Origin: Clostridia bacterium
GTDB lineage: Bacteria > Bacillota > Clostridia > Oscillospirales > Acutalibacteraceae
Assembly (NCBI GenBank): GCA_017461235.1
Contig: JAFTYU010000012.1
Coordinates: 1 to 64,000, forward strand
Reading direction: 5' to 3'
Length of the DNA stretch: 64,000 nucleotides
The position numbers and the translations under genes are program-made. Under the pieces are notes generated by a model. It saw only the letters and a program-made list of their open reading frames with translations. It was not told where the DNA came from and ran no database searches. Below, piece after piece: positions 1 to 64,000 of this stretch; the stretch's first letter is position 1; each line of letters begins with the position of its first letter.

Positions 1-1
1 T

Positions 2-80
2 ACACTCCTTCGTACTTTTTTGTTGCAGTTGGCAGACCGCAACTTCATTATATCACGAAGGAGTTTTCTTTTTGGAATTG
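2..80. terminator. Stem-loop at window edge
   Basis: Two nested inverted repeats are visible: ACTCCTTCGT near position 4 pairs with ACGAAGGAGT near 55-64, and inside it GTTGC pairs with GCAAC. A T-rich tract follows on the plus strand. It could end a gene lying left of the window, but only its right side can be judged here. Confidence 0.35.
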
Positions 81-102
81 TTTCAGCTATATAATTTAAT
101 TG

Positions 103-127
103 AACCACGCGTCTAACGCGTGGTTTT
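103..127 (+). terminator. Rho-independent terminator
   Basis: A perfect 10-bp stem (AACCACGCGT / ACGCGTGGTT) with a three-base loop is followed by T residues. It would end a plus-strand transcript from outside the window. Confidence 0.5.
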
Positions 128-134
128 ACTATAC

Positions 135-168
135 AAAAAAGACCTGACAATCATCTTGTCAGGTCTTT
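135..168 (-). terminator. Bidirectional terminator downstream of metA
   Basis: AAAGACCTGACAA and TTGTCAGGTCTTT form a 13-bp perfect stem with a five-base loop. Runs of A on the left give a U-tract for the minus-strand metA transcript. Confidence 0.8.
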
Positions 169-171
169 CAA

Positions 172-1089
172 TTATTTTATATTGTCGATATCATACGGCG
201 TTGTCTGATATACGAAGTAGTTGAGCCAGTTTGAGTACAACAGATTAGCGTGAGAGCGCCAGGTGTTACGGGGCGCCTTTGTAATATTGTCATCAGGAAA
301 ATAATTTTCAGGCATTTTTATTTTAAGTCCGCCATCTTTATCTCTGAGATATTCGTTTTTAAGAGTATCGGAATCATACTCCGAATGACCCGTGACAAAA
401 ATCTGCTTTCCGTTTTCACTGCTGACTATATAAACTCCTGCTTTATCAGAAGATGAAAGAATTTTAAGCTCGGGAATTTTTTCAATATCCTCACGATTTA
501 CTGTAGTGTATCGTGAATGGGGCACCATAAAGGTATCATCAAAGCCACGAAGGAGAATAGATTTTTTATAATCTGCCGTGTGTTTATAAACACCCGAAAG
601 TTTTTCGGGTAAGGGATGCTTCTGTATTCCGTAATGGTAGTAAAGACCTGCCTGCGCACCCCAACAGATGTGGAATGTACTTGTAACATTGGTTTTGCTC
701 CACTCCATTATTTCGCAAAGCTCTTTCCAATAAGTTACATCCTCAAACTCAAGCTTCTCAACAGGCGCACCCGTGATTATAAGACCGTCAAACTTTCTGT
801 GCTTAATATCGTCAAAAGTCTTATAGAAAGCCAGAAGATATTCTTTGGGTGTATGCTTCGGAACATGCGACTTTGTGTGAATAAGCTCAAGCTCAACCTG
901 CAAAGGTGTATTACCCAAAAGCCTTGAAAGCTGAGTTTCCGTCTCCGTCTTTTTCGGCATAAGATTCAATACCAGAATTTTCAATGGACGTATATCCTGA
1001 GTTATAGCACGGGTATCGGTCATAACAAATATATTTTCATTCTCAAGTGTTTGAACTGCAGGTAATTCATCAGGTAATTTAATTGGCAT
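172..1089 (-). CDS. metA: Homoserine O-acetyltransferase (MetA family)
   Basis: It acylates homoserine in the cytoplasm, the committing step of methionine synthesis. The 305-residue length fits the MetA family. The nucleophile sits in CWGAQAGL and the catalytic His/Glu in TGHSEYDSD. The residue after GAPV is Glu at position 111; Glu at this site marks acetyl-CoA-using enzymes, whereas the E. coli succinyltransferase has Gly. So O-acetylhomoserine is the expected product, which agrees with the O-acetylhomoserine sulfhydrylase gene just upstream. The start is an ATG with an AAGGAGG site eight bases away. No SAM riboswitch is visible in the 111-bp gap before it; that gap holds a dispersed repeat instead. 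Confidence 0.93.
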
Positions 1090-1111
1090 ACCGTCACACC
1101 TCCTTGTTTTA

Positions 1112-1195
1112 AAATAAATAGTGAATAATTAATAATTTCGGGGCAAAACCGATTATAATACTGACCGCAGGTCCCGAAACTACTAACTCCACATT
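1112..1195. repeat. Dispersed intergenic repeat, copy 1
   Basis: This stretch carries TTTCGGGGCAAAACCGATTA followed by GACCGCAGGTCCCGAAA and an ACTACTAACTCC tail. The same blocks recur near 12332, 29090-29310 and, diverged, 32180-32200. TTTCGGG and CCCGAAA form an inverted repeat bracketing the core. Confidence 0.6.
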
Positions 1196-1200
1196 CCTGA

Positions 1201-2481
1201 TTAGTCTTCCAAAGCCTGCTTTAAATCTGCAATAAGATCCTCCGCATTCTCAAGACCACAGGAAAGTCTGACAAGGTCGGGAGTAATTCCTGCAGCAATG
1301 AGTTCATCGTCGTTCATCTGACGGTGAGTTGCGCTGGCAGGATGCAAACAGCAGCTTCTTGCATCGGCAACGTGTGTTTCAATAGCAATAAGTTTAAGCT
1401 TTTTCATAAAGGCTTCGGCAGCTTTTCTGCCACCTTTAACGCCGAAGCTGACAACACCGCAAGTTCCGTTGGGAAGATATTTTTCCGCAAGTGCATGATA
1501 TTTATCATTTTCAAGACCTGCGTAAGTAACCCAACTGATTTTATCTGAGCTCTCAAGGAATTTTGCAACTGCAAGACCATTTTCGCAATGTCTTTTCATA
1601 CGAACGTGAAGACTCTCAAGACCCAGATTGAGATAAAATGCATTCTGAGGAGACTGAATTGAACCGAAGTCACGCATAAGCTGTGCTGTAGCTTTTGTAA
1701 TATATGCGCCTTCTTTGCCGAAGCGTTCTGCATAAGTAATGCCGTGATAACTGTCATCCGGTGTACAGAGCCCGGGGAATTTATCCGCGTGAGCCATCCA
1801 ATCAAATTTACCGCTGTCAACAATGCAACCGCCAACTGCGGCACCGTGACCGTCCATATATTTTGTAGTTGAATGTGTAACAATATCTGCGCCCCATTCA
1901 AAAGGTCTGCAACCGTAGGGAGTTGCAAAGGTATTATCAATAATAAGGGGTACACCGTGAGCATGAGCCGCCTTTGCAAATTTTTCAATATCAAGAACAG
2001 TAAGGGCAGGGTTTGCGATAGTTTCGCCGAAAACTGCCTTTGTGTTGGGTTTGAAAGCGGCATTGAGTTCTTCTTCTGTACAGTCGGGAGAAACGAAAGT
2101 GAAATCAACACCCATACGCTTCATTGTAACTGCAAAAAGGTTATATGTGCCACCGTAGATAGTGGATGATGAAACTACGTGGTCACCGCAGGAAGCGATG
2201 TTAAAAACTGCATAAAATGATGCAGCCTGACCTGATGAGGTAAGCATAGCCGCAGTACCGCCTTCGAGTTCGGCAATTTTAGCAGCTACATAGTCGTTTG
2301 TAGGATTCTGAAGACGGGTGTAAAAATAACCACTTGCTTCAAGGTCAAAAAGTTTACCCATATCTTCGCTTGTAGCATATTTGAAGGTTGTACTTTGCAC
2401 AATGGGAATCTGACGGGGCTCACCGTTACCGGGTGTGTAACCCCCTTGTACACATTTGGTTTCTATTCTGTAATCACTCAT
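1201..2481 (-). CDS. metY: O-acetylhomoserine sulfhydrylase (PLP enzyme)
   Basis: It condenses O-acetylhomoserine with sulfide to give homocysteine, using pyridoxal phosphate in the Cys/Met metabolism family. The PLP lysine lies in VTHSTTKYMDGHG, and SGQAASFYAVFN and DNTFATP are typical of the family. Of the possible starts, ATG at 2481 has a GAAAGGAAG site in front of it and begins MSDYRIETKC, as expected; an upstream in-frame ATG at 2538 lacks such a site and runs into the previous gene. That leaves 426 residues, normal for MetY. It precedes metA on the same strand, so the two supply consecutive steps of direct sulfhydrylation. Confidence 0.93.
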   Translation of the reverse strand: MSDYRIETKCVQGGYTPGNGEPRQIPIVQSTTFKYATSEDMGKLFDLEASGYFYTRLQNPTNDYVAAKIAELEGGTAAMLTSSGQAASFYAVFNIASCGDHVVSSSTIYGGTYNLFAVTMKRMGVDFTFVSPDCTEEELNAAFKPNTKAVFGETIANPALTVLDIEKFAKAAHAHGVPLIIDNTFATPYGCRPFEWGADIVTHSTTKYMDGHGAAVGGCIVDSGKFDWMAHADKFPGLCTPDDSYHGITYAERFGKEGAYITKATAQLMRDFGSIQSPQNAFYLNLGLESLHVRMKRHCENGLAVAKFLESSDKISWVTYAGLENDKYHALAEKYLPNGTCGVVSFGVKGGRKAAEAFMKKLKLIAIETHVADARSCCLHPASATHRQMNDDELIAAGITPDLVRLSCGLENAEDLIADLKQALED

Positions 2482-2516
2482 TAAAAAAACTTCCTTTCGT
2501 TTAGAGTGGATAATGT

Positions 2517-3218
2517 TTAATCTGTAACAATAACGCACCAGTAAAAAGTACGTCCGTCGGTTGAGTATGCACCCACACCGATTTTTCTGAAATCCTTATT
2601 CATAATTGCTTTTTGGCTCTGTGCATCGTCAAACAATTTGTCTGCCGCCTGAGCATAACCGAAGGATGCGCTTGTAATCATCTTATCAGCAAGGGTACAT
2701 TCAATGCCCATTTCTTCAAGCAATTTAAAATAATACGATCCGTCTTCACGAACAAGAGCTGAACCTGTTTTTGTAGCATATTCCTGTGCCGCAAGCTCTG
2801 CCGCTTCACAAAGTTCCGGTGACATTGTCAGTCTTATGGACTTTCTGTCCTGTTCAAAACGGTAATCGTTTATCAGCTCGGTAAACTCTTCGGGTTGCGT
2901 GTCAAACTCGTAACCTTCCATATATTTCTTTTCAATCTGACCTGCGGCAGTACGGAGAATAAGACGCGCATCGACAGTTGTAACATTTCCGTCACCATCG
3001 ATATCCGCCGCCTCATAGTCGAGACCGTAAAGCCCGGTTTCGTATATACCTGCACTTACCATAAGGGCAATTCGTGCATCCATAGTCGTAACGTACGCAT
3101 CGTTATCTATATCTCCGTAACAACGGATTATTTCAATAGCCCCGAAGGGCATTGCGCCAAGCCATATAAGAACAGTAACCACGATAGCCGCGGTTATAAC
3201 TTTAATTTTTCTGCTCAT
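2517..3218 (-). CDS. Dockerin and CAP-domain exported protein
   Basis: This 233-residue protein has an N-terminal hydrophobic segment (residues 8-27), a signal peptide or anchor. Two calcium-binding dockerin-type repeats follow: GDIDNDAYVTTMDAR at about 35 and ADIDGDGNVTTVDAR at about 70. The second half resembles the CAP/SCP-like fold (FTELINDYRFEQDR through KIGVGAYSTDG and a C-terminal WCVIVTD). Dockerins bind cohesins on scaffolds or the cell surface, so it is probably a wall-associated protein. Dockerin placement at the N-terminus is less common than at the C-terminus. The start has an AAGGTGG site. metY lies 35 bp downstream and may share its transcript. Confidence 0.75.
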   Translation of the reverse strand: MSRKIKVITAAIVVTVLIWLGAMPFGAIEIIRCYGDIDNDAYVTTMDARIALMVSAGIYETGLYGLDYEAADIDGDGNVTTVDARLILRTAAGQIEKKYMEGYEFDTQPEEFTELINDYRFEQDRKSIRLTMSPELCEAAELAAQEYATKTGSALVREDGSYYFKLLEEMGIECTLADKMITSASFGYAQAADKLFDDAQSQKAIMNKDFRKIGVGAYSTDGRTFYWCVIVTD

Positions 3219-3324
3219 AATACCACCTTCGCGGAGCTTACACTCCCCTATTATTTGATATTATATTATATAATAATTAAAAATAAATTGCAATAGCACA
3301 AACGTCAATTAACAAACCCGTAAC

Positions 3325-3354
3325 AAAAAACAGGGAGCATTTCTGCCCCCCTGT
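3325..3354 (-). terminator. Terminator downstream of phosphoesterase gene
   Basis: On the minus strand an ACAGGG/CCCTGT hairpin is followed by six T, directly after the gene ending at 3363. Confidence 0.7.
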
Positions 3355-3362
3355 CTGTAAAA

Positions 3363-4439
3363 TTACACACCTTCGGTATCTGTTATTCTTTCAATTTCAA
3401 TTGATTCGGTGTAGAGCTTTCGCGGATTATCTTCATCCAGCACTATAAGTCTGCCGCCATGCTCCTTGCCGTATGTAAAATAACCTGCTCCCAGAGTCTG
3501 ATAAAGGTCGATACCGTCAATATTCATTCGGAAATCATTAACATGGTCGTGACCGAAGAAGGCGGCGAAAATATCGCCGGTTTTCTTCCAGCTTTCAAAC
3601 TGTTTTGAATAATCTTTTTCCATATTGGGCGGACAGGGAGTTTCCCTTACCCTGCCTTCCAGAATTTTATGGCCGAGTTTGTAATAATTCCCGTCACGTT
3701 CAAAGGTGTATTCATCGTCAGCAGCAGCTTCTTTATAGCCGTAAAGCTCCTGCTGAACAGGTATATGCTGGAACAGGATTGCAGGAAGCGGCTCGCCGCC
3801 GTTTGCCGCTTTCAACTCTGCGGCTCGGTTTTCGTACCACTGAATTTGGTCGTCGTGAACGTGGTCATAGCAGATATCACCTTTTGAATTGCGCTCATAA
3901 TCGTTGGAGTCCATAAGCCATATAGCAAAAGCATCTTTATCGCTGTCGCTGTGCTGAATGGTAACACAACAGTTGCCGCAACCATAAACATCTGCATCAT
4001 TGAGATTTGAACGGCAGTTTGCATACTCCATATACTGCATCATCTGAAATTCGGTGTGAAAACCTACTTCGCCATCGTGATTACCGAAAACAACACAATG
4101 GGGAATATTACGTTCTCTGATGGGTGCTGTGATGCGTTTGATTGTATTCTGCATCAAATCATAAGTAAATTCTTCCCAATATCCACTGACGTTATCTCCA
4201 CCGAAAACGACTAAATCAGGATTGGTTTTTTCCACCAATTTTTCAATAACGTTTATGGTTTCAATATTCCTGCTTTCGGGAATGGCACGGTTTTCATCGT
4301 CGTCCATTTCGGGCTCAACACAGTGAATATCGGTAATATGTAAAATCTTAAATTTACCGTCTGCACCGAATTTAAGCGGTGCAGGTTTTTCTCTTTCGAA
4401 TTTCATGGTTTTCCATTTTTTGGGGTAACCCATTGCCAT
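3363..4439 (-). CDS. Calcineurin-like metallophosphoesterase
   Basis: The protein has 358 residues and no signal peptide. The dinuclear metal motifs of the family appear in order: DIHCVEPE near residue 37, GGDNVSG near 80, GNHDGE near 119, FQH near 222 and GHDHVNDF near 295. The substrate cannot be told; relatives act on phosphodiesters, nucleotides or phospholipid headgroups, and similar proteins are often annotated as purple acid phosphatase-like. The start follows an AAGGTGAT site. It is followed by a terminator, so it and the upstream aminopeptidase, about 45 bp away, are the likely transcript. Confidence 0.85.
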   Translation of the reverse strand: MAMGYPKKWKTMKFEREKPAPLKFGADGKFKILHITDIHCVEPEMDDDENRAIPESRNIETINVIEKLVEKTNPDLVVFGGDNVSGYWEEFTYDLMQNTIKRITAPIRERNIPHCVVFGNHDGEVGFHTEFQMMQYMEYANCRSNLNDADVYGCGNCCVTIQHSDSDKDAFAIWLMDSNDYERNSKGDICYDHVHDDQIQWYENRAAELKAANGGEPLPAILFQHIPVQQELYGYKEAAADDEYTFERDGNYYKLGHKILEGRVRETPCPPNMEKDYSKQFESWKKTGDIFAAFFGHDHVNDFRMNIDGIDLYQTLGAGYFTYGKEHGGRLIVLDEDNPRKLYTESIEIERITDTEGV

Positions 4440-4484
4440 AGTAAATCACCTTTTGCTCTATATTTGATTTGTTTTCAATTGCAA

Positions 4485-5711
4485 TTAAAATGCCCAATTT
4501 CCGTCTTTAAAAATGGGGTAAGCCACACCGTCTTTATATCCTGTAATTTCAAGGTCAGGAGCACCTATCATAAAGTCAACGTGTATCATACTGTCGTTGA
4601 CACCCAATGCCTGACATTCCTCAAGACTCTTTTTCTCAAAACCGTCAACAGTATCACAAAAGCCTCTGCCGAGAGCCACGTGACAACTTGCATTTTCATC
4701 AAAAAGGGTATTATAGAAAAGTATACCCGTATTTGCAATAGGACTGTCGTGGGGTATAAGTGCAAGTTCACCCAGATACCCTGCGCCTTCATCCATTGAA
4801 AGCATTTTATCAAGCAAATCTTTACCAACTTTAGCATCCCACTCAACGGCTTTGCCGTCTTTGAAGACAATATAAAACTCATCAATTATCTGACTTTGCC
4901 AGGAAAGGGGTTTGGTAGAAACAACCTTACCTTCTGCATAACCTTTTTTGGGAGATATAAAAACCTCTTCGGTAGGTAAATTGGGATTGAAAAAATTACC
5001 TGAAAGAGTGTTTTCCCCGCCACCGCACCAATGGCTTTCGGGAATGAGCCATGCCTTGAAATCAGTTCCGTTTGAGCTCTTGTAATGAAGGTAGTCAAAC
5101 TTTTTATCGTTAAGGTATGCGCTTCTTGCTTTTAAATCTGCATTGTGTGCTTTCCACGCTTCTTCAGGGTCATTATCTTTTGTAACATAAACCGTTTGCA
5201 AAATAGCATCCCAGAGCATATTATATGCTTTATTTTTTGTCTCGTTCGGGAAAACGCGCTTTGCCCAGGCGTACGAAGGTACTGCGGCAATACACCACTG
5301 GTCTTTATTTTCAAGAGCATCGCTGTATTTTTTAGTAACTTTATAGCGAGCCATCTGGGATTTCTGCATTTTTTCGCGGTTCACGCCTGCAAGACCGTAC
5401 GGATCTTCACTCTCGATGTAAATTCTGCAAGGTACTTCTTCCACCATTAATTTGAGACGTTCCTCCTGCCACGCAGGAACTTCGCTTAAAGATTTAAGTG
5501 TGCGATAGCGGTAATTGAGTTTGGTAACTGCCTGGAAGCCCCAGTCAACTTCAACCCTTGAGGCACCGGCTTTGTAACACTCGTTAACAAGAATTGTGAC
5601 AAACTCATATTGGTCCGCCTCACAGTAAATTCTGACAGGTTGACCTTTTTTTATATTGGCACCCACCCTTGCAATAAGGCGGGCGTACTTCTTTTGCATA
5701 GTTTTGTTCAT
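4485..5711 (-). CDS. M29 family metalloaminopeptidase
   Basis: This is a cytoplasmic aminopeptidase of the thermophilic M29 (AmpS/PepS) family, releasing N-terminal amino acids from peptides. Metal ligands expected in the C-terminal half are visible: the Glu of GELALIPHDSP, the His and Tyr around FYNTLFDENASCHVALG, and the HxD of HVDFMIG. The length, about 408 residues, is normal. A TTG at 5714 overlaps the ribosome binding site, so the ATG at 5711, five bases after AAGGTG, is the better start. Confidence 0.9.
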   Translation of the reverse strand: MNKTMQKKYARLIARVGANIKKGQPVRIYCEADQYEFVTILVNECYKAGASRVEVDWGFQAVTKLNYRYRTLKSLSEVPAWQEERLKLMVEEVPCRIYIESEDPYGLAGVNREKMQKSQMARYKVTKKYSDALENKDQWCIAAVPSYAWAKRVFPNETKNKAYNMLWDAILQTVYVTKDNDPEEAWKAHNADLKARSAYLNDKKFDYLHYKSSNGTDFKAWLIPESHWCGGGENTLSGNFFNPNLPTEEVFISPKKGYAEGKVVSTKPLSWQSQIIDEFYIVFKDGKAVEWDAKVGKDLLDKMLSMDEGAGYLGELALIPHDSPIANTGILFYNTLFDENASCHVALGRGFCDTVDGFEKKSLEECQALGVNDSMIHVDFMIGAPDLEITGYKDGVAYPIFKDGNWAF

Positions 5712-5860
5712 CAAATCACCTTTTGTTGTTGGTTTATATTATTTATTTTATCACAAAACGCCTGTTAATACAACAAGGAGTTATAAAATTGGTTATTAAT
5801 TTATGTTGAGTCGTAAATAACAGGTGATGCTTTTTATCCAATGCTACATCCCCTTCATTA

Positions 5861-5895
5861 TTGACAAGGTTGATTTTAAATGTTAAATTTAAGTT
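5861..5895 (+). promoter_or_regulatory. Promoter abutting a start codon
   Basis: TTGACA (5861-5866) and TAAATT (5884-5889) are separated by 17 bp. The expected transcription start falls at about 5896, which is the A of the next ATG, and no Shine-Dalgarno sequence lies between. A leaderless mRNA is therefore possible. Confidence 0.55.
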
Positions 5896-6306
5896 ATGAA
5901 AAAAACGATTAAAAGCTTATTCAAAAAACATTGGCTGACAATTTTAATAATTATTTCCATACTGCCGTTTTACTTCGCCTTTGGTTGCCCTATACGGTTT
6001 CTCACGGGCATAAGCTGTATGGGTTGCGGTATGTCACGTGCAGCGGAAGCCTTGTTGCATTTTGATTTTTCAACAGCACTCAGAATGCATCCCCTTATTT
6101 TTATTATGCCTGCTGCGGCAGTATTAATAATCTTACATAAAAGATTGCCCCGTAAACTAATAAACTCTCTTACAGCAATACTCTGCGCTTTGATGATAAT
6201 AGTGTATCTCATACGACTTTTTTCAGGCAGCGATATAGTGTATATCGACCTGCATGATGGATTTATTTACAAATGTGTCGAACATTTTATAAATTTCATA
6301 ACGTAG
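5896..6306 (+). CDS. DUF2752 small membrane protein
   Basis: This 136-residue protein has about three membrane segments (residues 13-30, 62-80, 88-108). The DUF2752 signature is present: two Cys-containing turns, FGCPIRFLTG and CMGCGMSRA, then a MHPL motif. Its function is unknown. It stands alone between opposing genes. It lacks a recognisable ribosome binding site, and the promoter sits so close that translation may be leaderless. A terminator follows near 6369. Confidence 0.75.
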   Translation: MKKTIKSLFKKHWLTILIIISILPFYFAFGCPIRFLTGISCMGCGMSRAAEALLHFDFSTALRMHPLIFIMPAAAVLIILHKRLPRKLINSLTAILCALMIIVYLIRLFSGSDIVYIDLHDGFIYKCVEHFINFIT

Positions 6307-6368
6307 AGTGAGTGTATTCGAATCAGCCTTAAATGGCGAGGTTTCGGTACTTTTGCCCACTCTAAACA

Positions 6369-6398
6369 AAAAGGAGAACTCGCAGGAGTTCTCCTTTT
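6369..6398. terminator. Bidirectional terminator between converging genes
   Basis: AAAAGGAGAACTC and GAGTTCTCCTTTT form a 13-bp perfect stem with loop GCAG. T residues follow on both strands, so it can serve the DUF2752 gene and the spore protein gene. Confidence 0.8.
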
Positions 6399-6430
6399 CG
6401 CTACCTTACGGTAGAAATTACTCGGGGTAA

Positions 6431-6640
6431 TTATTTGTTGCCTTCTTCGTAAGCCTGAATCATCTTTTTAACCATCTGACCACCGATAGAACCGGCCTGA
6501 CGAGATGTGAGGTCACCGTTGTAACCCTGCTTAAGATCAACGCCTACTTCCTGAGCAGCTTCCATCTTAATCTGGTTAAGAATCTGCTTTGCACTTGCCT
6601 TAGTATCTGCGGGCATAGAACTGTTTTTTGCCATTTTCAT
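6431..6640 (-). CDS. Alpha/beta-type small acid-soluble spore protein
   Basis: SASPs coat spore DNA and protect it from damage, then are degraded at germination. The 69-residue protein carries the two conserved family blocks: LNQIKMEAAQEVGVDL at about 21-36 and LTSRQAGSIGGQMVKKMI at about 44-61. Two ATGs compete: 6640, four bases after GGAG, and 6634, ten bases after it; both are possible. It marks the organism as a spore former. A sigma-G promoter is expected upstream, but I could not assign one with confidence. Confidence 0.93.
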   Translation of the reverse strand: MKMAKNSSMPADTKASAKQILNQIKMEAAQEVGVDLKQGYNGDLTSRQAGSIGGQMVKKMIQAYEEGNK

Positions 6641-6827
6641 TACACTCCTTCACAAAAGTCTTTTTGCGTTTGCAAAGTTATTATTTGAAATGCGCAAGAA
6701 AATATTAAAAAAATCAAATAACAATTTTTGGCGTTAAAGCACTCATCGGAAATAAATAAATCGTACGTATTTATGTCATTTATTATATCAAGCTTTTATT
6801 ACACTCTTATTTGAAAAGTTCTTTTTC

Positions 6828-6857
6828 TTGACAATTATAATCAAAATGAATTACACT
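6828..6857 (+). promoter_or_regulatory. Promoter of the acetyltransferase gene
   Basis: TTGACA at 6828-6833 and TACACT at 6852-6857, 18 bp apart, lie upstream of the GAGAGGTG binding site. Confidence 0.6.
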
Positions 6858-6875
6858 TATACGAGAGGTGTTTAT

Positions 6876-8033
6876 ATGATTATAAGAAAACTCACGAAGG
6901 ATGATTTCAAGCAATCCGCTGAAGTTTCTGCAAGTGCCTATGCTTATGATATTGACGATGCGATTTTTGATGAAAATGTTGATACCTTCGGTGCCTTCAT
7001 AAACAATGGGGAAACGCTTATTTCTCAAATAGTATGCAGCTTGAGAAAGAATTTTTATTGCGGCAAAAGAATAGGCTGTGCCGCTGTTGGCGGTGTTGCC
7101 TCAAAGCCTGAGTATCGCCGTATGGGTGGTGTGCGTGCAACATTTGACACTGTGTTTGAACATGCATTAAAAAACGGTGCAGATGTGAGCATCCTTTATC
7201 CGTTCTCTATAGAATACTACAGAAAATTCGGTTATGAGACTATTTTGAGATGCATCCGCGCAGAATGCTCCTTCAAAGCCTTTGACAATATTGAAAGATT
7301 CCATGAAGTTACTCTTGCCACGGAAGAAAACAAAGATATTCTGAAAGATATCTACACGGACATTGCCAAGAGAAATAATATGATGTTTGTACGTGACAAC
7401 TATGAAAATTTCTGTTTTACACCATATAAAAGCTGCCGTTACACTTACTTTGTAAACCGCAAAAGTACAAACGGCTACGTCACCTTTACCCTTGACCGCA
7501 GTGCACGCATAATTAATATCTGTGAGCTTTTATTCAGCAACAAAACTGCACTTCTCAACCTTTTAGGATTTCTTAAAACCTATGACGGCAACTACGATAC
7601 AGTGAATTTTTATAAGCTGCCCTTGAGCTCCCCTGTTTTTGAAGTTCTGCGTGATGAAAACAGGTTTATTAAACGTACTTATATTTACGACGGTCAAGCG
7701 AGAATACTTGATATTGAAAACATTTTAAATAACACCGTTTATCCCGAAGAAAAAGGAAATTTCACAGTAAAAATCACAGATAATCAGGTGAAAAAAAACA
7801 ACGCCATATTCACCGTAAGCTATGAAAACGGCGAAGGTGTAGTTTATAAAAACATCACCGCAGATTATGATATTGCTCTGGATATACCGTCGGCTACACG
7901 TATAATTTTAGGCAGAGAAGGTCTTACTCTCAACGAAATTTCTTATATAGCAAATACAGAAATAGTCACCGACTGCCGAGACTTTTTAAGAGCATTTCCC
8001 AAATGCACGACCGTCTTTTATGATGGATTTTAA
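6876..8033 (+). CDS. Eis-like GNAT N-acetyltransferase
   Basis: This 385-residue protein fits the Eis-type architecture: a GNAT domain with an acetyl-CoA loop around VASKPEYRRMGGVRATFD (about 82-99), a second GNAT-like domain, and a C-terminal SCP2-like domain. The clear HPFxxxYYRKFGYE-type stretch (YPFSIEYYRKFGYE) is typical. Eis relatives acetylate aminoglycosides or other amines; the natural substrate here is unknown. The ATG at 6876 follows GAGAGGTG; an upstream ATG at 6828 falls inside the promoter and is rejected. A terminator follows at 8040. Confidence 0.85.
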   Translation: MIIRKLTKDDFKQSAEVSASAYAYDIDDAIFDENVDTFGAFINNGETLISQIVCSLRKNFYCGKRIGCAAVGGVASKPEYRRMGGVRATFDTVFEHALKNGADVSILYPFSIEYYRKFGYETILRCIRAECSFKAFDNIERFHEVTLATEENKDILKDIYTDIAKRNNMMFVRDNYENFCFTPYKSCRYTYFVNRKSTNGYVTFTLDRSARIINICELLFSNKTALLNLLGFLKTYDGNYDTVNFYKLPLSSPVFEVLRDENRFIKRTYIYDGQARILDIENILNNTVYPEEKGNFTVKITDNQVKKNNAIFTVSYENGEGVVYKNITADYDIALDIPSATRIILGREGLTLNEISYIANTEIVTDCRDFLRAFPKCTTVFYDGF

Positions 8034-8039
8034 AAAACT

Positions 8040-8076
8040 GCATCTTCTTGTGTTTTTGCACAAGAAGATGTTTTTT
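8040..8076 (+). terminator. Terminator after acetyltransferase gene
   Basis: GCATCTTCTTGTG and CACAAGAAGATG form a 12-bp stem followed by six T. Confidence 0.85.
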
Positions 8077-8224
8077 ATTTTGTAAAAACTATATAATAAA
8101 CAGAATTTTTTTAAAATCGCAAAAAAATTCTTGCGAAGTCATTTTCGGAATGATAGTATATACTGGTATTAGAATGAATGTATTTTCGATTATATCCCCC
8201 AAATATGATTTAGGAGAATGAATT

Positions 8225-9538
8225 ATGGTAAAAGTTCTTAAGTTCGGCGGCAGCTCTCTTGCCGATGCCGAGCAGTTCAAAAAGGTTGCCGCTATTATCA
8301 AGGCGGAGCCCGAGCGCCGATATGTGGTTGCTTCCGCACCCGGCAAAAGATTTTCCGAAGATATCAAAGTTACGGATATGCTCTACGATTGCTACAAGCT
8401 CGTAAAAAAGAATGAGCCTATCGACGATGCTTTCAAGCTTATTGAAGACCGTTACAACGGTATTATCAAGGACCTTGGTATAAAACTCTGGCTTCAGCCT
8501 GAGTTCGACCGTATCAAAAATGCCATTGTTCACCACGCAGGTCGCGACTATATCGCAAGCCGCGGCGAATATCTTAACTCAATAGTTCTTGCAAACTATC
8601 TCGGTTATGATTTCATTGATGCGGAAGACGGCATTTTCTTTAAAGAAAACGGCACTCTCGACACTGAAAAAACAAACGAAGAGCTTACTGCAATCCTTGA
8701 AAAGCACGACCACGCAGTTATCCCCGGTTTTTACGGTGTAATGCCAAACGGTACTATCAAAACATTCTCTCGTGGCGGCAGTGATATCACAGGTTCAATC
8801 GTTGCAAGGGCGATCAAAGCTGATATTTATGAAAACTGGACTGACGTTTCAGGTATGCTTATGGCAGACCCCAGATGTGTTGAAAACCCCCGTGTTATCC
8901 CCGTTATCACATACAGCGAGCTCCGCGAGCTTTCATATATGGGTGCTACTGTTATGCACGAGGATGCTATTTTCCCCGTTCGTGAAATGGGCATTCCCAT
9001 CAATATCCGTAACACAAACGCACCTGCAGACAACGGCACAATGATTGTATCATCCGTTGAAAGCAACAAGGTTGATACTGTTATTACAGGTATCGCAGGC
9101 AAAAAAGGTTTTTCCGTTATCGCTATTGAAAAGGATATGATGAACTCTGAAGTCGGTTTCGGCAGAAACGTTCTGGAAATTCTTGAAAACTATAACCTTT
9201 GCTTCGAGCACCTTCCTTCAGGTATCGACACAATGTCAGTTGTTGTTAACGATAACGACTTCCTTCCCCATAAGGATGCTATCGTTAACGAGATTAAGAG
9301 AAGAACAAAGGCTGACAGTGTTACCGTTAACGGCGGTATTGCTCTCATAGCAGTTGTAGGCAGAGGTATGGCAGGCTCAAAAGGTACTGCAAGCCGTATC
9401 TTCAAGGCTATCGCAGAAAATGATATCAACATCAAGATGATTGACCAGGGCTCAAGCGAGCTCAACATCATCGTTGGTATCTCCGAAGAAGATTACATCA
9501 AAACGCTTGATGCAATCTATCATGAATTTGTCAAGTAA
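8225..9538 (+). CDS. Aspartate kinase
   Basis: It phosphorylates aspartate, feeding lysine, threonine and methionine synthesis. The kinase domain begins VKVLKFGGSSLAD and contains SRGGSDITGS; two ACT regulatory domains occupy about residues 300-437 (SVIAIEKDMMN and NIKMIDQGSSELN). It is a monofunctional enzyme of 437 residues. Feedback control by an end-product amino acid is expected from the ACT pair, but the effector cannot be read from the sequence. The start is an ATG after TTAGGAGAATGAATT. It is a single-gene unit ending at a strong terminator. Confidence 0.95.
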   Translation: MVKVLKFGGSSLADAEQFKKVAAIIKAEPERRYVVASAPGKRFSEDIKVTDMLYDCYKLVKKNEPIDDAFKLIEDRYNGIIKDLGIKLWLQPEFDRIKNAIVHHAGRDYIASRGEYLNSIVLANYLGYDFIDAEDGIFFKENGTLDTEKTNEELTAILEKHDHAVIPGFYGVMPNGTIKTFSRGGSDITGSIVARAIKADIYENWTDVSGMLMADPRCVENPRVIPVITYSELRELSYMGATVMHEDAIFPVREMGIPINIRNTNAPADNGTMIVSSVESNKVDTVITGIAGKKGFSVIAIEKDMMNSEVGFGRNVLEILENYNLCFEHLPSGIDTMSVVVNDNDFLPHKDAIVNEIKRRTKADSVTVNGGIALIAVVGRGMAGSKGTASRIFKAIAENDINIKMIDQGSSELNIIVGISEEDYIKTLDAIYHEFVK

Positions 9539-9563
9539 TTGAATGTCATAAAGTTAAGCAAAA

Positions 9564-9600
9564 GCAACGCCCGGGATTTATATCCCGGGTGTTGCATTTT
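9564..9600. terminator. Bidirectional terminator between lysC-type gene and GH125
   Basis: GCAACGCCCGGGAT pairs with ATCCCGGGTGTTGC, then ATTTTATT. The two flanking genes converge on it. Confidence 0.85.
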
Positions 9601-9601
9601 A

Positions 9602-10873
9602 TTATTCTTCAATTAATCTTATCAAAAGCTCTGAAAAAAGACTGTTTGCCCATGCGAACCAAGGACGAGTGAATACTGTATCATCATCCTTATCAAAGGA
9701 TTCGTGCATAAGGAAGGTGCCTGCGTGCGAATTGGCTATCATATTAAGACAATTTTCAATCTCATCAGCAGAGGAAGAAGTGAGCGCCTGCATAGCAAGA
9801 GCAATATGCCATATTTTGTTTGTACCCGTATGGGGACTGCCAACACCTTTGGCAGCCTTGCCTTCAAAGAACCAAGGGTTACTCAATGATAAAATAAATT
9901 TACGCGTATTCTGATAAATCTCATCATCAGGACGGCAATATCCGATATACGGCGCCGACAACAAGCTGGGTGAATTGGCATCATCCATCAGTATAATATC
10001 GCCTTTTCCGTTAACCTCATACGCATAAATTTTGCCGAATTTCGGATGCTCATAAACTGCATGTTCTTTGATACCTTCATCAATGTCAAATGCAAGTGAA
10101 CGACACTCACTCTCGAGTTTATTGTCCTCGTAGCCCACATTGGCAAGCTCCGCCGCCTTTTTAAGGGCACATACCGCCATCATATTTGCCGGCACAAGAT
10201 AGCCGTAAACACATCTGTCATCAGAAGGACGGAAACCCGACCAGGTCATACCCGTATATGAAACCTCATTACCTTTGCCGTCATTGGGTAATGTATCTGT
10301 CTGCGGACAATTCTGACGATTGAAATAATATGATGAACGTTGAAAATGGTTCTGTTCTTTTTTAAAAACATCAACTATTTTATACATCATATCACGGAAT
10401 TTATCCGTAAAAATACTATCATCAACAGTTTCGGTATAATACTTATGGGCAAGATATAAGGGGGCACAAAGGGAGTCCACTTCATATTTCCGCTCCCATA
10501 TCATATCATCATAAAAATCAGTTTCATCCTGTCGGGCGTGAGAATTAGGTACCGCGTTAAATGCATTTGTATAAGGGTCAAGGCACACAAAATCCACCTG
10601 ACGGGCGATTACACTGCGTATAATCTCCTTAAGATATTCATCTTCGTTAGCGTAGCGTATGTACTGTGTAAGTTGGGCTGTACTGTCGCGCAACCACATT
10701 GCCGGAATATCCCCCGTAATCACAAAATATCCGCCATCATCCAGTTTTGTAACGGTAGTTTCAATTGTATTAAGAAAACAACCCTTAAAAAACGGTGCAA
10801 GCTCAGGATATCTCTCTTTTAATTTTTCTGTAATTTCATCTGCTTTTTGCAAAAGAATCTTAGGTGTATCCAT
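9602..10873 (-). CDS. GH125 exo-alpha-mannosidase
   Basis: The 423-residue protein shows the hallmarks of metal-independent GH125 exo-alpha-1,6-mannosidases: AMWLRDSTAQLTQYI near residue 79, YTGMTWSGFRPSDD near 207 and DDANSPSLLSAPYIGYC near 300. It would trim alpha-1,6-mannose from host or fungal glycans. No signal peptide is seen, so it acts on imported oligosaccharides. It has its own promoter and no sugar transporter next to it. Confidence 0.9.
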   Translation of the reverse strand: MDTPKILLQKADEITEKLKERYPELAPFFKGCFLNTIETTVTKLDDGGYFVITGDIPAMWLRDSTAQLTQYIRYANEDEYLKEIIRSVIARQVDFVCLDPYTNAFNAVPNSHARQDETDFYDDMIWERKYEVDSLCAPLYLAHKYYTETVDDSIFTDKFRDMMYKIVDVFKKEQNHFQRSSYYFNRQNCPQTDTLPNDGKGNEVSYTGMTWSGFRPSDDRCVYGYLVPANMMAVCALKKAAELANVGYEDNKLESECRSLAFDIDEGIKEHAVYEHPKFGKIYAYEVNGKGDIILMDDANSPSLLSAPYIGYCRPDDEIYQNTRKFILSLSNPWFFEGKAAKGVGSPHTGTNKIWHIALAMQALTSSSADEIENCLNMIANSHAGTFLMHESFDKDDDTVFTRPWFAWANSLFSELLIRLIEE

Positions 10874-10890
10874 AATTTTCTCCCGAATAT

Positions 10891-10955
10891 AAAAGCAACA
10901 AAAAAGTTGCTTTCGTCATTTTTTACAGTATATCACTACCGAAAAGCTAAAACAA
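10891..10955 (-). promoter_or_regulatory. GH125 promoter and leader hairpin
   Basis: On the minus strand TTGTTT (10950-10955) and TATACT (10927-10932) are 17 bp apart. Just downstream in the leader AAGCAAC and GTTGCTT make a small hairpin (about 10891-10913). Confidence 0.6.
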
Positions 10956-11033
10956 TAGTAATTTTGCAAGGGTTTTACGGTTGAATTTTGGCAAACCTAC
11001 CGAAAATTGCAAAAAATTTAACTTTTTTACCTA

Positions 11034-11068
11034 TTGTTAATGATTTATCAAACAATTTGATATATAAT
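11034..11068 (+). promoter_or_regulatory. Rex-like operator and -10 box of fucO
   Basis: TTGTTAATGATTTATCAA at 11034-11051 matches the clostridial Rex consensus TTGTTAA-N4-TTAACAA with one mismatch. TATAAT lies at 11063-11068, so the operator covers the -35 region. A second inverted repeat, TATCAAA-CAA-TTTGATA at 11046-11062, overlaps it. Rex represses NADH-using fermentation genes until NADH rises, which suits this dehydrogenase. The site assignment is inference. Confidence 0.55.
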
Positions 11069-11114
11069 AAGGTTGAATCAGGACTGAAGTCCAACATCAA
11101 GGAGGTTGTTTGCT

Positions 11115-12263
11115 ATGGCAAACCGTATAGTATTAAACACAATTTCATATCACGGAAAGGGCGCTATTGAAAATATAGTTCCCGAACTCCGAAGCCGCGG
11201 ATTAAAAAAGGCTTTCGTTTGTTCTGACCCTGACCTTATCAAATTCGGCGTTACAGCAAAGGTTACGGACCTTTTGGATAAAGACGCTTTCCCCTATTCC
11301 GTATTCAGCGAAATCAAAGCTAACCCCACAATCGAAAATGTTCTTGCGGGTGTTGAGGCTTTCAAAACAAGCGGCGCCGACAGCATCATCGCTATCGGTG
11401 GCGGTTCTGCAATGGATACTGCAAAAGCAATCGGTATCATTATCGAAAACCCTGAATTTGCCGATGTAAGAAGCCTTGAAGGTGTTGCCCCCACTAAGAA
11501 CCACGCTGTTTTCACAATCGCAGTACCCACAACCGCAGGTACAGCCGCAGAGGTTACAATCAACTATGTTATTACCGACGTAGAGAAAAAACGCAAATTC
11601 GTTTGTGTTGACGTTCACGATATTCCCGAGGTTGCAGTTGTTGACCCCGATATGACATCAACAATGCCCAAAGGTCTTACTGCCTCAACAGGTATGGATG
11701 CTCTTACCCACGCTATCGAAGGTTACATTACAAAAGGTGCTTGGGAAATGACAGATATGTTCCACCTTAAAGCCATCGAGCTTATTGCAAAGCATCTTCC
11801 CGGTGCTTGTGAAAACACACCCGAAGGCAGAGAAGGCATGGCTCTTGCTCAGTACATTGCAGGTCAGGGCTTCTCAAACGTTGGTCTTGGTATCGTTCAC
11901 AGCATGGCTCACGGTCTCGGCGCACTTTATGACACACCCCACGGCGTTGCAAACGCTATACTTCTTCCTTCAATTATGGAGTATAACGCACCCTGCACAG
12001 GTGATAAATACCGTGATATTGCAAAAGCTATGGGCGTTGAAAATACTGATGCAATGTCTGTTGAAGAAGCTAGAAAAGCCGCAGTTGACGCTGTAGCCGC
12101 ACTTGCTGAAAAGGTAGGTATCCCCAAAGACCTTAAAGAAATCCTTAAGGAAGAAGATATTCAGTTCCTTTCAGAAAGCGCATTCGCTGATGCTTGCCGT
12201 CCCGGTAACCCCAGAGATACAAGCGTTGAAGAAATTGCAGAGCTTTATAAGGCGCTTATTTAA
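11115..12263 (+). CDS. fucO: Lactaldehyde reductase (iron-dependent alcohol dehydrogenase)
   Basis: It reduces L-lactaldehyde to 1,2-propanediol with NADH, the last step of anaerobic fucose or rhamnose use. The 382-residue protein tracks E. coli FucO closely, including IAIGGGS, NPEFADVRSLEG, PTTAGTAAEVTINYVITD and DALTHAIEGYIT. Metal ligands are the Asp and His of DALTH and the later histidines in VHSMAHGLGALYDTPHG. The ATG at 11115 lies nine bases after AAGGAGG; a TTG at 11106 touching that site is rejected. No other fucose genes adjoin; a GH29 fucosidase lies about 22 kb away. A related primary-alcohol dehydrogenase role remains possible. Confidence 0.88.
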   Translation: MANRIVLNTISYHGKGAIENIVPELRSRGLKKAFVCSDPDLIKFGVTAKVTDLLDKDAFPYSVFSEIKANPTIENVLAGVEAFKTSGADSIIAIGGGSAMDTAKAIGIIIENPEFADVRSLEGVAPTKNHAVFTIAVPTTAGTAAEVTINYVITDVEKKRKFVCVDVHDIPEVAVVDPDMTSTMPKGLTASTGMDALTHAIEGYITKGAWEMTDMFHLKAIELIAKHLPGACENTPEGREGMALAQYIAGQGFSNVGLGIVHSMAHGLGALYDTPHGVANAILLPSIMEYNAPCTGDKYRDIAKAMGVENTDAMSVEEARKAAVDAVAALAEKVGIPKDLKEILKEEDIQFLSESAFADACRPGNPRDTSVEEIAELYKALI

Positions 12264-12268
12264 CAAAG

Positions 12269-12300
12269 AAAAATCGTCATCCGAAAGGATGGCGATTTTT
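12269..12300 (+). terminator. Terminator of fucO
   Basis: AAAATCGTCATCC and GGATGGCGATTTTT pair (one G-T) around a GAAA loop. Confidence 0.85.
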
Positions 12301-12302
12301 AG

Positions 12303-12476
12303 TTAGGAGTTAGGAATGAGGAGTGAGGAATTTCGGGGCGCGTTGCGCCGATTGTAATCACGTTGAACGAAGTGAAAATATATCGAATTGCATCGCAATA
12401 TATCGAGTTTATCGTAAGATAAACATATCGACAGTCGATATACGCTTACGCGTTCGATATGCTCAATACCATACCG
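12303..12476. repeat. Heptamer array plus ATATCGA hairpin array
   Basis: 12303-12330 is four tandem heptamers (TTAGGAG, TTAGGAA, TGAGGAG, TGAGGAA). It is followed by TTTCGGGGCGCGTTGCGCCG and then, from 12377 to 12462, a chain of mini-hairpins separated by ATATCGA: ATTGCATCGCAAT, GTTTATCGTAAGATAAAC, a short CAGTCG spacer and GCTTACGCG. Orientation flips to TCGATAT in the second half. No ORF with a binding site is seen. Confidence 0.7.
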
Positions 12477-12478
12477 AA

Positions 12479-12637
12479 TCAATCTGATTCACCATAACTT
12501 ATATACATTTCTTCCGCATCAATCTGTGCTTGTTTTAATGTTTCGGCAACTTTTGTGTTTTCTATAAGTGGCAACACATCTGTAATAGTATTAAATAATT
12601 TACTGTACATTTTCCAAAATAATTCTTTATCAGCCAT
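12479..12637 (-). CDS. Small acidic protein of unknown function
   Basis: A 52-residue ORF starting MADKELFWKMYSKLF follows a good AAGGTGA site at proper spacing. It is predicted to be mostly helical and acidic. I do not recognise it. It begins about 20 bases after the terminator of the structured RNA, so it could be reached by read-through of that terminator, making the RNA a leader, or it could have a separate promoter. An in-frame ATG at 12685 lies within the terminator stem and is rejected. Confidence 0.5.
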   Translation of the reverse strand: MADKELFWKMYSKLFNTITDVLPLIENTKVAETLKQAQIDAEEMYISYGESD

Positions 12638-12652
12638 AAAATTCACCTTAAA

Positions 12653-12847
12653 AACAAAAAAATGCGCCAACCGAAGTTGACGCAAAAAACACGCAACCTC
12701 GTCGCTGCAACACGAATCTTAATACCCATAAACAGACAAAAAGATGAGAGGCCCGCGTTTTTAACTAAACACAGGTTGTCTGTTTTTGGGATAAATATTC
12801 AATTCGTGTTGCCCCAATAGTATACCACCACAGTATGCAAAAATCAA
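12653..12847 (-). ncRNA. Structured RNA 1 (6S-like candidate) with promoter and terminator
   Basis: On the minus strand a full transcription unit is visible. The promoter is TTGATT (12842-12847), 17 bp, TATACT (12819-12824). The expected first nucleotide, about 12812, begins an 11-bp closing helix (GCAACACGAAT, 12802-12812, with ATTCGTGTTGC, 12707-12717). Inside are a second stem (CCCA and ACAGACAA against TTGTCTGT and TGGG) and an apical 9-bp hairpin. A TTCGG-loop terminator with a T-run ends it at about 12656. A rod with an internal bubble resembles 6S RNA, but the family assignment is inference. A second RNA near 51.7 kb has the same plan. Confidence 0.6.
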
Positions 12848-12884
12848 CATAAAAAACTACCCCAGATAATTCGTTACATTCGGA

Positions 12885-12952
12885 GTAGTAAAAAACAAAG
12901 TTGATTAGGATAATTCCCCTAATCAACTTTATCTTTTTAATAAATTTACTAC
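12885..12952. repeat. Nested palindrome (MITE-like or terminator)
   Basis: GTAGTAAA and TTTACTAC form an outer inverted repeat. Inside, AAAGTTGATTAGG (12897-12909) and CCTAATCAACTTT (12918-12930) are perfect 13-bp arms, with TATCTTTTT after the right arm. Confidence 0.5.
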
Positions 12953-12956
12953 TTTA

Positions 12957-13035
12957 GCGATATACCTTTGGTGCGATATGCTAACGCACGATATATACAT
13001 TGTATGCGATATATTTTGCTGAAGCAAAATGTGAT
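12957..13035. repeat. GCGATAT mini-hairpin array, copy 2
   Basis: GCGATAT or ACGATAT occurs four times in about 70 bp, separated by short palindromes such as GCTAACGC, ATACATTGTAT and ATTTTGCTGAAGCAAAAT. It belongs to the same family as 12377-12462 and 29495-29675. Confidence 0.65.
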
Positions 13036-13758
13036 TTAAAACAACTCAAACACCATACATACAAAGGGAACGAAAATGAGTCCGGGCAAGAGATTTGCTA
13101 CTTTTATTTTTGTTATCTTCAAGAGATTGAGTCCCAATGCCACAATCATTACAGACCCTGCACACACAAGTTCCGCTACGGCGAAATCGCTTAAAAATGA
13201 GCCTAAAAGCATTGACAGAGCTACGAGTGCTCCTTGAAAAACGAACACGAAAACTGATGCACACATAACACCTATACCAAGACTTGCCGCAAGCATTGAC
13301 GATGAAATCAAGTCAAGCACGGACTTTGTATAAAGCATCTGATTATCGCCTGATATACCTGCATTCATAGAGCCTACAATGGTCATTGCTCCAACACAAA
13401 AAAGAAGCGATGCCGTAACAAACCCTTGAGAAAACGTTGCCGTATCCCCGGCTTCGCCTTTTTTATTTTTTCGTCTGTTCTGAAGCTTGTCACCGAGTTT
13501 TGTCAGCTTACCGTCAATGTCTGTAAGTGTACCCACAATTGTTCCGAGAACAAGTGAAATAATCATTACAAGCTGATTTTCACCTTTTATAACACCCATT
13601 ACACCGATAGCAAGCGTACACAGACCTATAGCACACATAACCGCATTCGTCAGCTTTTCAGGCAATTGCTTTTTAAGAAGCAAGCCCACGCAGCTTCCTA
13701 TAATCACAGTAACGGTGTTAACAAGTACACCACTATAACTCATTAATATTTCACGCAT
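13036..13758 (-). CDS. DUF554 family membrane protein
   Basis: This 240-residue hydrophobic protein has about seven membrane segments. The family N-terminal pattern GVLVNTVTVIIGSCVGLLL is clear. Function is unknown; relatives are annotated as possible small-molecule transporters. The ATG at 13758 lies nine bases after GGAGG. It overlaps the end of the pseudouridine synthase gene by eight bases, so the two are translationally coupled as the third gene of an operon. Confidence 0.85.
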   Translation of the reverse strand: MREILMSYSGVLVNTVTVIIGSCVGLLLKKQLPEKLTNAVMCAIGLCTLAIGVMGVIKGENQLVMIISLVLGTIVGTLTDIDGKLTKLGDKLQNRRKNKKGEAGDTATFSQGFVTASLLFCVGAMTIVGSMNAGISGDNQMLYTKSVLDLISSSMLAASLGIGVMCASVFVFVFQGALVALSMLLGSFLSDFAVAELVCAGSVMIVALGLNLLKITKIKVANLLPGLIFVPFVCMVFELF

Positions 13759-14422
13759 AAAAATCGCCTCCAAATATATTCCAGGGATAATCATTAAAAT
13801 CAGGTTGGGATTCAAAGCACATTTTCTCTTTTGTAACAGGATGACAGAAGCTTATACAGCAGGAATGTAGTGCTATATCACCGCCCATCCTGTCGCGGCT
13901 TCCGTATTTCACATCGCCTGTAAGAGGTGTCTTTCTTGATGCAAACTGAACTCTTATCTGATGTGTTCTGCCCGTATGCAGAAGAACTCTGACAACAGCT
14001 TTGCCGTCTTTTTTATGTAAGACCTTATATTCCAAAGAGGCTTCCTTAACGCCTTTACGCATTCTGTTGACAACGTAGGAACGATTCTTTTTAGAGTCCT
14101 TAAATAACAAATCCTTATATACACCGTTTTCTTCTTCGGGTATGCCGTCCGTTACCGCCAGATATTCTTTAAAAAATCTTCCGTTTGCAATATCCGCAGA
14201 AAGAACGGCAGCACTCTTTTTGTTATTGGCAAAAACCATCACACCGCCAACATTCCTGTCAAGGCGGTGCAAAAGATACATCTGCTTTCCGGCTCTGTCA
14301 CCGAGCAAGCCTATAATTCCTTTTTCGCCCGTTTGTGCATCTTCGCTGAGAATACCCTTCGGCTTGATACAAACGGTAATATTTTCATCCTCAAAAAGGA
14401 TTTTTAAATCTTTATTATGCAT
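13751..14422 (-). CDS. RluA-family pseudouridine synthase
   Basis: It converts specific uridines in rRNA or tRNA to pseudouridine. The catalytic Asp is in LLHRLDRNVGG near residue 65, and the family motif LHTGRTHQIRVQFA lies near 160. The start MHNKDLKILF at 14422 overlaps the end of the symporter gene by eight bases (ATGCATAA), so translation is coupled. At 223 residues it is short for the RluA/RluD family, with no S4 domain. The target site cannot be told. Confidence 0.88.
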   Translation of the reverse strand: MHNKDLKILFEDENITVCIKPKGILSEDAQTGEKGIIGLLGDRAGKQMYLLHRLDRNVGGVMVFANNKKSAAVLSADIANGRFFKEYLAVTDGIPEEENGVYKDLLFKDSKKNRSYVVNRMRKGVKEASLEYKVLHKKDGKAVVRVLLHTGRTHQIRVQFASRKTPLTGDVKYGSRDRMGGDIALHSCCISFCHPVTKEKMCFESQPDFNDYPWNIFGGDFYA

Positions 14423-16181
14423 GCAAATCGTACTTCTTATTATATTCTTCAAAAACTTCCGTGAACGAATCATTACCGTATTTAACACTATTAAGGTAAT
14501 GGTGTGTGTCAAAGGAGTCGTTACGTGCCTCTATAATGGCAACGGCTATGTTTGAACAGTGGTCAGATATTCTCTTACAGTTTGTAAGGAGATCCGAAAG
14601 GACAAATCCCATTTCTATTGTGCAATCGCCTTTCTGCAATCTCTTAATGTGATGTGCTTTTATTTCTGCCGTGATACGGTCAATAACCTGCTCAAGCGGC
14701 TCGACTCTGGTTGCCAGCTCATAATCATTTTTTTCATACACAAGAGTGGTTGTTATTATAATTTCTGTAATGGCATCCGTCAGAACATCAATTTCTTTAA
14801 CAGCACTATCGGAGAATTTAATCTGTTTGTCGTGAATTTCTTCTGCCACCTTCTGAAGACCCTTTGCATGGTCACCGAGACGTTCAAAATCACCTATTGT
14901 ATGAAGCATTCTCGCAACGGTTCTTGCATCATTGTTGGAAAGGGATTGCTCTGACATTTTCACCAGATATGTGCCCAGATTGTCTTCATAAAGGTCAAGC
15001 ACCTTTTCGTTATCGTGAATTACCGCTACAGAGTCTTTGTTGTAATCTTTCAAAAGCTTCAATGACTCCAGAACAGTTTCCTTTGCGAGAATTGACATTT
15101 TAACTGTGTAATTGTCGCACTCCATAACGGCAATTGAAGGTGTATTAAGAAGTCTTTCGTCAAGATATACCGCTCTTTTTTCGTCCTTTTCTTTTTTACC
15201 CTTCTTTTCACGTACAAGCTTTTCGCAAAGCTTTGCAATAAGCTTTATGAAAGGCATAAGAATTATAACGGTAACTATATTGAAAACCGAATGTATAATC
15301 GCAATTGATACGGGATTCACCTTCAAAATCTCGGTACCCAAATCCACAAGACCTGTAACTACGAGATAAATGGGCAAAAGTATAATCGCGCCGAACAGAT
15401 TTATAAGAAGCTGCGAAAGTGCAACACGTTTAGCCTTTGCACCTGCACCAATACTCGAAATAAGACCCGTTACGCAAGTACCGATATTCTGACCCACAAT
15501 AATCGGAACAGCCATATTGTAGGTTATGGCACCCGTAAGTGAGAGAGCCTGTAAAATACCGACAGATGCAGACGATGATTGAATTATTGCGGTAAGCACC
15601 GCACCGATGATAACACCTAATACGGGGTTATTGAATTTAAGAAGCAAGTCCCCGAACCAAGGCTTATCCGCAAGGCTTTCAACTGCACCCGACATAATAT
15701 CCATACCGTAAATAAGCACGGTAAAGCCAACAAATATAGCACCCAGATTTTTCTTTTTATCGCTTTTCGCCATCATCATAAAAGCGGTACCCACAACGGC
15801 AAATAAAGGCGAGAAAATCTGTGGTTTAAAAATCTGAACTATGAAAGATGAACTTTCCAGACCCGCAAGGGATAAAAGCCACGACGTAACAGTCGTACCG
15901 ATATTAGCACCGAATAAAACTGCAATGGTACTCCTGAAGCTCATAAGACCTGAATTTACAAGACCCACAAGTATAACCGTAGTTGCCGACGATGACTGAA
16001 TAACAGCCGTTATAATAAGCCCCATAAAAACGCCAATAACAGGTTTATCGGTCATTTTCTTTAAAATCACTTCGAGTTTTGAGCCTGCCGCCTTCTCAAG
16101 ACCTGCGGACATTGTGCTCATACCAAACAGAAAAAACACAAGACCGGCGCAAAGCCCTATTACCATTTTGAACATTTCCAT
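14415..16181 (-). CDS. Na+/phosphate symporter family protein with PhoU-like domain
   Basis: This 588-residue membrane protein of the Na/Pi cotransporter (NptA/YjbB) family exports or imports phosphate with sodium. Two inverted transport repeats carry the QSSSATT and QSSSASVG signatures (near 62 and 207). Residues from about 350 on form a cytoplasmic PhoU-like helical bundle (ARMLHTIGDFERLGDHA). ATG at 16181 is seven bases after AAGGAG; the ATG six bases upstream is too close. It leads a three-gene operon with overlapping starts and stops. Confidence 0.9.
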   Translation of the reverse strand: MEMFKMVIGLCAGLVFFLFGMSTMSAGLEKAAGSKLEVILKKMTDKPVIGVFMGLIITAVIQSSSATTVILVGLVNSGLMSFRSTIAVLFGANIGTTVTSWLLSLAGLESSSFIVQIFKPQIFSPLFAVVGTAFMMMAKSDKKKNLGAIFVGFTVLIYGMDIMSGAVESLADKPWFGDLLLKFNNPVLGVIIGAVLTAIIQSSSASVGILQALSLTGAITYNMAVPIIVGQNIGTCVTGLISSIGAGAKAKRVALSQLLINLFGAIILLPIYLVVTGLVDLGTEILKVNPVSIAIIHSVFNIVTVIILMPFIKLIAKLCEKLVREKKGKKEKDEKRAVYLDERLLNTPSIAVMECDNYTVKMSILAKETVLESLKLLKDYNKDSVAVIHDNEKVLDLYEDNLGTYLVKMSEQSLSNNDARTVARMLHTIGDFERLGDHAKGLQKVAEEIHDKQIKFSDSAVKEIDVLTDAITEIIITTTLVYEKNDYELATRVEPLEQVIDRITAEIKAHHIKRLQKGDCTIEMGFVLSDLLTNCKRISDHCSNIAVAIIEARNDSFDTHHYLNSVKYGNDSFTEVFEEYNKKYDLHA

Positions 16182-16303
16182 AAACATGCTCCTTTTTCTG
16201 ACACTTCATCCGTCATTTTTTATATTTTAATCAAAATTATCACAACTACGATGTTATCATAAAAAAATCAATTCATCAATATTATTCGCAAAAAAACACG
16301 CAA

Positions 16304-16334
16304 AAAAATCACCGTGCCGAAGCACAGTGATTTT
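16304..16334. terminator. Terminator downstream of PRTase gene
   Basis: AAAATCACCGTGC and GCACAGTGATTTT pair around a CGAA loop; A- and T-runs flank it. Confidence 0.8.
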
Positions 16335-16347
16335 CATTAAAATTCAA

Positions 16348-16992
16348 TTAAAGCTTTGAGAAGCCGTGGCAGTTTATAAGTGCATCAAGCTTCTTTTTCT
16401 CTTTACAAAGTGGACACTCGTGTGAAGGCACGCTGAAATATCCGTCAAGATCGTGAGGGTTGAAAACCGAATTGACCTCGTAACCTGCACATTCCTTCGC
16501 TGTAGCAAAAATTGAAGCAATACCAACAACTTCACCGCCATAGTAACGCACCGCCTCTATAGCAGACTGTGCAGTAGCACCCGATGCAACAGAAACTGCA
16601 AGCACAAGAACATGCTTGCCTTTAATCATAGGCACTATATTATCTCTGAAAAACATCTGTGAACCATTTGTGATTTCAGGGGTTACAACGTAAATTGTCT
16701 GGTGCGCATTGATATTTGCAAAAGAGTTCTTGGTGAGTTCGTTTGCAAGACAGGTACCGACAACCTCCATACCGTCAAGGCAAAGAATTGTATCAACGAT
16801 AGTTGTATTGTAGTTATATGCTGAGCAAAGCTCCTGAGCAACTGCTTTAGCTTCAGAGAAACGTGACTTCTGCGCCGCAACGTCAATATAGTAATTACTG
16901 TGAGTATAGCTCGTTGCAAAATGACCTTTGGCAACACGAAGATAAAGGTTGTTTCTCTTTGTTTTTATTTTCATAACGTTTGTTGTAGGCAT
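16348..16992 (-). CDS. Phosphoribosyltransferase-like protein with altered PRPP loop
   Basis: The 214-residue protein has a type I PRTase layout similar to orotate phosphoribosyltransferase. The segment that should bind PRPP reads HVLVLAVSVASGATAQSA near 130-147. The paired acidic residues normally found there (DDV in VLVVDDVITTG) are replaced by AVS. The C-terminus has an HECPLCKEKKKLD sequence that looks metal-binding. It may therefore be a regulator or a changed enzyme. ATG at 16992 follows AAGGGGAG. It stands alone between ligA and the terminator. Confidence 0.7.
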   Translation of the reverse strand: MPTTNVMKIKTKRNNLYLRVAKGHFATSYTHSNYYIDVAAQKSRFSEAKAVAQELCSAYNYNTTIVDTILCLDGMEVVGTCLANELTKNSFANINAHQTIYVVTPEITNGSQMFFRDNIVPMIKGKHVLVLAVSVASGATAQSAIEAVRYYGGEVVGIASIFATAKECAGYEVNSVFNPHDLDGYFSVPSHECPLCKEKKKLDALINCHGFSKL

Positions 16993-17080
16993 ATTAACTC
17001 CCCTTTGACTTAAATATAAATATATTTTATCTTATATCTGCTGTGATTTCCATTGGAGTAATGCATAAATTTTCGAACAG

Positions 17081-19093
<2,013 letters not shown>

Positions 19094-19158
19094 TTATTAT
19101 TATACCATAAGTAACAAAAAATGTCGATAGTAAAGCGTGTAATACTCTTTATTGTACA

Positions 19159-19187
19159 TTGACAAAAATAAATTTTATTCTTATAAT
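19159..19187 (+). promoter_or_regulatory. Promoter of the chrA-glnN operon
   Basis: Consensus TTGACA (19159-19164) and TATAAT (19182-19187) with 17-bp spacing. Confidence 0.75.
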
Positions 19188-19256
19188 TTAACAGTATTTT
19201 AAAGTATTATATATAAATACTACTATTTTATTATTTTATCCGAAAGAGTGGTTTTT

Positions 19257-19820
19257 TTGAAAAACAAATTTAAAAATGCTTTGATTTTGTTTGTCACTTT
19301 CTTAAAAATCGGTGCATTTACATTCGGTGGCGGTTACGCTATGATACCCATTATTGAGAAAGAAATCTGCGACAAACACAAATGGCTCAAAGGTGAAGAA
19401 ATTCTCGATATTTTCGCCATTGCGGAAAGCACTCCCGGCCCTATCGCCATTAACTCCGCTACGTTTGTAGGATACAAGGTTGCGGGATTTTTCGGGGCGT
19501 TCTGTGCTACATTCGGTGTCGTATTGCCGTCCTTTGTTATTATTTCTCTCATCTCACTCGTTCTTAAAGAGTTCAGCGAATATAAAGCCGTAAAATACGC
19601 TTTTATGGGTATTCGTGCAGGTGTTCTGGCGCTGGTTATAAAAGCACTTGTTTCAATGTATAAAAAATGCCCCAAAGGTCTTTTCGGTTATATTCTTATG
19701 GGTGCGGCATTTTTAATTTCATCATTCACAAACATTAACGTTATTTTCGTTATTATCGCCTGCGCAATTGTCGGCCTTATTTATTCCGTGATTTTAAGAA
19801 AGCGGGGTAAAGAGATATGA
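19257..19820 (+). CDS. Chromate transporter family half-subunit 1
   Basis: This is one half of a split ChrA (CHR family) transporter, about 187 residues with five to six membrane segments. The family signature FTFGGGYAMIPIIEKE and AESTPGPIAINSATFVGYK are present. A TTG at 19257 lies eight bases after GAAAGAG and is preferred to the GTG at 19248, which overlaps that site. In anaerobes without chromate exposure the real substrate is uncertain. The next gene overlaps by four bases (ATGA), as expected for a heteromeric pair. Confidence 0.87.
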   Translation: MKNKFKNALILFVTFLKIGAFTFGGGYAMIPIIEKEICDKHKWLKGEEILDIFAIAESTPGPIAINSATFVGYKVAGFFGAFCATFGVVLPSFVIISLISLVLKEFSEYKAVKYAFMGIRAGVLALVIKALVSMYKKCPKGLFGYILMGAAFLISSFTNINVIFVIIACAIVGLIYSVILRKRGKEI

Positions 19821-20428
19821 GCATTTTCCTTGAATTTCTCGAATTATTCTTAACTTTTTTCAGGATAGGTCTTTTCACTTTCGGCGGCGGTTATGCAATG
19901 TTACCGTTGATACAGGATGCGGTTTTACAGAACGAATGGCTCACCGAAGAAGCCATCGTCAACTTCATTGCAGTCAGCGAAAGCACTCCCGGCCCCTTTG
20001 CTATAAACATTGCCACCTACGTGGGTATGGAACGCGGACGAGCATTGCTTGACCTTCCCGGCGGATTTTTAGGCGCGGCAGTTGCTACTCTCGGCGTTGT
20101 GCTTCCATCCTTCATTGTCATTCTTATAGTTGCCAGAGTTTATAAAAAGTTTCAGGAGAGTAAAACCGTACAAGGTTGTATGACAGGTTTAAGACCCACG
20201 GTTATCGGTCTTATTGCCGCTGCAGTCATTAATATCGGTACAACCGTTTTCTTCCCCGACGGCTTTGCTTTAGCAAATTTGAATTTTTACAATATGGCAG
20301 TTTCTCTTGTTATTGCCGTTATCGGCGTTGTTCTGATATTCAAGAAAAAAATACATCCTATCATTCTCATTGTTATTTCCGCCGCTTTAGGTATAGGCGC
20401 AGGATTTTTAGGTGAATTGATAAAATAA
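19817..20428 (+). CDS. Chromate transporter family half-subunit 2
   Basis: This is the second CHR half, 203 residues, repeating the same signatures: FTFGGGYAMLPLIQDAV and SESTPGPFAINIATYVG. Short-chain CHR proteins work as pairs with opposite membrane orientation. It starts inside the stop of its partner. It is followed after 15 bp by glnN with no terminator between, so all three may share one mRNA. Confidence 0.87.
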   Translation: MSIFLEFLELFLTFFRIGLFTFGGGYAMLPLIQDAVLQNEWLTEEAIVNFIAVSESTPGPFAINIATYVGMERGRALLDLPGGFLGAAVATLGVVLPSFIVILIVARVYKKFQESKTVQGCMTGLRPTVIGLIAAAVINIGTTVFFPDGFALANLNFYNMAVSLVIAVIGVVLIFKKKIHPIILIVISAALGIGAGFLGELIK

Positions 20429-20443
20429 AGGGTTGATTAAATT

Positions 20444-22534
20444 ATGACTATTACTGATTATTTCGGTTGTGACGTTTTTTCCGAAAAAGTGATGAAGGAA
20501 TGCCTTCCCCAGGAGGCATACAAAGAACTTGAACGCACCCTTGAAACAGGTCACAGACTCAACATTGACGTTGCCAACATTATAGCTAACGCGATGAAGG
20601 ACTGGGCAATTGAAAAAGGGGCTACTCACTACACACACTGGTTTCAGCCCCTTACGGGTGTAACTGCTGAAAAGCACGATAGTTTTATAACTTCCAAAAA
20701 AGACGGCAGAGTCATTATGGAATTTTCCGGCAAAGAGCTTATACAGGGTGAACCGGATGCCTCCTCCTTTCCTTCAGGCGGTCTGAGAGCAACCTTTGAG
20801 GCAAGGGGCTACACCGCTTGGGATCCCACTTCCTTCGCATTCATAAAAGACGGTGTACTTTGCATCCCCACTGCATTCTGCTCCTACGGTGGCGAAGCTT
20901 TGGACAAAAAGACCCCCCTTCTGCGTTCAATGGAAGCAATAAATAAACAGACTTTACGTATCCTTAAGCTTTTCGGAAACGACGATGTTGTTTCAGTTAA
21001 AACTACAGTTGGTCCCGAACAGGAATATTTTCTTGTTGACAGTAACGTTTTCAACAAAAGAAAAGACCTTGTTTATACAGGCAGAACTCTTTTCGGTGCT
21101 ATGCCCCCAAAAGGCCAGGAGCTTGATGACCACTATTTCGGCGCTATCAAACCCCGCGTACAAGCCTTTATGAAGGAGCTTGACGAAGAATTATGGCGAC
21201 TTGGTGTACTCGCAAAAACCGAGCACAACGAAGCAGCTCCCGCACAGCACGAATTAGCACCCATTTTCACTACAACAAACATTGCTACCGACCATAATCA
21301 GATAACAATGGAAACTATGCAGAAATGCGCAAAGAAGCACGGTATGATTTGCCTTCTGCACGAAAAACCTTTTGCAGGTGTTAACGGTAGCGGTAAACAC
21401 AACAACTGGTCAATCTCCACCAACACAAACGTAAATCTTTTGGAACCCGGCGAAACACCTGCAGAAAATGCACAGTTTCTTTTGTTCCTTTGTGCTGTTA
21501 TCAAAGCCGTTGACGATTATCAGGACCTTTTGAGAATTTCAATCGCTTCCGCAGGCAATGACCATCGTCTCGGTGCACAGGAAGCACCGCCTGCTATTGT
21601 TTCAATGTTCCTTGGCGAAGAGTTGACTTCAATTCTTGAATCCATCGAGAATGACGAAGACTACGACAACAAAGAAAAAGAAGTTCTTAAAGTCGGTGTT
21701 CATGTTCTTCCCCGATTCCCCAAGGATACTACCGACAGAAACAGAACCTCTCCATTCGCCTTTACGGGTAATAAATTCGAGTTCCGTATGTTGGGCTCAT
21801 CTGCATCCGTTGCAGGCCCTAACACAACACTCAACACAGCCGTAGCCGAAGTTCTTTCGCAGTTTGCTGATGAGCTTGAAAACAAATCAGACTTTGAAGG
21901 TTCTCTTCACGCTCTTATTAAACGTGTTATAAAAGAACACAAGCGCATTATCTTCAACGGTAACGGCTATGACGATGCCTGGGTGGAAGAAGCAGAAAAA
22001 CGCGGTCTTCTTAATCTCAGAACAACTCCTGACTGCTTGCCATATATGCTCCACGAGAAGAACGTGGAATTATATAAACGCCACAAGGTTTACAGTGAGG
22101 CGGAAATCAAAGCTCATTATGAAATCAAAAATGAGAAATACTGCAAATACCTTAACATAGAAGTTCTCACAATGATTGATATGGCAAAAAAAGACATTTT
22201 GCCCTGTGTCAGCAGAAACATTCACGAGCTCGCTGATACCGTAACAGCAAAACGTCAGGTTGGCGATTTTATTGACACCACCTACGAAGAAACCCTTGTA
22301 AAAAAACTCTCACAGCTTTCTTCAAAAGCCTTCAAAGATGTTGCGGAGCTTGAATCACTTTCAAAAGAAGTTAAAGCCATCAGCGAGAGTGATGCAGCCG
22401 CAATGTTCTACAAAAATCACATTATACCACTTATGAACACATTGAGAGAATCCGTTGATGAAATGGAAAGTCTTTGCTCCTCAGAGCATTGGTGCTACCC
22501 ATCATATGGTGAATTACTTTTCAGTGTAAGATAA
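20444..22534 (+). CDS. glnN: Type III glutamine synthetase
   Basis: It makes glutamine from glutamate and ammonia with ATP. The 696-residue size is typical of GSIII dodecamers. Conserved segments include [38 protein letters not shown] and [20 protein letters not shown]. The ribosome binding site is weak (AAAGGG about 11 bases away), which fits translation after the transporter gene. A strong terminator follows. Confidence 0.96.
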
Positions 22535-22535
22535 A

Positions 22536-22568
22536 AATAAAGGTGCGCTCACGGAGTGCACCTTTATT
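22536..22568. terminator. Bidirectional terminator between glnN and hflX
   Basis: AATAAAGGTGC and GCACCTTTATT form an 11-bp stem between converging genes. Confidence 0.8.
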
Positions 22569-22569
22569 C

Positions 22570-23814
22570 TTATTTTATATATTCTTTGTATTTCTCCAAA
22601 GTAAAAATCTCCGCCGTAATATCAAGCAAAAGACCTTCCGCTACATATTCCTCCGAATGGACGACGCCTGTTTTACGCAATTCTGCGGCAGCACCACCCA
22701 TTGAGAAAGGCAGAAGAATTTTAACTCTTTTACGTGTCGGCGGTAAGCTTTCAACGATTTTTCCCAGTAACAAATCAAGCCCTTCGCCTGTTTTAGCAGA
22801 AATTCTGACGCTGTTACCTACTAAAGGAATAGAAATATCATTCGCCAAATCACATTTATTGAGAACTGTTATTATAGGTTTATCTGCGCAACCCAATTCT
22901 TCAAGAAGTTCGTTTGTCACCTTGTAATGTTTAGCACACTCATCACTTGATGCATCGCAGATATTCAAAATAACATTTGCACTGGCGGCTTCATCAAGCG
23001 TTGATTTAAACGCTTCGACAAGCTTATGCGGCAATCTGCTGATAAATCCTACAGTATCGATAAGCAGGACACTGCTTCCGTCAGGAAGCGTCAATGCTCT
23101 CGCCGTAGGGTCAAGTGTGGCAAACAATTTATTTTCCGCAAGGACACCTGCATCAGTAAGCGTGTTCATCAACGTGGATTTACCTGCGTTAGTATATCCC
23201 ACGAGAGCAACTGTAGTTACACCATCTTTCTTTCTTCGTTCTCTGTAACGTGTTCTTCTTTCGTCAAGGGCTTTCAAGCCTTCGGTCAATGCGGAAATTC
23301 TACGTCTTATATGACGACGGTCAGTTTCCAACTTAGTTTCACCGGGACCGCGAGTACCGATACCGCCGCCCAATCTTGACATTGAAGCACCTTTACCGCC
23401 CAGTCTCGGCAAGGCATATTTCAATTGAGCAAGCTCGACCTGAAGCTTACCCTCACCCGATAGAGCACGCTGAGCAAAAATATCAAGAATCAGCGTTGTA
23501 CGGTCAATAACACGCACATCTGTAACTCTCTCTATATTCTTTTGTTGAGCAGGAGAAAGCTCGCCATCAACAATAACCAAATCCGGCTTCTCAAGCTCAC
23601 AGAAATCAGAAAGCTCTTCAAGCTTTCCCCTTCCCAGATACGTACCTGCTTCAGGCGCTTCGCGTTTTTGGGTCATTTCGCAAATCACGTCTGCACCCGC
23701 GGTTTTCGCAAGCTCTGTAAGCTCGGCGAGCGATGAATCAACATCGAACTCACCAGTATCAACCGATACTAAAACTGCTCTTTCACGTTCGATTTTATTT
23801 TCGTAATATTCCAT
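22570..23814 (-). CDS. hflX: Ribosome-associated GTPase HflX
   Basis: HflX rescues stalled ribosomes by splitting subunits. The 414-residue protein has the N-terminal HflX domain (CEMTQKREAPEAGTYLGRGK), a coiled-coil linker with GGIGTRGPGETKLETDRR near 155, then a GTPase domain: GYTNAGKST (P-loop, about 205), DTVGFISRLPH (G3) and NKCD (G4). It lies downstream of the kinase gene but behind a terminator. Confidence 0.95.
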   Translation of the reverse strand: MEYYENKIERERAVLVSVDTGEFDVDSSLAELTELAKTAGADVICEMTQKREAPEAGTYLGRGKLEELSDFCELEKPDLVIVDGELSPAQQKNIERVTDVRVIDRTTLILDIFAQRALSGEGKLQVELAQLKYALPRLGGKGASMSRLGGGIGTRGPGETKLETDRRHIRRRISALTEGLKALDERRTRYRERRKKDGVTTVALVGYTNAGKSTLMNTLTDAGVLAENKLFATLDPTARALTLPDGSSVLLIDTVGFISRLPHKLVEAFKSTLDEAASANVILNICDASSDECAKHYKVTNELLEELGCADKPIITVLNKCDLANDISIPLVGNSVRISAKTGEGLDLLLGKIVESLPPTRKRVKILLPFSMGGAAAELRKTGVVHSEEYVAEGLLLDITAEIFTLEKYKEYIK

Positions 23815-23827
23815 AAAAATCTCTCTG

Positions 23828-23858
23828 AAAAACCCTGTTTACCAAAGGCAAACAGGGT
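23828..23858 (-). terminator. Terminator of the tyrosine kinase gene
   Basis: On the minus strand ACCCTGTTT and AAACAGGGT pair and are followed by TTTTT. Confidence 0.75.
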
Positions 23859-23873
23859 CTTGATTTTCCTTTA

Positions 23874-25370
23874 TTATTTTCTCTTTTTGTGATGTCTGCT
23901 TCCGTAATAGTAGGATGAGCCGTAATATCCGCCGTAACGGTTTGAGAAATATCCGCCTGCTTTTTCAGTAGCAATTTTAAGAGTACCGGTACCTGCACGG
24001 TTGTAGATACAACCCATAATGTCTGCTTTTGTGGTCATAATATCACTTAAAGCATATTCAATCTGGGGAATAGCAACTCTTTCTTCTGCAGTAACAAATA
24101 CGATTGTATCTGTATAGTTCGCAACGATTGCCGCGTCAGCAACAACACCTGCAGGAGGACAGTCGATAATAACATAATCGAAGTTCTTTTTAGCTTCTGC
24201 AACTATCTGTGCCATTGTTTCTGAAGCAAGTGTTTCTGACGGGTCTGCAACTGCAGATGAAGAAACAAGAAGGTAAAGATTGTATTTTTCGATATATTTA
24301 ACTGATTCCTCAAATGTTTTAGCACCTGTTACGATATCATAGATACCCTTTTCACCTTCGATTGAAATACCCAATGTTTTGCAAACAGCAGGTTTTCTAA
24401 GGTCTGCGTCCATAAGAAGAACGGATTTACCGCTCTTTGCAAGTGAAAGTGCAATATTGGTTGAGCAGGTAGTTTTACCTTCACTCTCGGTTGAACTTGT
24501 AACAGCAAAAACTGAATAACCCTTTTTCAGTTTTGCATTTTCAAACTTGGTTCTTATAAGCTTGAAGGTTTCTATAAACGGCAAACCAACGTTTCTGTCA
24601 GTAATAAGAAGTCTTGTGCGATCGCTCTTTTTCTTGCCCTTGATATCGGAAACAGTAGCGATGATATCAATATTACTGAAGTTATTTTTAATATCTTCAG
24701 TTGAGAGTAATTTATTCTGAATTTTTGCAGAAATAAGTATGATAATTATGGCAAGAGCGGCACCGATTATAAGTCCGGCTGCTGTATAAAGAACTGTTGA
24801 TGAGTCTGCGGCAAGCTTTGCCTGTGTAGCACTGTCGGCAACACTGATATTAGCAGTGGGGAACGCAGTTTTGGAAAGCTCGGGATAAACGCTCTGAATA
24901 GCCGTAGCAACAACATAAGAAAGCTCTTTATCATTTGAAGTAACTCTAACGGTAATAAGTGTGGAATCAGGTTCAATTTCGACACCAATCATTCCGCGAA
25001 GCTGTTCTTTTGAATACTCTTTGCCTGTCTGTGCTTTAACGTTAGACTGAACGTCGGTAATAAAGTCATTACCGTTTTGCATAAGTATTTTAAAGTTATT
25101 TGCGATTGTGGTTGAAGCCTGTGCGTCACTGGCGGTTGTATATTTACCGGCTTCACCTGCAATATCTCTGTCTTTATTCGCTGCGTTAAAGATAATGTTT
25201 GAAGTGAATTTCTCTGTATATGTTATTTTTGCAATACCGAATCCGCTGATGCTGAAAATTGCAACAAAAACAACAACGAGCCACCATTTGCTGAATATCT
25301 GGCGCAACATTTTTAAAATGGGAGCAAGACCGATATCCTCATCATGGGTTCTTTTTTCTTCGTAAGCCAT
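23874..25370 (-). CDS. Polysaccharide co-polymerase / tyrosine autokinase
   Basis: The 498-residue fusion joins a Wzz-type chain-length domain (membrane segments near residues 32-53 and 190-210) to a BY-kinase. Kinase motifs are the Walker A STESEGKTT near 290, the A' motif VLLMDADLRKP and the Walker B DYVIIDCPP. The tail is tyrosine-rich (SNRYGGYYGSSYYYGSR), the usual autophosphorylation cluster. Such proteins control export and length of capsule or exopolysaccharide, but no glycosyltransferases or Wzy/Wzx adjoin it. It has its own promoter, downstream of the PqqD cluster. Confidence 0.9.
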   Translation of the reverse strand: MAYEEKRTHDEDIGLAPILKMLRQIFSKWWLVVVFVAIFSISGFGIAKITYTEKFTSNIIFNAANKDRDIAGEAGKYTTASDAQASTTIANNFKILMQNGNDFITDVQSNVKAQTGKEYSKEQLRGMIGVEIEPDSTLITVRVTSNDKELSYVVATAIQSVYPELSKTAFPTANISVADSATQAKLAADSSTVLYTAAGLIIGAALAIIIILISAKIQNKLLSTEDIKNNFSNIDIIATVSDIKGKKKSDRTRLLITDRNVGLPFIETFKLIRTKFENAKLKKGYSVFAVTSSTESEGKTTCSTNIALSLAKSGKSVLLMDADLRKPAVCKTLGISIEGEKGIYDIVTGAKTFEESVKYIEKYNLYLLVSSSAVADPSETLASETMAQIVAEAKKNFDYVIIDCPPAGVVADAAIVANYTDTIVFVTAEERVAIPQIEYALSDIMTTKADIMGCIYNRAGTGTLKIATEKAGGYFSNRYGGYYGSSYYYGSRHHKKRK

Positions 25371-25403
25371 CTATATTCTCCTTTATCTTTTCATATATAC
25401 TTT

Positions 25404-25432
25404 ATATTATCACATTTAAAATATAACTACAA
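25404..25432 (-). promoter_or_regulatory. Promoter of the tyrosine kinase gene
   Basis: On the minus strand TTGTAG (25427-25432) and TAATAT (25404-25409) are 17 bp apart, upstream of AAAGGAG. Confidence 0.55.
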
Positions 25433-25449
25433 TAGTTTTTCGAAATTTT

Positions 25450-26628
25450 TTACAGTCCGTTACGTTTCAGAAATTCTATCTGTCTGTTTTTTGCATCTTC
25501 ATCAACAGAGCCGATTGTTTTTGCTTCATCGGCATATTTTTTTGTACCTTTAATCGCACTTATCCATCTTACAACCCACATTATCGGTAAAAGGAACGGT
25601 GCTTTTTTTAATATCGGATAGCGTTTTTTCATAAGGTAAAAAGGCAGGAAAAGACGAGTTAAAAAATATGATGATTTTTTCTCGGTATAATCACCCTTTA
25701 TTATACCGCTTAAATAATAATTGGTCTGACTGCCGAAAACGCCGCTTAAAATTACATATTCAGCAGTCTCTCGGACATTCTCGTTCACGCAACCGTCACC
25801 AAACCAGAAATCCGAAAGATTGTCCATACTATTGCTGAATTCCGTGAGTCCTGTATCATTCAAGGCTTTTTCAAGAATATCCGCGTTACACAGCGGCTTT
25901 AACTTTTTCTTGAGATAGTAATGGTCAACTATACTCTTTATGCCTGTTCCTGCAGATTCAAAATGGTGTGCCGTATGAGAAAGAACGTAAACGTAAAAAT
26001 CCTCATCGGTCATATTCATTGTATAACCGTTACTGTCCGTCACCATTCTTTCGAATGCGCCCTTATAGTATTCATAGCCCTTGTCATAGTCATACTTCAG
26101 TTCTTTATGAAGCTCAAAGTTAAGAAAAGGCTTTTTGACATACCCTGCATCTTTTGCATCTTCGTAGTTATCGTACTTGTAGCCCCTGTTTTCAAGTATT
26201 TGTGCCGCTTTCACGGCTTTGCCCGGCTCAATGTACACATCCATATCCAGCATAAAACGCATATCGGGTTCATCATAATACCGTGAAATTTTGGCGCCTT
26301 TGAGAAAGCAGTGTTTTATCTCATTTTGCGCAAAAATCCCGGCTAATTCATCCGCTTCCTTTTGTTGTGCGGCGTGGCGTGCGGCGCTCCTGAACAGTTC
26401 TTTTTTGAAAACGTTTCTGATTTCTTCAGGTGCTTTTTCACTTGCCGTAACAGAAGGTGCAACCAATGGTGTAACCTTATGACGTTCTGACAATTTATAA
26501 AGTTTTGAATAATCCGTATCGTCAGGAAACTCATACTTTTCACCATTAAGCTGTGCTTTTATTGCCGAAACAAGCACTTTGCCGGTGACAAGTATATCTT
26601 TTGTAATTTCAATATTCTTATTTTCCAT
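25450..26628 (-). CDS. Nucleotidyltransferase-fold protein (PF14907 type)
   Basis: The 392-residue protein carries the minimal nucleotidyltransferase signature in LKGAKISRYY and MRFMLDMDVYI near 110-130, typical of the uncharacterised NTP_transf_5 family. A later HTAHHFES segment is also common in it. In lasso-peptide clusters such as pseudomycoidin a related enzyme glycosylates the phosphorylated peptide; here no precursor is evident. It overlaps the peptidase gene by 11 bases, so translation is coupled. Confidence 0.8.
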   Translation of the reverse strand: MENKNIEITKDILVTGKVLVSAIKAQLNGEKYEFPDDTDYSKLYKLSERHKVTPLVAPSVTASEKAPEEIRNVFKKELFRSAARHAAQQKEADELAGIFAQNEIKHCFLKGAKISRYYDEPDMRFMLDMDVYIEPGKAVKAAQILENRGYKYDNYEDAKDAGYVKKPFLNFELHKELKYDYDKGYEYYKGAFERMVTDSNGYTMNMTDEDFYVYVLSHTAHHFESAGTGIKSIVDHYYLKKKLKPLCNADILEKALNDTGLTEFSNSMDNLSDFWFGDGCVNENVRETAEYVILSGVFGSQTNYYLSGIIKGDYTEKKSSYFLTRLFLPFYLMKKRYPILKKAPFLLPIMWVVRWISAIKGTKKYADEAKTIGSVDEDAKNRQIEFLKRNGL

Positions 26629-27073
26629 TTTTCAACCTGTAAAGCGTATATTTTAATCTTCTTACGGGATAACGGGTTTTAAGGTTTTTCACATATTTAT
26701 TTTTATGTTTAACGTATTCAGGGTCCGTAACATCCATAAGCTTACCGTCACGGCATATTGTGCAGACAACACCGACTATGTGTTTATCGGTAATATTCTT
26801 TTCCAACAAAAACTGATTATCACCGCACATAATGTAACCGTCTGCATTTTTGCCAACAACCCTGTGCAACACAAAAGCACCGTCATCACGGCGGTATAAC
26901 GGCAAATCGCCTGTTTCCAGCGGCAAATCCGGCTTTTTAATAATCACATAATCCCTGCCCTGAACCAAAAGAGGATTCATGCTTGTGCCGGTTATGGGTA
27001 TTTTAAACGTCATATTTTTGGCGAAGGCTTCTTGAATAAACGGGAGAAGCTCTGCCATAGAAACCTGCATCAT
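26618..27073 (-). CDS. S24/S26-family serine peptidase-like protein
   Basis: The 151-residue protein has the catalytic Ser motif GTSMNPLLVQGRDYVII near 30-46 and LHRVVG near 84, as in signal peptidase-like S26 proteins that use a Ser-His pair. There is no membrane anchor, so it is probably cytoplasmic. Its start lies one base after the PqqD stop. It may mature a peptide handled by the PqqD partner; this is inference from the gene order. Confidence 0.75.
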   Translation of the reverse strand: MMQVSMAELLPFIQEAFAKNMTFKIPITGTSMNPLLVQGRDYVIIKKPDLPLETGDLPLYRRDDGAFVLHRVVGKNADGYIMCGDNQFLLEKNITDKHIVGVVCTICRDGKLMDVTDPEYVKHKNKYVKNLKTRYPVRRLKYTLYRLKNGK

Positions 27074-27074
27074 A

Positions 27075-27341
27075 TTATTTTTCCAATATCTTATAATTCT
27101 CTAATTTATCAAGGAATGCTGTCAGGTCGTTACGAAGAACATCCTCGGGAGCATCATACTCCTGCTTGAGAATTGCTACAATCTCATCATAATTCTTACC
27201 GTTTTCGAGAGCCTTCCATATAACCTCTGCAGGGCCGTTAAGCGTAATCATACCGCGGATATTATTTACCGCTTCACCGACAGGAACAACAACAGGTGTA
27301 CCTGCAACGGTTTTTAATACATAGTTTTCATTAAGCTTCAT
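27075..27341 (-). CDS. PqqD-family peptide chaperone
   Basis: The 88-residue protein matches PqqD-type RiPP recognition elements: GEAVNNIRGMITLNGPAEVIW at about 23-43, split here by a proline turn, then LKQEYDAPEDVLRNDLTAFL. These bind leader peptides and hand them to modifying enzymes. The ATG at 27341 is chosen over a GTG at 27350 because GGTGAT precedes it. No radical SAM enzyme or cyclase lies beside it, which is unusual. Confidence 0.85.
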   Translation of the reverse strand: MKLNENYVLKTVAGTPVVVPVGEAVNNIRGMITLNGPAEVIWKALENGKNYDEIVAILKQEYDAPEDVLRNDLTAFLDKLENYKILEK

Positions 27342-27346
27342 TTTTA

Positions 27347-27565
27347 TCACCGTAAAAATTCATATTTTTCTAATTTAATTTTATCATAAAGGCTGTAATA
27401 AATCAATATAAAAAAAGGGAATGCAAAAAAACACAGACCGCATAAAACGTATAAAACAAGAGATTCCCGCAGGATGATACCTGCAAGAACCCCATAAACG
27501 ATGAATAAATTCAAGTTATTAAGAAATTTAAGCCTTATGCCGGGAACAAAAGCTTCGCCACTCAT
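27347..27565 (-). CDS. Small two-helix membrane protein
   Basis: The 72-residue protein has two predicted membrane helices (about 18-34 and 36-56) and a charged C-terminus. I do not recognise it. It begins the cluster with PqqD, peptidase and nucleotidyltransferase: the PqqD gene starts within a few bases of its stop. An AAAGG site precedes its ATG. It may be an export, immunity or anchor component, which cannot be decided from sequence. Confidence 0.6.
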   Translation of the reverse strand: MSGEAFVPGIRLKFLNNLNLFIVYGVLAGIILRESLVLYVLCGLCFFAFPFFILIYYSLYDKIKLEKYEFLR

Positions 27566-27651
27566 TGTACCTTTATTCGCCTTCGGGCAAGCAACTAAGT
27601 CGTAACACTTGTTTTTGCTAAGTTTGTCAGTTCGTATAATTTTTACCTTTT

Positions 27652-28995
27652 TTAATCATTTTTCAGTTTTTTACTGACCCTACCCATAACAACAAAGAAT
27701 GCCGGGAACAAGAACACGTCGGCTATTATCCACGCGCCCGGATTAACAAGGCACACCGCATCATAACCGAACCTTCTGACAAAAAGATATCCGCCGAGTC
27801 CCCTTGCAAAAAGCTCAAACACACCCGTTGTCATAGCAGTCATACTGTACCCAAGACCCTGAATTGCATTTCTCAGCAGGAAAAGCACCGATAAAATCAG
27901 ATAAAAATAACTGCCTGCATTAATATATTGTTGAGCAAGTCCAATAACCGCCGTTTCACTTCCTTCAATAAATAAAAGTGAAATGTACGGTCCTAAAAAT
28001 CTTGCAACGCAAATACCTATAACAGAATAAATTGCCGCAAGAATAAAGCCGCTGCTGATACCTTTTTTAATTCTTCCGAGCTTTTTGGCACCAAGATTCT
28101 GACCGCAGTATGTAGCCATTGTAAGACCTATGGTTTCCGCAGGCAAAACTATCATCAACTGTGTTTTTGCACCTATAGTCATACCCGCAATGGTATCGGG
28201 GCCAAGATTATTGACGCAAGACTGAAGCATTACCGAACCAATTGCAGTTATTGAAAATTGCAGAGCCATAGGCAACCCGTTTTTAAGAAGATTAAGAATA
28301 TATTTTACATCGGGTTTTGCTGTTTCTTTGGTGAGATGAAGAATAGGGAAGCTGCGTTTAACATAAATAAAGCAAAGGATGCCCGAAGCTATCTGAGAAA
28401 CAACGGTAGCTACAGAAGCACCGCGCACGCCCATATTAAACACTTCAATAAGAAGCAAATCCAGACCCACGTTCAGAACGGAAGAAAACAGCAGGAAGTA
28501 CAACGGTGTTTTACTGTCACCTAAAGAGCGCACTATACTTGCAAGCAGGTTATAAAACATCGTTGCTCCGATACCTGCAAATATTATTACAATATAATTA
28601 TATGCGTCTTCATAAATTTCTTCGGGTGTATTTAACACGTTAAGAAGCGGTTTTGTGAGAAGCACCGCACCCACAGTCAATACTATTCCGAGAACCACTG
28701 ACGTGTAAATAATATTTGCAACATACTTTTTCAAGCCCTGTATATCCTGTGCGCCGAAACGTTGCGCAATAGGAATAGCAAACCCTGCACAAAGACCTAC
28801 AACAGAACCGATTACAAGAAAGTTGATAGCACCTACAGAACCCACCGCAGAAAGTGCCGTTTTACCGACACATCTTCCTACTATAATGGTATCTGCCATA
28901 TTATAAAGCTGTTGAAAAAGATTACCCAACATCAACGGCAAACAAAACCGTATTATATTTTTCATAGGACTACCTACAGTCATATCCTTGGTCAT
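27652..28995 (-). CDS. MATE family efflux transporter
   Basis: This multidrug and toxin extrusion family protein of about 447 residues with 12 membrane segments probably exchanges Na+ or H+ for organic cations. The N-terminus MTKDMTVGSPMKNIIRFCLP and the LFQQLYNMADTIIVGR motif are typical. The ATG at 28995 follows GTGGTGAT; an upstream ATG at 29028 lacks a site. It is a single-gene unit next to a repeat-rich region. Confidence 0.92.
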   Translation of the reverse strand: MTKDMTVGSPMKNIIRFCLPLMLGNLFQQLYNMADTIIVGRCVGKTALSAVGSVGAINFLVIGSVVGLCAGFAIPIAQRFGAQDIQGLKKYVANIIYTSVVLGIVLTVGAVLLTKPLLNVLNTPEEIYEDAYNYIVIIFAGIGATMFYNLLASIVRSLGDSKTPLYFLLFSSVLNVGLDLLLIEVFNMGVRGASVATVVSQIASGILCFIYVKRSFPILHLTKETAKPDVKYILNLLKNGLPMALQFSITAIGSVMLQSCVNNLGPDTIAGMTIGAKTQLMIVLPAETIGLTMATYCGQNLGAKKLGRIKKGISSGFILAAIYSVIGICVARFLGPYISLLFIEGSETAVIGLAQQYINAGSYFYLILSVLFLLRNAIQGLGYSMTAMTTGVFELFARGLGGYLFVRRFGYDAVCLVNPGAWIIADVFLFPAFFVVMGRVSKKLKND

Positions 28996-29064
28996 TTTAT
29001 CACCACATTCACCAAAATAAAAACTCAAACAAATTTAGCATAACTGCGTTTGTTTGTCAATAGC

Positions 29065-29332
29065 GGTTTCCTGTCAGGAGTTTCAGGGCAAAGCCGATTG
29101 TAAAATGCAAAATTATAGGGGCAAACCGATTTATAATTAAGTTGTGCAGAACAACCAACCACCGTAGGGGACGGATCCATCCGTCCCGAAGAAGGATAAC
29201 GTTAAATATGCGTGAAGCATTTACAATAGGCAACGCAGTTCCGATAATTACGAATTACGCATTAAGCATTACGAATTATAATGCCGACCGCAGGTCCCGA
29301 AACTCCTCACTCCTAATTCCTCACTCCTAACT
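29065..29332. repeat. Dispersed repeat cluster with heptamer arrays
   Basis: Several repeat blocks lie here without a gene: GGGGCAAACCGATT; GGGACGGAT-CC-ATCCGTCCC (perfect palindrome, about 29167-29186); four ATTACGA/ATTACGC/ATTAAGC heptamers at 29247-29274; GACCGCAGGTCCCGAAA; and four ACTCCTC/ACTCCTA/ATTCCTC heptamers at 29302-29329. The last two match copies at 1170 and, inverted, at 12303. Confidence 0.7.
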
Positions 29333-29718
29333 AAAAAATCCTCCCGAACGGAGACGCTTCGTAAAGAAGTAGTCTCCGTTTTTCTATACAAGAGAAAATG
29401 ACACTTTCAAAAGTTGAAAGTGTCATAGTGGGTTACATACTTTGAGAAAGGTAATGCTTGCCGAAAATAAACGATCGTTTTTTCGGTGCGTAAAGCGATA
29501 TTGCGAACTGTCGTTTGCAGCGATATTTTTGACCTACGGCAAAAGCGATATAAAAGCCTTTGGCTTTTGCGATATTATATTAGTGCTTTTCACACGGCGA
29601 AGCCGTATATCGCGCGGTTATACCGCATATCGCATCGTAGATATATCGCTCGTGCTTTGCACGAATATAGCTGAGGCACACTTCCTTACGGAGTGTGCCT
29701 CAAAAGGGAGGATTTTTT
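29333..29718. mobile_element. 386-bp nested inverted-repeat element
   Basis: AAAAAATCCTCCC (29333-29345) and GGGAGGATTTTTT (29706-29718) are perfect terminal inverted repeats. Inside are terminator-like stems (AACGGAGAC/GTCTCCGTT and ATGACACTTTCAA/TTGAAAGTGTCAT), a GCGATAT mini-hairpin array, and GAGGCACACT/AGTGTGCCTC at the right. It has no credible ORF with a binding site. It resembles a non-autonomous element; no target duplication could be assigned. Confidence 0.55.
29495..29675. repeat. GCGATAT mini-hairpin array, copy 3
   Basis: Four GCGATAT motifs in one orientation (from 29495) are followed by three ATATCGC in the other (last at 29643-29649). They are spaced by palindromes such as AAAGCCTTTGGCTTT and ACGGCGAAGCCGT. 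The whole block could fold back on itself. Confidence 0.65.
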
Positions 29719-29721
29719 TCA

Positions 29722-32127
29722 TTATTTTGCAACGATATTAATAATCTTGCCGGGAACATAGATTTCCTTAATGATGTTTTTGCCGTCAAGGAATTCTTTT
29801 ACCTTATCATCTGCTTTTGCCGCCGCAATGGCTTCATCTGCAGTTGAATCTTTAGCAATAGTGATTGTTGCTCTGAGCTTACCGCAAATCTGAACGGGAA
29901 CCTCGATTGTTGAATCTACTGTTTTTGCTTCGTCAAACTCGGGCCACTGAGCTATTGCAAGTAAACCTTCTTCACCAAGCTGAGCCCATACTTCTTCAGC
30001 AACGTGGGGTGCAAAGGGATCAAGAAGTTTAACAAATGTTTTAAGTTCGCCCTTTGTGATTGAGCCTGCATCGTAGATTTCGTTAAGAAGCGTCATCAAT
30101 GCCGCAATAGCGGTGTTGAACTTCATATTCTCGATATCCTCGGAAACTTTCTTTATTGTCTTATGGAATGAAGTTTCAAGTTCTTTTGAATATTCTTCAC
30201 CGTCTTTAACAATCTCAAGAAGGTTCCAGATTCTGTCGATGAAACGTTTACAGCCCTTAACACTGCTCTCGCTCCAAGGTGCGGCTTTTTCGTAGTCACC
30301 CATAAAGAGAACGTAAGTACGAAGAACGTCTGCGCCGAGCGAGTCAACAACTTCGTTGGGGTCAACAACATTACCCTTTGATTTGCTCATTTTTTCGCCA
30401 TCGGGACCAAGGATAAGACCCTGAGCAGTTCTTTTTGCATAAGGCTCATCAAAGGGAACTACGCCGATGTCATAAAGGAATTTATGCCAGAAACGTGAAT
30501 AAATAAGGTGACGTGTAACGTGCTCCATACCGCCGTTATACCAGTCAATGGGACCCCAGTATTTAAGCTTATCCATATCAGCAAAGCACTCTGTATTATG
30601 GGGGTCGATGTAACGAAGGAAGTACCATGATGACCCTGCCCACTGAGGCATTGTATCAGTTTCGCGTTTAGCAGGTGCTCCGCACTTGGGGCAAGTACAG
30701 TTAACGTAGCTGTCAATTTTTGCCAAGGGGCTTTCGCCGTCTGAACCGGGTTGGAAGTTATCAACTTCCGGAAGTTTCAAAGGAAGCTCTTCATAAGGAA
30801 CGGGAACAATACCGCATTTTTCACAATGAACAATAGGAATAGGTTCGCCCCAATATCTCTGACGATTGAATGCCCAGTCCTTCATCTTATACTGAACGCC
30901 TTTTTCACCTACACCTTTTTCTTCAAGGTAAGCAACCATCTTTTCAATTGAAGCCGCTTTTTTATCCATACCGTTAAGGAAGTCGGAGTTAACCATTTCG
31001 CCGTCACCGGTATATGCTTCAACGTTGATGTCACCGCCCTTGATAACTTCGATGATATCGATACCGAATTTCTTTGCGAACTCGTAGTCGCGCTGGTCGT
31101 GTGCAGGAACCGCCATAATAGCACCCGTACCGTAACCCATCATAACGTAGTCGGATATGTAAATGGGTATCTTTTTACCGTTAACGGGATTTATTGCTTC
31201 AAGACCGTCAATTCTGACACCTGTTTTATCCTTAACAAGCTGTGTTCTTTCAAACTCCGTTTTCTTTGCACACTCTGCCCTATAAGCCTCAATATCAGCC
31301 ATATTACCGATTTTATCTGCATACTTATCTATAAGAGGATGCTCAGGAGCCATAACCATAAAGGTTACGCCGAAAAGAGTATCCGGACGTGTTGTGTAAA
31401 TCTTCATTTTTTCATCGGTGCCGTCTATTTGGAAATTAACGAAAGCACCTGTTGATTTACCAATCCAGTTAACCTGCTGAAGTTTAATGTTAGGAAGATA
31501 ATCGACCTTATCAAGACCCTGAAGAAGCTTATCTGCATATTCAGTTATACGAAGATACCAGACGTCTTTTGATTTTTGCACGATATCGCTGTGGCAGATA
31601 TCACATTTACCGCCCTGAGAGTCCTCGTTAGAAAGAACAACCTTACATGAAGGACAGTAGTTCACCAATGTCTTATCACGGAAAACAAGACCGTTTTCAA
31701 ACATTTTAAGGAAAATCCACTGTGTCCATTTGTAGTAGCTTTCTTCGGTAGTGTCAACAACTCTGTTCCAGTCGAAGGAGAAACCTACCTTCTTAAGCTG
31801 TGATGAGAACTTTTCGATATTCATATCCGTAACCTTACGGGGATGAATACCTGTTTTGATAGCATAGTTTTCGGTAGGAAGACCGTATGCATCAAAACCG
31901 ATAGGGAAAAGAACATTATAGCCCTGCATTCTTCTTTTACGGGAAATAACTTCAAGACCCGAATATGCTTTAATGTGACCAACGTGCATACCCGCACCAC
32001 TGGGATAAGGGAATTCAACAAGACCGTAGAATTTCGGTTTATCGGAATTATCCTGCGCGTGGAAAACGCCTTCATCCTCCCATTTTTTCTGCCATTTTTG
32101 CTCAACGGCTGAAAAATCGTATTTCAT
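29722..32127 (-). CDS. leuS: Leucyl-tRNA synthetase
   Basis: It charges tRNA-Leu with leucine. The 801-residue class I synthetase has the HIGH motif as HVGH in YPSGAGMHVGHIKAYS near 41-56, a CP1 editing domain (VTFMVMAPEHPL, near 245), a zinc-type cluster (CPSCKVVLSNEDSQGGKCDICH) and KMSKS in GEKMSKSKGN near 576. A GAAAGGG site precedes it. No T-box is present: the leader is short and made of repeat sequence. Confidence 0.97.
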   Translation of the reverse strand: MKYDFSAVEQKWQKKWEDEGVFHAQDNSDKPKFYGLVEFPYPSGAGMHVGHIKAYSGLEVISRKRRMQGYNVLFPIGFDAYGLPTENYAIKTGIHPRKVTDMNIEKFSSQLKKVGFSFDWNRVVDTTEESYYKWTQWIFLKMFENGLVFRDKTLVNYCPSCKVVLSNEDSQGGKCDICHSDIVQKSKDVWYLRITEYADKLLQGLDKVDYLPNIKLQQVNWIGKSTGAFVNFQIDGTDEKMKIYTTRPDTLFGVTFMVMAPEHPLIDKYADKIGNMADIEAYRAECAKKTEFERTQLVKDKTGVRIDGLEAINPVNGKKIPIYISDYVMMGYGTGAIMAVPAHDQRDYEFAKKFGIDIIEVIKGGDINVEAYTGDGEMVNSDFLNGMDKKAASIEKMVAYLEEKGVGEKGVQYKMKDWAFNRQRYWGEPIPIVHCEKCGIVPVPYEELPLKLPEVDNFQPGSDGESPLAKIDSYVNCTCPKCGAPAKRETDTMPQWAGSSWYFLRYIDPHNTECFADMDKLKYWGPIDWYNGGMEHVTRHLIYSRFWHKFLYDIGVVPFDEPYAKRTAQGLILGPDGEKMSKSKGNVVDPNEVVDSLGADVLRTYVLFMGDYEKAAPWSESSVKGCKRFIDRIWNLLEIVKDGEEYSKELETSFHKTIKKVSEDIENMKFNTAIAALMTLLNEIYDAGSITKGELKTFVKLLDPFAPHVAEEVWAQLGEEGLLAIAQWPEFDEAKTVDSTIEVPVQICGKLRATITIAKDSTADEAIAAAKADDKVKEFLDGKNIIKEIYVPGKIINIVAK

Positions 32128-32151
32128 TTATATCATACCCTTTCTGGAAAT

Positions 32152-32215
32152 GCAAAATGCAGAATGCAAAATGCAAAATTATTGGAACCTGCGGTTGGCT
32201 ATTTTAAGCTATCGC
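32152..32215. repeat. GCAAAAT heptamer array with repeat head
   Basis: Four tandem heptamers (GCAAAAT, GCAGAAT, GCAAAAT, GCAAAAT) at 32152-32179 are followed by GGAACCTGCGGTTGG, a diverged inverse copy of the GACCGCAGGTCCCG block. Confidence 0.6.
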
Positions 32216-32219
32216 AGTT

Positions 32220-32565
32220 TTATAAGTTTTTATATGATGTTTTACAAGTATATATTAAGATGTTTCTGATATCCGTCAGATCATCACTCAAACTTTTATA
32301 CTCTGAATCATTTATATAATTTGTGTCGTGTAACAGCATCAACCAATACATTGTTTCGGTAGCTTCTTTGAGTGCTATATTCATTTTTGATGCAAAATCA
32401 TTTTTAGTTTGACCGTTCTGTGCTTCAAAAACATTTGCACCTATACTTGTTCCGCTTTTTGCAATTTATTTTGAAATAACAAATTCCTTTTTCTCATTAA
32501 CAAGATACTTATTTAATAATCCGTTTTGCAAACAATCTTGTTTTGTCTACTATATTGTCCTTCAT
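32220..32565 (-). pseudogene. Broken four-helix-bundle (23S rRNA IVP-type) gene
   Basis: Reading the minus strand from an ATG at 32565 gives MKDNIVDKTRLFAKRIIK and then a stop. Shifting frame continues with KYLVNEKKEFVISK, a second stop where a Gln would fit, then IAKSGTSIGANVFEAQNG and NIALKEATETMYWLMLL, ending at 32220. SGTSIGAN and ALKEATETMYWL are hallmarks of the four-helix-bundle proteins first found in 23S rRNA intervening sequences. One frameshift and one nonsense change make it a pseudogene. It sits between leuS and rsfS on the same strand. Confidence 0.8.
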
Positions 32566-32636
32566 AAAAAACAACCCATCGAATTATTATAATACTGTGC
32601 GTAGCGCCCTATAATTCTGCATTCACGTCACAAAAC

Positions 32637-32987
32637 TTATTCATCTAACAAATTCTGAATATCTATTTTCTCCGCATCTTCCCAGAGTCTTTCGAGATTG
32701 TAATATTCTCTTGCTTCTTCCGTGAAGATGTGAGCTACAACACCTGCATACTCCATAACCACCCAGCCTGTTGTTCTGCCTTCAATATGATCTGCAGTCA
32801 TACCCGCTTCTTCAAGTTGAAATTCAACTTCATCCGCAAGGGCGCGTATGTGAGTATTTGAATTACCTGTTACAATAACAAAGTAATCGGCAACAATTGT
32901 GAGTTCATCAATCTTGATAACCTTAATATCGTTACCCTTTTTATCATCAAGTGCTTTTACGATTTTCTTTACTGTATCTGAAATCAT
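32637..32987 (-). CDS. rsfS: Ribosomal silencing factor RsfS
   Basis: RsfS binds ribosomal protein uL14 and blocks subunit joining under starvation. The 116-residue protein carries the family motifs: VTGNSNTHIRALADEVE near 39-55 and GWVVMEYAGVVAHIF near 73-87, plus YYNLERLWEDA. It is the last of the nadD-yqeK-rsfS trio, a common Firmicutes order, two bases after yqeK. Confidence 0.95.
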   Translation of the reverse strand: MISDTVKKIVKALDDKKGNDIKVIKIDELTIVADYFVIVTGNSNTHIRALADEVEFQLEEAGMTADHIEGRTTGWVVMEYAGVVAHIFTEEAREYYNLERLWEDAEKIDIQNLLDE

Positions 32988-32989
32988 TT

Positions 32990-33577
32990 TTACTCTCCTG
33001 ATTTATTATTCTGCAAATTAAACATAGCATCGTTATATGCCGATACTGTATCAGGGTGAATTATCCTGTCCCTGTCAACAAGGTCCTTTATGGTAAAACC
33101 CAAGCCTTCAACAATTGCTTCATCAAGACTGCGTTTTGCTTTTTCACGCATCACTTCAACCCCGTCATAATCACGCTCAGCACTGATAAAATCCGCTATG
33201 AAAACCACCTTTTCAAGCAGGGACATACCCTTTCTGCCGGTCGTGTGATACCTTATGGCATTGAGCATATCTTCATCTGTAATACCGAAAACTTTTTCGG
33301 CATAAGCCCTGCCGCATATTGCGTGGTAAAGCTTTGCAACGTCCAATTCATATTCGGAAAGTTCAACGCCGTTTTCAATCATATATGACAATTGAAGTCC
33401 TGCGGGCTCATCCTTACAACAGTCGTGTACAAGACCTACCGTATATGCCTTCTCGGGATCACAGCCGTAAATAAGGGCAAGCTCCTTTGCTGAGTCCGCA
33501 ACATTCAACGAGTGAATATAACGATTCTCCGTCAAACGATTTTTTAAAGCTTCTTTGTATTCTTCATTCCTGTTCAC
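32990..33577 (-). CDS. yqeK: Ap4A hydrolase-type HD protein (YqeK)
   Basis: YqeK cleaves diadenosine tetraphosphate symmetrically to ADP. The 195-residue protein has the HD-domain ligands: the first His in RYIHSLNVADSAKEL, HDCCKD near 51, and later histidines in KLYHAICGRAYAEKVF and RYHTTGRKGMS. The start is a GTG whose GTGA overlaps the nadD stop, so translation is coupled. Confidence 0.93.
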   Translation of the reverse strand: MNRNEEYKEALKNRLTENRYIHSLNVADSAKELALIYGCDPEKAYTVGLVHDCCKDEPAGLQLSYMIENGVELSEYELDVAKLYHAICGRAYAEKVFGITDEDMLNAIRYHTTGRKGMSLLEKVVFIADFISAERDYDGVEVMREKAKRSLDEAIVEGLGFTIKDLVDRDRIIHPDTVSAYNDAMFNLQNNKSGE

Positions 33578-34170
33578 AGATATAACCCCCCAGCCTTAAT
33601 ATACTGCGACACATTATCATCAATATAATCAAACAAACCATATTCAATATTATTGCGGATTTGTGTTGAACTTATCTCAATGGGCGTACTTTCAGAAAAA
33701 ATCACGTTTTTCTCATCAAGACCGAGAACATCTCTTGAATACTTCTGCATTTCTTCAAGCTTTTCAGGCTCAAGGGTTCTGCAAGCAGTAACAAGCACGC
33801 ACATTTCAGCAATTTTCTCATACTCGTACCACCTGTCAAATGATAAAAACATATCATCGCCCATAAAAAGATAAATCTGCGCATCAGGATAAAGCTTTTT
33901 AACCTCAGCCACCGTATCAACGGTATAACTTTTTCCGCCGCGGTTTATTTCAATATCGCTCACTTCAAAAAGGGGTTCATTAAAAGCCAGTCGGCACATC
34001 TCATATCTGTCGGCGGCAGTTGCACCTGATGATTCCTTGAAAGGTGACAATGCCGTCGGTATTATTATAACCTTTTCTGCTCCGCAAATTTCCGCAAGAT
34101 TTTGCGCAAGAAGCTTGTGTCCCTTGTGCGGCGGATCAAATGAACCGCCGTAAATCGCAATTTTTCTCAT
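33574..34170 (-). CDS. nadD: Nicotinate-nucleotide adenylyltransferase
   Basis: It adenylates nicotinate mononucleotide in NAD synthesis. The 198-residue protein has the nucleotide motif GGSFDPPHKGHKLLA near 8-22 and the C-terminal ISSTQIRNNI. Its ATG sits directly after the fucosidase stop (TGATATG) with only a weak binding site, so it depends on translation of the upstream gene. The fucosidase is an unusual upstream partner. Confidence 0.95.
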   Translation of the reverse strand: MRKIAIYGGSFDPPHKGHKLLAQNLAEICGAEKVIIIPTALSPFKESSGATAADRYEMCRLAFNEPLFEVSDIEINRGGKSYTVDTVAEVKKLYPDAQIYLFMGDDMFLSFDRWYEYEKIAEMCVLVTACRTLEPEKLEEMQKYSRDVLGLDEKNVIFSESTPIEISSTQIRNNIEYGLFDYIDDNVSQYIKAGGLYL

Positions 34171-34171
34171 A

Positions 34172-35584
34172 TCAATACATTGTTACAGTCTGCATTTCAA
34201 GATTGCCTCTGTATGAAGTGATTTTAATTTTAACCCTTGTAACTTCAACAGGGCTGATTTTATGTATCTTTTTGTAACCGATTACACCGCCTGTACCGAC
34301 TTTTTTAAATTTGCCGTTACCTTCATCGATGTAAACCTCATATTCTTCAACATGCTGACCGTTGACGATGTTTTCCATCATAACGAACTTATCGAACATA
34401 TCTTTCTGCGAAAGTGTAATGGTAAGCTCAGGTTGAGCATCATTCGCGGCAGGACGCCAGGTCTTTGTTTCATCATCGTCAAAAAGATTAGATGCAGCAT
34501 ACTCTGCAGAAAGCGTACTGCTGGCAGTAATCTCACCAATTTGAGAAACTTTATATGTATATGACCTTTTAAGGTCGATACCGAACGCCTTTAAAATCTG
34601 ATAATCCATTTCGGCAAACTTACCGTTTTTCATAGGCGGAACACCCACCATTAACGCACAGTTACTGCCTACGGATTCAAGATAAATCTTCTGAAGCTTA
34701 TCCTTCGTTTTTGCGGTATATTCATCATCCTTATGATAATACCATCTGTCACGCATTGAAATACAGACTTCACAGGGATACCAGATAAAATCGCTATCTT
34801 TTTTGATTGCTTTTCGTGAACCTAAATCACGTTCAAATTTTTCTTCTTTTTTGAAAAATTTTTTAGTCTTTTCTTTACTGCGTTTGAATGCGTTATAAAT
34901 GCTGTATCTTTCAGGAACAACACTCCACTCATTTTCGCGGATAACGCCCCACTCATTACCATACCAACGCACATCGGGACCCACGAGAGCAATAACCGCC
35001 CCGGGTTGACATTCTCTTACAACGTCATAATAGCCCTGCCAGTCATATTCCTGCACATTGCCGTCTTTATCCGCTTCTGCGGCACCGTCAAAACGCACGT
35101 AGAAAATATCGCCGTATTTTGTCAGCACTTCACGAAGAAGGGCTTTAAAGTAATTATTGTATTCTTCGCCCTTGCCGTATGACTCTTCGTGACGGTCAAG
35201 GGGTGAAATAGCTATACCGAATTTAATACCCTGTCGTTTGCATTCTTCGCTTAAAAGCTCTACGATATCTCTGTTTTCAACGTCCCAATTATCTGCACTT
35301 TCCACGGAATAATCAGTGTATTGAGAACACCACAGGCAAGAACCGTCGTGATGCTTAACGTTGAGAACCATACCCTTGAAACCTGCATCCTTGAAAAAGG
35401 TTACCCATTCTTCTGCGATGAATTCTTCAGGGCAGAAATTGGAAGGATTCACTTTACCGTCGGTCCATTCTCTGTTTACAACGGTAGCAAGTCCGAAGTT
35501 TATAAAACCGTAAAACTCTGTCTTTTGCCATTCAATTTGTCTTGCAGAAGGTTTGACTTCCGCAGCTATTTCATAAGGCTTCAT
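34172..35584 (-). CDS. GH29 alpha-L-fucosidase with C-terminal discoidin-like domain
   Basis: It hydrolyses terminal alpha-L-fucose from glycans. The 470-residue protein has an N-terminal GH29 barrel: YGFINFGLATV, LNVKHHDGSCLW, and the nucleophile Asp in FYVRFDGAAEAD. The C-terminal 130 residues (ASNLFDDDETKTWRPA through VTRVKIKIT) look like an F5/8 type C (CBM32-type) module. There is no signal peptide, so it works inside the cell. It stands between a glycerol-3-phosphate-type dehydrogenase set and nadD with gaps of 18 and 1 bp. Confidence 0.92.
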   Translation of the reverse strand: MKPYEIAAEVKPSARQIEWQKTEFYGFINFGLATVVNREWTDGKVNPSNFCPEEFIAEEWVTFFKDAGFKGMVLNVKHHDGSCLWCSQYTDYSVESADNWDVENRDIVELLSEECKRQGIKFGIAISPLDRHEESYGKGEEYNNYFKALLREVLTKYGDIFYVRFDGAAEADKDGNVQEYDWQGYYDVVRECQPGAVIALVGPDVRWYGNEWGVIRENEWSVVPERYSIYNAFKRSKEKTKKFFKKEEKFERDLGSRKAIKKDSDFIWYPCEVCISMRDRWYYHKDDEYTAKTKDKLQKIYLESVGSNCALMVGVPPMKNGKFAEMDYQILKAFGIDLKRSYTYKVSQIGEITASSTLSAEYAASNLFDDDETKTWRPAANDAQPELTITLSQKDMFDKFVMMENIVNGQHVEEYEVYIDEGNGKFKKVGTGGVIGYKKIHKISPVEVTRVKIKITSYRGNLEMQTVTMY

Positions 35585-35602
35585 ATAATTTCCTTTCGGG
35601 GT

Positions 35603-35974
35603 TTATTTGCCGCAGTCGCAGTTAGTTGCAACTATATCAACACCTAAACCGAGAATATTTTTGATAACTACGTCACCTATTTTAACAGGTGCCTTTACTG
35701 TGGCAGAGTTTATAACCTGCATACATTCAAACATTTTATCTTTAGGCACGGGGCCTGAAGATTTAACAGGCACAACAGGGTGACAACCGTCTTCAACTTT
35801 AATGCTTGTTGTAAGACTTCTGACGGGGTTTGTTATTTCTGCGCGTGCATAGGCATCGCCACGTTTACAGGTATTACCCGAAACACTGATAACTTCACCG
35901 TTTTCAATCTCAACTTCAATAGGGCATCCCAAAGGGCAGGATACACAAATAAGACTTTTCTTCATTTCTCCCAC
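35603..35974 (-). CDS. DUF1667 protein of the GlpA-type oxidoreductase set
   Basis: The 123-residue protein has an N-terminal Cys cluster CVSCPLGCPIEVE and a later GNTCKRGDAYA, which suggest an iron-sulfur site, followed by the family segment LTTSIKVEDGCHPVVPVKS. DUF1667 proteins usually follow two FAD oxidoreductases, as here, and may take the place of the electron-transfer subunit GlpC. It is three bases after the upstream gene. Confidence 0.9.
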   Translation of the reverse strand: MGEMKKSLICVSCPLGCPIEVEIENGEVISVSGNTCKRGDAYARAEITNPVRSLTTSIKVEDGCHPVVPVKSSGPVPKDKMFECMQVINSATVKAPVKIGDVVIKNILGLGVDIVATNCDCGK

Positions 35975-35977
35975 TCC

Positions 35978-37231
35978 TTATTCTTCAACGCGAACAATAA
36001 TTTCGCTGTTTTTATTCATTTTCTTAAGCATTTCAGGTGTGATAACCACATTTTCCATCTCGCCGGGAGCAAGCTTCACTTTCTTTCTTGAAGAAAGTAT
36101 TTCGCCGTCACATTCAACAACCACCTTTGCACCCTTATAAACCTGACCGACACGGAAATAGAGCTTAAGGTTTTCTTCACCTTCAATATTAACACGCTGG
36201 GGAACGATGTAACGGACACCGTCAATACCCTTTGTATTTATAAATGCACCGCCTTTTTTCTTACCGAAGATATAGTCCGCAGCACCCTTACCTGCAATCT
36301 GACTTTCTTCCGTAACATAGTCAACAAGGTCATGTACCTGTAAAACGTTACCGCAAGCGAAAATGCCGGGTCTTACGGTTTCTCTGTACTCGTCAACAAC
36401 AGGGCCGCTTGTAACTCTGTCAAGCTCAACGCCCACGTCTTTTGAAAGTTCATTTTCGGGAATAAGTCCCACGGAGAGAAGAAGTGTATCACATTCAATA
36501 TATTCTTCTGTTCCGGGAATGGGCTGAAGTCTTTCATCAACCTTTGCGATTGTGACACCTTCCAGTCTTTCTTTACCGTGAGTTTTAACTACCGTACAGC
36601 TTAATCTCAACGGAATACCGAAGTCATCAAGGCACTGTACAATGTTTCTTGTAAGACCGCCCGAATAAGGCATAAGCTCACAAACAACCTTCACTTCTGC
36701 GCCTTCAAGTGTCATACGGCGAGCCATAATAAGACCGATATCACCCGAACCGAGAATAACTACCTTTTTACCGGGCATATAGCCGTCAATATTCACATAT
36801 TTCTGCGCAGTACCTGCAGTCATAATACCCGCAGGTCTTGAACCCGCAATAGAGAGTGCACCGCGTGGTCTTTCGCGGCAACCCATAGCAAGAACTACGG
36901 CAATTGCCTGAAACTGCATAAGACCTTCACTATTATTTACCGCTGTAACAACGTTATTCTCCGATATATTAAGAACCATTGTATCGGTAAAAACATCAAT
37001 GTCGGTTTTCTCAACCTGTTCTATAAATCTTCCTGCATACTCGGGTCCGGAAAGCTCTTCTCCGAAATAATGAAGACCGAAGCCTGTGTGTATGCACTGT
37101 TCAAGAATACCACCGAGAGTTTCAGCTCTTTCAAGAATAACTATCTTTTCAACACCCTCGGCTTTTGCCGCAAGGGCTGCAGCCATACCGGCAGGACCGC
37201 CGCCGACAACAACTAAATCATAATTCAACAT
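35978..37231 (-). CDS. NAD(P)/FAD-dependent oxidoreductase, GlpB-like partner
   Basis: The 417-residue flavoprotein has an N-terminal FAD motif VVVGGGPAGMAAALAA, a second dinucleotide fold VILGSGDIGLIMAR near 155, and GIFACGNVLQVHDLVD near 285. In clostridial operons it pairs with a GlpA-like protein and DUF1667. ATG at 37231 lies eight bases after AAGGAGG; the earlier ATG at 37261 is inside the previous gene's end region and lacks such a site. Confidence 0.88.
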   Translation of the reverse strand: MLNYDLVVVGGGPAGMAAALAAKAEGVEKIVILERAETLGGILEQCIHTGFGLHYFGEELSGPEYAGRFIEQVEKTDIDVFTDTMVLNISENNVVTAVNNSEGLMQFQAIAVVLAMGCRERPRGALSIAGSRPAGIMTAGTAQKYVNIDGYMPGKKVVILGSGDIGLIMARRMTLEGAEVKVVCELMPYSGGLTRNIVQCLDDFGIPLRLSCTVVKTHGKERLEGVTIAKVDERLQPIPGTEEYIECDTLLLSVGLIPENELSKDVGVELDRVTSGPVVDEYRETVRPGIFACGNVLQVHDLVDYVTEESQIAGKGAADYIFGKKKGGAFINTKGIDGVRYIVPQRVNIEGEENLKLYFRVGQVYKGAKVVVECDGEILSSRKKVKLAPGEMENVVITPEMLKKMNKNSEIIVRVEE

Positions 37232-37244
37232 CTGTCCCGCCTCC

Positions 37245-38678
37245 TTACTTCGTTCTGTCATACATTATCTTCGACTTTCCGCCGAATTTTGTAATCTCGT
37301 TCATAGGTACGCCTAATTCTCTTGCAAGGATTTCAACTACCTTGCTTCCGCAGAAACCGCCCTGGCATCTGCCCATACCTGCTCTTGTTCTTCTCTTGAC
37401 GCCGTCAACATCCCTTGCACCTGCAGGAGCGTGTATGGCATCTAAAATCTCGCCTTCGGTTATTGTTTCGCAACGGCAAACAATTCTGCCGTAGGCTTTA
37501 TTCTTTTCAATAAGCTTTGCACGTTCCTCTGTGTTGAGATGACGGAAACGCACGGGCTCGGGACGAACAGGATCAAAACCTTCTTTTTTCACAAGTCCTC
37601 CCGTGAGTTCGTTCATTATGCCGTCAACCATCTCTGCTATAGCAGGAGCAGAAGAAAGACCGGGCGACTCAATGCCGGCAGCATTGATAAATTTTTTATT
37701 TGCCGCCGAAGAGCCGATAATAAAGTCATCGGTTACGGGATGGGCTCTGTTACCGCTGAAGGAAGTAATCGCATTTCTCAACGAAACTGCAGGAATACTC
37801 TTTGTTGCCGCGGTATAAATACCTGACAGACCTTCGGCTGTTGTGGAAACATCGTCACTGCCGTCGATATCGGTTGCTGAAGGGCCTACAATAAGATTTC
37901 CGTCAACTGTAGGTGAAACGAGTACACCCTTACCCATTTTTGAAGGACACTGGAAAATAGTGTTACTTGCAAGAGTGCCCTGTGATTTATCAAGAAGATA
38001 ATAATCACCGTGACGGACAATTATTTCTATTGAGTTATCGCCGATAAGCTGTGCGATTTCACCTGAATGGACGCCTGCGGCATTGATAACGTATTTTGCA
38101 GTTATGTCACCTGCTGTAGTATCAAGGATAAACTCATCGTTCTCGTACCTGATACCTCTGACTTCACAATTCCTTATAAACTCCGCGCCGTTTGTTACAG
38201 CATTTTCTACACCTGCAATAGTCAGCTCGTAGGGACAGACTATTGATGATGTAGGAGCATAAAGAGCCGCTACTGCAGTATCGCCTATATTAGGTTCCAT
38301 TTTCACGAGCTCTTCTCTTTCAACAATACGTAAATCGGGAACGCCGTTCTCTATACCGCGCTCAAGAAGATGATTAAGACTGTCCTTTTCCTCTTCGGAA
38401 AAAGCAACAACCAGAGCACCGTTATTTTTATACGGCACACTCAACTCCTTGCAGACTTTTTTCATGAGCTCTACGCCACGCACATTGAGCTTTGCTTTAA
38501 GTGTTCCGGGTTTGGCATCGAAGCCCGCATGCACAATAGCACTGTTTGCTTTTGTGGCACCCATCGCACAATCGTTGCATCTTTCAAGCAGTGCAATCTT
38601 AATATCGTACTTTGAAAGCTCCCTTGTTATAAGAGAGCCTACAACGCCTGCACCGATTACTGCAACATCGTACTTCAT
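37245..38678 (-). CDS. Anaerobic glycerol-3-phosphate dehydrogenase-like flavoprotein
   Basis: It is likely to oxidise glycerol-3-phosphate to dihydroxyacetone phosphate, or a related 2-hydroxyacid. The 477-residue protein has the FAD motif VAVIGAGVVGSLITREL, a DAO core (INAAGVHSGEIAQLIG) and a C-terminal BFD-like [2Fe-2S] domain, CRCETITEGEI through GRCQGGFCG. ATG at 38678 is nine bases after AAGGAG; the ATG at 38687 is part of that site. No glycerol kinase or facilitator is near. It leads a seven-gene run ending at rsfS. Confidence 0.88.
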   Translation of the reverse strand: MKYDVAVIGAGVVGSLITRELSKYDIKIALLERCNDCAMGATKANSAIVHAGFDAKPGTLKAKLNVRGVELMKKVCKELSVPYKNNGALVVAFSEEEKDSLNHLLERGIENGVPDLRIVEREELVKMEPNIGDTAVAALYAPTSSIVCPYELTIAGVENAVTNGAEFIRNCEVRGIRYENDEFILDTTAGDITAKYVINAAGVHSGEIAQLIGDNSIEIIVRHGDYYLLDKSQGTLASNTIFQCPSKMGKGVLVSPTVDGNLIVGPSATDIDGSDDVSTTAEGLSGIYTAATKSIPAVSLRNAITSFSGNRAHPVTDDFIIGSSAANKKFINAAGIESPGLSSAPAIAEMVDGIMNELTGGLVKKEGFDPVRPEPVRFRHLNTEERAKLIEKNKAYGRIVCRCETITEGEILDAIHAPAGARDVDGVKRRTRAGMGRCQGGFCGSKVVEILARELGVPMNEITKFGGKSKIMYDRTK

Positions 38679-38720
38679 TTTAAACATCTCCTTGAAAACA
38701 GGTTAAAAATAAATCAGTTT

Positions 38721-38750
38721 ATTATAGCATACTGTCTTATGAAAAATCAA
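38721..38750 (-). promoter_or_regulatory. Promoter of the seven-gene glp-nad operon
   Basis: On the minus strand TTGATT (38745-38750) and TATAAT (38721-38726) are 18 bp apart. No other convincing promoter was noticed in the gaps downstream. Confidence 0.65.
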
Positions 38751-38773
38751 GACATTATAATGTATATTATGCC

Positions 38774-38802
38774 TTGTTTTTTAAGGACTTTTAGTGTATG
38801 AT
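38774..38802 (+). promoter_or_regulatory. Promoter of the U32 gene pair
   Basis: TTGTTT (38774-38779) and TATGAT (38797-38802) with 17-bp spacing, divergent from the glp promoter. Confidence 0.55.
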
Positions 38803-38835
38803 AAATATTTGTAAAACTTTTGTGAGGTATAAAGA

Positions 38836-40056
38836 ATGAAATTACCCGAACTCCTTGCCCCTGCAGGGGATATGAATTGTCTGAAAGCCGCCGCGCGTTT
38901 CGGTGCGGATGCAGTATATATCGGCGGTCCGCTTCTTCAGTTAAGAGCAGAGAAATCCGCATTTCCCGAAGAAGAAATCGATACCGCCGCAAAGCTTCTT
39001 CACTCCTTGAATAAAAAACTTTACGTTACTGTAAACAGCTTCACCAAAAATACTGAAATAGAGCCTTTGAAGGATTATGCGAGAACACTTTATTCCTTGG
39101 GTGTTGATGCAGTTATTGTTGCAGATTTAGGTGCTTTAAGAGCCATTAAACAGGCGGAGCCGCGCCTTGAAGTTCATATCAGTACACAGGCTAACTGTTG
39201 CAACTATTCTGCAGCTATGGCTTACTACGAGTTAGGCGCATCAAGAATTGTTGTTGCCCGTGAAATGACTATTGACGAAATTGCAGAAATGCACTCGAAA
39301 ATTCCTGACGAGCTTGAGATAGAAGCCTTTGTTCACGGAGCAATGTGTATGGCATATTCGGGAAGATGTCTTATCTCATCATATATGAACGGCAGAAGCG
39401 GTAACCGTGGCGAATGCACACAGCCCTGCCGTTGGGAATACTACCTTGTTGAGCGCAACAGACCTAACGAATATCTGAAGCTTGAAGAATACGAAGACCA
39501 TTCCGCTCTTTTATCTTCCCATGATATGAAGGCTATCGGATTTCTTGATAAATTACAGCAAGCCGGTGTTGACTCATTCAAAATCGAAGGCAGAATGAAG
39601 ACAGAATACTACGTTTCACACGTGGTTAATGCATACAGACGAGCTATTGATAAATCTGCCCCCATAGAACTTCTTGAGGACGAGCTTAACGCCATAAGCC
39701 ACCGTCCTTACAACAGCGGTTTTTATTTCGGCAATCTGGTTCACAACCACAAAAATGACGGCCTTTACCATTGGGACTGCACCTTTGCAGGCGTTGCCCT
39801 TGAAGATTGCACCGACGGCAAGCTTAAAATACAACAACGCAACTTTTTTAAGCTCGGTGACAATCTTGAAGTTCTTTCTCCCGACAGTTTCGGTATGGCG
39901 TTCAACTGCACTAAAATAGTTAACGAAAAAGGCGAAGAATGTGAAACCGCCTGTCACCCACAGGAGTTTCTGACCCTTGATTGTACGGCAGATGTTAAAG
40001 CCGGTGATATATTAAGAGTACGAACAGAAAAGCAAAAGATTATTACGGACATCTGA
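38836..40056 (+). CDS. U32 family protein, TrhP-like
   Basis: The 406-residue protein begins ELLAPAGDMNCLKAA and contains the family signature ISTQANCCN and the Cys-rich block MAYSGRCLISSYMNGRSG, with more cysteines in GECTQPCRW. Members once called peptidases are now known to hydroxylate RNA: TrhP makes 5-hydroxyuridine in tRNA wobble positions using prephenate. Length and motifs match that branch (B. subtilis YrrO). The second U32 gene follows after three bases. Confidence 0.85.
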   Translation: MKLPELLAPAGDMNCLKAAARFGADAVYIGGPLLQLRAEKSAFPEEEIDTAAKLLHSLNKKLYVTVNSFTKNTEIEPLKDYARTLYSLGVDAVIVADLGALRAIKQAEPRLEVHISTQANCCNYSAAMAYYELGASRIVVAREMTIDEIAEMHSKIPDELEIEAFVHGAMCMAYSGRCLISSYMNGRSGNRGECTQPCRWEYYLVERNRPNEYLKLEEYEDHSALLSSHDMKAIGFLDKLQQAGVDSFKIEGRMKTEYYVSHVVNAYRRAIDKSAPIELLEDELNAISHRPYNSGFYFGNLVHNHKNDGLYHWDCTFAGVALEDCTDGKLKIQQRNFFKLGDNLEVLSPDSFGMAFNCTKIVNEKGEECETACHPQEFLTLDCTADVKAGDILRVRTEKQKIITDI

Positions 40057-40059
40057 TAT

Positions 40060-42105
40060 ATGAAAAATTACGAGATTCTCGCTCCGGCAGGAGCATACGA
40101 ACAACTGCGCGCCGCGGTAATATGCGGTGCGGATGCGGTGTATCTTGGTGCAGGCAATTTCAACGCAAGGCGCAATGCACAGAATTTTACCTCCGCCAAT
40201 CTGACAGAAGCGGTAAAATACTGTCATCTTCGCAACGTAAAGGTTTACGTCACTTTAAATACCCTTGTTTTTGACAAAGAGATGTCCGAACTTTACGAAA
40301 CGGTCAAAGACATTGCTGAAAGCGGAGCAGATGCCGTTATAGTTCAGGACCTTGCCGTGGCAAAAGCAGTTAAAAGCATTTGTCCGCAACTTCCTTTGCA
40401 CGCTTCAACCCAAATGGCAGTACATAATGTTTCGGGTGCGCTGTTCCTTGAAAAAGCAGGCTTTTCACGTATAGTTCTTGCTCGTGAATTGTCATTGAAT
40501 GAAATAAAAGAAATCCGCCGCAATGTCAGGGCGGAACTTGAAGTTTTTGTACACGGTGCTCATTGTATGAGCACCTCCGGCAACTGTTATCTTTCCGCAA
40601 TGTTGGGTGAAAGAAGCGGTAACAGGGGGCTGTGTGCCCAAGGATGCCGCCTTGAATGGAAAAACACCCACGGCAGAGAATACGCTCTTTCTCTCAAAGA
40701 TATGTCGTACCTTGACAACATCGACGAACTTCAGAAGCTCGGTATAGAATCCTTTAAAATTGAAGGAAGAATGAAACGTCCCGAATACGTGGCGGCGGCA
40801 GTTTCAAGCCTAAAAAACGCTCTCGCAGGAAAGGAATATGACAAAGAAGCTCTGCGAAGTGTCTTTTCAAGAAACGGCTTCACAGACGGCTATCTTCAAG
40901 GGAACCGCGATGTGAATATGTTCGGATTCAGGGGCAAGGACGATGTAACTTCTGCATCAAGCGTTTTAAAAAACCTTGAAGCCTTATATCGTGATGATGT
41001 ACGCCCTCTTTGCGTAGATATGACACTAACTTTAACTAAAGACACCCCTATGGAGCTGGGGCTCTCATCCTGCGGCAAATTCGTTTCCGCTTTCGGTGCA
41101 GTACCTGAAATTCCGCGAAACGCCCCCTTAGCAAAAGAGATTGCCCAACGCAATTTAAGCAAGCTGGGTGACACCTCATTCCACGTGGGAAATATAGAAT
41201 TCAACAACAATGATAATCTCACCGCTTCCGCATCGGCACTTAATTCACTGCGCCGTGACGGTATTGAAAAATTAGAGAATGCAATTCTTGAAAATGAGCG
41301 CACCGTAAACAATGTAACTCCTGAAAAACATTCTTCATATTATCCCTTACAACGAACAAAATTGAGAGTGCGTTTTGAAAAATTCCAACAATATTCCGAA
41401 ATTTTTGAGAACGTTGAATTCATAATTCTTCCAATTGAAGAAATACTAAATAACAAAGCGGAAATAAAGAATATTTCAAGCAAAATAATCGCAGAACTTC
41501 CACAACTAATTTATCCCGAAAACGAACAAAACATATTCAAGAAACTTGAAGAAATAAAAGAATCGGGCATTACTCATGGTGCAACAGGCAACGTGGGCGG
41601 TATAAAACTTCTCATAGATGCAGGATTCACCATCCACGGCACCCACGGACTAAATATAACAAACACCGCTGCTCTTAATATGTACGCTTCATCGGGCTTA
41701 AAGGACACCGTTTTGTCTTTTGAGCTTACCGAAAAAGCGGTGAAGAATATTGGCGGTGAGCTTCCCCGCGGCACGTACATTTACGGACACTTACCCCTTA
41801 TGCTGATGCGTGCCTGCCCGCAAAAAAGTCCTTCAGGTTGCGGTAACTGTAACGGAAAATCTTATCTTACAGACAGAAAAGGCATTCGCTTCCCTTTAAT
41901 CTGCCAACAGAAAACATATTCCGTACTCCACAACAGCGTTCCGCTTTACATAGGCGATAAAAATCTGTCTTCTCTTGATTTCGGAGTTTTTTATTTCACA
42001 ATAGAGTCGGCAAAGGAATGTGCGGATATTTACAACGCATATTGCGAAAACAAATCTATACCCGGACCTAAAACAAACGGGCTTTTTTATCGCGAACTTT
42101 TATAA
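40060..42105 (+). CDS. U32 family protein with C-terminal DUF3656
   Basis: The 681-residue protein has an N-terminal U32 domain ([52 protein letters not shown]) and a long C-terminal part of the DUF3656 collagenase type. Another cysteine set ([12 protein letters not shown]) lies near residue 590, probably an iron-sulfur site. It resembles RlhA, which makes 5-hydroxycytidine in 23S rRNA, though peptidase naming is still common. It is shorter than many clostridial versions. It is co-transcribed with the previous gene. Confidence 0.85.
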
Positions 42106-42137
42106 ACCTTATCATTTTTACACAAGGAGATGATATT

Positions 42138-43685
42138 TTGTCCGAAAAAACTGCAATAATCATCGGTGCAGGTCCCGCAGGACTTACAGCGGCATACGAG
42201 CTGTTAAAAAACACCGATATAATACCCCTTGTGCTTGAGGAAAGTGATTTTATCGGCGGCATTTCACGAACTGCGCAACACAACGGCAACCGTATGGACA
42301 TAGGCGGTCACCGATTCTTTTCAAAAAACGAAAAGGTAAACCGCTTGTGGCAGGAGCTTATGCCTTTACAGGGCGCACCTTCCTTTGATGATATAAGAAC
42401 ACAGACACACAAGGACCTCAATCCCAACGGTCCCGATCCCGAAATCGACGAGAAGGTTCTCCTTTTAAGAAACCGTGTTTCACGAATTTATTATTTAAGA
42501 AAATTCTTCGATTACCCCATTTCACTAAAGCCCGAAACCTTCATAAATATGGGTTTTTCACGCACATTCAAGGCAGGTATGGGCTATCTGAAATCCTGCG
42601 TTTCAAAAAAAGAAGAAACTTCACTTGAGAACTTTTATATAAACCGTTTCGGAAGACCCTTATATGAAATGTTTTTTGAAGACTATACCGAAAAACTCTG
42701 GGGCATCAATCCGTCACACATTGCTGCGGACTGGGGTGCACAAAGAGTTAAAGGGTTATCACTCACAAAAGCAGTTATAAATGTTCTTACCAAGCCCTTT
42801 AAAAAGAAGGAAAACACGGAAACTTCTCTTATTGAGCAGTTTTATTACCCCAAAAAGGGGCCCGGTCAGCTTTGGGAGACTCTTGCGGATGAAGTTGAAA
42901 AAATGGGCGGTAAAATACTAAAAAACAACCGCGTCACAACACTTACCGTTGAAGGTAAAAAAATCAAATACGTGGGTGTTGAAACTCCTGAAGGCTACAC
43001 CCAATACAAAGCCGATTATTTTATTTCGACCATGCCCGTAAAAGACCTTATTAACGGCATGGGCGATGATGTTCCCAACACAGTCAGAGAAATTGCTCTT
43101 GACCTTCCCTACCGTGATTTTATAACAGTAGGCGTACTTGCAGACAGACTTCTTCTCGAAAACAAAACCAAACACAGAACTCTCGGCAACATCGTGCCTG
43201 ATTGTTGGATATATATTCAGGAGCGCGACGTTAAGCTCGGAAGACTTCAGATATTCAACAACTGGTCACCCTATATGGTAAAAGACCCCGAAAACACCGT
43301 ATGGATAGGACTTGAATACTTTTGCAATGAAGGCGACGAATACTGGAATATGTCTGACAGTGAGTTTATTGATTTTGCCGTTGATGAGCTTCAGAAAATC
43401 GGCATAATTGACAAAGCCGACGTAAAGGATTGTGTGCGTATCAAAGTAAAAAAGGCGTACCCCGCTTATTTCGGCTCTTACAATGAATTCAGCAAGGTAC
43501 GTGAGTATCTTGACAGCATAGATAACCTTTATTGTATCGGCAGAAACGGTATGCACCGTTACAACAATATGGACCACTCTATGCTCACCGCAATTGAAGC
43601 GGTCAACTGTATAACAAATCCCAACCATAATAAATCCCGTATCTGGGATGTAAACACAGAACAAGAATACCACGAAGAAAAATAA
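42138..43685 (+). CDS. FAD-dependent amine-oxidase-like protein (UGM-like)
   Basis: The 515-residue flavoprotein has an N-terminal dinucleotide motif [18 protein letters not shown], then [24 protein letters not shown] and a C-terminal [14 protein letters not shown], typical of the protoporphyrinogen-oxidase and UDP-galactopyranose-mutase-like branch. It probably takes part in cell-surface sugar metabolism, but the substrate is unknown. The start is a TTG eight bases after AAGGAG, with no in-frame ATG nearby. A hairpin at 43691-43719 follows. Confidence 0.85.
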
Positions 43686-43690
43686 CCCGT

Positions 43691-43719
43691 CACCCCGAAA
43701 TTCCCGCAATTTCGGGGTG
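43691..43719 (+). terminator. Hairpin after FAD enzyme gene
   Basis: CACCCCGAAA and TTTCGGGGTG form a 10-bp stem. The T-tract is weak, so termination is probable rather than certain. Confidence 0.5.
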
Positions 43720-43806
43720 ATTCGTTTATAAAAACTTTCACAAACTTTTAAATCCAAAAATGTCAGCATCTTCTTTTTTTCGTCACTTTGTTACAAACTG
43801 TACACA

Positions 43807-43965
43807 TTTGTTTGTGCAACTATAACAAAACATTTTCTTTAAACCACAATGATTTGTATAATTCTAAAACAAAGTATAAACAGTCTGGTGTTGTGCATAT
43901 TGCACAAACACACAATGTTTTGTTTGTGCAACTTCACTTGACTTTTTTTAAAAAATCATTATAAT
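43807..43965 (+). promoter_or_regulatory. Operator-rich promoter of a 40-residue peptide gene
   Basis: TTTGTTTGTGCAACT occurs twice, at 43807-43821 and 43919-43933, 112 bp apart. Between them TTGTGCA-TAT-TGCACAA (43891-43907) is a perfect inverted repeat of the same TTGTGCA half-site. The promoter is TTGACT (43938-43943), 16 bp, TATAAT (43960-43965), immediately after the second copy. The arrangement suggests cooperative binding or looping by one regulator. Confidence 0.7.
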
Positions 43966-43999
43966 AAAATCATAAATTAAAGGAAAGGAGTCCACAACA

Positions 44000-44122
44000 A
44001 TGGTAGACTACAAAGCACTCGAGCAAAAATTGCTCAAAGAGATTGAAGAAGAAAAGGGCTTCTCCTTCAAGAAGCTTATCAAGATCATAGAGCTTGATGG
44101 TATTCTCAAAGAGTTGCAGTAA
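44000..44122 (+). CDS. 40-residue amphipathic peptide gene
   Basis: An ATG nine bases after GGAAAGGAG opens a 40-codon frame beginning MVDYKALEQKLLKEIEEEKG and ending KIIELDGILKELQ. The product is charged and probably helical, without a signal peptide or membrane segment. It has a near-consensus promoter and dedicated repeated operator-like sites, so the transcript is clearly meaningful. A long hairpin (CCTGAA/TTCAGG with TCGG/CCGA inside) follows at about 44145-44200, then a strong terminator. I do not recognise the family. It could be a small regulator or toxin. Confidence 0.6.
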   Translation: MVDYKALEQKLLKEIEEEKGFSFKKLIKIIELDGILKELQ

Positions 44123-44144
44123 TCCTGCTTCTTCACCCACTAAA

Positions 44145-44200
44145 AACCCTGAACATCGGTTTCACCCTATATTTACGCTGAAGCCGACTTCAGGGCTCTA
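44145..44200 (+). other. Long hairpin after the peptide gene
   Basis: CCCTGAA-CA-TCGG pairs with CCGA-CT-TTCAGGG across a loop of about 22 bases. No T-tract follows, so it is more likely an RNA structure or binding site than a terminator. Confidence 0.45.
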
Positions 44201-44223
44201 TATAAATTTGTTTCATAAAGCAT

Positions 44224-44264
44224 GAACAACAAGCCGCCATAACAGGCGGCTTGTTGTTCTTTTT
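44224..44264 (+). terminator. Strong terminator before GH3
   Basis: GAACAACAAGCCGCC and GGCGGCTTGTTGTTC form a 15-bp perfect stem followed by TTTTT. Confidence 0.9.
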
Positions 44265-44312
44265 AACATAAAATCAAGTGGAAAATTTAGGCATTTCAAC
44301 AATCAAACTTTC

Positions 44313-44341
44313 TTGACTATGATAGTCATTTAGTTTATATT
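44313..44341 (+). promoter_or_regulatory. GH3 promoter with overlapping palindrome
   Basis: TTGACT (44313-44318) and TATATT (44336-44341) are 17 bp apart. GACTAT-G-ATAGTC (44315-44327) overlaps the -35 box and may be an operator for a sugar-responsive repressor. Confidence 0.6.
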
Positions 44342-44377
44342 TATCTTATATGAATACACTTAAAAGGAGCCAACACC

Positions 44378-46483
44378 ATGACTAAAGCTCAGGCACGCGA
44401 AAAAGCAAAACAAATAGTTTCGCAGATGACACCCGAAGAAAAAATATCTCAACTTTTATATAACTCCCCGGCTATTGAACGTTTAGGAATCAAGGCATAT
44501 AACTGGTGGAACGAAGGCGCTCACGGTGTTGCACGTGCAGGTACCGCAACGGTTTTCCCGCACACTATTGCAATGGCGGCAACCTTCGATCCCGAACTTA
44601 TTAATAAAATCGGTGATGTAATCTCCACCGAAGGAAGAATCAAGTATAACAAACACGTTGAATACAATGATTTTGATATATTCAAAGGCATTACTTATTG
44701 GGCACCTAATATCAATATTTTCCGTGATCCCCGTTGGGGACGCGGACAGGAAACTTTCGGCGAAGACCCCTTCCTTACATCTGTTCTCGGCACTGCTTTC
44801 GTAAAAGGCATACAGGGCGACGGCGAATTTTTAAAGGGTGCAGCCTGTTCAAAGCACTATGCCGTTCATTCAGGACCCGAAAAAACACGTCACAGCTTCA
44901 ATGCTCTCACCAACGAGCACGACCTATTTGAAACATACCTTCCTGCCTTTGAAAAAACTGTTAAAGAAGGCGGCGTTATAGGCATTATGGGTGCATATAA
45001 CCGTACAAACGGCGAGCCCTGTTGCGCTCACTCGTATCTCGTTTCCGACATTCTCAGAAAACGTTGGGGCTTTGACGGCTATTTTGTTTCAGACTGCGGT
45101 GCTTTAAAGAATATTTACACATTCCACCAATTCACCGAAACGAAAGCCGAGGCAGCCGCCGTTTCACTGAAAAACACATGCGATCTTAACTGCGGTGAAA
45201 CTTACGATGCACTGATTGATGCATACGAAGAAGACCTTGTTACGGAAGATGATATTACCGCTGCCGCAGAAAGACTTTATACAGTACGTTGCCTTTTAGG
45301 CGAATTTGAAGAAGTACGCCCCTATTCGGATATTCCTTACAGTAAACTTGACTGCAAGGAACACAGGGAACTCAATATGACGGCCGCAGAGCAATGCCTT
45401 GTTCTTCTGGAAAACAAAGAAAACTTCCTTCCGCTTGATAAAAATACAGACAAACGCATTGCAATCGTAGGTCCTAACGCACTTTCACTTACTGCACTTG
45501 AAGGTAACTATAACGCATATGCTTCAAAGTATTACCCCGTAGCAGACGGTGTCAGAGAAGTGTTTAAAAATGCAGACATAAGTGTTGAAAAGGGTTGTAA
45601 CTATTGCTTTGAGCAGCTTAACCATTGGAGCGGCTTCAACAATATGTTAAGCGATGGTATTGCCGCCGCATCTGAAGCAGATATAACAATCCTTGCTTTA
45701 GGTCTTGACTGTTCCGTGGAAGGTGAAGACACAGGTTTCGATGATGATTACACCGCTTGCGGAGACAAAAGAAGTCTCTTCCTTCCCAAAACCCAGCAGA
45801 AATTGGCAGATGCAGTGTGCGATGTTTGCGATAACGTTATTGTTGTCCTTATGTGCGGCAGTTCAATTGACGTTGGCGAAAAAGTTCGCAATCACGCAAA
45901 AGCAATCGTGCACGCCTGGTATCCCGGCTCATTGGGTGGTCTTGCTGTTGCGAGACTTATTGCAGGCGAATTTTCACCCAGCGGCAAATTGCCCGTTACA
46001 ATTTATAACGGAAACCACGATGTTCCCGATTTTAACGATTACAGTATGAAGGGAAGAACCTACCGCTATATTGACGGTGATGCGCTTTACCCCTTCGGCT
46101 TCGGTCTTTCATTCACAACCTTTGAATATTCTGATTTCAAAGTAATTGATAAAAACGATGATGTTGTCACCGTCAGCGTAAAGCTTAAAAATACAGGTGA
46201 CATTAAGGCGAAGGAAATTTCACAGATTTACGCATCATTCAAAGACAGCAGAACCTACACACCTCACTATCAACTCTGTGCCGTTAAGACAAGTGAGCTT
46301 GCACCCGGTGAAGAGGCTGTTCTCACTTTTGATATTGATACATACTGGCTTAAAGCCGTTACCGAAAACGGCGAGCGTGTAACACCTGACGGAGAAATTG
46401 CTCTCTATGCAGGCGGACACCAGCCCGATAACGTAAGCAACGCTCTTTCATCATCGGTTTGCGAAAAAATTAAACTTCAGTAA
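44378..46483 (+). CDS. GH3 beta-glycosidase
   Basis: It cleaves terminal beta-linked sugars such as glucose, xylose or arabinose. The 701-residue protein has the GH3 N-terminal barrel with the nucleophile Asp in GYFVSDCGA near 236, KHYAVHSGPE and NIFRDPRWGRGQETFGEDP, the C-terminal GH3 domain (LGLDCSVEGEDTGFD, WYPGSLGG) and a fibronectin III-like end. The pattern is closer to beta-xylosidases, but specificity is not certain. No signal peptide, so it is intracellular. A Gfo/Idh/MocA gene follows in the same operon. Confidence 0.92.
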   Translation: MTKAQAREKAKQIVSQMTPEEKISQLLYNSPAIERLGIKAYNWWNEGAHGVARAGTATVFPHTIAMAATFDPELINKIGDVISTEGRIKYNKHVEYNDFDIFKGITYWAPNINIFRDPRWGRGQETFGEDPFLTSVLGTAFVKGIQGDGEFLKGAACSKHYAVHSGPEKTRHSFNALTNEHDLFETYLPAFEKTVKEGGVIGIMGAYNRTNGEPCCAHSYLVSDILRKRWGFDGYFVSDCGALKNIYTFHQFTETKAEAAAVSLKNTCDLNCGETYDALIDAYEEDLVTEDDITAAAERLYTVRCLLGEFEEVRPYSDIPYSKLDCKEHRELNMTAAEQCLVLLENKENFLPLDKNTDKRIAIVGPNALSLTALEGNYNAYASKYYPVADGVREVFKNADISVEKGCNYCFEQLNHWSGFNNMLSDGIAAASEADITILALGLDCSVEGEDTGFDDDYTACGDKRSLFLPKTQQKLADAVCDVCDNVIVVLMCGSSIDVGEKVRNHAKAIVHAWYPGSLGGLAVARLIAGEFSPSGKLPVTIYNGNHDVPDFNDYSMKGRTYRYIDGDALYPFGFGLSFTTFEYSDFKVIDKNDDVVTVSVKLKNTGDIKAKEISQIYASFKDSRTYTPHYQLCAVKTSELAPGEEAVLTFDIDTYWLKAVTENGERVTPDGEIALYAGGHQPDNVSNALSSSVCEKIKLQ

Positions 46484-46498
46484 TAAAAGGTGATTATT

Positions 46499-47446
46499 AT
46501 GATAAATGTAGCATTAGTCGGAACTTGGCACGTTCACTTCGGCGGTTACGCAAGAGCGATAGAAAGCAATTCTCTTTGCAGAATAACCGCTCTTTGGGAT
46601 AGCGATATCGAAAACGGCAAAAAGCAGGCAGAGAACTTCAATTGCGAATTTGTTGAAGATTATGACGAGCTTTTAAAAAGAAGTGATGTGGATGCAGTAA
46701 TGGTCTGCACTTCAACAGACCTTCACCACGATGTAATCAAAAAAGCTGCACTTGCAGGCAAGCATATTTTCACGGAAAAAGTGCTTTGCTTCACTGAAGC
46801 AGATGCTCTCGACGTAGCAAAAGCCGTCAAGGACAGTAACATTAAATTCTGCATCTCTTTCCCGTGGCGCAGCAAAGGTGAATTTTTATGGATAAAGGAT
46901 GCGGTGGATAACGGTCTTATCGGTAAATTGAATTACTGCCGTATGCGCAATGCCCATAACGGAACACTTGCAGGTTGGCTTCCCGAAACATTCTATGACC
47001 CCAAAACCTGTGGCGGCGGTGCTATGATGGATCTGGGTGCACACTCAATGTATTTTCTTAATTGGATTATGGGCGAGCCCGAAAAAGCTACATCCGCTTT
47101 CACAAACGTACGCGTCAAATCCGTTGAAGACAACGCCGTAACCGTGCTCACCTATAAAAACGGCGCTATAGGTGTCAGCGAAACAGGTTTCGTAGCACCC
47201 AACAATCCCTTCGAGCTTGAAATTGTAGGTGATAAAGGTACAATTCTTGCAGGCGGTTTTATGAACAAGTTGTGTTATAACATCGGCGAAGGATGGGTTT
47301 TCCCTAACGTACCGCGCAATGCGGAATCACCCATAGAAATGTGGATTAACGGTATAGAAAACGGCACTCCGATCCCCTACGATATCGACGACGCCGTAGC
47401 ACTTTCAAAAACAATGGAAATGGCATACAAAAATCCTCTCGCTTAA
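46499..47446 (+). CDS. Gfo/Idh/MocA family dehydrogenase
   Basis: The 315-residue NAD(P)-dependent sugar or polyol oxidoreductase has an N-terminal Rossmann segment (NVALVGTWHVHFGGYARAI) and the family catalytic Lys in FTEKVLCF near 90-97, a variant of EKP. Its substrate is unknown; the GH3 gene 15 bp upstream suggests a released sugar or derivative. ATG at 46499 follows AAAAGGTG; the upstream GTG at 46490 is part of that site. Confidence 0.87.
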   Translation: MINVALVGTWHVHFGGYARAIESNSLCRITALWDSDIENGKKQAENFNCEFVEDYDELLKRSDVDAVMVCTSTDLHHDVIKKAALAGKHIFTEKVLCFTEADALDVAKAVKDSNIKFCISFPWRSKGEFLWIKDAVDNGLIGKLNYCRMRNAHNGTLAGWLPETFYDPKTCGGGAMMDLGAHSMYFLNWIMGEPEKATSAFTNVRVKSVEDNAVTVLTYKNGAIGVSETGFVAPNNPFELEIVGDKGTILAGGFMNKLCYNIGEGWVFPNVPRNAESPIEMWINGIENGTPIPYDIDDAVALSKTMEMAYKNPLA

Positions 47447-47461
47447 CGCGAGAGGATTTTT
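47429..47461 (+). terminator. Terminator overlapping the dehydrogenase stop codon
   Basis: AAAAATCCTCTCGC and GCGAGAGGATTTTT pair, with the TAA stop lying in the loop. Confidence 0.85.
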
Positions 47462-47467
47462 GTAACT

Positions 47468-47560
47468 AAGTTTGCCTATGGCAAGTGAAGTTACTGCGTA
47501 GTAAAGTCGCAGAGCAGTGAAGTTTGCTTTGCAAGTGATTTTGAGGCAAACTTAACTTCA
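47468..47560. repeat. AGTGAAGTT-type hairpin array
   Basis: AAGTTTGCCT (47468-47477) and AGGCAAACTT (47544-47553) bracket short palindromes (TTGCCTATGGCAA, ACTGCGTAGTAAAGTCGCAG, TTTGCTTTGCAA) separated by AGTGAAGTT. It has the same design as the ATATCG arrays but a different spacer. Confidence 0.55.
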
Positions 47561-47562
47561 AT

Positions 47563-50500
47563 TTACATCAACGCGTAATTCACCACTAACTGATAATCAA
47601 CTATAGTCAATTCATCGTCCCGGTTGGTGTCACCCGCGTGAAAATAATTTCCCGACAGCTCTTTATGTCCGTTTACTACTTGCTCCGTTGCAGAGACATC
47701 AATAACGTCAACTGCACTGTCACCGTTAATATCACCTTCGACAATTAGTGTGTATCTTTCCTTTTGGGTGCCATCGTAAACAACAAACTCAGAACCTGTG
47801 CCATACCAAGAATGTTCCTTATATACCAAAGACGGCAAAGATGAATAGCTAGTGTTATCTTGAATGTTGATTATACCAAAGAAATCTTTATTTGCAGTTG
47901 TTTTGGTGTAAATTAATTTATTAACATAATCAATCTCGGTATTATCTTTTGGCATCATATAACATAACTTGTTTTGACAAATAGAACTGAAAATCTCAAC
48001 ACTTACAGACTTTCCTGTAGTATCCGTATCAGTACTTGTCATTTTGCAATAGTAGTAAGGGTATTTGTCACCCTTTTTAGGAGTAAACTCGTTTGTGGTT
48101 GCTCCTTTAATGGCAACATCATCTCCGTTATCAACTTTGTTATCTAAAGAGCCGTACCACTGATACGAGCTATTTATTCCTATTGCATCAAAAGTTAATG
48201 GTTCAATGGAATTTTCATCATAAACGGTAGCTATATCCGTAACAATTGAATTCTCTTGCGAGATTTCATAGAAAGTATGACCATTGGCTTCTGCCCATGT
48301 TTCTGCCGTGCTACCTTTAGTGCCAAAAACTTTGTACTCTCTGCCTGTCGTATCCTCGGAGCAAGATTCAAAAGTACTTGGTAAGGCGACTATACTGTTT
48401 TTAACCTCGGGTAAAGATGCCACTGTTTGTATTTTATTAAACTCAACACGTTCAATAGAAGTACCTTCAAAAACAGCTTCTGTACTATTGGTCAATCCGT
48501 TAAGTACAACATATTTCATCATAGAGCAGTCAACAAAAAGATTTGATCCAACGAATTCAAGGTCGTCGGAGAACACCACTTTTTCTAAGTATCTGTTACT
48601 GCGGAAAGCTTGTTCTAAAACGGTGGTACATGAAGGGATAATAACCTCTTTTAGTGAGGGCATATAGTCAAATGTGTGTGTATCAACAAATGTGACACTA
48701 GGTAAATTCATAGTTTCAACATAATGACAATGGTTAAAGTCGCCCCAATAAACATATTGTATGTTTTTCAAGAAACTAAAATCAGTTGCATTGCAATCTG
48801 TAAAAGTATATCCGCCTAAAGTAACAAAATCTTGTGGGAAGTTCACTCTTTCTAACATATGACAACCACTAAAAATACCTTCTCCAAGATTACCATCAAC
48901 TAAAGAGGGTAAAGAGATTTCAATTAAATTTTCACAATTCAAAAAAGCATACCATTGTATCTCTTGGACATTAGGGAAAGTCATATAACTGAATGTACAT
49001 CCAGAAAAAGCATATTGGGGAATTGAAGTGAAATTTTCTACAGGAAGATTTTTTAGTTCACCGCACTGTCTAAAGCATTCTTTTGAAAGTTTGGTTAGTT
49101 TAGGCATATCAACATAATCAAGCAATTTGCAATTGAGAAATGATTGTATTCTTACTGTAGTAACTCCAGGGGCGTAAATAGCATCAAGATATTTACAATT
49201 TTTAAAAGCATAGTTATCAATATATGTTGCTGTTTCGGGGAGTATAATTTGCTCAATGAATGTCTTTTTTTCGAATGCGCTTTCAGCAATACCAGTTACT
49301 GTAGCACCAAAAATCTTATCAGGCACAATCGGGTTTATTTCATACCCATAATACCCTGTAACATATCCCTTGGAATTTATTGTCCATCCGTTATCATTAT
49401 CAGGAATATCCCCATAGACTTGAATATACACAGTTAAATCTGCTGGTTCACTTCTGTATCGATTCTTGGAAAATGTAACGGCACGTATTTTTGTTGTTAC
49501 ATCAAGTTCGATAGGTTCTGTGTATAAGGTGGCTGTTTGCCTTGTGGGGTAAGATGTATCTGTTGTGTAATATATTTCTTCACCTTCATTGCAGTAAAGT
49601 TCGAGGTACTGTGTTTCCGAATACATTGTTGTGGGAGATGGACGAGAAGTCAAACTGAAAGTTGGTACATCAGCAAGTTCTTCTTTGTATTCACTACCCA
49701 CAAGAGCGTTCATAAAATCTATGGTTCCGTACTTCGTTTTGTTACCTGCCAAAAGAGTTGAATCACAAGACGAATATAAGGCTTCTTTTACTTTTTCTCT
49801 TGAATATTCAGGATGAATAGAAGCTATCATTGCGCATAAGGAAACAACCATAGGACAAGAAAATGATGTACCGGAACCCATATCAGGTAAATTTTCACCG
49901 GGTGCAACAACTTCTACATAATCAGAGTTTCTGTTTGAAAAAGTTGACATTTTATCATGTTTGTTCATCGATGCAACAGCAAGTGCGTATTCAGCGCTTG
50001 ATGGATAATGCGCTTTTGTACTACTGTCGTTTCCAGCAGAAGTTATAACCAAAACTCCTTGCTCATATAACTTTGAACCAATGTTAATATTATATTTGCT
50101 ACCGAAGCTAAAATTAACTATATCAAGATTGTCTAAAAGCATTCGTTCTTCACATATAATTAAATTTGATACATACAGATTACCCTTTGAATCACACCCT
50201 TGATAAGAATGGATTTTTACATTTGTTGTGGTGCAGTCAGTTATTATTCGTGAAATAATATTAGCATGGTTATTGGTAATCTCAAATGTTTGGTTCGAAT
50301 TGCTTATAACTGAATATTCCACAGCAACTCGGTTTTGTATATCTTCTTCATCAGTCCAAACACCGCAATCAAGAATGCCAACTTTAATTTCAGGTAATTC
50401 ATTTTCGTTATAATTATTTTTTACATATTCAAGAGCTTCATAAACTCGAACTCTGTCATACGCCCAGTTATATACTGATGTTTCATCTGTACTTTCTACT

Positions 50501-50940
50501 GTTGTCATATCAACTTCAGTATCTGGTATCACCGATGAAACGGAAGATTTAGAAGAAAGTGAGTTGAAAGCGTTGATAGTTTCTTCAACCGATTCATACT
50601 GTATTACTTGCAAGTCTTCGTAACCCGTAACCGCTTCATCGGCACCGTAAGAATTTTCGTAGGATTTGTATGAACGGACAATAAGCCTGCAGGTTGCAAA
50701 GTCTTTGTATGTGTATTCATTCTCTTCGTAAATCGCAACGGTTTCTTCTGACTCGGACTCAACTGCATTTTCATACAAATCGCTGTTTTCCTCTATCATT
50801 TCATTCAGCTCATTACTGAATTCATCAAGAGAAATATTTGCACTTGTATTCAGATATAAATCTTCCGTTGCTGAAACAGGAATGCAGATTATTGATGATA
50901 GTAAAGATACACATAGAATAGTGCTTATTATTTTCTTCAT
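47563..50940 (-). CDS. Secreted subtilase with leucine-rich repeats and dockerin
   Basis: The protein is about 1125 residues. Residues 1-24 are a signal peptide (MKKIISTILCVSLLSSIICI). An S8 domain follows with likely catalytic Asp191 in VGILDCGVW, His225 in NNHANIIS, oxyanion Asn304 in ITSAGND and Ser359 in SGTSFSCPMV. The His region lacks the usual HGTHVAG and is divergent. Next come a chitobiase-like Ig module (YYTTDTSYPTRQTATLYTEP), a long BspA-type leucine-rich array (about 540-870) and a C-terminal dockerin with two repeats (GDINGDSAVDVIDVS, GDTNRDDELTIVDYQ). ATG at 50940 follows AGGAGG; the ATG at 51024 lies in a repeat. Confidence 0.85.
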   Translation of the reverse strand: MKKIISTILCVSLLSSIICIPVSATEDLYLNTSANISLDEFSNELNEMIEENSDLYENAVESESEETVAIYEENEYTYKDFATCRLIVRSYKSYENSYGADEAVTGYEDLQVIQYESVEETINAFNSLSSKSSVSSVIPDTEVDMTTVESTDETSVYNWAYDRVRVYEALEYVKNNYNENELPEIKVGILDCGVWTDEEDIQNRVAVEYSVISNSNQTFEITNNHANIISRIITDCTTTNVKIHSYQGCDSKGNLYVSNLIICEERMLLDNLDIVNFSFGSKYNINIGSKLYEQGVLVITSAGNDSSTKAHYPSSAEYALAVASMNKHDKMSTFSNRNSDYVEVVAPGENLPDMGSGTSFSCPMVVSLCAMIASIHPEYSREKVKEALYSSCDSTLLAGNKTKYGTIDFMNALVGSEYKEELADVPTFSLTSRPSPTTMYSETQYLELYCNEGEEIYYTTDTSYPTRQTATLYTEPIELDVTTKIRAVTFSKNRYRSEPADLTVYIQVYGDIPDNDNGWTINSKGYVTGYYGYEINPIVPDKIFGATVTGIAESAFEKKTFIEQIILPETATYIDNYAFKNCKYLDAIYAPGVTTVRIQSFLNCKLLDYVDMPKLTKLSKECFRQCGELKNLPVENFTSIPQYAFSGCTFSYMTFPNVQEIQWYAFLNCENLIEISLPSLVDGNLGEGIFSGCHMLERVNFPQDFVTLGGYTFTDCNATDFSFLKNIQYVYWGDFNHCHYVETMNLPSVTFVDTHTFDYMPSLKEVIIPSCTTVLEQAFRSNRYLEKVVFSDDLEFVGSNLFVDCSMMKYVVLNGLTNSTEAVFEGTSIERVEFNKIQTVASLPEVKNSIVALPSTFESCSEDTTGREYKVFGTKGSTAETWAEANGHTFYEISQENSIVTDIATVYDENSIEPLTFDAIGINSSYQWYGSLDNKVDNGDDVAIKGATTNEFTPKKGDKYPYYYCKMTSTDTDTTGKSVSVEIFSSICQNKLCYMMPKDNTEIDYVNKLIYTKTTANKDFFGIINIQDNTSYSSLPSLVYKEHSWYGTGSEFVVYDGTQKERYTLIVEGDINGDSAVDVIDVSATEQVVNGHKELSGNYFHAGDTNRDDELTIVDYQLVVNYALM

Positions 50941-50994
50941 ATGTTTTACCTCCTGAAATTTGTTTATGTTTTTAAAAATAGTTGTGGTTTGGTT

Positions 50995-51387
50995 TACCTC
51001 TCTAACTTTAGAGAGGGGGACCACCTTTTAATTAATTTTCCTCTTACAATTATCAAAAAGCGAGACTAAAATTTAATAAACGGATAGTTTTTGTCGGGTG
51101 GTGGAGAGTTTCCGATGCGGCAGCATCGTGGAAGCATCGCTTCCATTGACATAAAGTTTCTGTTATTAGGTTTTGGTTTTTAGTGATAGAATTATTGTTC
51201 TTATTTGCTTTATCGGTAAGGTGAATTTATTACAATTGAATCTTACGATTCAACAACGCTTACGCGTTGGGAACTCTCCACCGCTCCGTCAGACGGTATT
51301 TTTAAATATAACTACTGGCACGTTTAGCACCAATTACAAAAAGGCAAATATTGCAGGGCGGTCCCCCTCTCTTAGGCCAGAGAGGTA
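50995..51387. mobile_element. 393-bp nested inverted-repeat element
   Basis: A TACCTCTCT...AGAGAGGGGGACC block at 50995-51025 recurs inverted at 51357-51387 with a few mismatches. Inside, GTGGTGGAGAGTTTCC (51098-51113) recurs inverted as GGGAACTCTCCACCGC (51269-51284). Both arms themselves fold (CTCTCT/AGAGAG). There is no credible ORF. Size and plan match the element at 29333-29718, so these may be non-autonomous mobile elements. Confidence 0.55.
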
Positions 51388-51435
51388 GAACAAACATCTG
51401 CTTAGCGTGATGGTGGTCCCTGCCATCCCTATTTC

Positions 51436-51472
51436 ATCACAGATGAAACAGGGATGATGGGCTTCGCACATA
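51436..51472. repeat. Perfect hairpin CATCCCT/AGGGATG
   Basis: CATCCCTATTTCATC pairs with GATGAAACAGGGATG (one mismatch) around ACA. A similar GATGATGGGCTTCGCA / GATGATAGGCTTCGCA phrase follows here and near 51881. Confidence 0.45.
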
Positions 51473-51570
51473 CCTGCTATTTCATTCTGTTTAAATTATA
51501 AAATACAAACTATACATCCATGTCGCAAATTTATGAACAAAGCGTAAACACATTGTGTCATCTTATTGCA

Positions 51571-51833
51571 AATAAAAAATGCGCCCACCGAAGCAGACGC
51601 ACAAAAAACGCAAACTCCGATAGTCGCCAAACTATTTTTATATGAAACAGGTATAATTACTCATCCCTACATATCAGCCGGATTTTGCATTTTTATCGAA
51701 ATCTAACTAATATATAGGTTTCCCACCATACGGCAAATAAGCGTAAATCCCTAAAAAGAAAATACACCTGTTTCCATATATATTAAAAATAGTTTGGCAT
51801 AATTAGTGTAACACACCAAACGCAAATTTACAA
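51571..51833 (-). ncRNA. Structured RNA 2 (6S-like candidate) with promoter and terminator
   Basis: On the minus strand TTGTAA (51828-51833), 17 bp, TACACT (51805-51810) predicts a start at about 51798. That base opens a 15-bp closing helix, GCCAAACTATTTTTA (51784-51798) with its complement at 51626-51640. A second helix follows after a bulge: GAAACAGGT with ACCTGTTTC. A large internal region of about 110 bases can form smaller stems. A GCGTTTTTTGTGCGTC stretch and a TTCGG-loop terminator with T-run (51575-51601) close it. The order of elements and the 3-prime sequence match RNA 1 at 12.7 kb. No downstream gene depends on it. Confidence 0.6.
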
Positions 51834-51933
51834 CAAAAAAATTAACCGACCTCAACAAATGGTCGGTTAGTTTTGTTTTAGGATGATAGGCTTCGCATTA
51901 CTTTATTTATAATCGGCACGAAGTGCTCCTTTA

Positions 51934-51960
51934 ATTACGCATTATGAATTACGAATTATA
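51934..51960. repeat. ATTACGA heptamer array
   Basis: ATTACGC, ATTATGA, ATTACGA, ATTATA in tandem: a second copy of the array at 29247-29274, ending at the yfcE-like stop codon. Confidence 0.55.
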
Positions 51961-52501
51961 ACGCTTTTTGTTCTATAACTTCTCCATCAAGTGTCTTATG
52001 TGTTATAGCAACATCATCCACAATCATATACCCTCTCGGTGTGCTTTCTTTGGGTATCGAAACCGAACCGGGGTTCGCATAAATTACGCCGTCGGACAAT
52101 TCTTCAATTTTGCTCACGTGGGTGTGACCGTTAAAAAGGATATCACCCTTTTTGAGCTTAGGCATATTTTGCGGATTGAATTTGTGTCCGTGAGTTAAAA
52201 AAATCATTCTTGCTCCATGGTAAAGGAAAGCATATTCCGCAAGAACATTGAAATCAAGCACCATATCATCAACCTCTGCTTCGCAGTTACCGCGCACGCA
52301 AAGTATTTCCTGCGCCATACCGTTAAGAAGAGCTATAACTCCCTTGGGGTTATATTCTTCAGGCAAATCGTTACGGGGGCCGTGGTAAAGCACGTCACCC
52401 AAAAGAATGAGTTTATCGCATTTTTCCTGCGTGTATCTTTCGACTAACTCACGGCAATATTTTAATGAGCCGTGAATATCGGATGCTATCATTAATTTCA
52501 T
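51956..52501 (-). CDS. YfcE-family metallophosphodiesterase
   Basis: This single-domain phosphodiesterase of the MJ0936/YfcE family has 181 residues. The metal-binding motifs are MIASDIHGSLKYC near 4-16, LLGDVLYHG near 34, RGNCEAEVD near 71, and FLTHGHKFNP with FNGHTHVSKIE in the C-terminal part. The physiological substrate is unknown. It is a single gene; the ATG is preceded by GAAAGGAA. Confidence 0.9.
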   Translation of the reverse strand: MKLMIASDIHGSLKYCRELVERYTQEKCDKLILLGDVLYHGPRNDLPEEYNPKGVIALLNGMAQEILCVRGNCEAEVDDMVLDFNVLAEYAFLYHGARMIFLTHGHKFNPQNMPKLKKGDILFNGHTHVSKIEELSDGVIYANPGSVSIPKESTPRGYMIVDDVAITHKTLDGEVIEQKAL

Positions 52502-52597
52502 AAAATATTCCTTTCAGCGTGTTTTTTCGATTATAACATACCCGTTTTAAAATGTAAACCGCCCCAAAACGCATCAAAGTTTTTGCGTGATATATTA

Positions 52598-52626
52598 TTG
52601 TAAAATAACTTTTGGTATGATATAAT
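52598..52626 (+). promoter_or_regulatory. Promoter of the GPH symporter operon
   Basis: TTGTAA (52598-52603) and TATAAT (52621-52626) are 17 bp apart, followed by an AAGGAGG binding site. Confidence 0.65.
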
Positions 52627-52654
52627 TCTCTCATTAATTTCAAGGAGGATTATC

Positions 52655-54130
52655 ATGTCTGACAATTCCATGAAAAAGTATATGAAAAAGTCAGAGATTG
52701 CAACCTTCGGTATCGGTCTTTTCGGTGTTGCACTTCTGACAGGGTGGATGCCCGACTACACGGCAACCTATTTTGCCGACTTTGCCTTCAAGGGCAAAGG
52801 CTTTGACAGTGCCGATATGTCCAACGCAATTTCCATAGTATTCCTTGTTGCAGGTATTGTGGGGGCTGTCTGTGAACTTGTTATCGGTTATCTTGTTGAT
52901 AACACACGCACCAAAATCGGTAAGGTTAAACCATGGGTAGGTTTCGGTGCTGTTCCTTTGGCTCTCATTTCTCTGCTTGTTTTCGTAGCCCCCGACACAA
53001 ACAACCAGACTGTTGCTATAATCTGGATGTTCGTTATCTATTCTCTTTACACCGCCGTTTGTTGTGCGGTTGAGAGCCCTGCGAACTGTTTCGGTTCACT
53101 TTCTTCGCCTAATCCGTCGGAACGTTCAACGGCTATTTCAATCGCATCATTCCTTCGTTCGGTCGGTCAATCCGGCGGTATGGTTGTAATTATAGTTGTA
53201 GGCGCTGTTATGAAAGCCTTGTTAGGCTCACAGCAATTCAAAAACGCCGAGGCCCAAGGTCTTGACCTTTTATTCTCAACTGCCGTCTGTGCGCTGGGTC
53301 TTATTCTCTTTGTTATGATATTCTTCTCAAATAACAAAGAACGCGTTCCCTTCACACAGGAAAAGGTTTCTCTTAAAGATGCGGTTAAAGTCGTTTTCAC
53401 CCACAAGAACCTTCTTATGGTTTCGCTCACCAAGCTTTTCGGCTTCGGTCGTGGTGTTTACGGCACGGTTTCCCTTTACATAGCAATATATCTTTTAGGC
53501 TCAAAAGACTTAAAGCTCGGTCTTTTGCTCCCTATGGGTATCGGTACCGCGGTAGGTACACTTCTTGTAAACTTTGTTCTTAAAAAGTTTTCAACCAAAA
53601 AGACCTTCATACTTTTCTGTATTTACGGTGCTTCATCACTCACAATTCTTTTCATCGTTTCAAAATCAATAGAGTTCGGTGACGCGCTCATTATCCCCTT
53701 CCTTATTCTCAACTTCTTCTGCGGTCTTCAGCACGGTAACACAAACGTTACACCTAATATTATGATTGCTGACTGCGTTGATGAAATTGAGTACAAAACA
53801 GGCAAGCGTCAGGAAGGTCTTGCATACGCAGGCTACGGACTTTTCTCAAAAATTGCATCCGCTTTCACAAAAGCTCTCGGCCCTTGGCTCCTTTACACCT
53901 GGTCACAGTATGCGGTATCCACCGATGCAAATGTTGCATACGCCACCCAGACCGATGAAACTCTCAGCAGAATTCTTATGATTTATACCATCATTCCTGC
54001 TATATTCGTTGTATTGCAGGCAGTGCCGATTTTCTTCTACGATATGGTCGGCGAAAAGAAAGCCCATATCACCAGAACGCTGGCAGAACGCCGCGCCGCA
54101 AACGCCGCAGCTGCCACAGTTGAAAATTAA
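52655..54130 (+). CDS. GPH-family sugar:cation symporter
   Basis: The 491-residue protein has twelve membrane segments in the MFS fold. The loop VDNTRTKIGKVKPWVGFGA near 87-105 matches the glycoside-pentoside-hexuronide (MelB) signature, as does NVTPNIMIADCVDEIEYKTG near 366. It probably imports a glycoside with Na+ or H+; the many intracellular glycosidases here need such a step, though none is adjacent. An unknown exported protein is encoded 12 bp downstream. Confidence 0.88.
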   Translation: MSDNSMKKYMKKSEIATFGIGLFGVALLTGWMPDYTATYFADFAFKGKGFDSADMSNAISIVFLVAGIVGAVCELVIGYLVDNTRTKIGKVKPWVGFGAVPLALISLLVFVAPDTNNQTVAIIWMFVIYSLYTAVCCAVESPANCFGSLSSPNPSERSTAISIASFLRSVGQSGGMVVIIVVGAVMKALLGSQQFKNAEAQGLDLLFSTAVCALGLILFVMIFFSNNKERVPFTQEKVSLKDAVKVVFTHKNLLMVSLTKLFGFGRGVYGTVSLYIAIYLLGSKDLKLGLLLPMGIGTAVGTLLVNFVLKKFSTKKTFILFCIYGASSLTILFIVSKSIEFGDALIIPFLILNFFCGLQHGNTNVTPNIMIADCVDEIEYKTGKRQEGLAYAGYGLFSKIASAFTKALGPWLLYTWSQYAVSTDANVAYATQTDETLSRILMIYTIIPAIFVVLQAVPIFFYDMVGEKKAHITRTLAERRAANAAAATVEN

Positions 54131-54142
54131 GGAGGCGATATT

Positions 54143-55069
54143 ATGGCAAAAACAAAAAAAGAACTTAACACAAAATTATACGCCGTTGTCGCATTCTTTC
54201 TGGTCCTCGCTTTCCTTGTATCGGTTTGCGCCGTTACATTCAAAAATAAATACAATGCCTTCCATCCCGATAAGGTTGCTACAGCTTTTACCGAAAGCAT
54301 AGTAAACCGCGGTGACGGTTATAACTCCTACAAAAACACTCTCATAAGCAAAAACTACAAGTACGGCGATTATATCCGCGAATACTATATGTATCCCCTG
54401 ATTTATACCGAAAGCAATTATAAAGCCGGTATGGATACGGAAGGACTCAAAGGCTTTAACGACGAAAGCTATATAGGTGACAAAACCGCATCCGATAACG
54501 GCACTCTTTCGGGTCAGGTTATTGATAAAATGTATCCGTACTACGTACAACTTATAACCGAGCTTAACGGTTGGGATAACTACAACACCTTCTTCACCAA
54601 ATATTTTGCAAAATTGCTTGAAGTGCGTGAAGAAGTTTTCGGCGATAAATATATGACCGATGAAATTATGTTTACAGCGCTTGAAGCCAACGTAGCCGCA
54701 TACGGCGACAAACTCGTAGGCACCGAAGACGTTATTGATGAAAACTCAAACATCAAAACAAGCACCAAAACAATCGGTATTTATGAAAACAAATACGGTG
54801 AAAACTGCGTTTTCACATACGAAGCCGTTAAAATTGATGACGTAAATGATCTTGAAAAATTCAAAGAGAGTCTTGATGCTGCAACGCTTAAAACTTACAA
54901 GGTTGCCATTGATGATATCACCGAAGCAAAGGTTGTTACAGTCCAAGTAAAAGCGGAAGGAAATACTGTTGTAAAAGAGCAGAAGGTCACAGTTGTTAAA
55001 ATTGATTCTTTCTGGTATGTTGACAATACAAACACCGATACCGCTCAACTTTACAACTTTTACAAATAA
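54143..55069 (+). CDS. Membrane-anchored protein of unknown function
   Basis: The 308-residue protein has a single membrane segment near residues 13-32, then a large outward-facing domain rich in Tyr, Asn and Asp (KNYKYGDYIREYYMYPLIYT). No lipobox or sorting signal was seen. I do not recognise a family. It starts after GGAGGCGATATT, 12 bp behind the symporter, and ends at a terminator, so it may help that transporter capture sugars or be a cell-surface partner. Confidence 0.7.
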   Translation: MAKTKKELNTKLYAVVAFFLVLAFLVSVCAVTFKNKYNAFHPDKVATAFTESIVNRGDGYNSYKNTLISKNYKYGDYIREYYMYPLIYTESNYKAGMDTEGLKGFNDESYIGDKTASDNGTLSGQVIDKMYPYYVQLITELNGWDNYNTFFTKYFAKLLEVREEVFGDKYMTDEIMFTALEANVAAYGDKLVGTEDVIDENSNIKTSTKTIGIYENKYGENCVFTYEAVKIDDVNDLEKFKESLDAATLKTYKVAIDDITEAKVVTVQVKAEGNTVVKEQKVTVVKIDSFWYVDNTNTDTAQLYNFYK

Positions 55070-55076
55070 AATCAAG

Positions 55077-55117
55077 CCCCTGTTAAGCTCAATCGGACTC
55101 AACAGGGGATTTTTTTA
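55077..55117. terminator. Terminator after the symporter operon
   Basis: CCCCTGTT and AACAGGGG pair, followed by ATTTTTTT. Confidence 0.8.
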
Positions 55118-55726
55118 TAAATCATTGTAATCTATTTCCAGATTTCTGTAATAATATTTTTTGTCGTGTTCACCTATTTGGCGCAGGACTTTACAAGGAT
55201 TACCCACGGCAACAACATTTGAAGGTATATCCTTTGTAACAACGCTACCTGCACCGATAACGGTATTGTCACCTATGGAAACACCGGGAAGGACAATAAC
55301 ACCTGCACCCAACCAACAGTTTCTACCTATATGTACGGGCAAGTTGTACTGATACGCTTTCCCGCGCAATTCCGGGTCTATAGGATGACCTGCAGTAGCA
55401 ATGGTTACGTTAGGCCCGAACATTGTGCAATCACCAACATAAATGTGAGTATCATCCACCATAGTCAGGTTAAAATTCGCATAGACGCTGTTACCGAAAT
55501 GCACGTGATGACCGCCCCAATTGGCGTGAAAAGGTGGTTCTATGTAGCAATTCTCACCTATTTCCGCAAACATTTCCTTCAGAAGCTCTTCTCTTCTTTT
55601 CATTTCTGTAGGACGGGTGTTATTAAAATCATAGAGTTTATCAATATATCCCAGCTGTTCTGTCATTATATCGTCACCGCTGGGATAATAAATTTTGCCG
55701 GAATGCAGTTTTTCTCTGTTTGTCAT
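55115..55726 (-). CDS. Maltose/galactoside O-acetyltransferase-type enzyme
   Basis: The 203-residue left-handed beta-helix acetyltransferase transfers acetyl from acetyl-CoA to a sugar hydroxyl. The N-terminal Mac domain (KLHSGKIYYPSGDDIM) is followed by hexapeptide repeats and the catalytic His in IATAGHPIDPELRG. NCWLGAGVIVLPGVSIGDN and VVAVGNPCKVLR are typical of LacA/Maa. The acceptor sugar is unknown. It is a single-gene unit. Confidence 0.92.
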   Translation of the reverse strand: MTNREKLHSGKIYYPSGDDIMTEQLGYIDKLYDFNNTRPTEMKRREELLKEMFAEIGENCYIEPPFHANWGGHHVHFGNSVYANFNLTMVDDTHIYVGDCTMFGPNVTIATAGHPIDPELRGKAYQYNLPVHIGRNCWLGAGVIVLPGVSIGDNTVIGAGSVVTKDIPSNVVAVGNPCKVLRQIGEHDKKYYYRNLEIDYNDL

Positions 55727-55798
55727 AGCACATTAACCTTTCAAGCTTTTTTAAAATTTTACCATTAAAAAAATAAAATATCAACAATATTCATCGTA

Positions 55799-55827
55799 TT
55801 GAAAAATATTCTCCGATATAGTATAAT
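55799..55827 (+). promoter_or_regulatory. Promoter of the flavodiiron gene
   Basis: TTGAAA (55799-55804) and TATAAT (55822-55827) with 17-bp spacing. Confidence 0.65.
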
Positions 55828-55865
55828 GTTTAATTGTGGACAAAACAATTATGGAGTGATTGATA

Positions 55866-57020
55866 ATGAATATAACCGATACAGTAAAGTATGTTGGTGT
55901 TAATGACCATCAGATTGATTTGTTTGAGGGTCAGTATATCGTACCCAACGGTATGGCCTATAATTCTTACGTTATAATTGACGAAAAAATCGCAGTTATG
56001 GACAGTGTAGATGCCAACTTCACAAACGAATGGCTCAACAACATCAAAGCCGTTCTCGGGGATAAACAGCCCGATTACCTTGTTGTTCAGCATATGGAGC
56101 CTGACCACTCTGCCAATATTGATAATTTTCTTAAAGCATACCCTGACGCTCAGGTTGTTTCTTCAAAAATTGCTTTTCAGATGATGAATCAATTCTTCGG
56201 CACAGATTACACTGACAGAAGAATTATTGTCGGCGAAGGTGACACGCTTGATTTAGGCAGCAGAGCACTAACCTTCTATACCGCACCTATGGTGCATTGG
56301 CCCGAAGTAATTGTTACTTATGACAATAAAGATAAAATACTTTTCTCCGCCGACGGCTTCGGCAAATTCGGCGCACTTGATATTGAAGAAGACTGGGCTT
56401 GCGAAGCACGACGTTATTATGTAGGTATCGTCGGTAAATACGGCGTTCAGACACAGGCACTTCTCAAAAAGGCGGCAACACTCGATATTGAAAAAATCTG
56501 TCCGCTTCACGGTCCTGTTCTTACAGAGAATTTAGGCTATTACATCGACCTTTACAACACTTGGTCATCGTACGGCGTGGAAAGCGAAGGTGTGGTTATC
56601 GCTTATACGTCCGTTTACGGAAACACTAAAAAGGCTGTTGAATTGTTAGAAGAAAAGCTCAAAGAAAACGGTTGCCCGAAGGTTGCAGTTAATGATTTGG
56701 CAAGATGTGATATGGCAGAAGCCGTTGAAGATGCTTTCCGTTACGGTAAAATTATTCTCGCCACAACCACATATAACTCAGACGTGTTCCCGTTTATGCG
56801 AACATTTATAGAAGAGCTTACTGAGCGCGGTTATAAAAACAGAACCATTGCTTTTATGGAAAACGGCAGTTGGGCTCCCACCGCGAAAAACGTTATGAAG
56901 CGTATGCTTGAAAACTCAAAGAATATCACATACGCCGAGAATAATGTTACAATTAAATCAACGTTAAACGATGCAAGCCGTAAACAAATCGAAGCCCTCG
57001 CCAAAGAGCTTTGCAAATAA
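55866..57020 (+). CDS. A-type flavodiiron protein (FprA)
   Basis: It reduces O2 to water, or NO to N2O, and so protects anaerobes. The protein has 384 residues. The N-terminal metallo-beta-lactamase domain has the diiron ligands in HMEPDHSANI near 79-88, a His in APMVHWPE, Asp in SADGFGKFGA and His in LHGPVL. The C-terminal flavodoxin domain has TSVYGNTKKA for FMN near 255. There is no rubredoxin fused, so an outside electron donor is needed. ATG at 55866 is eight bases after GGAGTG. Confidence 0.94.
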   Translation: MNITDTVKYVGVNDHQIDLFEGQYIVPNGMAYNSYVIIDEKIAVMDSVDANFTNEWLNNIKAVLGDKQPDYLVVQHMEPDHSANIDNFLKAYPDAQVVSSKIAFQMMNQFFGTDYTDRRIIVGEGDTLDLGSRALTFYTAPMVHWPEVIVTYDNKDKILFSADGFGKFGALDIEEDWACEARRYYVGIVGKYGVQTQALLKKAATLDIEKICPLHGPVLTENLGYYIDLYNTWSSYGVESEGVVIAYTSVYGNTKKAVELLEEKLKENGCPKVAVNDLARCDMAEAVEDAFRYGKIILATTTYNSDVFPFMRTFIEELTERGYKNRTIAFMENGSWAPTAKNVMKRMLENSKNITYAENNVTIKSTLNDASRKQIEALAKELCK

Positions 57021-57027
57021 AAAGCAT

Positions 57028-57063
57028 AAAAACAGTCGTTCAGAAAAATGAACGACTGTTTTT
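57028..57063. terminator. Bidirectional terminator between fprA and IMPase
   Basis: AAAAACAGTCGTTC and GAACGACTGTTTTT form a 14-bp stem between converging genes. Confidence 0.9.
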
Positions 57064-57071
57064 CGTTTTAT

Positions 57072-57833
57072 TTATATCACATTGTTTTTCGCTAAAATCG
57101 AAGTTTTGCCATCAAATGAAAGCTGCTCCCCGTCAAACGTTGTAACAACTCCGCCTGCCTCTTCAACAAGTAATTTACCTGCGGCAAAATCCCAGGGTGA
57201 AACAAGCAATTCAAAATACAACTCTGCTCTGCCACAGGCAACGTAGCACAAGTCAAGGGCCGCAGAACCACCACGCCTTATATCCAACGCTTTGTAATAA
57301 TATTCGGAAAGTATTTCCAGAGTTTCAGGAAAAAGCTCCTTATTATAAGGTACTGAACCGAAAAGAACCAACCCATTACTCAAAGGTTTTGATGAAACAC
57401 TGATTTTTTTGCCGTTACAAAAAGCACCGCCACCCTTGATTGCATAAAAAATCTCGTCAAGATATGGATTGTAAACGACACCTGCCACAACGCTTTTGCC
57501 CTTTAACAAGGCAACTGATATTGCGCTCATATGATAATCTTTAATAAAGTTAGTAGTGCCGTCAATAGGGTCAACAACAAAAGCATAACCGCTTTCGGTT
57601 AACTCATCGTTTGCACCTTCTTCACCAATAAATTTCGCTTCAGGCAAAATTCTTTTCAGACCAACAGCTAATTGCTCCTGAATATTCTTGTCATATTCAG
57701 TAACCAGATCCGCAACACCCGATTTTATATCAATAGCCATTTTATCCCTGTCTGCATTAAGAATTACCTTACCACATTCCTTCACCAAGGAACAAATCTC
57801 ATTTATCAAAGCTTTCAAATTAATCACCGGCAT
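57072..57833 (-). CDS. Inositol monophosphatase family protein
   Basis: This Mg-dependent sugar or inositol phosphatase has about 253 residues. Signature motifs are FIGEEGAN, DPIDGTTNFIKDYH and SPWDFAAGKLLVEEAGG. It may act on inositol-1-phosphate, fructose bisphosphate or another sugar phosphate. The start is uncertain: ATG at 57833 fits the family length but its binding site is poor; a GTG (V3) or TTG a few codons later sits better after AGGGGA or GGTGAT. The longer reading from 57953 lacks support. Confidence 0.88.
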   Translation of the reverse strand: MPVINLKALINEICSLVKECGKVILNADRDKMAIDIKSGVADLVTEYDKNIQEQLAVGLKRILPEAKFIGEEGANDELTESGYAFVVDPIDGTTNFIKDYHMSAISVALLKGKSVVAGVVYNPYLDEIFYAIKGGGAFCNGKKISVSSKPLSNGLVLFGSVPYNKELFPETLEILSEYYYKALDIRRGGSAALDLCYVACGRAELYFELLVSPWDFAAGKLLVEEAGGVVTTFDGEQLSFDGKTSILAKNNVI

Positions 57834-57973
57834 TCCCCTGTTTTTATGTTCATCGTAATTATAACAATTTATGTTTTCCTTTGCAATAGAAAACCTTGAT
57901 TTCTGCAACACAATATGATAGAATAATTCGTAATCCGCACAACCTTCTATCATTCATTAAATAACTATGCAGT

Positions 57974-58052
57974 AAGGACGAAATGGCGCAGCGGTCAAAA
58001 TCGTGCTAAGCGAGCAACGAGCAAAACGATTTTGGGCACCGCAAGAGTCCTT
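57974..58052. other. Long RNA-like hairpin before tRNA-Leu
   Basis: Three nested pairings are visible: AAGGAC/GTCCTT at the ends, GCGGT/ACCGC, and CAAAATCGT/ACGATTTTG around a 21-base loop. It contains no ORF. It could be a small structured RNA or a remnant of an element; nothing more can be said. Confidence 0.45.
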
Positions 58053-58104
58053 CACGTACAGTTCTTTACTCAACAAAACCGTTGAGTGACACAATAAAAT
58101 ATAT

Positions 58105-58188
58105 GCGGGTGTGGCGGAATTGGCAGACGCGCCAGATTTAGGTTCTGGTGGCACCCCCGTGCAGGTTCAAGTCCTGTCACCCGCACCA
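58105..58188 (+). tRNA. tRNA-Leu (UAG)
   Basis: A class II tRNA with a long variable arm. The acceptor GCGGGTG pairs with CACCCGC, followed by discriminator A and an encoded CCA. The anticodon stem CCAGA/TCTGG encloses loop TTTAGGT, giving anticodon TAG, which reads CUA and related Leu codons. GGTTCAAGTCC is the T arm. It is a lone tRNA with a terminator a few bases after it. Confidence 0.97.
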
Positions 58189-58193
58189 TCGCT

Positions 58194-58227
58194 CAAAGCC
58201 TTATATATCAAGGCTTTGGGCATTTTT
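58194..58227 (+). terminator. Terminator of tRNA-Leu
   Basis: CAAAGCCTT and AAGGCTTTG pair, then GGCATTTTT. Confidence 0.8.
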
Positions 58228-58250
58228 ATTGGCAAAGGAAAAACAATCAC

Positions 58251-58290
58251 AACAAAAAAGCAGGTGCATAACCTTAAGTTATGCATCTGC
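58251..58290 (-). terminator. Terminator of the sigma factor gene
   Basis: On the minus strand GCAGATGCATAAC and GTTATGCACCTGC pair, followed by TTTTTT. Confidence 0.8.
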
Positions 58291-58317
58291 CAATTTTAAT
58301 ATCGTAATAAGCGTTTA

Positions 58318-59961
58318 TTACTGTTTAAACAACACTGTCATCAAGGATTGTTTCTGTTTTTCTGTAGGTAAAGTCAGTTTACCGTTATTTACAAGCTCTT
58401 TCAGACAATGCAGGATAAACCAAGCATCACTGTAAAAGATATGCTGTAAGCCGTACATTCTCATTTTCTGTAAATGTTTAGGTGTATTCTGAAGCACAGC
58501 ATTGATATAAGGTGTTTTGAGTTTTTCAAACTCATCCTTATACTTTTCTTTTATCTTATCACCGATAGATAAAAGTTTCTTTCGTGATTCTTCATCTTTG
58601 ATGTACACAATCCTCAAAGCTGTCTTGAATAATTCATCAGGTTTACCACTGACAGATATATATCCTTTTTCAGCAAGATAAGCATAATCATCTTCGCTCA
58701 GAATTACATCATTAAGATAATTGTTCAGTAGTGTTAAATCACGGGCAACAGATAACTGATAGTTTTCTTCGATGCGATTATTAGACCATTCAGAATCAAC
58801 AGTCCAAAGAGTTATTTTATCTGTAAGACCGTTCCAGAACGGACCTTTGAATTTTTTCATTTCTTCGTTGTACATAGGCGGTTTCACATCAGGTGTTGCG
58901 ACCGTTGCATAACAAATATTTTTACCACCATCAGGTCTTATTGTGTAAATATCTGAAAAAGCTATGCTTTTATCCAATATGCCTTCACCACTGAAAGCAG
59001 TAATAACCGGTATAAGTGCCCACATAAGAAAGTTCTTATCCTGAGCGTTATTGTAGCCGCCTAAAACGCAATCGCTTTCTAATAAACCTGTTTTTTTAAG
59101 TTCATTGTACAACTCATTTGCAAAGAGTTTTGCAGCGTTCAAATACATTTCATCGTGTAAGCGGTTAAGTTCTTCTGTCGGTTCTGATATAAGGATATTG
59201 CAAAGATATTTATCTTTCTGTTTTAATAGAAATCCGTATTCTTCAAGAAACTCTGCTTCACTTTCAACATACACAGGTGAAACACCTAATTCATCAGCAA
59301 TTTCATTTATTGATTTCGCTTCGTTTCTTACGGTGTAAACAATGTTCTGTGAAATAGCACTACGGAAGAAATTTGATATATCTCCCTTTGTTCCGATTTT
59401 ACCGCTGAAGCTGCACATATCAAATCTTTTGGGATTAAACTTTAATTCACTGGGTTCTCTCATAATTTCAATACCTCTTTTCAGTTCTTTTTTAGCTTCA
59501 AACAAATGCCACTTTACTGTGCCGACAGGAATATTTAATTCTTTAGCTATCTGCTCCTGCTTTTGGTTTTCATAGTAATACATAATTACTATCCGGCGTT
59601 GCAACTTTGAAAGGTAGGCGATTTCAGAATACAGCTTTGAAATTTCTTCTTGCTCAACGAGTGATGATTCAACACTCGGTGTATCATCACAAAGACAATC
59701 TTCCATATCACCAATGGGCACACCTGTAAAGCTGTGCTTATTGTCGCGGTAATAATTGCTCAGACAATTATGAGCAATAGTCCAGATGAATTTTGAAACA
59801 TCTTCAATATCATCACGCTTGAGCAAAGCAACATAAACCTTAGCCATAATTTCCTGAGATAAATCTTCTGCATCTTCTATACTTCTGCACTTTTTTAAAG
59901 CAAAACCAAAGACAGGTTTTAAATATTCAGTTGTCCATCTTTCAGCATCTGTTCTGTTCAT
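58318..59961 (-). CDS. ECF sigma factor with long C-terminal extension
   Basis: The protein has 547 residues, about three times the size of a normal ECF sigma. Residues 1-80 are sigma region 2 (AEDLSQEIMAKVYVALL, FIWTIAHNCLSNYYRD) and 125-175 region 4 (LQRRIVIMYYYENQKQEQIA, VGTVKWHLFEAKKELK). A winged-helix-like stretch follows near 205-255 (SINEIADELGVSPVYVESEAE). Then come some 290 residues that I do not recognise. The extension may sense a signal or replace an anti-sigma factor. ATG at 59961 follows AAGGAGG. A small membrane protein gene lies just upstream. Confidence 0.85.
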   Translation of the reverse strand: MNRTDAERWTTEYLKPVFGFALKKCRSIEDAEDLSQEIMAKVYVALLKRDDIEDVSKFIWTIAHNCLSNYYRDNKHSFTGVPIGDMEDCLCDDTPSVESSLVEQEEISKLYSEIAYLSKLQRRIVIMYYYENQKQEQIAKELNIPVGTVKWHLFEAKKELKRGIEIMREPSELKFNPKRFDMCSFSGKIGTKGDISNFFRSAISQNIVYTVRNEAKSINEIADELGVSPVYVESEAEFLEEYGFLLKQKDKYLCNILISEPTEELNRLHDEMYLNAAKLFANELYNELKKTGLLESDCVLGGYNNAQDKNFLMWALIPVITAFSGEGILDKSIAFSDIYTIRPDGGKNICYATVATPDVKPPMYNEEMKKFKGPFWNGLTDKITLWTVDSEWSNNRIEENYQLSVARDLTLLNNYLNDVILSEDDYAYLAEKGYISVSGKPDELFKTALRIVYIKDEESRKKLLSIGDKIKEKYKDEFEKLKTPYINAVLQNTPKHLQKMRMYGLQHIFYSDAWFILHCLKELVNNGKLTLPTEKQKQSLMTVLFKQ

Positions 59962-60064
59962 TTTGACCTCCTTGAAAGCTGCTTTCACCTATATAGACAC
60001 GGAAGATTATAAAAGGTTGGGAGTTTTTATAATAATTGTAGCATATAAACACTAATTTTTCCAA

Positions 60065-60616
60065 CTATACTTCTTGCAAAAACAAATTCCCATTCAAAAG
60101 CAATACTTGCAATTTACGAAAATTGTAGTATACTCCAATCCCTGCAGGCAATATCAATACAAAACAAAGCAAACAGGCAATAATTGCGTTTGAGCGGCTG
60201 TTGCACCATTTCCTGACTCTTCGGGTGATTTTTCTTTTCTTTTGGTTTGCTTCAATAATTTTACCGGTAAGATATCCTGAAAGAACAGTCACAGAAACAA
60301 GAAGCACACCCGAAACTAACAAGTGATATTGTGCAAACAGCAAAAACAACATAAGCTCTATTGTTAATATTGTCCCGACAATTATCCCCGTCTTCGTATT
60401 TTTCAACACCGGGTTAACATTTACAAAAATCTGTACTATAAGGCAAATCAATATCGCCAAAAGAAATGACCCTGTAAAACCTAACGACAAATCAAAATCA
60501 GCAAAATATAAGTCATACCCTTCAAACGCAATAATGAGCCCAAATGCCAGAAGAATTGGCACAGTCTGAAAACCCACTCTGAATAAATCCAAACTTTGTA
60601 CATCCTGTTTTTTCAT
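60065..60616 (-). CDS. Five-helix membrane protein of unknown function
   Basis: The 183-residue protein has about five hydrophobic segments (20-37, 46-66, 75-95, 97-120, 145-165) and basic loops. No family is recognised. ATG at 60616 follows GAGGGGGA. It ends about 100 bp before the sigma factor start on the same strand, so the two may be co-expressed and it could modulate the sigma factor. That link is position only. Confidence 0.65.
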   Translation of the reverse strand: MKKQDVQSLDLFRVGFQTVPILLAFGLIIAFEGYDLYFADFDLSLGFTGSFLLAILICLIVQIFVNVNPVLKNTKTGIIVGTILTIELMLFLLFAQYHLLVSGVLLVSVTVLSGYLTGKIIEANQKKRKITRRVRKWCNSRSNAIIACLLCFVLILPAGIGVYYNFRKLQVLLLNGNLFLQEV

Positions 60617-60688
60617 AAAATATCCCCCTCTCGTAACTGTTTATTTTATTAAAGCATAAACAGATACCTGATTTTGGAAGGGGGACGC

Positions 60689-60717
60689 AAAAAAGCCGGG
60701 CAACCGCCAGCTTTTTG
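60689..60717 (-). terminator. Terminator after the SpoVG-like repeat gene
   Basis: On the minus strand AAAAAGC...GCTTTTTT with inner GG/CC pairs and a T-run lies behind the gene ending at 60793. Confidence 0.65.
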
Positions 60718-60792
60718 TTTTTTCTATTATTACATAATGTAATAAAATATATTTTAAATTTGTTTTTGGTTAATCAGAATAAAAACTGACTT

Positions 60793-62613
60793 TTACTCTT
60801 CCATATAAGCTCGTTCTTTTCCTAACCCTAATCTCTTATTCAAATCAACTATATATCTGTTACCATCATCATCGAACCAGAAGAAGCGTTCGCCCTCACT
60901 TGAATAATTATATAGCCTTGTATCCGTAGCAAACCATATTCTATCCCTTGGGAAATCCTGAATTACAGAAGATATGGTATCCCAAATCTCATTAACATGC
61001 TCATCATCTTCACAAACATAACAGATTATGGTTTCTTTTCCTGTATGGAAAGCTTCTGTCTTATAATTTTTTGCCGCATACAAGTCGCCGTCAAAATTTA
61101 TAATACTTACCATCCTTACTAATTTTTCTTTGATGCTTTCCTTCTCGTTTGATAATTCAAAATCATAGGTGCGACGTACAGGCTCACCTATCATCAATAT
61201 GTCGTTGCAAGTAACAGTACCATAAATTTTGGCACCATTTTTTTTGGCACCAACCACATGTATCACTTTTGCGGTATCATAATCATTCTTGATTTCATCC
61301 GGGTACGAGCTCAACCAATAAGTCAACCATTGGTTAATTGCTAAAACAGATTTAACGTCATTACCATTTTGATATATATCAAAGGGATTATATCGATGTT
61401 CTCTGTTTAATTCACTTAACAATCTGGCTCCAACATCTGCTAATGAATATATCTGAAAATTCTCTTCAGCTGCAATACTATCTTTTTCAGTTTCATCAAC
61501 TGTAACAAATTTTGAAATTGTAACCAGATTATATCTTGCTAAGCGTTTGAAAATATCTGATAAACGATGAAGATTAATATTTCTCCAACCGTGTGATGTA
61601 TAACCGCTTGCAAACATATCAATTATCATTGCATTGGTCATATATCTGAACTTCTCTATCAGGGATAATGTATCAATTTCAAAAGCCCCTATATCATTTT
61701 TCATCAATGCAGATAACAGCGAGCTGTTGTTTCTTGCTGTAGGCACGGTATCGCCAACTTTAATTTGACGCAGCTTAGTATTTGGAACAAAAACAAAAGG
61801 TTTTTGCTCTGCATCCTTTATACGTCCATATTTATTTCGGTTTTGGTTATCCTCTTTTCTGCAATAAGGGGTTATTTCTCTACCTTCAATTTGCTCCAGA
61901 TATTTTTCTCTTATAAGCTGTAAGGCTTTTTTCCTTGTAAGACCATTTTTCAACGATACAGGAAATTCACCCGGAAGATATACAGATATGTTTTCCTGAT
62001 TCATATAGTATAAATTCCCGTTGGAAAAGCAGTAATCCAAGGCTGGAATTTTTATTTCAAAAAATGCTGTTCCTTCATCTGTAATGTCATAAACCGAAAC
62101 ATCAATATCATAAACTTCTATCTTATCTACCATTTCCTTATTCTTTCTTTTAAAGATATATGCTATATATTTTCTCAAATCTCTCCAAGAAATCAAATCG
62201 AAATCAGAAGCTTCATCAATATTTTCAGGCAGATACACAAACGGTGTTTCGTTCACCAAAGCCAAACTGCAATCTTTTATTTCTGTTTTCAAAAAAACAC
62301 AATCTACATCTGCCAAGCAGTTTCCATTATCCTCTGCATCATGGAAAACAACCCTTGTTTTTTTATATTCACCAAATTTTTTGTTAAACTCATCAGTTAT
62401 AGCTGTTCTTACCTCTTTCCATGTAATTTTCTGCCAGATCTGATTAGTATCGTTTCCATTTGCAGGCATATTTACGGTTATAGTATCTGCCTTCAAGGAT
62501 ACAACAAAATCGGATATAGTTATGTTGCTTTCTTCAAACAAAATACTTGCTTTACATTTATCAACGGAAAACTCATAAAAAGTAATTATCATACCATAAT
62601 TTTCAACATTCAT
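60793..62613 (-). CDS. Protein with three SpoVG-like repeats and a winged-helix-like region
   Basis: The protein has 606 residues and no signal peptide or membrane segment. Three repeats of about 75 residues can be aligned by eye (10-84, 87-160, 167-245). Each has a strand pattern ending in a hydrophobic run plus MP or LP (TITVNMP, PFVYLPE, ISVYLPG) and a helix (ITWKEVRTAITDEF, ISWRDLRKYIAYIF, LTRKKALQLIREKY). This pattern recalls the SpoVG fold, a DNA/RNA-binding regulator. Residues 315-400 resemble a winged helix (MTNAMIIDMFAS, LHRLSDIFKRLARYNLV). The remainder (420-606) is unknown. Its ATG overlaps the previous stop by 11 bases. The SpoVG relation is inference. Confidence 0.6.
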   Translation of the reverse strand: MNVENYGMIITFYEFSVDKCKASILFEESNITISDFVVSLKADTITVNMPANGNDTNQIWQKITWKEVRTAITDEFNKKFGEYKKTRVVFHDAEDNGNCLADVDCVFLKTEIKDCSLALVNETPFVYLPENIDEASDFDLISWRDLRKYIAYIFKRKNKEMVDKIEVYDIDVSVYDITDEGTAFFEIKIPALDYCFSNGNLYYMNQENISVYLPGEFPVSLKNGLTRKKALQLIREKYLEQIEGREITPYCRKEDNQNRNKYGRIKDAEQKPFVFVPNTKLRQIKVGDTVPTARNNSSLLSALMKNDIGAFEIDTLSLIEKFRYMTNAMIIDMFASGYTSHGWRNINLHRLSDIFKRLARYNLVTISKFVTVDETEKDSIAAEENFQIYSLADVGARLLSELNREHRYNPFDIYQNGNDVKSVLAINQWLTYWLSSYPDEIKNDYDTAKVIHVVGAKKNGAKIYGTVTCNDILMIGEPVRRTYDFELSNEKESIKEKLVRMVSIINFDGDLYAAKNYKTEAFHTGKETIICYVCEDDEHVNEIWDTISSVIQDFPRDRIWFATDTRLYNYSSEGERFFWFDDDGNRYIVDLNKRLGLGKERAYMEE

Positions 62614-64000
62614 CTGTTATTCCCCCGTTTTGTTTTAATAATTTACGACCACTTGGTTCACTTATAGTGCCTTGAATATTACAAAAATTACAACCAAAAA
62701 TTGTTATACCCTTGTATGAAGTAAAAACTTCTTTCTTTAAGGTATTTTTATTAATTATAATCAGCTTGTTATTCAATCTGTGTATTTCATAATCAGGATT
62801 CTCACTATCCTTAAACATATTAAATATAGTGTATACCTTGCTTGGCTCAAAAAAACGATTTCTTTCAAAATCATAGCCTACGCAAACCGGTTCATTTTTT
62901 TGAGTAAATCTTTTATCTGCTGTTATTACAAACATTTTATCTTTTTTATCCAGCATATTATCTTTTCCGAAAGAAACAGACGAAAATTTCATAGAAGGTT
63001 TTCTTATTCTGTTTACATTCATTTTGTCGGAAAACTGTTTTATTGAACCAGCAGTATCATACGTGTACAAGATGTTTTTATTGTACATTACTCTTAAAAT
63101 ATTAGGAAGTGACTCACCCACATATTTAGATTCGATTTTAAAATCTTTATTCAGTAAAATGATATCAACACCCGAACCAACAAGGATTTTTCCACTGTCT
63201 AAACAACATACCGTTTTAACCGATGAATTTAATGTCAAAATATTACGGATGCTCAGCGTCTCACTATCATATTCCACAACACTGCTTCCGAATGCAACAA
63301 TAAAGGTTTCTTCATTACAACTGTATTTTAAATCTGTTGTCTTTTTGCCCTTTAAAACATCTCTCATATGAATCTCGTTAGTCAACTCATATCTAGCCTC
63401 TTTCTGTTCGTACACATAAACTATACCATACATACCACTTCTGAATATTTTGTTCCTGGATGAGTTTATAATCGCACAGCCACAAGGCATATCATCCTGA
63501 GTAAGGCATCGGGTTTCCTCGTTATCTAATAATTGCCAGGTTAAGGGAGATGTATCGAAGGTGATTTCTAATTCACCACTCTCGTTATATCTTACGTGCC
63601 TATATGTATTTTTACTTGTGGTAATAAGGCGTAATTCTTCTGACTCAGTGTTATAAACAAACACATCGTGTTGTTTTAATATAGCCAAACAATTCTCATA
63701 GCAAGCCAGACACACAACAGCACCCTCACCCGTATCAACACACCATACAGGCTTATCGCTATCCATTGACCAGCATTTAACATTTCCATCTAAATCTGCT
63801 GAGAAAAATCTTTCTCCGGCTGCACAGAGTGCAGAAACCTGTGCTTGATGACCTGATCTGATAAAGCATTCTGTATCTATATAAGCCCCCTCAAAAGAAG
63901 ACGGATATACAGAATCTTCATACCACTCTGAAAAACGACAGCTCTTTAACTGACATTTTCTTAAATCCAGATAAGAAAAGTCACAATTATATAATCGCCT
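62603..64000 (-). CDS. Pentapeptide/WD40 protein, 5-prime end outside window
   Basis: The frame stays open to base 64000; 465 residues are visible and the start lies outside. The first visible residues (RRLYNCDFSYLDLRKCQLKS) have the pentapeptide-repeat pattern. A WD40-type propeller follows, clearest in GHQAQVSALCAAGERFFSAD then LDGNVKCWS, and more weakly in later repeats (VYVYEQ, ILVGSG, LLNKDFKIESK). The end ITIFGCNFCNIQG is again pentapeptide-like. Pentapeptide plus WD40 behind an NTPase is typical of STAND proteins (NACHT or AP-ATPase), so a larger protein is expected. An in-frame ATG at 63766 is internal to the propeller and not the real start. Confidence 0.75.
   Translation of the reverse strand, partial: RRLYNCDFSYLDLRKCQLKSCRFSEWYEDSVYPSSFEGAYIDTECFIRSGHQAQVSALCAAGERFFSADLDGNVKCWSMDSDKPVWCVDTGEGAVVCLACYENCLAILKQHDVFVYNTESEELRLITTSKNTYRHVRYNESGELEITFDTSPLTWQLLDNEETRCLTQDDMPCGCAIINSSRNKIFRSGMYGIVYVYEQKEARYELTNEIHMRDVLKGKKTTDLKYSCNEETFIVAFGSSVVEYDSETLSIRNILTLNSSVKTVCCLDSGKILVGSGVDIILLNKDFKIESKYVGESLPNILRVMYNKNILYTYDTAGSIKQFSDKMNVNRIRKPSMKFSSVSFGKDNMLDKKDKMFVITADKRFTQKNEPVCVGYDFERNRFFEPSKVYTIFNMFKDSENPDYEIHRLNNKLIIINKNTLKKEVFTSYKGITIFGCNFCNIQGTISEPSGRKLLKQNGGITDEC

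Follow-up and report, generated by a model that had tools for sequence, protein, structure and literature searches.

Organization of the locus

The window, a stretch of 64,000 nucleotides from a gut bacterium (G000:C34:1-64000), carries close to its end an open reading frame for a protein of 606 aa, here called the partner, and a second frame that is open at the window edge (Table 1). Extension of the contig completed this second frame, which codes for a STAND protein of 1109 aa. The first-pass annotation had placed both genes on the minus strand, with the start of the partner gene overlapping the stop of its neighbor, and the open reading frame listing bore out positions, strand and overlap. 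Judging from this overlap, translational coupling of the two genes is likely. Further upstream on the same strand, frames for a 163-aa protein, a 1390-aa kinase/nuclease protein and a 565-aa protein follow, the last of which matched no family. The module has a G+C content of 30-36% versus 36-43% in the flanks that were read, and a promoter scan of the sequence stayed at chance level (60 found, 59.3 expected from shuffles).

Downstream of the pair, a frame for a membrane-protein-like product, an ECF sigma factor gene and a tRNA-Leu gene were noted, and elsewhere in the window a gene for a large subtilase-like protein was seen.

Table 1. Features of the window and of related loci; positions without a locus prefix refer to the window
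Feature	Position	Strand	Remarks
Partner protein, 606 aa	60793..62613	-	Three SpoVG-like repeats, linker, winged-helix/Replic_Relax-like C-terminal half; from ORF, profile searches and structure
SpoVG-like repeat 1, residues 7-80	62374..62595	-	
SpoVG-like repeat 2, residues 87-157	62143..62355	-	Alignment with repeat 1, 0/500 shuffles
SpoVG-like repeat 3, residues 164-242	61888..62124	-	Most degenerate; match to P0006 repeat 1, 0/500 shuffles
C-terminal half of partner, residues 259-606	60796..61839	-	Winged-helix and Replic_Relax-like; profile-profile comparison
3' part of gene for 1109-aa TIR-NACHT-pentapeptide-WD40 STAND protein	62603..64000	-	Complete gene G000:C34:62603-65932
Overlap of STAND stop and partner start, 11 bases	62603..62613	-	ORF coordinates
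183-aa ORF, membrane-protein-like	60065..60616		Directly downstream of the pair
ECF sigma factor gene	58318..59988		C-terminal extension of ~380 aa; downstream of the pair
tRNA-Leu gene	58105..58188		
Large subtilase-like protein	47563..51024		Leucine-rich-type repeats, dockerin-like end (by eye)
TIR-NACHT-pentapeptide-WD40 gene without partner	L094:7884-12251		Related to the paired STAND genes
Partner gene in two overlapping frames	L008:9944-12144		Sheep-gut MAG
Standalone RyR genes, ~100 aa, four genomes	L006:3950-4219; L030:2836-3102; L083:10653-10925; G665:C26:236273-236542		Directly 3' of the nuclease gene
Recurring set of helical protein, PP2C phosphatase and kinase-nuclease	L062:4118-8501 with L030; L083:2893-10582; G000:C34:70832-72529		
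JAB-ThiF fusion	L062:840-2309		Ubiquitin-like pathway type

Domains and motifs of the STAND protein

The 1109-aa protein begins with a TIR_2 domain (residues 10-133, 79.1 bits, cut-off 28, 5e-22), which is followed by an NTPase domain with an NB-ARC match above its cut-off (24.6 bits, cut-off 23.5) and a NACHT match below it (24.0 bits, cut-off 26.7). Walker A (GDGGSGKT, residue 226) and Walker B (ILFDGLNE, residue 292) motifs are both intact. A pentapeptide stretch and then a WD40-like propeller come after the NTPase domain, in the order in which the first-pass annotation had read them in the open frame, although all matches in this part lie below the family cut-offs. A P-loop NTPase had also been expected upstream of the pentapeptide region; the contig extension revealed it together with the TIR domain, so that a reading without an upstream P-loop is ruled out. 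With a P-loop comprising Walker A and Walker B and with C-terminal repeats of the superstructure-forming kind, the protein qualifies as a STAND/NACHT NTPase. C77 and E80 of the C-x-x-E motif are invariant across four aligned STAND proteins, and E80 is the residue that we take to be the catalytic glutamate. The TIR domain is thus a putative NADase and likely the effector of the STAND protein.

Bacterial NLR-like STAND defense proteins (Avs, bNACHT) have in common with the 1109-aa protein the effector-NACHT-repeat architecture, an intact P-loop and a defense-type neighborhood. Known members generally sense with their own C-terminal repeats, whereas the receptor of the window comes with a second protein of the SpoVG-array/Replic_Relax-like type. 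PADLOC 2023 assigned to the STAND protein mostly TIR parts of other systems, with weak P-loop/WD40 matches (mad8, PDC-M54A, HEAT-ARM_XIII), and returned no match for the 606-aa partner; no named system in it covers both proteins.

SpoVG-like repeats of the partner

The predicted fold of repeat 1 resembles that of SpoVG (PF04026; 2ia9, 2i9x, 2i9z), as the first-pass annotation had proposed from the letters, and the homologue at the same position in genome G714 possesses a true SpoVG domain (86.6 bits). Unlike SpoVG, the array has three to four divergent tandem copies without a basic doublet after MP and is joined to a winged-helix half. The 606-aa protein matched no Pfam family at E up to 1, neither PF04026 nor PF13814, and in an hmmsearch with a SpoVG profile it scored 4.8 bits, inside the shuffle range; the protein P0006 scored above all 1000 shuffles in the same search. 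This profile included one wrong-strand translation (L023), one of the 16 loci (L019) gave none, and the corrected set comprises 15 sequences. When all 11 repeats were compared with SpoVG profile to profile, a score of 28.6 was obtained, the maximum in 100 column shuffles being 15.4. For the three repeats of the window alone the score was 21.5 (probability 17%), and for the R3 set it was 15.1, both being scores without shuffles of their own. In pairwise comparison with the true SpoVG domain of L030, the score of the best of the 11 repeats was reached by 26 of 500 shuffles. Repeat 3 compared at chance level with repeat 1 of its own protein and did not match R2-R4 of P0006. A search of PDB sequences with the repeat profile did not find SpoVG (best E 0.57, unrelated), and Foldseek with repeat 1 returned nothing at E up to 0.001. 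The full-length AlphaFold2 model (pLDDT 36) was too poor for testing docking. An ordinary SpoVG paralogue was considered for the partner and rejected, as the 606-aa protein has no Pfam match and the window genome no match to PF04026; in that search 14 of 40 genomes matched, the window genome being among the 40.

In SpoVG from S. aureus, the basic doublet K50-R51 presumably follows the MPS motif directly. SpoVG binds DNA, for which the doublet is essential (PMC3688583), and SpoVG proteins are also reported to bind RNA (PMC4959528). Together with the winged-helix half, these activities would suit a partner that, as a nucleic-acid-binding regulator, passes the output of the STAND sensor on to DNA or RNA, and the single SpoVG domain of the G714 homologue (L030) retains a basic pair after MPS. 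Against such a role, the doublet after MP(S) is present in none of the 11 repeats of multi-repeat members. Of 15 ordinary SpoVG proteins from relatives, six have two basic residues there, four have one and five have none, and therefore the loss of the doublet in the repeats is no proof of lost binding. It gives only a hint that the repeat array may dock proteins and not nucleic acid.

The C-terminal half of the partner is related to Replic_Relax

A profile of four partner C-terminal halves aligned with standalone Replic_Relax relatives (E 1.4e-16) over about 240 columns, and the C-terminal domain of the window protein alone was matched to five standalone proteins at E 7.8e-7. These standalone relatives are of about 311-314 aa and come from other families of the class, and the three that were tested on Pfam all pass PF13814 (27-29 bits, cut-off 25.3). 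Profile comparison also matched the C-terminal half to domains fused to STAND proteins (E 1.5e-23), to which the window domain alone is weakly similar (probability 41%, E 2.8e-4). No PF13814 match was obtained in the window protein (E up to 1), in the L030 and L008 partners or in the two fused domains. Profile comparison thus points to homology with Replic_Relax (PF13814) over the C-terminal half, which differs from that family in its linkage to SpoVG repeats or a STAND protein and, in the window protein and the fused forms, in missing the Pfam model.

Pairing with STAND genes and fused forms

In all four loci that were found, a TIR-NACHT-pentapeptide-WD40 gene is directly followed on its 3' side by the partner gene, so that the adjacency implied by a coupled pair held for the homologues as well. 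The surrounding regions contain more TIR and nuclease genes. The junctions are overlaps of 11 bases in the window and of 17 bases in L006 and in L008, and a 10-base gap in L030. As a single query, the partner was detected in 2 of 200 genomes of the family and, as a profile, in 4 of 398; at the order level only the window genome matched, among 394 genomes with the single protein and among 255 with the profile (the window genome is counted in both family searches). Two loci from the contig scan are two of the four family-profile genomes. The total is four separate pairs and two fusions, and the pairs of G106 and G665 are close relatives. In the L008 locus, the partner gene appears split into two overlapping frames.

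At the class level, 107 of 291 genomes matched, mostly with the N-terminal part in short frames, which presumably are ordinary SpoVG. The C-terminal domain was matched in 11 class genomes besides the window genome, and in two of these (G825, G900) it forms the end of a STAND protein of 1608 or 1654 aa, after the propeller. These fused proteins match TIR and NACHT with scores close to or under the cut-offs. Between the G825 protein and the G714 STAND protein an alignment of 322 bits was obtained, and an unrooted tree of eight STAND proteins places the G714 pair together with both fused forms (support 83). The fused forms show no SpoVG domain, so that any argument from fusion covers the C-terminal half only. 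For this half, they put the domain of the partner where the receptor would sense, in favor of a role as sensor or adaptor.

The first-pass annotation had read the pair as a sensor with a transcriptional or RNA-binding output. None of the three refuting outcomes that it named (no upstream P-loop NTPase, folds unlike SpoVG, genes never adjacent) was seen. The output side found no support: with the TIR domain, the receptor has an output of its own, and in two relatives the C-terminal domain of the partner is part of the STAND protein, at its sensor end. Even with the basic pair kept in the G714 homologue, and with one third of the ordinary SpoVG proteins (5/15) also without a basic residue after MPS, a downstream nucleic-acid-binding regulator is unlikely in our judgment.

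The few independent loci and the other TIR genes of these regions would also fit mere co-transfer, in which a STAND gene is accompanied as cargo by a regulator unrelated to it and the two form no system of their own. However, the genes overlap in three of the four loci and are separated by 10 bases in the fourth, while the STAND proteins of the paired loci are only 22-34% identical to that of the window, and fused forms exist, which makes mere cargo highly improbable.

In a reverse search with the C-terminal half of the STAND protein (E up to 1e-5), four of the 200 family genomes had matches. The partner accompanies the match in the window genome and in G106; G036 has two weaker relatives, and the G158 copy contains an internal stop. 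One G036 relative is of the ordinary many-repeat WD40 form and lacks a partner within the 19 kb that were read; the other runs off the contig end. A related STAND gene without partner, in L094, has a tail motif that by eye resembles that of the paired proteins. A phage- or plasmid-borne partner family was also considered and rejected, as no relatives were detected in viral contigs, plasmids or phages, where the viral contigs were scanned with exact peptide patterns that find close relatives only and the phages were searched with P0006 only. The scan of viral contigs for the nuclease was likewise empty.

A possible two-protein receptor

The explanation that we tentatively prefer, and put a little short of an even chance, is that both proteins form an NLR-like (STAND) anti-invader system in which the partner is a detached C-terminal sensor or adaptor subunit; binding, catalytic steps and the role in defense are what we infer from domains and gene arrangement. 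The TIR-NACHT-pentapeptide-WD40 protein would be switch and effector, and the SpoVG-like array would dock the partner onto the STAND propeller. The winged-helix/Replic_Relax-like half might recognize a product or activity of the invader, such as a DNA end, a replication complex or a protein, upon which the NACHT domain would oligomerize and the TIR domain would cleave NAD+. Infection could then be stopped by the loss of NAD+ or by an ADP-ribose-type signal that is read by the neighboring RyR-like/PD-(D/E)XK nuclease. The array could instead act as a guard that, much as antitoxins or immunity proteins do, keeps a toxic TIR-STAND protein locked until the array is titrated or degraded by an invader, an alternative that we regard as distinctly improbable.

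STAND, TIR, SpoVG and Replic_Relax domains are each known; their combination was not found and is new as far as the open-licence literature shows. In the accessible portions of that literature, no recognized account pairs a SpoVG array with a TIR-STAND protein or links SpoVG with replication-relaxation, and SpoVG does not appear in the main text, as far as available, of a 2020 eLife survey of NTP-dependent conflict systems (PMC7159879). If the detached sensor is real, an NLR-type receptor would outsource its sensor to a partner made of SpoVG and Replic_Relax, domains whose annotation is that of housekeeping or plasmid regulators. Among the genes annotated as 'SpoVG', some may merit re-examination as immune parts. 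Natural fused and split versions allow a direct comparison.

Neighboring nuclease and RyR genes

The 1390-aa protein encoded upstream combines a protein kinase domain (2.2e-12) with a Card1-type endonuclease domain (1.9e-06, 27.9 bits, cut-off 26.4), and by eye it has Rossmann-like and RyR-like regions ahead of the latter. The C-terminal nuclease domain is shared with Card1-type PD-(D/E)XK nucleases, from which the protein differs in its length and in the kinase, Rossmann-like and RyR-like regions in front. The RyR stretch of this protein (P0004; 15.9 bits) and the NAD-binding matches of P0008 are below the cut-offs. D1298, E1311 and K1313 do not vary among the three nuclease copies that were first aligned. 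A nuclease homologue is present upstream of the pair on the same strand in all four loci (window, G106, G714 and G665), with 32% identity between window and G106 and 28% for G665 (2e-83), where it lies about 10 kb from the pair. Copies without the STAND-partner pair in the stretches read were seen in G026, beside apparent CRISPR-Cas genes (by eye), in G056 and in G196 (split over two short contigs). Because the nuclease occurs without the pair and at such a distance in G665, a functional link to the pair is unproven.

A standalone RyR gene (PF02026, >120 bits) directly follows the nuclease gene in G106, G714 and G665, and a search for RyR domains found none beside the nuclease copy of the window. 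TIR genes are nearby in three of the four genomes with standalone RyR genes. Further TIR genes occur near the pair in L006 (Pfam) and L008 (by eye), and the L006 region adjoins prophage tail, lysis and serine-recombinase genes (by eye). Ryanodine receptors respond to cyclic ADP-ribose, and by analogy, with the adjacency of the genes, one may speculate that the nuclease reads a signal made by the TIR domain. The repeated occurrence of RyR genes next to TIR genes offers a testable link, in which cyclic ADP-ribose made by TIR domains would signal to bacterial RyR domains. A fuller form of the two-protein explanation, namely a split NLR whose sensing end is a separate protein with a SpoVG docking array and a Replic_Relax-like module monitoring replication or a DNA feature of mobile elements, and whose region holds possible readers of an ADP-ribose-type signal in the RyR-like/PD-(D/E)XK nuclease and, in most cases, the product of a standalone RyR gene, seems somewhat unlikely to hold in all its parts.

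A set of genes for a helical protein, a PP2C phosphatase and the kinase-nuclease recurs in several of these regions (Table 1). The helical protein is similar to P0005 in G714 (E 6e-20) and, by eye, in G026, and no PP2C phosphatase gene was seen in the set of the window. In G026, the set occurs without a STAND pair, beside the apparent CRISPR-Cas genes, and in G714 a gene for a JAB-ThiF fusion is located upstream of the module.
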